Positions 1 to 38,607 of a DNA stretch of 38,607 bases are shown piece after piece (positions within the stretch are counted from its first letter, which is position 1; the number at the start of each line of letters is the position of its first letter). This DNA is from Actinomycetes bacterium (GTDB lineage: Bacteria; Actinomycetota; Actinomycetes; Mycobacteriales; Mycobacteriaceae), in contig JAJYRZ010000003.1 in NCBI GenBank assembly GCA_021793835.1, forward strand, positions 1 through 38,607. The letters are read 5' to 3'. The position numbers were made by a program, and so were the translations under genes. The notes beneath the pieces are model-generated. The model did not search any database, was not told where the DNA came from, and saw only the letters and a program-made list of their open reading frames with translations.

Positions 1-1
1 G

Positions 2-274
2 TCCTTCGACGACGCCGCGGTGTTCGACGAGGTGATCGTCGACTCGCCCACCCCGGGCACCGAGATCGAGATCCGGTCGGCGCCCAGCCCCGATGCGACC
101 CTGGACCAGATGTCGGTGCTCGGCCGCGCCACCGTCGGCGAGGGTCCGACGGCGATCGAGATCGATCAGGATCAGCCCAACCGGTTCATCCTGGTGTGGA
201 TCAGCAAGCTCGGCGGCGAAGAGGGCGCCTACCAGTCCTCGGTGTCGGAAATCACATTCCTGGCCCGCGAGTGA
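2..274 (+). CDS. C-terminal fragment of MurJ/MviN-pseudokinase-like membrane protein (Rv3910-type), 5' truncated by window
   Basis: Open frame from window start to TGA at 272-274; identity inferred from position directly upstream of sigM and the beta-rich extracellular C-terminal sequence. Confidence 0.55.
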   Translation, partial: SFDDAAVFDEVIVDSPTPGTEIEIRSAPSPDATLDQMSVLGRATVGEGPTAIEIDQDQPNRFILVWISKLGGEEGAYQSSVSEITFLARE

Positions 275-299
275 CGATCGGCGGGCTAATGTTCGGCCC

Positions 300-887
300 G
301 TGCCTAAAGAGAGGGGGCGAAGCGGTTCGGCGCTCAGCGACGCCGCACTGCTGGCCGCGCACGTCCGGGGGGATGACCGCGCATTCACAGAACTGATCCG
401 TCGTCACGAGGATTATCTGTGGGCGGTCGCTCGGCGTACCTGCCGTTCGCCAGAAGACGCCGCTGACGCTCTACAGGACGCGCTGCTGGCCGCGCATCGC
501 CGCGCCGGCGGTTTCCGCGGTGACAGCGCCGTGCGGTCCTGGCTGCACCGGATCGTGGTCAACGCCTGCTTCGACCGGCTCCGCCGCGACGCGGCGCGGC
601 CGACCACGGCGCTGCCCGAACACCACGATCACGGACCGCCGGACCGGATCGACCACTACGACCGGCTCGACACCGCCCTGGTGGTCCACCGCGGACTGGC
701 CCGGCTGTCGCCGGACCACCGAGCGGTACTCACCGCGGTCGATCTGGAGGGCCGCTCGGTGGCCGAGGCGGCCGCCGCGCTGGGCGTGCCGGTCGGCACG
801 GTCAAAAGCCGTGCGGCCCGGGCCCGGCTCCGGCTGGCCGAGATCCTGGGCCATCTGCACGAATCGGAGCCTGTCGACGGAACCTGA
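300..887 (+). CDS. sigM: ECF RNA polymerase sigma factor, SigM-like
   Basis: Within ORF 93..887; GTG start at 300 (VPKERGRSG...); region 2 (DAADALQDALLAAHRRAGGFRGDSAVRSWLHRIVVNACFDRLRR) and region 4 (LSPDHRAVLTAVDLEGRSVAEAAAALGVPVGTVKSRAARARLRL); followed by anti-sigma and trxB. Confidence 0.88.
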   Translation: MPKERGRSGSALSDAALLAAHVRGDDRAFTELIRRHEDYLWAVARRTCRSPEDAADALQDALLAAHRRAGGFRGDSAVRSWLHRIVVNACFDRLRRDAARPTTALPEHHDHGPPDRIDHYDRLDTALVVHRGLARLSPDHRAVLTAVDLEGRSVAEAAAALGVPVGTVKSRAARARLRLAEILGHLHESEPVDGT

Positions 888-945
888 TCGGTGTCCCGCA
901 CGTCTTAACACCGATGCCCGCAACACACCGGAGGAGGGGAGGACC

Positions 946-1749
946 ATGACCGGCACGCACCGCCCGGACCCGGCCGACGATTCCCCGGTGTCCGCGGAGC
1001 TGATCGCCGACCTGCACGCCGGTGTGCTCACCGGTGTCGACGCCGCGCGGGTGCGCCGGGCGGTCGAGACCGAACCGGAGGCCGCCGCGGTGTACCGGGC
1101 GCTCGACGCGGCCGAGGCCGACCTGTCGGCAGCCGCTGAGGCGTATCGGGCCCCGCACACCGTGGAGCCGGTGCCGCCGGCGGTGCGGGCCCGCCTGGAC
1201 CAGACGCTCGCGCAGATCACCGCCGCGACGGGCCCCGATCCCGAGCCGGACGCGCCGCTGATCCCGGACGCCGTCGCCGTGACCGGGTCGCGGCCGCGGC
1301 GCCGGCGCGCATCCCTGCTGGCGGCCGCCGCGGCGATCGTCGGGCTCGGCGGGGCCGGGATCGGCGTGTGGGCCGCCCAGACCCCGGTGGACACCCCGGT
1401 GACCGACCTGATCGCGGCCGAACAGCCCGCCCCGACACCCACCGACGATGAGGACGATGCGCCGGTCGCCGTGGCGGCCGGACTGCAGATCGATCCGACC
1501 GCCCTGCTGGGCGACCCGATCCCCGGCCCGCTGGCCGACCCGGACCGCCTGGCCGGCTGTCTGGCCGCCCACGATCTGCCCGCCGGCACCGCGGTCCTCG
1601 GCGCAGGTCCGGGCGCGGTCGACGACCGCGACGGCACCGTGCTGCTGATCCCGGGACCACGGCCGCCGATGCTCACCGTGCTGGTCGTCGGACCGGACTG
1701 CGGCCCGGGCGAGCCGGATCTGCTCGCCCGCAACACCACCGGCGGCTGA
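946..1749 (+). CDS. Anti-sigma factor-like membrane protein (RsmA/Rv3912-type)
   Basis: ATG at 946 in frame of ORF 520..1749; single TM (LLAAAAAIVGLGGAGIGVWAA); directly downstream of sigM. Confidence 0.75.
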   Translation: MTGTHRPDPADDSPVSAELIADLHAGVLTGVDAARVRRAVETEPEAAAVYRALDAAEADLSAAAEAYRAPHTVEPVPPAVRARLDQTLAQITAATGPDPEPDAPLIPDAVAVTGSRPRRRRASLLAAAAAIVGLGGAGIGVWAAQTPVDTPVTDLIAAEQPAPTPTDDEDDAPVAVAAGLQIDPTALLGDPIPGPLADPDRLAGCLAAHDLPAGTAVLGAGPGAVDDRDGTVLLIPGPRPPMLTVLVVGPDCGPGEPDLLARNTTGG

Positions 1750-1766
1750 CCGGCGCTTCCGGCCCC

Positions 1767-1794
1767 GGGAACATCGGTGCCTACACTTGCTGTT
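1767..1794 (+). promoter_or_regulatory. Putative SigH/SigR-type promoter of trxBA
   Basis: GGGAAC (1767-1772), 19 nt, GTT (1792-1794), about 90 nt upstream of trxB; matches GGAA(T/C)-N18/19-GTT consensus. Confidence 0.55.
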
Positions 1795-1881
1795 GATAAG
1801 GACAGCAGTGATCTCCCGTGACCGCCCCTCGCGGCCGGCCGCGGCCGATCATCCCCGCACCTTGCCCCCTTGGAAGGACCT

Positions 1882-2817
1882 ATGAGCGACTCGACCGTGC
1901 ACGACCTGATCATCGTCGGTTCCGGCCCCGCCGGATACACCGCCGGCGTCTACGCCGCCCGGGCCGAACTGAACCCGGTGCTGTTCGAGGGCTTCCAGTT
2001 CGGCGGCGCCCTGATGACCACCACCGATGTGGAGAACTTCCCGGGCTTCAAGGACGGGATCATGGGCCCGGAGCTGATGGACCAGATGCGTGAACAGGCC
2101 ATCCGGTTCGGGGCGGACGTGCGCACCGAGGACGTCGAGGAGATCGACCTGTCCGGTGAGATCAAGACCGTCACCGTGGACGGCACCGTGCACCGTGCCC
2201 GCGCGCTCGTGCTGGCGATGGGTTCGGCCGCCCGCTACCTGGGTGTGCCGGGCGAGCAGGAGCTGCTCGGCCGCGGCGTCAGCTCGTGCGCGACCTGCGA
2301 CGGCTTCTTCTTCCGCGACAAGGAGATCGCGGTCATCGGCGGCGGCGACACCGCGATGGAGGAGGCCCTGTTCCTCACCCGGTTCGCCAGCTCGGTGACC
2401 ATCATCCACCGCCGCGAGGAGTTCCGGGCCTCGCAGATCATGCTCGATCGGGCGCGTGAGCACGAAAAGATCACCTTCCGCACCAACACCCGGGTCACCG
2501 AGATGCTCGGGGACACCACCGCCACCGGCCTGCGCCTGGTCGACACGGTGACCGGCGAGGAGTCGGTGATGGACGTGTCCGGGATCTTCGTAGCCATCGG
2601 CCACGATCCGCGCAGCGAACTGGTCACCGGTCAGCTCGACACCCGCGAGGGCGGCTACGTCTCGGTCGCCTCCCCGTCGACGGCCACCTCGGTGCCCGGG
2701 GTGTTCGCGGCCGGAGACCTGGTCGACGACCAGTTCCGCCAGGCGGTCACCGCGGCCGGCACCGGCTGCTCCGCGGCGATCGAGGCGCAGCGCTGGCTGG
2801 CGGAGAACCCCGCCTGA
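1882..2817 (+). CDS. trxB: Thioredoxin-disulfide reductase
   Basis: ATG at 1882; [21 protein letters not shown] motif, CATC redox centre, [15 protein letters not shown] motif. Confidence 0.96.
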
Positions 2818-2855
2818 GCACACGTCCCCACACAGCGAGCGAGAGGGATCAGCCG

Positions 2856-3179
2856 ATGAGCGCCGTCGTCACCGTGACCGAGGACGAGTTCGATGCGGTG
2901 GTCAAAAGGTCCGACCGGCCCGTACTGGTCGACTTCTGGGCCACCTGGTGCGGGCCGTGCAAGATGATCGCGCCGATCGTCGACGAGCTCGCCCGCGCCC
3001 ACGGCGAGTCGATGCTCTTCGTCAAGGTCGACATGGACGCCGCATCGCGACTGCAGCGCAGCCTGCAGATCATGTCGCTGCCGACCCTGATGGTCTTCCA
3101 CGGTGGGGACGTGGTCGGCGAACTCACCGGGGCGCAGTCGAAGAAGAAGATCGTCAAGCTGATCACCCCGTTCCTGTGA
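2856..3179 (+). CDS. trxA: Thioredoxin
   Basis: VDFWATWCGPCKMIAPIVDELA active site; 107 aa; downstream of trxB. Confidence 0.96.
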   Translation: MSAVVTVTEDEFDAVVKRSDRPVLVDFWATWCGPCKMIAPIVDELARAHGESMLFVKVDMDAASRLQRSLQIMSLPTLMVFHGGDVVGELTGAQSKKKIVKLITPFL

Positions 3180-3333
3180 CACCGGCCCGGCACCGTGGCC
3201 ACCTCGCGGGGGAAAGCACCGTATCCTGTCGGAGATCCCCGCATCGCGGCGCGACGGCCCGCCGGCGGTGATCGGACCGTCGCCGGGCGTCCGGGACGGT
3301 TTAGGAATCGACAACGAGAGGGGTCACGGCGGC

Positions 3334-4527
3334 ATGCAGTTGTACAGCCTCGGCGACACCGGTCCCGAAGTATCGGAGATCCGCGCCAAGCTGACCGCCC
3401 TGGGACTGCTCGACGGAGTCGAAGCCATCGATCCCACCGTGGAGGTGGGCAGCGAACGGTGGACCAGCCGCGAGTCGGTGTACAACGAGGCGGTCGATCT
3501 GGCCGTGCGCACCTTCCAGCAGCAGCGCGGGCTGCTGGTGGACGGCATCGTGGGCCCCTCGACCTATCACGCGCTGCACGGGGCGACGTTCCGCCTCGGT
3601 GCGCGCACCCTGTGGTACCAGCTCGCCGCCCCGATGCACGGCGACGATGTGGCCACCCTGCAGCTGCGGCTGCAGGACCTGGGCTTCTATCACGGCATGG
3701 TCGACGCGTACTTCGGGCCGATCACCCACGACGCGCTGGTGAACTACCAGACCGAGTACGGCCTGGCCGCCGACGGCATCTGCGGTCCCGGCACGCTGCG
3801 GTCGCTGGAGTTTCTGGGCACCCGGGTCACCGGCGGTTCCCCGCACGCGCTGACCCAGCATGAGAACGTGCGCAACTCCGGCCCGCAGCTGGCCGGAAAG
3901 CGCATCGTCATCGATCCGGGCCTGGGCGGACTGGAGCCGGGGCTGACCTTGGACGGGCCGGACGGGCCGGTCACCGAAGCCGAGATCACCTGGGATCTGG
4001 CGCACCGGCTCGAGGGCCGGATGTCGGCCGCCGGCATGGAGACGATGCTCACCCGCGGCCGGCGCAACAATCCGACGATCGCCGAGCGGGCCGAGGCCGC
4101 CAACGCCTTCGGCGCCGATCTGATGGTCTCGCTGCAGTGCGCGACCGCGACCACACCGCGCCCGAACGGGGTGGCCACCTTCCATTTCGGCACCCTGCAC
4201 GGCTCGCACTCGATGATCGGCTCGATCCTGTCGGACTTCGTCCAGCGCGAGATCGTGGCGCGCACGGCGCTGCGGGACTGCCGCAGCCACGGCCGCACCT
4301 GGGAGATCCTGCGGGCCACCCGGATGCCGACCGTGCAGATCGACGTCGGTTATCTGACCAACGAGTCCGATGCGGCGGTGCTGACCAACCCGCACAACCG
4401 GGACGTGATCAGCGAAGCGATCGTGGTGGCCGTCAAACGGCTGTACCTGCTCGACCGCGACGATCAGCCCACCGGCACCTACACCTTCTCCGAACTGCTC
4501 GCGGCCGAGACCTCACCGCGGGAGTGA
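3334..4527 (+). CDS. cwlM: CwlM-like N-acetylmuramoyl-L-alanine amidase-fold protein with two peptidoglycan-binding repeats (probably catalytically inactive)
   Basis: ATG at 3334 in ORF 3268..4527; two PG_binding_1-like repeats plus Amidase_3 fold; syntenic with Rv3915. Confidence 0.88.
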   Translation: MQLYSLGDTGPEVSEIRAKLTALGLLDGVEAIDPTVEVGSERWTSRESVYNEAVDLAVRTFQQQRGLLVDGIVGPSTYHALHGATFRLGARTLWYQLAAPMHGDDVATLQLRLQDLGFYHGMVDAYFGPITHDALVNYQTEYGLAADGICGPGTLRSLEFLGTRVTGGSPHALTQHENVRNSGPQLAGKRIVIDPGLGGLEPGLTLDGPDGPVTEAEITWDLAHRLEGRMSAAGMETMLTRGRRNNPTIAERAEAANAFGADLMVSLQCATATTPRPNGVATFHFGTLHGSHSMIGSILSDFVQREIVARTALRDCRSHGRTWEILRATRMPTVQIDVGYLTNESDAAVLTNPHNRDVISEAIVVAVKRLYLLDRDDQPTGTYTFSELLAAETSPRE

Positions 4528-4556
4528 CGCCCGGCGCCGGACGGACGGCGGCGACG

Positions 4557-5312
4557 CTAGTCCCGGGCGCTCCGGCGCTCGGCGCGCGGCCTCGATCCGG
4601 TCCCGGCATAGGCACCGCTACGGGCGGTGCGCCACGACAGGTCGGGGGAGATCCCGCCCGCGGCCGCCGCCTCGTCGAACAGTCGGTCCAGCGCGGCCTC
4701 GACCTCGTTCTTCCACGCCAGGTCCCGGCCCAGCTCCAGCCGCAGGCGCGGGAACCGGTGGTGCGGTGCGATCACCGAGAATCCGAGCTCTTCGAGCCAG
4801 GCCGCCGGGATCATGCAACGCGCCGGGGTGCAGTCGCCGACCGCGGCCGCCGCGGTGTCCCGACGCAGATCGGCCGGATCGATCCGGTCGTCGCCGGCGT
4901 CCCGGTAGCCGAAGGCCTCGATCGCGCGCACACCGCGCCCCATCAGGTCACCGACCACCGCGTCGACCAGGGGAGTGATGAAGCTGAACGGGGCCTGCGC
5001 CTCGCTCAGCCCGATCGAGGTCAGCACGATCGCGTCCACGCTCACCGGACCGGTGGGCAGCAGCCGGGCCCGCGGCACCTCGGCGGGCGGGGCGTAGAGC
5101 GCGACGCCCTGCAGACCGTCGCCCTGCCACACCATGCGCCCGCACGAGCCCCACTCGATGAGCAGACCGGTGATCCATGCTTCCTTGGCCATCGCCGGAT
5201 CGTCGACGGTGTCGCCGCGGGAGGGATCGAACTCCCAGTAGAGGCATTCGCGCCAGTGCCGGTCGAGCCGGTGCAGATCCTCCAGCGCCAGCGGAGTCGT
5301 TCGGATCGTCAT
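4557..5312 (-). CDS. GNAT-family N-acetyltransferase-like protein (Rv3916c-type)
   Basis: MTIRTTPLALEDLHRLDRHWRECLYWEFDP...; conserved position between cwlM and parB. Confidence 0.75.
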   Translation of the reverse strand: MTIRTTPLALEDLHRLDRHWRECLYWEFDPSRGDTVDDPAMAKEAWITGLLIEWGSCGRMVWQGDGLQGVALYAPPAEVPRARLLPTGPVSVDAIVLTSIGLSEAQAPFSFITPLVDAVVGDLMGRGVRAIEAFGYRDAGDDRIDPADLRRDTAAAAVGDCTPARCMIPAAWLEELGFSVIAPHHRFPRLRLELGRDLAWKNEVEAALDRLFDEAAAAGGISPDLSWRTARSGAYAGTGSRPRAERRSARD

Positions 5313-5530
5313 CGCTGCATCTCCTGGCTCATCCCACGGCCGTGTCGGCCGGCCTGCCCGATCGGCCCCGCAGGCGACTGCCGGCCGGTCCGACCCTCAG
5401 GGTAGTGGACGGGCTTTCCGCGGGGCGTGCCGCGACCCTCGAACCAGGATCGTCGGTGTCCCACAGGATCCCTCATGGAATGTTTCGTCACGTGACACCT
5501 GGGGTGTCCGTGTACTGCTCCGCAACGGTT

Positions 5531-6610
5531 TCAGCCGTCCGCGGACTGGCCCTCTTCGACGTTCATCAACCGCAGGATCCTTTCGAGATCATCGACGGTC
5601 GAGAACTCGACGACGATCTTGCCCTTGCGCTTGCCGAGGTTGACCGTCACCTTGGTGTCGAAGTCGTTGGACAGCCGATCGGCCACCCGCTGCAGTCCCG
5701 GCATCTCGATGGGCTTGCGTCGCTTGGGTGCCTCGGCGCCGGCGGCCGCGTCCGCACCGGCCCGGTTGGCCAGCACCACGGCCTCCTCGGTGGCGCGCAC
5801 CGTCATGCCCTCGGCGACGATCCGGGCGGCCAGCTGCTCCTGTGCCTCGGCGCCCGCCTCGAGCGAGAGCAGGGCACGGGCGTGGCCGGCGCTGAGGATC
5901 CCCGCGGCGACCCGGCGCTGCACCGGCACGGGCAGCCGCAGCAGGCGGATCGTATTGGACACCACCGGGCGTGAGCGCCCGATCCGCGCGGCGAGTTCCT
6001 CGTGGGTGACGTCGAACTCCTCGAGCAGCTGCTGATAGGCCGCCGCCTCCTCGAGAGGATTGAGCTGCACGCGGTGGATGTTCTCCAGCAGCGCATCGCG
6101 CAGCATCGCGTCATCGGCGGTCTCACGCACGATGGCCGGGATCGTCTCGATCTCGGCCACCCGGCTTGCACGCCATCGGCGCTCACCCATGATCAGCTGG
6201 AAGCGACCGTCCTCGATCTCCCGGACGACGATCGGCTGCATGAGCCCGAACTCGGTGATCGAGTGGACGAGCTCGGCCAGTGCTTCTTCGTCGAAGACCT
6301 GGCGCGGCTGCTTCGGGTTCGGCTCGATCGCCTCGACCGGGATCTCCCGATAGACCGCGCCGATCGAGTCGGTGCCCCCGTCTGCGGTGGGGGAGGGGAG
6401 GGGCGCTGCGGTGTCGTCGTCAGCCGCCGCGGTCTGCGACGCCGACTCCTGCTCCGGCTCCGGCGCACTGTCGTCGGCCTCGGTCTCCGGGCGCGGACCG
6501 CCGAGCACGACGTTGGCCGCGGCGTCTCCCATGCGCGGTCCCTCGGTGGGTCCGGTGGGGATCAGTGCGGCCAGGCCGCGCCCCAGTCCACCCCTGCGAG
6601 ACTGACTCAT
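5531..6610 (-). CDS. parB: Chromosome partitioning protein ParB
   Basis: [71 protein letters not shown]. Confidence 0.97.
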
Positions 6611-6611
6611 T

Positions 6612-7538
6612 TCATTGCTCCTGACCGGTGTTCATCGCTGCCGCCCGCTCCGTCATCTCGCGGCCCGCATCCAGATAACTCAGTGCCCCACGGGATCCCG
6701 GGTCGTACTCCAGGATCGTCATCCCGTATCCGGGTGCCTCGGAGATCTTGACGCTGCGGGGGATCACGGTGCGCAGGACGATGTCACCGAAGTGCTTGCG
6801 CACCTCGTCGGCGACCTGGCCGGCCAGCTTGGTGCGGCCGTCGTACATGGTCAGCAGGATCGTCGACACGTGCAGAGAACGGTTCAGGTGGGCCTGGACC
6901 AGTTCGATGTTGCGCAGCAGCTGACCGACACCTTCGAGCGCGTAGTACTCGCACTGGATCGGCAGCAGCACCTCGCGGGCGGCGACCAGGGCGTTGACGG
7001 TCAGCAACCCGAGTGAGGGCGGGCAGTCGATCAGGACGTAGTCGATCTCCATCTCGTCGAGGATCGTCTCGTCGAGCGCATTGCGCAGCCGCCCCTCACG
7101 GGCGACCATCGACACCAGCTCGATCTCCGCACCAGCGAGATCGATCGTGGCGGGCACGCAGTAGAGGTTCGGATCGTGCGGGCTGGCGTGTACGGCCTCG
7201 CGCAGGTCGATCTCACCGATCAGTAGTTCGTAGGTCGACGGCACGCCCGAGCGGTGATCGACGCCGAGCGCCGTACTGGAGTTGCCCTGCGGATCCAGGT
7301 CGATGACGATCACGCGCTGGCCGTGTGCGGCGAGCGCCGCGGCGAGGTTCACCGCGGTCGTGGTCTTACCGACCCCGCCCTTCTGGTTCGCGATCGTGAT
7401 GATCCGGCGCTGCGCCGGCCGGGGCAGGCCCTCGGTTCCATCGGCCCGGATGCCGACCACGGCGTCCCCCTCGCGCGCGCCGCCCGTCGACGGATCCCCG
7501 GGTGTTTCATGTGAAACATCGGTGCGGGTATCGGTCAC
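6612..7538 (-). CDS. parA: Chromosome partitioning ATPase ParA
   Basis: [41 protein letters not shown] deviant Walker A. Confidence 0.97.
7503..7518. promoter_or_regulatory. parS-like site 1 (TGTTTCATGTGAAACA)
   Basis: 15/16 to TGTTTCACGTGAAACA; lies inside the parA 5' coding end. Confidence 0.85.
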
Positions 7539-7656
7539 TGCTCTGCCCCCTCATGGTCATCGGTCCGACGGACCGCGGTGGTCGTCGGCCGGACTTCATT
7601 GTGCCCGCTGGCGCCGCGGCCGGCGGCGTTCGCGGTCGGTCGCTGCGGCACGCGGC

Positions 7657-8334
7657 TCACCGGCGCCGTCCGCCCCGGCGGTGCGCGGCACGCACCGCCT
7701 GCACGATCGTGGTCGGCGTCTCGAGGAGCTCCTCACCGCTCAGCAGGACCTCGATCTCGACGACGCCGAGCCGATCCAGCGATGGACGGGCCCGCTCGAT
7801 CTCGTCGGCCGCGGACGAGCCCTTGAGCGCCACCATCTTGCCGCCCTCACGGACCAGGGGCAGGGACCAGCCGAGCAGCTTCTCCAGCGGGGCCACGGCA
7901 CGGGAGGTCACATAGTCGGCGCCGCCGACCTCCCGGATCACCCCGGGCTGTTCGGCGCGGCCGCGCACCACGGTCACCGGAAGGTCGAGATCCTTGACCA
8001 CCTCACCGAGGAACGTGGTCCGTCGCAACAGCGGTTCGACCAGGACCACGGTCAGGTCCGGCCGTGCGATCGCCAGCGGGATGCCGGGCAGTCCGGCACC
8101 GCTGCCGACGTCGACCACCCGCGCCCCCTGGTCGACGACCTCGCCGAGCACGGCACAGTTCAGGATGTGCCGACTCCAGAGGCGGTCGACCTCGCGGGGG
8201 CCGATCAGTCCGCGGGTGACGCCCTCACCGGCGAGCCACTGCGCGTACTTAACCGCGATCGGTAACCGATCGCCGAAGATCTGCGCGGCTACGCCTTCGA
8301 GTTCGGCGGGGACCTGTGGTTCCACGTGAAACAT
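7657..8334 (-). CDS. rsmG: 16S rRNA (guanine(527)-N(7))-methyltransferase RsmG (GidB)
   Basis: [48 protein letters not shown]..., [22 protein letters not shown]; the ORF track extends the start to 8430 but MFHVEP at 8334 is the likelier start. Confidence 0.94.
8318..8333. promoter_or_regulatory. parS-like site 2 (GGTTCCACGTGAAACA)
   Basis: 14/16 to consensus; overlaps the first codons of rsmG. Confidence 0.8.
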
Positions 8335-8690
8335 CCTGACTGGTCGACAACGACATGCAGTTCTCAATACCGGCCGCACACATGCGGCGGTGCTGTCCGC
8401 CATTGTCCCGCGAAGGAGTGGACCTGCCAAATGAAACGCGATGACCGCCCCTGCTCACGCCTGCGGTTCACACCGGCCGGACACCGGGGATCACACACAC
8501 ATCGGCCCACCGAACCTTCCGTGGAGGGTCCCAGCCCGGCGGCCGAGAGGATGGGCGCCCCTCCCTGCGATAGGGGAGGGGAGGGGTTCGTGGCGTTCGA
8601 TCCGGTCCCACGAATCTGCCGGCCGGCCCATCGGTGGCCGCCATCCGAGCGGAGCTCGGCGATGCATAGGCCGGTGTTCACCGCCGCTAC

Positions 8691-8706
8691 CGTTTCACGT
8701 GAAACG
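8691..8706. promoter_or_regulatory. parS site 3 (CGTTTCACGTGAAACG)
   Basis: Perfect GTTTCACGTGAAAC core palindrome. Confidence 0.93.
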
Positions 8707-9059
8707 GATCGACACGGGTGAGGCTGCCACGATGAGGGGAAGTCGGGCCGGTCGACGAGGCGGCGGACGATCGCCTGCGGTCGGTGTCAGCGAACCTTCG
8801 ATAGGGAACTCATAGGCTCCGACGGTGAGCGTCAAGCACACACGCCCAAGCACTCGTCCCTGATCGTGAGACATCCACCGACACCGGGGCGGGAGTCTTC
8901 CCTACGGGGTCGTACCAAGCACCGAGGCCCGCCCCGGCGTCGGCGTCACGACGACCGTGGCCGGTTACGTACAAGCCCGCGTGCAGTATTTATTCACGAC
9001 GCCTACCGAACCGACCCGCACCTCGCGGTCCCGCGGCCATACGAAGTGCCGGATCGACG

Positions 9060-9075
9060 TGTTTCACGTGAAACT
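9060..9075. promoter_or_regulatory. parS site 4 (TGTTTCACGTGAAACT)
   Basis: 15/16 to consensus, perfect 14 bp core. Confidence 0.93.
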
Positions 9076-9519
9076 CCCGCGCCACCGAGCCCCTTGCCGG
9101 AGAACGACCCGGGAAGCCTGGCCGATGACGCCGCCGATACCTCAGCCGTGGCAGCCCACCTCCAGGGTGCGGGCACCCCGGTATCAGCAGCCTCTGGGGT
9201 CCGCGCATCCTCCGTCGACAGGCCCGGCACACCATCCGGATCTGACCGAGAACACATCCCGTCTCCGGCGCGCCATCCCGGGATGCCTCCATGATCCGCG
9301 ATGCAGATACGCCCTCAGAGCCCACTCGACGCGGCCCTCGACCTTCATCGAGGACGCACAGTCACTCCTCGGCGACCGCCGGCGAGCCCCGGGGGCGCAC
9401 GCGAACCGGGCGCCGGCCGATCTCCAGCCGGGCCTTGACCGGAGACCGCATAGCGATGACTCAACTCGCCGCAACCTCCGCAGTACGTGCCCCGGCCGCA
9501 GGTGCCGCCGCCCTAGGCA

Positions 9520-9535
9520 GGTTTCACGTGAAACG
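9520..9535. promoter_or_regulatory. parS site 5 (GGTTTCACGTGAAACG)
   Basis: Perfect 14 bp core GTTTCACGTGAAAC at 9521-9534. Confidence 0.93.
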
Positions 9536-9880
9536 TGATGACTGTCGGCGGCTCGGGCGGACCCGCGCTTCTACGCACACACCCCGCGGCTCCACCGCCG
9601 GAACGGCCTGGGACCTTTTGGAGAGCGCACCCCCGGCGACCACCCCCGCCTGAGGAAGACACTGTGTTCCCGCGAGACCCGGCGCCCGGTCGCCGCGCCG
9701 ATCGAGCCGATCAGGAACCCGAAGGGGGCGACATCACCCGGCACAGTCGCGCCGCAGCCGGATTCTGCGAAGCCACACGCAACTCCCCTCCGAATCGTCA
9801 AACAGCCGCTTCAAGGATCGTCGCAGACCTAACCAAGGACACCAGCGAGTAACGTCACTGTGACAGACGGTGGGTGTGGG

Positions 9881-9927
9881 AGAAAACCGGCGGGCCCGAT
9901 CGGTCTAGATGACCGATCGGGCCCGCC
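9881..9927 (-). terminator. Intrinsic terminator downstream of the jag/yidC/rnpA/rpmH set
   Basis: Perfect 16 bp stem GGCGGGCCCGATCGGT (9889-9904) / ACCGATCGGGCCCGCC (9912-9927), 7 nt loop, then TTTTCT reading on the minus strand. Confidence 0.88.
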
Positions 9928-9943
9928 AGGGGTCTGCGCGAGA

Positions 9944-10477
9944 TCAGCGCGGCAGCACGACCACCCGACGCGAGGATCCGACGCCCTCGCTCTCGGAGAA
10001 CACGCCGTCGACCGTGGCGACCGCGTCGTGCACGACCTTGCGCTCGAAAGGCGTCATGGGGGAGAGCTCCTCGGAGGTGCCGGACTCGGCGACCCGCTTG
10101 GCCACCTCCAGTCCGCTCTCGGTCAGCTCGTCGCGCCGACGCGCACGCCAGCCCGCGACGTCGAGCATCAGTCGGCTGCGCACACCGGTCTGCTGGAGCA
10201 CCGCCAACCGGGTCAGCTCCTGCAGGGCATCGAGCACCTCGCCCTTGCGGCCGACCAGACGGTCGAGGTCCCCGCCGCCCTCGATGCTCACCACCGCACG
10301 GTCGCCCTCGACGTCGAGGTCGATGTCGCCGTCGTAGTCGAAGATGTCCAGCAACTGCTCCAGGTAGTCGCCGGCGATCTCGCCTTCTTCGACGAGGAGT
10401 TCTTCGCCTTCGAGGCGCTCCTCACCGGAGGTCTTGTCGTCATCCCGCTCGTTCTGCCCCACGGTGTGACACTCCAT
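9944..10477 (-). CDS. jag: Jag/KhpB-like R3H and KH domain RNA-binding protein
   Basis: KH-like GRKGEVLDALQELTRLAV and R3H-like MTPFERKVVHDAVATVDGVFSESEG; adjacent to yidC. Confidence 0.92.
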   Translation of the reverse strand: MECHTVGQNERDDDKTSGEERLEGEELLVEEGEIAGDYLEQLLDIFDYDGDIDLDVEGDRAVVSIEGGGDLDRLVGRKGEVLDALQELTRLAVLQQTGVRSRLMLDVAGWRARRRDELTESGLEVAKRVAESGTSEELSPMTPFERKVVHDAVATVDGVFSESEGVGSSRRVVVLPR

Positions 10478-10538
10478 TCTTCTGTCTGACCCGGACCGCC
10501 CGGGTGGTCTGTCGATGTTGCGGTGAGTCGGTGTCGGG

Positions 10539-11756
10539 CTAGCGCCGCTTCTTCCTGCTCTTACCGCCGCCGGACTTCTTGCCCTTGGCGCCGCCCTTAC
10601 CGCCGCCGCCCTTGTTCTTCACCGGAGGGGAACCGGGCTTCTTCGCGCCGCCGCCCTGCTGCTGTTGACGCTGGAGCTTGGCCTCGCGGCGCTCACGCAC
10701 CGACAGTCCGTCGCCGGCCGGCTCGGTCGCCGTGGTCTCGGTCGGTGCGTCGTCGCCGGTCTCCGTGCCCTCGTGCTGTCCCTCGACCTCGGAGACCGCG
10801 GTGGCCTTACCCGACGCGGCCGGACCGCGCCGACCCTTCTTGCCGACCTGCGGAACCGCGCCCGGCTTGGGGGCCCGCTGCGAGCGGATCTCCTGGGCGC
10901 GCTGCTTCTTGGCCTCTTCTTCCTTCTCGATCTGGCCGAAGATGATGTGCTGCTGGCCGACGGTCCACGCGTTGTTGGCCACCCAGTAGATCAGGATCGC
11001 GACCGGCAGGAAGGCACCCGACACCAGCACGCCGAGCGGGAAGACGTACAGGGCCAGCTTGTTCATGATCCGGGCCTGCGGCTGGGCCGCGGCCTCCGGG
11101 CTCTGCCGCTCGACCGAGGCGCGCGAGTTCAGGTGGGTGGCGACGGCGGCGATGATCATCAGCGGAATCGCCACGGCCGCGATCTGCCACCGCTCGGGGA
11201 TGCCGCTGTACATCGCGAACGCCTCGAGCTGGCTGACCGGCTGCGAGATGAACGACGACAGCGGGACGCCGAAGATGTTCGCGCTCAGGAACTCCCGCAC
11301 GTCCTCGGCGCTGAACATGTAGTTCGACAGCTGGGCGTTCTCTTCCGGCGTCAGTCCGAGCTGGTTGAAGCTGGTGCCGGTGCGGTTGAACGAGCGCAGC
11401 ACGTGGAACAGGCCGATGAACATCGGGGCCTGAGCCAGTGCCGGCAGGCAGCCGAGCAGCGGGTTGAACCCGTGCTCCTTCTGCAGCTTCTGCATCTCCA
11501 TCGCCATGCGCTGGCGATCGTTCTTGTACTTCTTCTGCAGCGCCTTGATCTGCGGCTGCAGCTCCTGCATCTGCCGGGTGGTACGGATCTGCTTGGCCGC
11601 CGGCCAGTACAGCACCATGCGCAGGGTGAAGACCAGGAAGACCACCGACAGGATCCAGGTGATCGCGCTGTCCGGCGCCAGGCCCGGGATGAAGCTGAAG
11701 AGCTTGTACCAGGCCCACATCACGGCCGAGACCGGCCAATAGATGAAGTTCAGCAC
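10539..11756 (-). CDS. yidC: Membrane protein insertase YidC
   Basis: 60KD_IMP features: [29 protein letters not shown], [23 protein letters not shown] region; long basic C-terminal tail. Confidence 0.96.
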
Positions 11757-11851
11757 TGTGCCGGCTACTCCTTAATCCTCGCTGCGGGTCGCGGCGTCGG
11801 CCACCCGCATGGTGTCTTCCGTCCCTGCCGAGCGGGTGGAAGACCCCGCCT

Positions 11852-12157
11852 TCACGCGACCTCGGTGGTCGCTTCCGGCTCCTGTGTTTCGCTGTCGGAT
11901 CGTCGCTGCGGCACCGGATCCCAGCCGCCGCGCCCCCAGGGGGCGCAGCGCAGAAGGCGCCAGGTCGCCAGTGCCAGACCGCGCACCACCCCCCACTCGC
12001 GGACCGCGGTCACACCGTATTCGCTACAGGTCGGAATATAGCGGCAGGTCGGTGGTCGCATCGGAGACACATAGGTGCGGTAGAGCTCGAACACCCAGAT
12101 CACCGCGGCTCCCGGTGCGCGAAGCACCCGTCGCCACAGCGGCGTGGCCTCGGTCAT
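11852..12157 (-). CDS. yidD: Membrane protein insertion efficiency factor YidD
   Basis: [58 protein letters not shown]. Confidence 0.96.
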
Positions 12158-12519
12158 CGGGCATCGACCTCACGCAGCAGGTCGGCGCGGCGCAGTGCCG
12201 AGTCGAGCTGCCGGGCCAACTCCGCCGAGTCGGCGTCGGCCGCCGGCCGCAGCGCCCGCACGACGATGTCGGTGCGCGGATCGACCGCTGCTGCGCGGTC
12301 GGCCAAGACGTGACGAAGCCGTCGGGAGACCCGGTGGCGGACCACCGCGTTCCCGACGGCTGTACTGACGATCAGACCGAAGCGTGGGCCCGATCGGTCG
12401 ATCGACGGATCCGGTCGCACATGGTGGACCACCAGTGCGGAACGTCCGACACGTCGCCCGCTGCGCATCACGGCGGAGTAGTCCCGCCCACTGCGCAGCC
12501 GTTGACGTTCCGGCAGCAT
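12154..12519 (-). CDS. rnpA: Ribonuclease P protein component
   Basis: [33 protein letters not shown]...[27 protein letters not shown]; overlaps yidD start by 4 nt. Confidence 0.96.
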
Positions 12520-12547
12520 CGCCCGGCCCCGCCGTTCTCCCGGGCCG

Positions 12548-12685
12548 TCAGGCGCTCAGCGCAGCACGGCCCCTGCGACGACGCGACGACACGATCGAAC
12601 GGCCTGCACGGGTGCGCATGCGAGCGCGGAATCCGTGGACGCGCGCGCGGCGCCGGTTGTTCGGCTGGAAGGTCCGCTTGCTCAC
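12548..12685 (-). CDS. rpmH: 50S ribosomal protein L34 (not in the supplied ORF track)
   Basis: GTG start; translation [45 protein letters not shown], 45 aa. Confidence 0.97.
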
Positions 12686-13197
12686 GGTTGACTCTCCTCC
12701 ATCGTCGCGGCGGCAGGGCCGCCGACAGTTTTCAGGTGCACCCGAGGACTCGGGTGTGGCTCAAAATGGCCGGTGGACGCGGTGATCCGGTCTCGCTTCC
12801 CGGGAGAGACCCCAGGGGCGCGACGGATCGGCAGACGCCTCACCGGTGACCGCTCGAGCTTACTGAGTGTGCACTTCCTGGTCAAACCGTCTCCGTTGTC
12901 GTCACACTCCGCCCCGCCTGCACGATCCTCGGAACTGCTTGCCGCCGTCGGGACGGGGCTGTTAGCGTGACCGCGGACATCCGTCGGCGAGCCCGGTGAC
13001 CTGCTTCGGCGAGCACCGCCCCACACGGCCGACGTCCGCACCGCAAGGGCCGTTTCCCCGGTCACCTGTGAGGTGTGGACACAACTGCATACCCCCGAGG
13101 CCCCCGGCACCGTGCCGGGTGCGGGCCCGCAGTCCGATGCGCGGCGCCTCGACCCGGGGTTCACGACCACGTCCCGTCCGTACCGGAAGGGGCGGGC

Positions 13198-13229
13198 TTT
13201 TCCACACTTGGGGATAATCATGTGGACAA
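13198..13229. promoter_or_regulatory. DnaA-box cluster upstream of dnaA
   Basis: TTTTCCACA 13198-13206, TGGGGATAA 13209-13217, TGTGGACAA 13221-13229 (perfect); further TGTGGACAC at 13074-13082. Confidence 0.75.
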
Positions 13230-13292
13230 GCTGGGCCGGTCGCCTCGGCACCGCGATCGAGTCCGACTACGAAACCGGGAGGCCGATAGTCC

Positions 13293-14885
13293 GTGGAGCA
13301 CACACCCGACGAATTGGCACGGGTATGGCCGACCGTGATCTCCGAGTTGACCGCGACCTACGGTGACGGCCGCACTGCTCCGCCCGGACCCGATCATGTG
13401 CCGCTGACCAAACAGCAGCGGGCCTGGCTCCTGCTGGTCAAACCCCTGACCCTGGCCGGCGGGTTCGCCCTGTTGTCGGCGCCGTCGAGCTTCGCCCGCG
13501 ATGCGATCGAGCGGGTGCTGCGCGATCCGATCACCGAGGCGCTCAGTCGTCATCTCGGTCAGCAGGTCGACATCGCGGTGCGCATCGATCCGGAACCGGA
13601 CACCGACCCCGCGCCCGAACCCGAGGCCGTGCCCCGCTCCGAGACGACCCCGCCGCCGCCGAACGGGCCGGCCCAATCGGCGCCCGACCCGCAGCCTCGT
13701 GCCCAGGAACAGCAGACACCGGCGGCCGGAGACGATCAGGGCACCGATGCCCGGCTGGTCGCCGAGGAACAGGAGGCACGCGAGTCCCTCGACCGCACCT
13801 GGCCCTCGCATTTCTCCACTCCCGGCCCCGATCCGGTGGCCAGTGCCGACGGCGATGCCGGACTGAACGCGAAGTACACCTTCGACAACTTCGTCATCGG
13901 TCCGTCGAACCGGTTCTCCCACGCCGCCGCGGTCGCGGTCGCCGAAGCACCGGCCCGGGCCTACAACCCGCTGTTCATCTGGGGCGAGTCGGGACTGGGC
14001 AAGACCCACCTGCTGCACGCGACCGGCCAGTACGCCCGCCGGCTGTTCCCGGGGCTGCGCGTGCGCTACGTCTCGACCGAAGAGTTCACCAACGACTTCA
14101 TCAACTCCATCCGTGACGACCGGAAGGTGGCGTTCAAGCGCCGCTACCGCGAGATCGACGTCCTGCTGGTCGATGACATCCAGTTCATCGAGAACAAGGA
14201 GGGCATCCAGGAGGAGTTCTTCCACACCTTCGAGGCCCTGCACCGGGCCGACAAGCAGATCGTGATCTCTTCGGACCGTCCGCCCAAGCAGATCGCGACC
14301 CTGGAGGACCGGCTGCGCACCCGCTTCGAGTGGGGCCTGATCGCCGACGTCCAGCCGCCCGACCTGGAGACCCGGATGGCGATCCTGTCGAAGAAGGCGC
14401 AGATGGAGCACATCGCGGTGCCCCACAGCGTCCTCGAACTGATCGCCAGCAGGATCGAGCGCAACATCCGGGAGCTCGAGGGCGCCCTGATCCGGGTGAC
14501 CGCGTTCGCCTCGCTGAACAAGCAGGAACTCGACCTCAAGCTGGCCGAGGTGGTGTTGCGCGATCTGGCTCCGGACGCCGCGTCCTTCGAGATCACCGCG
14601 GCGACGATCATGGCGGTCACCGCCGAGTACTTCGACACCACGATCGACGAGCTGGTGGGTCCGTCGCGCACCCGCGCGATCGCCTCGGCCCGGCAGATCG
14701 CGCTGTACCTGTGCCGGGAGCTGACCGACCTGTCGCTGCCGAAGATCGGTCAGGCCTTCGGCCGCGACCACACCACGGTGATGTACGCGGACAAGAAGAT
14801 CCGGGCCGAGATGACCGAGCGGCGCAAGGTCTACGACCAGGTCCAGGAGCTGACCGCACGGATCAAGCAGCGCTCGAAGTCCTGA
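13293..14885 (+). CDS. dnaA: Chromosomal replication initiator DnaA
   Basis: GTG start; [15 protein letters not shown] Walker [10 protein letters not shown] Walker B, C-terminal [14 protein letters not shown]. Confidence 0.98.
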
Positions 14886-14908
14886 TCCGCCCCTGCACAC
14901 CCCGTCGG

Positions 14909-14943
14909 CCGGGATCGCCCTCTGCACCGAGGGGCGGTCCCGG
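14909..14943 (+). terminator. Terminator-like hairpin after dnaA
   Basis: CCGGGATCGCCC-TC / GAGGGGCGGTCCCGG, one wobble and one bulge; no strong T-tract. Confidence 0.4.
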
Positions 14944-15040
14944 TCGAGGTGTTTCCGCGGGCCCCACCGCCGGCTTCCGGATCCTTCGAATCGCCCCGAA
15001 ACGCCGGATTCCAGTGACCCGGCTCACTGACCTGCGGTAT

Positions 15041-15285
15041 TCCACACCTGTGGACAACCATGGGGATAACGCGCGTACTCCTGTGGACGGGCGGTGGACA
15101 CAGCCGAGCGACACGATCTGTCCACAATCGGTCCGGAGCACCATCCGCAACCGATCCACAAGCCGACACGCCGTGTGATCTGCACGGTCCAGGCCGTTCC
15201 ACAGACTTCACAGGACCTATTACCACTACTGAGGTTCTTTTCTTCAAGAAAAGAATTACAAAGAAACAGGGGATGTGGACAACGC
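15041..15285. other. oriC: oriC (dnaA-dnaN intergenic origin)
   Basis: DnaA-box-like 9-mers: TGTGGACAA 15049 and 15274, TGGGGATAA 15061, TGTGGACGG 15082, GGTGGACAC 15093, CTGTCCACA 15118, CGATCCACA 15152, CGTTCCACA 15195; AT-rich tract 15219-15268. Confidence 0.9.
15235..15255. repeat. AT-rich palindrome TTCTTTTCTT-C-AAGAAAAGAA in the oriC AT-rich tract
   Basis: Perfect 10 bp arms with 1 nt centre. Confidence 0.85.
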
Positions 15286-15456
15286 TCCGATCCCGTCGCG
15301 CCCCGGCTCGATCGGCTTTCGCGTCGACGCCGCAGCCGATACGGTGGGCGACACCCGAGCCCGGTGCGTCCGGTGCCCGGATCGTTTGACCACTCGTCCC
15401 CGTACAGCCGGTGAACCACCGCTGCACACCGCCCACTGGAAGGACCTCCGGAACCG

Positions 15457-16641
15457 ATGGATCAGGTCGGCATGAGCTTTCGCGTCACCCGGGAGGACTT
15501 CTCCGAGGCGGTGGCCTGGGTCGCCCGCACCCTGCCGAGCAGGCCCGCCACCCCGGTCCTGGCCGGTGTGCTGCTCGAGGCCGGCGATCAGGGCCTGACC
15601 ATCTCGGGGTTCGACTACGAGACCTCCGCGCGGATCACCATCTCCGCCGAGGTCGCCGAGCCGGGCACGATCCTGGTCTCGGGCCGGCTGCTGGCCGACA
15701 TCACCAAGTCGCTGCCGCCCCAGCCGGTGGAGGTGTCCTTCGACGGCACCCGCCTGCACATCACCGGTGGCAGCGCCAAGTTCTCCCTGCCGACGATGCC
15801 GGTCGAGGACTATCCGCAGCTGCCCTCGCTGCCCGCGCTGACCGGTTCCCTGCCCGCCGAGCAGTTCGGCGAGGCGATCAACCAGGTCGCGGTCGCCGCC
15901 GGCAAGGACGACACCCTGCCGATGCTCACCGGCATCCGGGTCGAGATCGACGGTGAGACCATCGTGCTCGCCGCCACCGACCGCTTCCGGCTGGCGGTGC
16001 GCGAGTTCCAGTGGCAGCCCGGCAACCCGAACTTCCAGGCCGCCCTGCTGGTACCGGCCCGCACCCTGGCCGAGGCCGCCAAGACCATGTCCGGCAGTGC
16101 GGCCGGCCCGATCGGACTGGCGCTCGGCGACGGGGACGAGCCCTCCGGTGACGGACTGCTCGGCGTCTCGGGCGGTCCGCGGCAGACCACCGCGCGTCTG
16201 CTCGACGCCGAGTTCCCGAAGTTCCGGCAGCTGTTGCCCACCGAGCACACCGCGGTGGCCGGGGTGCACATCGGCGATCTGACCGACGCGGTCAAGCGTG
16301 TGGCCCTGGTCGCCGAGCGCGGTGCGCAGGTCCGCCTCGAGTTCTCCGGAGACGGACTGCTGCTGTCGGCCGGCGGCGACGATGCAGGCCTGGCCGAGGA
16401 GGCGCTGCCCGCCGAGTTCGCCGGCGAGCCGCTGACCATCGCGTTCAACCCGACCTACCTGCTCGAGGGGCTCGGCGCGCTGGGCACCGAGCGGGTGCAC
16501 TTCGGGTTCACCAACCCGAGCCGCCCGGCCGTGCTGCGCCCGGCCGACGGCGACCTGCCCGAGGCCGGCGACACCGGCACCTTCCCGGCCGATGCGGGCG
16601 ACTACACCTACCTGCTGATGCCGGTGCGACTGCCGGGCTGA
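15457..16641 (+). CDS. dnaN: DNA polymerase III beta sliding clamp
   Basis: Follows oriC; clamp motifs and C-terminal [12 protein letters not shown]; start 15457 or 15472. Confidence 0.97.
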
Positions 16642-16648
16642 TGCGCCG

Positions 16649-17872
16649 GTGTATCTGCGACGACTGACGCTGCGCGACTTCCGGTCCTGGGAGTCGCTCG
16701 ATCTGGATCTGTCTCCCGGGGTGACGGTCCTGCTCGGCCGCAACGGCCAGGGCAAGACCAACATCGTCGAGGCCGTGCACTATCTGGCGACCCTGTCTTC
16801 GCATCGGGTCGCCGGGGACCAGCCGCTGATCCGTACCGGCACCGAGTCCGCACACGTGGCCGCCACCGCGGTCAACGGTGATCGAGAGCTGTCGGTGAAC
16901 CTGGCGATCATCGCCGGCAAGTCGAACCGGGCGGGGATCAACCGCGCCCCGGTGCGCAGCCCGCGCGAGATCCTCGGCATCGTGCGCACGGTGATGTTCG
17001 CGCCCGAGGACCTGTCGCTGGTGCGCGGGGACCCGGGGGATCGGCGCCGGTTCGTCGACGACCTTGCGGTGTCGCGCTGGCCGCGGATGGCCGGGGTGCG
17101 CGCCGACTACGACAAGGTGCTGCGCCAGCGCTCGGCACTGCTCAAGTCCGCCGGACCGGCGATGCGCCGCGGTGGCGGGGAGGAGGCGCGCAGCGCACTG
17201 GACACCCTCGAGGTGTGGGACCAGAATCTGGCGCGGTTCGGCGGGGAGCTGCTGGCCGCCCGGATCGATCTGCTGGCCGCGCTGCTACCGCATCTGCGCA
17301 GCGCATACGCCTCGGTCGCACCCGAATCGACGGCCGCGGACTATCGGTACCGCTCGAGCCTGGGGGAGAACCTGCCCGAGCGTTACCGGGATCTCGACGC
17401 GCACCGCGAGGCCGGTGAGCCGGCCGATCCGGCCGCGTTCGAGGCCGCCCTGCTCGCCGAGCTGGCCGTGCGCCGAGAACGGGAGATCGCCCGCGGGGTG
17501 TGCCTGGTCGGACCCCACCGGGACGAGGTCGAGCTCGGTCTCGGCGTGCATCCGGTCAAGGGCTACGCCAGTCACGGCGAGTCCTGGTCCTATGCGTTGG
17601 CGCTGCGTCTGGCGAGCCTGGAACTGCTGCGTAAGGACGGTTTCGAGCCGGTTCTGATCCTCGACGACGTGTTCGCCGAACTCGATCGCATCCGCCGCAG
17701 CGCACTGGCGACGGTGGCCGCGGAGACCGAGCAGGTGCTGATCACCGCTGCGGTCGCCGGCGATGTGCCGGCCGAGCTGCATGCCACCCGGTTCGCGGTG
17801 CGCATGGTCGGCGAAGGCGCCGAGCGACACTCGGAGCTGATCGACGAACCGGATGCGGGAGAGGGGCTGTAG
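16649..17872 (+). CDS. recF: DNA replication/repair protein RecF
   Basis: GTG start; [40 protein letters not shown]. Confidence 0.96.
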
Positions 17873-18421
17873 ATGAGCGAGAAGACCGGCGAACCCGCCC
17901 CCGGGGACGCTCCGCGCGGAGCCGACCTGGCCCGGCGCGCCCTGGAGGAGGCCCGCGCCCAGGCCAAGGCCCAGGGCAAATCCGTCGGTGCCGGACGCAC
18001 CGGGCCGGTGCCGGTGCGGCGCCGGCGGGCCGGTCGACGCCGCTGGTCGGGGCCGGGGCCGGACCAGCGTGACCCGCAGTCGTTCGGCGAGCTCGCCGCG
18101 GGCCTGGTGGCCCGGCGCGGGTGGGGCGAGAACATGAAGGACGCCCGCATCCTCGGCGCCTGGACCGAGGTGGTCGGCGCGGAGATCGCCGAGCATGCGA
18201 CCCCGGTGCGGATCGAGGACAAGACGCTGATGATCACCGCGTCGTCGACGGCCTGGGCCACCCAGCTGCGGTACATGCAGCGGCAGATCCTCGGCAAGAT
18301 CTCCGCCGCGGTCGGGCCGGGGGTGGTCACCAAGGTGCGCATCCACGGGCCGGCGGCGCCGAGTTGGCGGCACGGCGAGCGGCACGTGTCCGGGCGCGGC
18401 CCCCGCGACACCTACGGCTGA
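17873..18421 (+). CDS. DUF721 family protein (Rv0004-like)
   Basis: WTEVVGAEIAEHATPVRIEDKTLMITASSTAWATQLRYMQRQIL; between recF and gyrB. Confidence 0.92.
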   Translation: MSEKTGEPAPGDAPRGADLARRALEEARAQAKAQGKSVGAGRTGPVPVRRRRAGRRRWSGPGPDQRDPQSFGELAAGLVARRGWGENMKDARILGAWTEVVGAEIAEHATPVRIEDKTLMITASSTAWATQLRYMQRQILGKISAAVGPGVVTKVRIHGPAAPSWRHGERHVSGRGPRDTYG

Positions 18422-18574
18422 CCGATCGTCGGGGCGGCCGCCGCCACCGCGCCCTGGAGCGCCGAAGCGGCCACGGGGTGGAGTCGGACCCGAAAGTGCC
18501 GCCGATCGTGCGGTTGCGGGCACGCCAGGGGGGTGTACATGCCGCGCCTGTCCGGGTGGGGCAGTACCATGTAA

Positions 18575-20734
<2,160 letters not shown>

Positions 20735-20788
20735 ATGACCACCGGGATCCGGTCCGCCGCTGCGCGGGCGCACGATACTCCACAGGCG

Positions 20789-20797
20789 TTGTCCACA
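20789..20797. promoter_or_regulatory. Perfect DnaA box TTGTCCACA in gyrB-gyrA intergenic region
   Basis: Exact 9-mer; degenerate ACTCCACAG-type neighbour just upstream. Confidence 0.6.
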
Positions 20798-20961
20798 GGT
20801 GTGCAATGCGCTGTGAGCCTCGTGCACCGGCCCCGGACGGCCGGGGTCCCTTTCCGCGCCGACGCGTCGCCACCTGCGACGACGACGCGGCAGCGATAGA
20901 ATCGAGCAGTTGTGCGTGGGCGGGATGATCCGCCGGCGCATCCGGGGATGAAGAGGAGCCC

Positions 20962-23469
<2,508 letters not shown>

Positions 23470-24243
23470 GTGGGTTCATCGGACACGCCCGGGCATGACG
23501 GTGAGCGGGGCAGCGGTCTGACCCCGTCCGAACGGTCGCCCGCGGCCGAACGGATCGCGCAGGACCGCACGGCTCGCGGACACCGCGCGCCCGCGCAGCC
23601 CGCCGAGGCGACGCAGCAGGACCCGGCCCCCGACACCGCTCCGGTGCACCGGCCGAAGCCGACCAACCCGGTGGTCACCGGTACCGCGGCGCCGCGGGCC
23701 GGTGGCGCGGCCGAGGCGGCCGAGACGGCCGCGACGGTCGATGCACCGACCAGTTCGATCTCGCGCAGCCAGATGCCGAGCACGTCGATGCCGGATCTGT
23801 CGACCGTGAGCCATCCGGCGCCGGTGCGCGAGGAGTCCGAGGCCCGGCCCCGGCCGACGATCTCGGTGGGCAGCCGGCGCGGCCGGGGCCCGCTGCGGGC
23901 GGCGATGCAGCTGCGCTCGATCGATCCGTGGTCGACGCTGAAGGTCTCGCTCCTGCTGTCCGCGGCGATGTTCCTGGTGTGGATGATCGCGGTGGCCATC
24001 ATCTATCTGGTGCTCGACGGGATGGGCGTGTGGGACCGGCTCAACACCGGTGTCACCGACATCCTCGACAGCGGGGACGAGGCGACGCTGATCGGACCGG
24101 GCCAGGTGTTCGGGGTGGCCGCCATCCTGGGCATCATCAACATCGTGCTGTTCACGGCGATGGCCACGATCGGCGCGTTCATCTACAACATGTCCGCCGA
24201 CGCGGTCGGCGGCGTCGAGGTGACCCTGGCCGATCGGGACTGA
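23470..24243 (+). CDS. DUF3566 domain membrane protein (Rv0007-like)
   Basis: GTG start; Pro/Ala-rich N-terminus, C-terminal two-TM DUF3566-like region; directly after gyrA. Confidence 0.88.
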
Positions 24244-24349
24244 CCCGTCCCGGCCCGCGGACCGGCTGTGGAAAAACCCGGTCCGGTGCAGTTCACCCAG
24301 GCGATTTTGGGCGCCTCGGATCCGTAGGGTAGTGTCTGAAATCGTTCGA

Positions 24350-24423
24350 GGGCCTATAGCTCAGGCGGTTAGAGCGCATCGCTGATAACGATGAGGTCGG
24401 AGGTTCAAGTCCTCCTAGGCCCA
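24350..24423 (+). tRNA. tRNA-Ile (GAT)
   Basis: GGGCCTATAGCTC...CTGATAAC anticodon loop...GGTTCAAGTCC...TAGGCCCA cloverleaf. Confidence 0.97.
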
Positions 24424-24453
24424 CTCCACGTCTTCGACGAAGGGAGACCGTTC

Positions 24454-24552
24454 GTGCGGTCGACTCTTTTCGTCGGTGTCGTCGTGGCGGTGCTGATCAC
24501 GATCGGCCTGCGGGTCCGCGGCGAGGTCTGGCATCATCTACCCGAACGCTGA
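24454..24552 (+). CDS. Small putative membrane protein between tRNA-Ile and tRNA-Ala (32 aa)
   Basis: GTG start with AAGGGAGA about 8 nt upstream; VRSTLFVGVVVAVLITIGLRVRGEVWHHLPER; below the ORF-track size cutoff. Confidence 0.5.
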   Translation: MRSTLFVGVVVAVLITIGLRVRGEVWHHLPER

Positions 24553-24564
24553 GTCGTTCATCCA

Positions 24565-24640
24565 GGGGCCATAGCTCAATTGGCAGAGCACTGCCTTTGC
24601 AAGGCAGGGGTTAGGGGTTCGATTCCCCTTGGCTCCACCA
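24565..24640 (+). tRNA. tRNA-Ala (TGC), CCA encoded
   Basis: GGGGCCATAGCTC...CTTTGCAAG...GGTTCGATTCC...TGGCTCCACCA. Confidence 0.97.
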
Positions 24641-24749
24641 CCGACCGATCCGGCCACGTGTCCGGACCGGTGTGCGGGGGACGTCGATCACCGTCCCCAC
24701 CGCTTCTCCCGGCGCGCGCCTGCGCCGCAGTGCCCTTAGCCTGAAGGCC

Positions 24750-25973
24750 ATGGCACGCAACCGCATGGAGGAACAGGCCCGCACGATCCTGCGCAGTCAG
24801 GGCGGCACGATCGACCGGCCGGTGACCGCAGACGGCGACCGATCGTTTCCGCTGGCGTACGTGCGCACCGGCCCGCGCACCGACACCCCGATCGTGGTGC
24901 TGCCCGGGGGACCCGGACTGGCCTCGGTGGTGCCGTACCGCGGCTTCCGCAAGCTCGCCGCCGGAAAAGACCTGGACGTGCTGATGATCGAGCACCGCGG
25001 GATCGGCCTGTCCGGGCGCACCGCGGACGGCCGTGCGCTGCCCGCCGAAGCGGTGACGGTCGAATCGGCCGCCGACGACGTGGCCGCGGTGCTCGACGAG
25101 GTCGGCGCCGCGCAGGCGATCATCGTCGGCTCCTCCTACGGCTCCTATCTCGCTCAGGCGGTGGCGGTGCGCCACCCCGACCGGGTCGCGGCGCTGGTCC
25201 TGGACTCGACGATGCTCACGGTCGAAGACGACCTGGCGGCGATGCGCGCCCACCGGCGCCGCATCCTGTGGGACGGCGCGCCGGACGCCGACCCGGACCT
25301 GGCGGCGGCGGTGCGCGCAGTCGCCGAGGCGGGTGAACCGGCGCGCGACCTGGCCCATGTGGTGCAGGTGGTCTACGAGTTCGCCGGCCCCGAGATCCTC
25401 CACCGACTGCTGCACGCCCGCGCACGCGGCCGCGGTGGCCGGTTGTGGAAGCGGATCGCCGGACTGGGCGCCGGCGAACTCGACGGCCCGGGCCGGCCGT
25501 TCTTCATGGAACTGGACCCGGTGGCCGGGATCGCGTTCGGACAGCTCGGCTACGGGCTGCCGCCGGACGGCGGGCCGCTCGATCCGCAGCTGGCCTTCGC
25601 CGAGGTCGCCGGCGACCGGCCGGTGTATGCCGGTGAGCCGCTCGACCTGCCGGCCGCGGTGCCCGGCTACCGGTGGCCCACCGTCGTGATCTCCGGCGAC
25701 CGGGATCTACGCACCCCGCGCACGATCGCCGAACGCCTCGTCGACCTGGCGCCCGACGCGGTGCTGGTCCCGCTGGATCGCACCGGACACAGCGTGCTGG
25801 ACACCCACCAGCTCGCCCTGGTGGAGATCATCCGGGCGGTCCGCGCCGGTAAGACCGCCGACCTGCAAGGACGTGGGCAGGAGATCTCCGACGTGCCGCG
25901 CAAGGGCGCCTCGCGCCTGGTCGGCACACTGATCACCGCGCTGGTGCGGATCACCACCCGGCCCGTGCGCTGA
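24750..25973 (+). CDS. Alpha/beta hydrolase
   Basis: IVVLPGGPGLASV oxyanion region, GSSYGSYLA nucleophile elbow, C-terminal GHSVLD; start ATG 24750. Confidence 0.85.
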   Translation: MARNRMEEQARTILRSQGGTIDRPVTADGDRSFPLAYVRTGPRTDTPIVVLPGGPGLASVVPYRGFRKLAAGKDLDVLMIEHRGIGLSGRTADGRALPAEAVTVESAADDVAAVLDEVGAAQAIIVGSSYGSYLAQAVAVRHPDRVAALVLDSTMLTVEDDLAAMRAHRRRILWDGAPDADPDLAAAVRAVAEAGEPARDLAHVVQVVYEFAGPEILHRLLHARARGRGGRLWKRIAGLGAGELDGPGRPFFMELDPVAGIAFGQLGYGLPPDGGPLDPQLAFAEVAGDRPVYAGEPLDLPAAVPGYRWPTVVISGDRDLRTPRTIAERLVDLAPDAVLVPLDRTGHSVLDTHQLALVEIIRAVRAGKTADLQGRGQEISDVPRKGASRLVGTLITALVRITTRPVR

Positions 25974-26022
25974 CTCCGCGCGGTCCCTGCCGGTCCCGCC
26001 CGCGCCGTGTGCGCCCGGGGTG

Positions 26023-26856
26023 TCAGCCGCGCAGCGGGGTCAGCTCCACCCCGGTGACCCCGAGCGGCCCGCACACCCGGTCGACGAAGTCGACCGCGCC
26101 CAGGCCCGGCCCGGCGTGTACCCGGGCGGCGAGCACCGCCGGGCCCGACAGCGCGGCCACGAAATCCGTCTCGGGGGCGGCGTGCAGGGCGTCGCCGACC
26201 GCGACGATCTTTCCGGGGCTGACCTGCAGCCACAGCATCGTCTCGGCCGCGCCGCGCTGCAGGCGCTGATCGACCAGGGTCTCGAGCCGGACGACACCGG
26301 AGTCGATGAGTCGGCGCCGACGCCGCGACGCGGTCGACGGATCGATCCCGGCGGTCGCGGCCAGGGTGCGCAGATCGGCCCGGCCGTCGCCCGTCAGGGT
26401 GCCGATGAGCAGTTCGTCGACCGCATCGATGCGCCCGGTGGGTGCATTCGGATCCGCGGCCCCGGCGCCCCAGCGGTGCAGCACGGCCGCCCCGGCCCCC
26501 GCATCACCGGCGGGTCCCGGATCCGCATCCCCGGTGACCAGGGTGATCCGTTCGCTGCGGTCGGCGCTCACCCGCGACCACAGCACCGATCCGGTCGCGG
26601 GCCCTGGTGTCTGGGCCGCCGGCGCATCGGCGGCGGTCAGCGGTGTGCGCAGCAGGCGTTCGGGTCCCGCCGCGGCGTCGATCAGGGGCCGGGCGACGAC
26701 CCGGATCAGTCCGTCGCGGCGCAGACGGCGGTAGCGGGCGGACAGGGTGGAGGCGGCGATGCCCAGGCGGCCGGCCAGCTCGGCGAACGGTGCGGCCGGG
26801 GCGTCGACCAGTGCGGCGGCCAACGCGCGATCCGTCTCGTCGATCCGTGCGGGCAC
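26023..26856 (-). CDS. Lrp/AsnC family transcriptional regulator with two HTH modules
   Basis: IDETDRALAAALVDAPAAPFAELAGRLGIAASTLSARYRRLRRDGLI and a second AsnC HTH (IDAVDELLIGTLTGDGRADLRTLAATAGIDPSTASRRRRRLIDSGVV). Confidence 0.85.
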   Translation of the reverse strand: MPARIDETDRALAAALVDAPAAPFAELAGRLGIAASTLSARYRRLRRDGLIRVVARPLIDAAAGPERLLRTPLTAADAPAAQTPGPATGSVLWSRVSADRSERITLVTGDADPGPAGDAGAGAAVLHRWGAGAADPNAPTGRIDAVDELLIGTLTGDGRADLRTLAATAGIDPSTASRRRRRLIDSGVVRLETLVDQRLQRGAAETMLWLQVSPGKIVAVGDALHAAPETDFVAALSGPAVLAARVHAGPGLGAVDFVDRVCGPLGVTGVELTPLRG

Positions 26857-26898
26857 CGGTCACCCCGCTCTCTTTTCATGCACAGATGTGAAGAACCT

Positions 26899-26998
26899 TG
26901 TGGATAACTGTCACATTACGGCTCACTCTGGCGATGTGTCCGGTAGGACACGGAAGTTTCTTGCAGTTATCCACAGTTCTGTGCACAGCTGTGGACGG
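26899..26998. promoter_or_regulatory. DnaA-box cluster in asnC/exporter divergent intergenic region
   Basis: TGTGGATAA 26899-26907 and TTATCCACA 26967-26975 (both perfect, inverted), TGTGGACGG 26990-26998. Confidence 0.65.
26936..26951. promoter_or_regulatory. Palindromic candidate operator GTGTCC-GGTA-GGACAC
   Basis: Perfect 6 bp arms, 4 nt centre, between divergent asnC and exporter genes. Confidence 0.5.
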
Positions 26999-27183
26999 CG
27001 TGGGCGCGCGGAAGGAGATGATCGCCACCCGGGATCGGACCCCGGGGCGCCGCGACGAGACGGTCACGAAGTCGTAACATGAGCCGATGACCATGTCCGT
27101 GGCCGCGTGCCCGGACCGTGTGAAGGTAGGTGAATCGTCCTGACCTGCATCGAGCACCGACGCACGTCGGCGACGACCCGGCG

Positions 27184-27840
27184 ATGAAGTCGCTGCTGGC
27201 GATCATCCCGCTGGGCGCCGTCGACTCGGTCAACGTGCTCGCTCTGCTGGCGGTGATCTACGTCTGGGTGTCCAGCTCGGGGCGGGCCGAATACGCCCGC
27301 ACCGCCCTGGCCTACGTGGTCGGCGGCATCATCGGGCTGACCCTGACCCTGCTGTTCTCCTTCACCTTCATCGTCGCCTGGGTGCGCGAGGCGCTCGATG
27401 CGATCTCCGGCACCCTGGCCGGGGTGATCGGCCTGGCGCTGGCCGGGGTGCTGCTGTGGCTGGCCGTGCAGACCTATCGCAGTCCGCCGATGTCGCTGCC
27501 GGTCCACCGCCAGGTGCATCCGGTGCTGGCCTTCGTCCTCGGCATCGCCACCTGGGGCATCCAGTCGCTGACCTCGGCCCCGTTCTACGCCGCGATCGCG
27601 GTGATGGCCCCGCTCGACGGCTGGCATCGGCTGCTCAACGCGGTGGTCTTCGTGATCATCGCCCTCGGACCGGTGCTCACCCTGGTCGGCGCGCTCGCAC
27701 TGGTCTCCCACGATCTCGGGCAGCGCATCGTCGCCCGGGTGGAGGAGGCGCTGCCGCGCGCGTCGAAGACGGTGTCGATCGTGCTGGCCGCGGCCGCGGT
27801 GGTCGGGGCCGGCTTCGCGATCGCGGTGATCGTGTCCTGA
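27184..27840 (+). CDS. GAP/LysE-like six-TM exporter-type membrane protein
   Basis: MKSLLAIIPLGAVDSVNVLALLAVIYVWVSSSGRAEYARTALAYVVGGIIGL...; hydrophobic 6-TM pattern; divergent from asnC. Confidence 0.7.
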   Translation: MKSLLAIIPLGAVDSVNVLALLAVIYVWVSSSGRAEYARTALAYVVGGIIGLTLTLLFSFTFIVAWVREALDAISGTLAGVIGLALAGVLLWLAVQTYRSPPMSLPVHRQVHPVLAFVLGIATWGIQSLTSAPFYAAIAVMAPLDGWHRLLNAVVFVIIALGPVLTLVGALALVSHDLGQRIVARVEEALPRASKTVSIVLAAAAVVGAGFAIAVIVS

Positions 27841-27896
27841 CCCGCGGGGGCCGGGTCTGGGCCCCGGCGCCGACCCTGCGTGTCGGACCGGGAGGT

Positions 27897-28553
27897 TCAG
27901 TGCGGGCGGGAGGTCGGCGCGGTGTAGACCGCCACGATCACATCGACCAGGTCGATGCCGAGTTCGGCCCAGTCGGGCGCGGACTGCGCATCGCCGGCCT
28001 CGGCGCGCAGCCGCTCGTGCTCGGCGCACATGGTCACGATCAGCTGCCGGGCCATCTCCGAGCGGACCGAGAGCACCGCGGCCGGCAGATCGGGCACCGC
28101 GGCGAGCATGCCGGCGCGCACCGCACGTATCTGTCCCAGGCCGACCGCGTCGGCGTTGACGATCTCGCGCAGCCCCGGATCGGCCTGGATCTGGGCGGCG
28201 CAGCGCGCATACCAGGACGGGGTGCCCAGCTCGGCGAAGTGCGCCACGATCGGCCTGACCAGGCACTCGACCCAGGCGCGCAGCGGCGCATCGGTGGGCA
28301 GCTCGGCCAGCAGCGGGGCGCGCAGGGCGTCGACGGCGGCGGTGTGCCGCTCGGAGATCGCCCGGATCAGGTCGGTCTTGCCGCCGAAGTGATAGCTCAC
28401 CGCGGTGGTGTTGCGCTGCCCGGCCGCCTGCGCGATCCGGCGCCCCGACACCGGCCCCACACCGTCCTCGGCGAACAGCCGCTCGGCCGCGTCGAGCAGC
28501 GCCCGGCGCGTGGCCACGGTCCGGGCGTCGGATTCGCGCGGCGGTGCGGTCAT
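27897..28553 (-). CDS. TetR/AcrR family transcriptional regulator
   Basis: TRRALLDAAERLFAEDGVGPVSGRRIAQAAGQRNTTAVSYHFGGKTDLI HTH; divergent from MFS gene. Confidence 0.92.
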   Translation of the reverse strand: MTAPPRESDARTVATRRALLDAAERLFAEDGVGPVSGRRIAQAAGQRNTTAVSYHFGGKTDLIRAISERHTAAVDALRAPLLAELPTDAPLRAWVECLVRPIVAHFAELGTPSWYARCAAQIQADPGLREIVNADAVGLGQIRAVRAGMLAAVPDLPAAVLSVRSEMARQLIVTMCAEHERLRAEAGDAQSAPDWAELGIDLVDVIVAVYTAPTSRPH

Positions 28554-28607
28554 GGCGGTCCCTGCTCTCGGCGGTGGTGATCGCGGGTAGTCAAGTACCG
28601 GTTTTGT

Positions 28608-28659
28608 TTTAAGTCAAGTGACTGTTGTACCGTGCCCAGAGTCAATCACGTGACTTAAA
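28608..28659. promoter_or_regulatory. Paired inverted TetR operator candidates
   Basis: TTTAAGTCAAGTGAC (28608-28622) and TCACGTGACTTAAA (28646-28659) are near-identical inverted copies; extra half site AGTCAAGT at 28589-28596. Confidence 0.78.
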
Positions 28660-28702
28660 CGGTGCGGGGGTCCGCACGCGGCCCCGATGAACGAGGAATC
28701 TC

Positions 28703-30178
28703 ATGCGCGAACCAACGGCAGGCGATCCGGCCACCGCCGCCCGTCCGGCGCCGGGCGGTGCGGGTGTGATCGTGGCGGTGCTCGCCTTCTCCGGCATCAC
28801 CGTCTCGCTGATGCAGACCCTGATCATCCCGATCATCCCGCTGCTGCCCGGGTTCCTCAGCGCCTCCCCGGCCGATGCCGCGTGGGCGGTCACCGCCACC
28901 CTGCTCGCCTCGGCCGTGGCCGTGCCCTCGGCCGGACGTCTCGGCGACATGTACGGCAAGCGCCGCATGGTGCTGATCTCGGTGGCGCTGATGGTGCTCG
29001 GCTCGCTGATCGGGGCACTGACCTCCACGCTGTGGGTGATGGTGCTCGCCCGCGTGCTCCAGGGCGCGGCCGCCGGGGTGATCCCGCTGGGCATCAGCAT
29101 CCTGCGCGATGCGCTGCCGGCCGAGAAGCTGGCCGGGGCCGTCGGGGTGATGAGCGCCTCGCTCGGTGTGGGCGGGGCACTGGGCATGCCCATCGCGGCG
29201 GCGATCGCCGAATGGGCGGACTGGCACATGCTGTTCTGGGTCTCGGTGATCCTCGGCATCGTGTCCGGTCTGCTGATCCTGGTGTTCGTGCCGGAATCGG
29301 ATCTGCGCAGCGGCGGATCGTTCGACGGCGTCGGTGCGGCGGGCCTGTCGATCGCGCTGATCGCCCTGCTGCTGTCGATCTCCAAGGGCGCCGACTGGGG
29401 CTGGACCTCGGCGCCGACGCTGATCGGTTTCCTCGTCGCCGCCGTGGTGCTGCCGATCTGGGGCACCCACCAGCTGCGCACGCACGACCCGCTGGTGGAC
29501 CTGCGGGTCTCGGCGGGCCGGCAGGTGCTGCTGACCAACATCGCCTCGGTGGTCTTCGGCTTCGCGATGTTCGCCCAGTCCCTGGTGATCCCGCAGGTGG
29601 TCCAGCTGCCGAAGGAGGCCGGGCTCGGCCTGGACTCGACGATCCTGATGGCCGGTCTGGTGATGGCCCCGGGCGGACTGGTGATGATGGTCGCGGCCTC
29701 GGCCTCGGCGAAGCTGACCAACCGCTACGGGCCCAAGATCACCCTGATGCTCGGCGCGGTGGTGGTCGGCGGCGCCTACGGGGTGGGCGCGTTCACCATG
29801 CATTCGATCTGGCAGATCATCGTGATCACCTCGGTCACCAGCGGCGGCATCGGCCTGGCCTACGCCGCGATGCCCGCTCTGATCATGGGTGCGGTCCCCG
29901 AATCGCAGACCGGTGCGGCCAATGCGCTCAACACCCTGATGCGCTCGCTGGGCACCTCCTTCGCCAGCGCCATCGCCGGGGTCGTGCTGGCCACGATGAC
30001 CGTCCGTCTCGGCCCGGCCGAACTGCCCTCGGAGACCGGCTTCCAGGTGGTCATGCTCGCTGCGGCCGGGTCGTCGCTGGCCGCACTGCTGATCGCCGCC
30101 GCCCTGCCGCGCCGGCGCGGGGTGGGCGGCCGTGCCCCCACACCCGCCGAGGCCGAGCCGGTGCCGGCCCGGGACTAG
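28703..30178 (+). CDS. MFS transporter, EmrB/QacA drug-efflux type
   Basis: DHA2-like multi-TM pattern; GRLGDMYGKRRMVLISV loop motif; about 491 aa. Confidence 0.92.
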   Translation: MREPTAGDPATAARPAPGGAGVIVAVLAFSGITVSLMQTLIIPIIPLLPGFLSASPADAAWAVTATLLASAVAVPSAGRLGDMYGKRRMVLISVALMVLGSLIGALTSTLWVMVLARVLQGAAAGVIPLGISILRDALPAEKLAGAVGVMSASLGVGGALGMPIAAAIAEWADWHMLFWVSVILGIVSGLLILVFVPESDLRSGGSFDGVGAAGLSIALIALLLSISKGADWGWTSAPTLIGFLVAAVVLPIWGTHQLRTHDPLVDLRVSAGRQVLLTNIASVVFGFAMFAQSLVIPQVVQLPKEAGLGLDSTILMAGLVMAPGGLVMMVAASASAKLTNRYGPKITLMLGAVVVGGAYGVGAFTMHSIWQIIVITSVTSGGIGLAYAAMPALIMGAVPESQTGAANALNTLMRSLGTSFASAIAGVVLATMTVRLGPAELPSETGFQVVMLAAAGSSLAALLIAAALPRRRGVGGRAPTPAEAEPVPARD

Positions 30179-30188
30179 ATCCGCGCGC

Positions 30189-30770
30189 TCACCGTGCGCC
30201 GGCCCCGCGCCGGTGACAGCCCACCAGGTGGGTGTCGACCAGACCGGCCGCCTCGGCCAGGGCGAAACACGAGACCGGGCCGACGAAGGTCAATCCGTGG
30301 GATTTGAGCGCCTTGGCCATCGCCGCGGACTCCGGCGACCGGGTGGGCACCTGCCCGGCGGTCTCAGGCGGGGCGACCCGCGGGCGGTGCGCCCAGATCA
30401 CCGCGGCCAGACCGTCGCCGGAGCGCAGCCGCTGCACGGCGCGGGCGTTGGTGCGGCAGGCGAAGACCTTCGCCCGGTTCCGGATCAGCCGGGCGTCGGT
30501 GAGGATCTGCTCGAGCCGGGCGTCGGTGAGATCGGCGACCGCGTCCGGATCGAAATCGGCGAACGCCTCGCGCAGCGCCGGCCGCTTACCCAGCACCGTC
30601 GACCAGGACAGTCCGGCCTGGAAGGCCTCCAGGCAGAGCCGCTCGAACAGGCCGCGTTCGCTGCGCACCGGCAGCCCCCACTCGGTGTCGTGATACTCGG
30701 CCAGTGCCGGTGACCCGGTCGCCCACGGACAGCGGGCGATCCCGTCCGCGCCGACGATCACCGCACCCAT
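30189..30770 (-). CDS. tag: DNA-3-methyladenine glycosylase I
   Basis: CPWATGSPALAEYHDTEWGLPVRSERGLFERLCLEAFQAGLSWSTVLGKR; HLVGCHRR C-terminus. Confidence 0.95.
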   Translation of the reverse strand: MGAVIVGADGIARCPWATGSPALAEYHDTEWGLPVRSERGLFERLCLEAFQAGLSWSTVLGKRPALREAFADFDPDAVADLTDARLEQILTDARLIRNRAKVFACRTNARAVQRLRSGDGLAAVIWAHRPRVAPPETAGQVPTRSPESAAMAKALKSHGLTFVGPVSCFALAEAAGLVDTHLVGCHRRGAGAR

Positions 30771-30917
30771 CGGACCTTCTCCCTCCCCGGCGCAGCCGGG
30801 GGCCCTGCGCGGTTCGGTTCCATCGTCTCACCTCGCACCGACGGCGGCCGCGGGCATGATGACGGCAGACGGGCGGCACCGATCGGTGTGGCCGGCCGCG
30901 AAGGGAGAGAGGCGACG

Positions 30918-31652
30918 ATGACCGATCCGGGCGCGGAGACCGCCGCGCAGTCCTTCGACATCCTGGGCGAGACGGTGACCCTGCCGGTGCGGGTGCGCGA
31001 CGCGACGATCCACACGGCGATGTTCGCGGTGCCCGCGCGCAAGGCCCAGCAGCTCGCGGACCCGTCCGGGCTGACGGTCGCACCGATCGCCCCCGGTCGC
31101 ACGCTGTGCGCCTTGATGTTCATCGACTACCTCGACGGGGATCTGAAGACCTACCGCGAATACGGTGTCGGCTTCGCGGTACGCGGGGCGGGCGGGCCGG
31201 GCGCCTCCCGGGTGGGGGCGCTGGTGCACCGGCTGCCGGTCACCGAGGAGTTCACCTTGGAGGCGGGCCGGAAGATCTGGGGCTTTCCGAAGGTGATGAG
31301 CGATATCGCCCTGTCGAAGGAGTCGGGCGCGGCGCGCGGGGTGCTGCGGATCGGCGGTGATCTGGTGGCCGATCTGCGCATCGCCCGCGGACTGCCCGTC
31401 CCCGGCGGCGGGCCCACCGCCGCGGTCGACGTCTACACCCACTTCAAGGGCACTACCCGGCGGATCCCGTGGTCGCTGCGGCCGGGGGCCACTCGCAGCC
31501 GGCCGGGCGGGGCGCACCTGCTGCTCGGCCCACACCCGTGGGGTGAAGAGCTGCGCGGACTGGGTCTGCCGCGGCCCGCCCTGGTCTCGACCTCGATGAC
31601 CGGGGTGCGGATGGAGTTCGGCGCGGCGATCGAGGTGGGCTTGGCACGGTGA
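30918..31652 (+). CDS. Acetoacetate decarboxylase-family protein
   Basis: YGVGFAVRG...FTLEAGRKIWGFPKVMSDIAL motif. Confidence 0.82.
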   Translation: MTDPGAETAAQSFDILGETVTLPVRVRDATIHTAMFAVPARKAQQLADPSGLTVAPIAPGRTLCALMFIDYLDGDLKTYREYGVGFAVRGAGGPGASRVGALVHRLPVTEEFTLEAGRKIWGFPKVMSDIALSKESGAARGVLRIGGDLVADLRIARGLPVPGGGPTAAVDVYTHFKGTTRRIPWSLRPGATRSRPGGAHLLLGPHPWGEELRGLGLPRPALVSTSMTGVRMEFGAAIEVGLAR

Positions 31653-31749
31653 TCGGCGTCTTGGCGGAAATCCTTGCTCCGCAGACCCGGCCACCTTAAT
31701 ATCCGACAAGCAGATTTTTCAGATGACATCCGTCCCGGGAGGACCGCAG

Positions 31750-32169
31750 ATGCTCAAGGGCTTCAAGAACTTCATGATGCAGGGCCAGGTCGTCGTCGTG
31801 GCGGTCGGCCTGGTCGTGGCCACCGCCTTCAGCGGCCTGGTCGAATCGTTCACCGACAGCGTGATCAACCCGCTGGTCGCCGCCGCCGGCGGCCCCGACG
31901 ACCTCGGCCTGGGCTGGCTGATCCGCGAGGGCAACAACGAGACCTTCGTCGACATCGGCGGATTCATCTCCGGGATCGTCTACTTCGTCATCTTCATGGC
32001 GGTGATCTACTTCGCCATCGTCGTGCCCTACCGCGCCTACCAGGCCCGCCGCGGCAACGAGGTCTTCGGCGATCCGGCGCCGACCAAGACCTGCCCGGCC
32101 TGCCTGTCGGACGATCTGCCGGTGGGCGCGAGCAAGTGCAAGTACTGCGCCACCGAGCTCACCGCCTGA
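31750..32169 (+). CDS. mscL: MscL-type large-conductance mechanosensitive channel with C-terminal zinc ribbon
   Basis: MLKGFKNFMMQGQVVVVAVGLVVATAFSGLVESFTDSVINPLV; C-terminal CPACLSDDLPVGASKCKYC; RBS GGGAGGA. Confidence 0.88.
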   Translation: MLKGFKNFMMQGQVVVVAVGLVVATAFSGLVESFTDSVINPLVAAAGGPDDLGLGWLIREGNNETFVDIGGFISGIVYFVIFMAVIYFAIVVPYRAYQARRGNEVFGDPAPTKTCPACLSDDLPVGASKCKYCATELTA

Positions 32170-32223
32170 TCTGCGTAGCGCAGTCCGGCGGATGAGCGCC
32201 GGGTGAGGTCGGCGGACGACCGA

Positions 32224-32270
32224 CGAGCCGGGCCGCATCCTGGCAAAGGGTGCGGCCCGGCTCGTTTCTC
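32224..32270 (+). terminator. Intrinsic terminator after mscL
   Basis: 17 bp stem CGAGCCGGGCCGCATCC / GGGTGCGGCCCGGCTCG (one G-U), loop TGGCAAA, tail TTTCTC. Confidence 0.85.
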
Positions 32271-32328
32271 ATAATCGTCGGACGGGCGCGGTGCCGCGGC
32301 TGCGCGGGGCGACCGCGCCCGGAGGCGG

Positions 32329-32535
32329 TCAGCCCAGGGGAGCGTCCACCCGCGGCGGGGCGTCGGCAGGCGGGGGATAGGTGCCGCGCCGGCGGGTGAT
32401 CACCGCGGCCGCGGTGGTGGCGGCCCCGGCCACGCCGAGCACGATCGCGCCGGTCACGGCCAGCGCGGTACGCGTCCGGCAGTGCAGTTGCTCTCGGGCG
32501 TTCGAGCTGGCCCGCCGCTGCTTTCCTCTGCTCAT
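32329..32535 (-). CDS. Small single-TM protein (68 aa)
   Basis: [69 protein letters not shown]-terminal part of ORF 32329..33051. Confidence 0.5.
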
Positions 32536-32640
32536 GACCGCAAGCTTGCCTGGCCCGCCGGGGCGGGGCAACGCCGCACCGCACGACGGGCGGACCCGAA
32601 CCGGGCGTCGGGGCGGACGCGGCGGGCCACAAGTGGCACG

Positions 32641-33183
32641 ATGGGCGTCGTGACTGCATCGATTAAGACCGCGACTGCGACCCTGCACACCAACCGCGGC
32701 GACATCAAGATCTCCCTGTTCGGCAACCACGCCCCGAAGACCGTGGCCAACTTCGTCGGCCTGGCCGACGGCTCGAAGGAGTACAAGACGCAGAACGCGG
32801 CCGGCAAGGACTCCGGACCGTTCTACGACGGCGCGATCTTCCACCGCGTCATCGACGGGTTCATGATCCAGGGCGGCGACCCGACCGGCACCGGTCGTGG
32901 CGGCCCGGGCTACCAGTTCGAGGACGAGTTCCACCCGGAGCTGACCTTCGACCGCCCGTACCTGCTGGCCATGGCCAACGCGGGCCCGGGCACCAACGGT
33001 TCGCAGTTCTTCATCACCACCGGTGCGACCCCGCACCTGAACATGCGCCACACCATCTTCGGTGAGGTCGACGGCGACGCCTCGCGTGCCGTGGTGGACG
33101 CGATCGGCACCACCGCCACCGACCGGATGGACCGTCCGACCGAGGACGTGGTGATCGAGTCGATCACCATCGCGCAGGACTGA
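32641..33183 (+). CDS. ppiA: Peptidyl-prolyl cis-trans isomerase (cyclophilin)
   Basis: [49 protein letters not shown]; start 32641 or 32650. Confidence 0.96.
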
Positions 33184-33184
33184 C

Positions 33185-34141
33185 GTGACGGCACCCGGCT
33201 GGGGTGGGCACCAAGACCGGCCGGCCCCGCCGGGGTGCCACCGTCATCCCGATCGTCCCACCGGCCTGTCGTGCGCCCGGTGCGGACGACCCGCCTGCCC
33301 CGAATGTCTGAGCGAGGCGCCGGTGGGTTTCCACTGCGTGGACTGTGTGGCCGCCGACCGGCGCGCCCAGGCCGCCCATGCCCCGGCCGCGGGGACCGCC
33401 GCGGCCGGTACCGGGCTCTTCCGCCCGGTGATCACCTATGTGCTGATCGCACTGAACGTGCTGATCTACCTGATCACCGTGGTCCAGTCCGGCGACCTGA
33501 TGAACAACCAGGTCGGCTCCTCGCTGTTCAACGACTGGTCGCTGATCCCGGGCCTGGTGGCCGACGGCGAGTACTTCCGCCTGCTGGGCAGCGGCTTCCT
33601 GCACTTCGGACCGATCCACCTGCTGGCCAACATGTATGCGCTCTACGTGGTGGGCGGGCTGTGTGAACAGGCGCTCGGCCGCTGGCGTTATCTGGCGATC
33701 TACCTGCTGTCGCTGCTGGGCGGCGCGGCCGCGGTGATGTACGGGGCGTGGAATGCGCAGACCGCCGGCGCCTCGGGCGCGGTGTTCGGCCTGTTCGGCG
33801 CCGTGCTGATCCTGCTGGTGCGTAACAAGCGCAGCCCGGCGATGATCGGCACCGTCATCGTGCTCAACGTGGTCATCTCGCTGACCGTCCCGGGGATCTC
33901 CCTGGCCGGTCACCTGGGCGGGCTGGTCGCCGGCACCGTGGCCACCGCGGCGGTCGCCTACGCCCCGGAGATCCTGCGCACGGTCGGGGTGCGTCCCGGC
34001 TCGCCGGCGCTGTTCAACCGGTTCGGTATCGGGGTGCTGGTGGTGATCGGCGCGGCCGAGCTGACGATGCTCGCCGTGCAGATCGCCCAGATGCGCGCGG
34101 ACATCGCGCCGTTGACCTACTCGCAGATTCTCATTTTCTAG
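33185..34141 (+). CDS. Rhomboid-family intramembrane serine protease with N-terminal zinc-binding module
   Basis: CARCGRPACPECLSEAPVGFHCVDC; GASGAVFG catalytic Ser motif; AGHLGGLVAG catalytic His. Confidence 0.93.
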   Translation: MTAPGWGGHQDRPAPPGCHRHPDRPTGLSCARCGRPACPECLSEAPVGFHCVDCVAADRRAQAAHAPAAGTAAAGTGLFRPVITYVLIALNVLIYLITVVQSGDLMNNQVGSSLFNDWSLIPGLVADGEYFRLLGSGFLHFGPIHLLANMYALYVVGGLCEQALGRWRYLAIYLLSLLGGAAAVMYGAWNAQTAGASGAVFGLFGAVLILLVRNKRSPAMIGTVIVLNVVISLTVPGISLAGHLGGLVAGTVATAAVAYAPEILRTVGVRPGSPALFNRFGIGVLVVIGAAELTMLAVQIAQMRADIAPLTYSQILIF

Positions 34142-34608
34142 GTCATTCCCGCCTCGTCCAACGTGGCTAGCACCGCGTCGGGCGAGGCGCCCAGATCCCA
34201 GCGGGTGAGCATCAGCAGCCGCTCCTCGGGCTCGCGCACGTCGATCTCCAGGATCGGCACGCGTCGGCCCAGCCGCGGATAGCGCACCACGCGGAGCCGG
34301 TGCAGCTGTACGGGGGTGATCTCATGGCGCGCGGTGAGCGTGCGCACCGTGATCTGCGGTGCCGGCCCGGTGGTGTCGAGCACCAGGCGCGGGCGCACCA
34401 CGGCCCAGTTGACCGCCACGGCGGCGAGCAGCACCGCCGCGATCGACAGCAGCAGGGTGCCGGCGGCGTCGCGGCCCACGGTCCAGGCCGCGATTGCGAA
34501 CAGCACCGCCCCGCCGCCGGCGGCGAAGACCCCCGGCACCGGCGGCGCCCACTGTCGCCGGGCGCGGTCACCGTCTGCAGACACTGCGCACCTCGTCCTC
34601 CGGCGCAT
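34138..34608 (-). CDS. PH-domain membrane protein (Rv0010c-like)
   Basis: Two TM segments then PH-like region; stop overlaps the rhomboid stop at CTAG. Confidence 0.8.
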   Translation of the reverse strand: MRRRTRCAVSADGDRARRQWAPPVPGVFAAGGGAVLFAIAAWTVGRDAAGTLLLSIAAVLLAAVAVNWAVVRPRLVLDTTGPAPQITVRTLTARHEITPVQLHRLRVVRYPRLGRRVPILEIDVREPEERLLMLTRWDLGASPDAVLATLDEAGMT

Positions 34609-34631
34609 CGCCGATCGGTGTGGAAATCGAG

Positions 34632-34664
34632 TTATCCACAGGGGTTGTCCACACTGTGGATGAA
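34632..34664. promoter_or_regulatory. DnaA-box cluster between PH-domain gene and crgA
   Basis: TTATCCACA 34632-34640 (perfect), TTGTCCACA 34645-34653 (perfect), TGTGGATGA 34656-34664. Confidence 0.7.
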
Positions 34665-34725
34665 TGACATATTTGTGATTCCGCAGGTCACAGCGCTATC
34701 GGCTGTGCCGGCGCGGGCTGACGGG

Positions 34726-35004
34726 TCAGCGCCATCCCATGGTCATGAACAGCCCCACCATGATCAGGCCCATGCCGATCAGATAGTTCCAGCCGCCGAG
34801 CTCGTTCATCCAGCCCAGGGCGCCCGGGGCGGTGTCGGCCAGGTACATCAGCACCATCCACAGGACGCCCAGCACCATCAGGCCGAGCATGATCGTGACG
34901 TACAGCGGGCTCGACGGCCCGCCGGAGACCTTCACCGGGGTGCGGTTGTCGGGGGCGGACGCGGCCGCGGACGTCTTCTTCTTGCGGGACCTGGACTTGG
35001 GCAT
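34726..35004 (-). CDS. crgA: Cell division protein CrgA
   Basis: MPKSRSRKKKTSAAASAPDNRTPVKVSGGPSSPLYVTIMLGLMVLGVLWMVLMYL...WNYLIGMGLIMVGLFMTMGWR. Confidence 0.96.
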   Translation of the reverse strand: MPKSRSRKKKTSAAASAPDNRTPVKVSGGPSSPLYVTIMLGLMVLGVLWMVLMYLADTAPGALGWMNELGGWNYLIGMGLIMVGLFMTMGWR

Positions 35005-35173
35005 GAGCGGACCTTCCCTGTGCTGTGCGGAGAGCTCGGCCGCGGCCGCCTGCGGCTGGGCCGATGCTGCTGATCACACGCTAACCTAGCCGGGCCGACC
35101 CGCACAGCCGCCCCGCGCGGGGACGGCCCCGATCTTCCGGGCGTGCCGGGGCGAGACGGCGGGAGGGGGAACG

Positions 35174-35920
35174 ATGGCACCGGACACCGAGCGTCGCCGC
35201 CCGCGGCTGCGCTGGTCACTGGCCGTGCCGCTGGTGACCCTGGTGATGGGGTTGCTGCTGGCGATGACCTACGCCAGCTCGCAGGGCCGGGAGCTGCGCA
35301 CCAGCGACTCGGCGCGCCTGTCGGACCTGGTGCGCGACGCCCAGCGGGGGGTGGAGAACGCGCAGGAACGCTTCGACGGGCTCGAGGCGACGATCGCCGA
35401 CCGGCAGAGCGCCCTGGCCGACTCCGACGAGGGGCTCGCCATGATGTTGACCATGATCGATGCGGAGGGGATATCCACCCGCACGCCGGTCTCCGGGCCG
35501 GGGGTCTCGGTGACGCTCACCGATGCGCTGCGCGACCGGGAGGGATCGTTCCCCGACGAGGCGCGGCCGGACGACCTGGTGGTGCACCAGCAGGACGTGC
35601 AGTCGGTGCTCAACGCACTGTGGGCCGGCGGGGCCGAGGCGGTCCAGATCCAGGACCAGCGGGTCGAACCCACCACGGCGCCGCTGTGCATCGGCAACAC
35701 TCTGCTGCTGGGCGGACGGACCTACAGCCCGCCCTATGTGATCACCGCGGTCGGGCCGCCCGAGGAGCTGCATGCAGCGCTGGACGCCGAACCGGGGGTG
35801 ACCCTGTATCGCCAGTACGCCGCCCGCTACGGGCTCGGCTACACCGTGGCCACCGGCGAGATGGACATCGCCGCAGCGGACGGTCTGCCCGGCCTGCAGT
35901 TCGCCCGCCCGGCCGAGTAG
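35174..35920 (+). CDS. DUF881 family protein (Rv0012-like)
   Basis: Single N-terminal TM then GPGVSVTLTDA and VHQQDVQSVLNALWAGGAEAVQIQDQRV; conserved location after crgA. Confidence 0.93.
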   Translation: MAPDTERRRPRLRWSLAVPLVTLVMGLLLAMTYASSQGRELRTSDSARLSDLVRDAQRGVENAQERFDGLEATIADRQSALADSDEGLAMMLTMIDAEGISTRTPVSGPGVSVTLTDALRDREGSFPDEARPDDLVVHQQDVQSVLNALWAGGAEAVQIQDQRVEPTTAPLCIGNTLLLGGRTYSPPYVITAVGPPEELHAALDAEPGVTLYRQYAARYGLGYTVATGEMDIAAADGLPGLQFARPAE

Positions 35921-35960
35921 CCGTCCCACCCCACGTCCGCGCAGGCAGGCCACGGCCGCG

Positions 35961-35986
35961 GCCGACCAGTCCGGGCGGTCCGGTCA
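35961..35986. repeat. 26 bp direct repeat, left copy (candidate long target-site duplication)
   Basis: GCCGACCAGTCCGGGCGGTCCGGTCA, identical to 37707-37732. Confidence 0.85.
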
Positions 35987-35988
35987 AC

Positions 35989-37707
35989 CCCTGAGTTGCA
36001 CAGGTTTAGTGCCCCGCCGCTGATAGTCCGATCTTGGTGACGATGTCGGCGGCTTTCGGGGTGAGCGGGTCGGTGGCGGTGTGTGGGTGGCCACCGATAG
36101 TGAGCGTGATTTCCTGGAGCGGCCGGAGGGCCTGAACGATGCTGCGGATCGATGTTCCGGTGTGGTCTTGCAGGTAGCGAGATACGGCCAGAGCTGCGAA
36201 GACGATGGTCAGGTGGGCTTCGATCGAGTCGTGCTGCCGGTGGTAGATCGGCCGGGCGGCAAGGTCGGTCTTCGACATCCGGAACGACTGCTCAACCCGC
36301 CAGAGCGCGTGGTAGTGCTCGATCACCTCGGTCCCGGACATGATGTTCGCGGGCAGGTTTGTCACGTAGCCCTTCAGGCCGATCAGGTCGCGGGCGCGCT
36401 GCACGAGTGCTTCATCGACCTGGCGGGCGGCGCCTTTGGTGGTGACGAACCGGGCGCTGCGCGCTGATTGGCGGCCTTCGACGATCGCCTGGGCGCGTTC
36501 GACCTGCGCATCGAGGGTGCGGGTGTCGCGCAGAGACCGTTTCCGGCTGTATTGCCAAACCGCGCGCCACGACGATGAATCTCGTGGATCCCAGACCGGT
36601 TCGGCTCGCTTAAGCACATCGTTGACCTGCGTATTGCCGTGAACCGGGGTGACCGTGTCGATGATCTGCCCGTCGGTGAAGTGGTTACCGTGCCACCGGA
36701 AATGCGACGCTAAATCCTTCGGCGCCTTCGTCACCTTCGAACCGACGATGAACTTCAGCCCCGCCTCATCGAGCGCGGTCAGGTTCGCGGCCGACAGCAT
36801 GCCGGCATCGGCGGCGATGACCAGCTCGGTGCCCTCGATCCCGTGGCGGGCCGCGAACTGCTTCACGATCGGGATGATCGTCCGGGTCTCGGCATGGTTG
36901 CCCTCGAAACACCCGACTTCCAGTGGAAATCCATTCCGGTCGACGAGCAGTCCGACAACGATCTGCGGATCGACGCGGCGTTCTTTCGAGTATCCGACCT
37001 TGCGCAGTTGGTCTTCCTTCTCGGCCTCGAAATACAGGGTCGTCACGTCGTAGAGCACCAGTGACAGCCCGCCGGTCTCGGCGGCGTAGTCGAAGCATCG
37101 GTAGGCGATCTGATCGCGGTATTCGCGGCCGACGCAGCGGCGAAGAGCCGCGGTGAAGGTGTTGCGGTGCGCGGCATCGACGCCGAGTTCGCGCAGCACG
37201 CGCACCGAGTCGGCCTTCGAGGTCGGCTCGACGATCCGGGCCAGCACGAGCTGGAAGAACGCCTCGTCATCGATCTGGTCGAACCCGAGCCTGGACCACG
37301 CTGCCTCGATCACGTCGATCAGCCACCGCGACCGTTTCCCAGTGATCACCGAACCACCCACTGCAGTGCTGCTACCTGCAGGAACACGGTCAGGCGGTGT
37401 GACCTCGGGAAGGTCGAAGGCGAGCTGGTCGGCGTCGAGCTTGTCGCGTGCGGCCTGGACCAGCGCAGCCAACTCGGCCTCGGTATGGGCTGATCCGAGA
37501 TGGTCGATGATCCGGTGCCGGCCAGCGATCTTCTCCGCGATCTGCACGGCCGTCGCTCCGGAACCGGTGCGCACCTTGCGGATATAAGCGGCCACACCGA
37601 CCGATCCTACCGGCTGCTTAGTGCCCCAATAACCGAACACACAGCCCGTCTACCAGCGACGACACACTCCTAGGACAAGATTTCCGTCCGACCTGTGCAA
37701 CTCAGGG
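35989..37707 (-). mobile_element. IS1634-family-like insertion sequence
   Basis: Terminal inverted repeats CCCTGAGTTGCACAGGT (35989-36005) and ACCTGTGCAACTCAGGG (37691-37707) bracketing one transposase ORF. Confidence 0.9.
36006..37640 (-). CDS. IS1634-like transposase
   Basis: AAYIRKVRTGSGATAVQIAEK N-terminus, LVLYDVTTLYFEAEKEDQLRKVGYSKERR, YHALWRVEQSFRMSKTDLAARPIYHRQHDSIEAHL DDE-type C-terminal region; GTG at 37595 is an alternative start. Confidence 0.9.
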   Translation of the reverse strand: MFGYWGTKQPVGSVGVAAYIRKVRTGSGATAVQIAEKIAGRHRIIDHLGSAHTEAELAALVQAARDKLDADQLAFDLPEVTPPDRVPAGSSTAVGGSVITGKRSRWLIDVIEAAWSRLGFDQIDDEAFFQLVLARIVEPTSKADSVRVLRELGVDAAHRNTFTAALRRCVGREYRDQIAYRCFDYAAETGGLSLVLYDVTTLYFEAEKEDQLRKVGYSKERRVDPQIVVGLLVDRNGFPLEVGCFEGNHAETRTIIPIVKQFAARHGIEGTELVIAADAGMLSAANLTALDEAGLKFIVGSKVTKAPKDLASHFRWHGNHFTDGQIIDTVTPVHGNTQVNDVLKRAEPVWDPRDSSSWRAVWQYSRKRSLRDTRTLDAQVERAQAIVEGRQSARSARFVTTKGAARQVDEALVQRARDLIGLKGYVTNLPANIMSGTEVIEHYHALWRVEQSFRMSKTDLAARPIYHRQHDSIEAHLTIVFAALAVSRYLQDHTGTSIRSIVQALRPLQEITLTIGGHPHTATDPLTPKAADIVTKIGLSAAGH

Positions 37708-37732
37708 CCGACCAGTCCGGGCGGTCCGGTCA
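37707..37732. repeat. 26 bp direct repeat, right copy; includes the pknB stop codon
   Basis: Identical to 35961-35986. Confidence 0.85.
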
Positions 37733-38607
37733 GGGGATGCCGAGCTCGGCGATCTCCACGGTCAGCGTGTCGTTGCGGTGGGCGTCGGACCCCTGACCGG
37801 GTTCCTGAGCGGTCACCTTGCCCACCGCGGTCGGATCCAGGGTGCGCGAGGGGCGGATGTCGAGGCGGGACTCGTCGCCGGACCAGCCGGCCGCGCGTAG
37901 TGCGGTGACGGCCTCGGATCGGCTCTTGCCGAGCAGATCCGGCATCGCGAACAGCGCGCCGTTGGAGACGAAGACCCGGATCTCCGAATCCGTGTCGGCC
38001 TTCTCCCCGCCGACCGGATCGGTGCGCAGCACCGTGCCCTGCTCTTCGCGCCCGTCGACGTCGACGATGTCGACGCGGAAGCCCGCGCCCTCGAGGTTGG
38101 CCACGGCCTTGTCGAGCGTCTGCCCGGACACGTCGGGCACCGAGCGCTTCTCGGGTCCGTCGCCGACGGTGAGCGTGACCGGCCGACCCGCGGCCAGCTG
38201 GGCGCCGGCATGCGGGTTCTGGGCGACGATCTTGTCCTTGTCGTCCTGCTCGGACGGTTCCCGCCGGACCGGATCGGTGACGGTGAGCCCGAGTTCGTCG
38301 AGCGTCTTACGCGCCTCGTCCTCGGTGGCGCCGGTCAGATCGGGGACCTCGACCATCGCCGGTCCGGAGGAGACCGTGAGGGTCACCGTCTGTCCCTTGT
38401 CGATCGTGGTGCCGCCGGCCGGGGTGGTGCCGAGCACCGTGCCCGATTCGGCGTCCGCATCCGGTTTGGACTGCCGCGCGACCTTCAGCCCGGCGTCGTA
38501 CAGCCGGTTCTCGGCCTCGTCGATGGACAGACCCGCCACATCGGGCACCGTGACCTGCACGGTGTTGCCGGTGCCGAGGTTGATGAAGAAGAAGGTGCCG
38601 AGATCGG
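37730..38607 (-). CDS. pknB: Ser/Thr protein kinase PknB, C-terminal PASTA region (5' end outside window)
   Basis: About four PASTA repeats (VPDVAGLSIDEAENRLYDAGLKV..., VPDLTGATEDEARKTLDELGLTV..., VPDVSGQTLDKAVANLEGAGFRV..., MPDLLGKSRSEAVTALRAAGW...); frame open to the window edge. Confidence 0.9.
   Translation of the reverse strand, partial: DLGTFFFINLGTGNTVQVTVPDVAGLSIDEAENRLYDAGLKVARQSKPDADAESGTVLGTTPAGGTTIDKGQTVTLTVSSGPAMVEVPDLTGATEDEARKTLDELGLTVTDPVRREPSEQDDKDKIVAQNPHAGAQLAAGRPVTLTVGDGPEKRSVPDVSGQTLDKAVANLEGAGFRVDIVDVDGREEQGTVLRTDPVGGEKADTDSEIRVFVSNGALFAMPDLLGKSRSEAVTALRAAGWSGDESRLDIRPSRTLDPTAVGKVTAQEPGQGSDAHRNDTLTVEIAELGIP

Follow-up and report, generated by a model that had tools for sequence, protein, structure and literature searches.

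A gene-free interval of 1609 bp that separates jag from rsmG in a Tomitella genome, and that holds three perfect parS sites, probably acts as an origin-proximal loading zone for ParB, that is, as the main cis-acting centromere, laid out on DNA whose sequence between the sites is free to change. A sequence-only reading had suggested that the length of this gap may itself serve as a loading platform for ParB or SMC. Much of what that suggestion implies for the DNA is observed: the interval is non-coding and parS-rich, its counterparts recur across genera, longer gaps have more parS sites, and in alignable relatives the chief conserved element is parS. We infer ParB occupancy, SMC loading, absence of transcription, and selection on the length or gene-freeness of the spacer. 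Functionally, the element is a ParABS centromere, a known kind: in the window (the whole 38.6-kb stretch of DNA analyzed here), multiple near-consensus parS sites lie close to oriC and to parA and parB, and parA, parB and the SMC gene, which is present in the genome, are intact.

The jag-rsmG interval of the window

The source genome (Tomitella; 270 contigs, 81% complete) is taken to be a metagenome-assembled genome, and in an assembly this fragmented, a 1.6-kb gap might in principle be a misjoin. We consider such an artefact extremely improbable, given that the GC content of the gap (67.7%) is close to that of the window (69.9%), the surrounding gene order is the same as in relatives, three intact parS sites lie inside the gap, and many isolate genomes show the same architecture. 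The gap, originally estimated at about 1.5 kb, is real but extends some 60 bp further than first described, from the rsmG start codon (ATG at 8334) to the jag stop codon at 9944. No other non-coding stretch in the window is as long; the rnpA-dnaA region comes next. The genes yidC, jag, rsmG, parA and parB are all encoded on the minus strand and dnaA on the plus strand (Table 1). Orthologs of jag are present in 29 of the 30 genera of the family; in the genus denoted g3 (e.g., G006 and G036; genomes of 2.2-3.0 Mb), none of the ten sampled genomes yielded a jag match.

Table 1. Annotated features of the window around the jag-rsmG interval
Feature	Coordinates	Strand	Basis
parB, GERRWRA CTP-binding motif	5531..6610	-	TIGR00180, E=2e-61
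parA, ParA-family ATPase, KGGVGKTT Walker motif	6612..7538	-	adjoins parB; 82-85% amino acid identity to other Tomitella
parS variant, one core mismatch, within first parA codons	7503..7518	.	pattern search
rsmG (gidB)	7657..8334	-	TIGR00138, E=6.9e-38
parS variant, one core mismatch, within first rsmG codons (MFHVEP)	8318..8333	.	pattern search
gene-free jag-rsmG intergenic region, proposed parS platform	8335..9943	.	codon bias, coverage, family/homologue searches
sigma-70-like promoter match, TTGGCA-17-GACAAT, upstream of rsmG-parA-parB	8402..8430	-	consensus match only
parS, perfect 14-bp core CGTTTCACGTGAAACG	8691..8706	.	16-mer and core pattern search
parS, perfect 14-bp core TGTTTCACGTGAAACT	9060..9075	.	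16-mer and core pattern search
parS, perfect 14-bp core GGTTTCACGTGAAACG	9520..9535	.	16-mer and core pattern search
predicted intrinsic terminator of jag transcript, 19-bp stem, 5-nt loop, T run	9887..9929	-	sequence prediction
jag, KhpB/EloR-like RNA-binding protein	9944..10477	-	NF041568, E=2.5e-28, below curated cut-off
yidC	10539..11756	-	NF002899, E=4e-159
dnaA	13398..14885	+	TIGR00362, E=2e-147

The gap was said to contain no open reading frame resembling a known protein, and this holds by every measure applied. The codon-bias score of its best segment (8.5) falls within the range of shuffled sequences (5.2-11.8) and is about one tenth of the scores of the neighboring jag and rsmG genes (83-87); the longest open frame is no longer than in shuffles (P=0.27); the ten ORFs of 8335-9943 have no significant match in Pfam or NCBIfam; and an Rfam search across 7300-10600 found no match up to E=1, so that the region does not qualify as a structured RNA gene. 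A hidden protein-coding gene and an RNA gene in the window gap were accordingly rejected. Similarity searches against phages and plasmids detected no homolog, and comparison with 150 genomes of the family returned only short (28-71 nt), chance-like matches, on which grounds a mobile or foreign origin was rejected as well; together with the Pfam and NCBIfam searches, these comparisons revealed no recognizable remains of a protein or a mobile element. The DnaA box TTNTCCACA is absent from 8335-9943, which led us to reject a second oriC; in the window, such boxes are found at 13198-13229 and at 15049-15282, including those at 15049 and 15274 in the dnaA-dnaN region.

The 16-mer TGTTTCACGTGAAACA has five matches in the window (starting at 7503, 8318, 8691, 9060 and 9520), where 0.00 are expected from 100 dinucleotide shuffles. 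Over the 14-bp core, the sites at 8692, 9061 and 9521 match perfectly, and those at 8319 (start of rsmG) and 7504 (start of parA) deviate at one base each. No further parS occurs in the remainder of the window, which reaches 24 kb past dnaA. The distance from the platform to parA is about 1-2 kb, and to dnaA about 4 kb. The three gap sites and the one at the rsmG start had all been placed correctly beforehand, as had their spacings of 373, 369 and 460 bp. This regularity (coefficient of variation 0.11; P=0.013 for the window alone) was rejected as a signal since the median across 27 loci is 0.67 and the window, being the most even of them, is a selected example. Outside the window, the same genome has another perfect parS on a small contig (G000:C1:2016; L183:2016), which overlaps the start of a 238-aa ORF.

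The predicted jag terminator includes a perfect 17-bp stem, and its best 45-nt MFE is -41.8, compared to a mean of -14.6 inside the gap; among the long-gap loci, to which this check was confined, a strong hairpin follows jag in 20 of 20. The only promoter-like site of the region is located at the opposite end, about 70 bp before rsmG and on the same strand as that gene. Judging from these two predicted signals, the interior of the gap may be shielded from transcription on its strand.

Junction gaps and parS sites across Mycobacteriales

Gap sizes were measured in loci close to the window ParB and in a sample of 84 genomes from the family and the order (selected by us from evenly drawn lists, with at most about five per genus), with a junction gap of at least 1 kb counted as long. 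A long gap at either the jag-rsmG or the rsmG-parA junction is present in 32 of the 84 Mycobacteriales genomes, and in none of them are both junctions long. Most Rhodococcus have gaps of 1.6-5.3 kb with up to eight parS sites, and Speluncibacter, the sister genus of Tomitella, has a 3.3-kb gap with three; Nocardia, Tsukamurella, Antrihabitans and the R. ruber group have theirs between rsmG and parA, and the R. corynebacterioides group has no long gap. In the Mycobacterium-group loci examined, jag and rsmG are 31-67 bp apart, in agreement with the earlier statement that the two genes are nearly adjacent in mycobacteria.

Normal short gaps in sister strains had been named as a sign that the window gap is a recent random insertion, and the relatives bear this out only in part. 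Three of the four sister Tomitella have jag-rsmG gaps of 294-304 bp, whereas the fourth, T. biformata, has one of 1725 bp that consists of decayed MFS and TetR-like genes (L001, 6640-7520) and lacks parS; its transporter is a frame-broken MFS_1 protein detected with E=2.9e-9 after joining of the frames. In a five-gene tree, Speluncibacter, T. biformata and the window genome have long gaps and the three short-gap Tomitella form a nested sub-clade. Because long gaps are thus also found in Speluncibacter and T. biformata, a loss of length in one sub-clade is no less likely than a recent insertion in the window genome.

The gyr region varies within the same genus. Other Tomitella carry a single parS, a doublet or a triplet between gyrB and gyrA; in two of them (L180 and L181, approximately 7.9-18.4 kb), an interval of about 10.5 kb that contains a parS doublet separates the two genes, and in the window they are 227 bp apart without parS. 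In L180 (G003:C1, 18430-20000), an intein interrupts GyrA at the classic position, following ...AAMRY and continuing CVTADARVRV...; the window gyrA (20962-23469) is intein-free, and that of T. cavernea also matches as a single continuous stretch.

Altogether, 21 of the 32 long gaps are non-coding, and the remaining 11 show a coding signal. Given that genes are found in these 11, the junction also accepts insertions, and the main rival explanation builds on this: the junction would be a hotspot of insertion and decay in which leftover DNA is neutral, parS sites are tolerated at no cost, and length has no function. The dead genes in the parS-less gap of T. biformata fit this scenario, as does a spacer that diverges without constraint (see below). 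Nevertheless, we regard it as rather unlikely. The window gap has no recognizable gene remains, bacteria tend to delete useless DNA, and mutually unalignable gaps keep similar lengths, as in the Rhodococcus loci L008 and L019 (2509 and 2493 bp at 48.5% identity). Insertion alone would spread existing parS sites apart and would not add new ones, yet their number rises with gap length (Spearman correlation of 0.76-0.81; 0.75 for genus medians), both in phylogenetic contrasts (r=0.53, P=1.6e-7) and genome-wide, where sites were counted by pattern search (rho 0.52). In the 84-genome census, 6.3 parS sites lie within about 16 kb when the gap is long and non-coding, compared to 3.2 when it is short (P=3e-8). 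Among the genomes with long gaps, those of the genus denoted g10 (L112-L115) hold a coding stretch of about 200-300 codons plus several parS sites between jag and rsmG.

In long-gap loci, exact sites are concentrated in the gaps and are kept intact. Across 29 loci with a jag-rsmG gap greater than 1 kb, and with the rsmG-parA junction set aside, 95 exact parS sites fall within the gaps (76 kb in total), and the remaining 522 kb of these loci contain none. Sites with 0, 1, 2 and 3 mismatches number 95, 38, 6 and 3, respectively, against expectations of 0, 0.05, 0.15 and 2.8; because decaying intermediates with two or three changes are almost absent, the sites are evidently kept intact. Half-sites show a modest excess in the gaps (34 observed versus about 13 expected from mononucleotide shuffles), and nearly whole sites dominate. 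In the jag-rsmG gap of a genome of about 3.5 Mb from the group denoted g9 (G059:C54:28661-28778), four identical parS variants GTTTCCCGTGAAAC start 33-36 bp apart, which suggests local tandem duplication of parS units.

Divergence of the spacer in Rhodococcus

The window gap has no close relative, so the argument from conservation comes from Rhodococcus, where purifying selection on parS is seen among relatives, and not from Tomitella. Between closely related Rhodococcus, the genes on either side of the gap share about 87-96% identity, and the gap has diverged by 29-42%, compared to 4-10% for the remaining intergenic DNA at these loci. Divergence at four-fold sites in the neighboring genes is 10-40%, depending on pair and gene, and in the alignable long-gap pairs, gap divergence exceeds that of four-fold sites. 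In the pair L003/L024, the gap is the sole segment below 72% identity in 21 kb. By comparison, the identity of the parS cores is 98-100% in four of the five alignable pairs and 90% in the fifth, and the immediate flanks of the sites (48-63% identity) are at the background level, with the far background at 50-69%. Since the aligner may anchor on parS in the most diverged pairs, this conclusion rests mainly on L003/L024 and L012/L018, which are alignable throughout. As far as these alignments tell, the parS sites are under selection and the sequence between them is not. The similar length of gaps that cannot be aligned with each other, as in L008/L019, suggests that gap length may be selected too.

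The same comparisons bear on two further explanations. The gap could harbor an unrecognized small protein or non-coding RNA, and in some gaps of the R. fascians group, the longest open frame is indeed above shuffles (P=0-0.03). However, these frames are not homologous between close relatives (24-37% amino acid identity), the alignable Rhodococcus pair examined shows neither three-base (codon) periodicity of gap substitutions nor a shared long frame, and the divergence in excess of four-fold sites, along with the negative Rfam, Pfam and NCBIfam results for the window, points the same way, so that a gene of this kind is very unlikely.

Alternatively, the gap could be an extended promoter and operator region of rsmG-parAB, where ParB bound at upstream parS sites would autoregulate parAB over a distance. 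ParB represses promoters adjoining parS in Pseudomonas aeruginosa (reviewed in PMC7022226), the promoter-like site at 8430-8402 is compatible with such a leader, and the last 100 bp before rsmG are somewhat better conserved than the gap interior in several pairs. Still, this possibility carries little weight with us: parS sites more than 1 kb upstream are conserved as strictly as the near ones, kilobases of unconstrained spacer are not needed for regulation, and the long gap of Nocardia, Tsukamurella and the R. ruber group occupies the other junction, rsmG-parA.

A candidate ParB loading zone and known partition systems

At parS, ParB is loaded as a clamp with bound CTP, which then slides along the DNA. 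Under the loading-zone interpretation that we prefer, ParB-CTP dimers would load at the three perfect parS sites and at the site in the rsmG start, close into clamps, and slide outwards. Flanked by the jag terminator on one side and the rsmG-parAB promoter on the other, the spacer would be crossed by few elongating polymerases and would provide an unobstructed track on which clamps could accumulate, bridge and recruit SMC, after which ParA would move the origin. A block of this kind, 1.5-5 kb long and with several parS sites, would place many clamps on open DNA beside parAB and pass them on to SMC. The spacer would drift freely with parS alone being kept, and more track would go with more sites.

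Work on other systems bears on this model in both directions. In Corynebacterium glutamicum, the ParB ChIP signal is highest within about 2 kb of parS, and nine of the ten parS sites are intergenic (PMC7083940); in vitro, single DNA-bound proteins block ParB sliding, and ParB can also bypass roadblocks (PMC9242446). A single parS is enough for normal segregation in C. glutamicum (PMC7083940). In vitro, RNA polymerase can pass through ParB clusters with only minor consequences (PMC10681803), and this lessens the case for a track kept clear of transcription. Furthermore, the long gap is dispensable because three sister Tomitella, the R. corynebacterioides group and mycobacteria do without it, and it is best seen as a dispensable enhancement.

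The closest comparison is the C. glutamicum ParABS system, which shares with the window near-consensus, mostly intergenic parS sites clustered near oriC and intact parA, parB and smc; in that bacterium, however, the ten sites are distributed among several intergenic regions within 35 kb of DNA at a distance of 73 kb from oriC (PMC7083940), whereas the window has its sites packed into a single gene-free block of kilobase size that directly adjoins rsmG-parAB and lies about 4 kb from dnaA. Mycobacterial parS sites occur at the starts of rsmG and parA, and the window has such variants as well (8318 and 7503), but in the Mycobacterium-group loci examined, the junctions span from tens of bp to about 140 bp, with one or two parS sites and no gene-free platform. 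The palindrome is the same in Bacillus subtilis and Caulobacter, and loading of the CTP clamp is presumably the same too. Many B. subtilis parS sites lie inside genes, in contrast to the gene-free block of the window, and we know of no gene-free parS block described for either bacterium. An analogy, without homology, can be drawn with eukaryotic regional centromeres, in which the bulk sequence evolves fast while function persists; here, short conserved sites take the place of repeats or epigenetic marking.

A literature search from which subscription journals were largely missing returned no description of a single fast-changing, gene-free block of kilobase size in which the number of parS sites goes with length and which switches between two junctions. 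We put forward, as a tentative generalization that is possible but well short of established, that many Mycobacteriales carry a kilobase-scale, gene-free, transcription-insulated regional centromere, the length and emptiness of which are selected as a track for ParB and SMC, while its non-parS sequence evolves at or above the rate of unconstrained DNA, and which has on several occasions disappeared, reappeared or switched between the jag-rsmG and rsmG-parA junctions.

The parS sites are usually treated as 16-bp points, with their surroundings considered irrelevant. The scaling of parS number with a gene-free spacer that is the fastest-changing part of the origin region, and in which parS nevertheless remains constant, suggests that the surrounding DNA may belong to the centromere, and long-gap and short-gap species within Rhodococcus or Tomitella offer a natural test of whether ParB and SMC make use of a transcription-free track.
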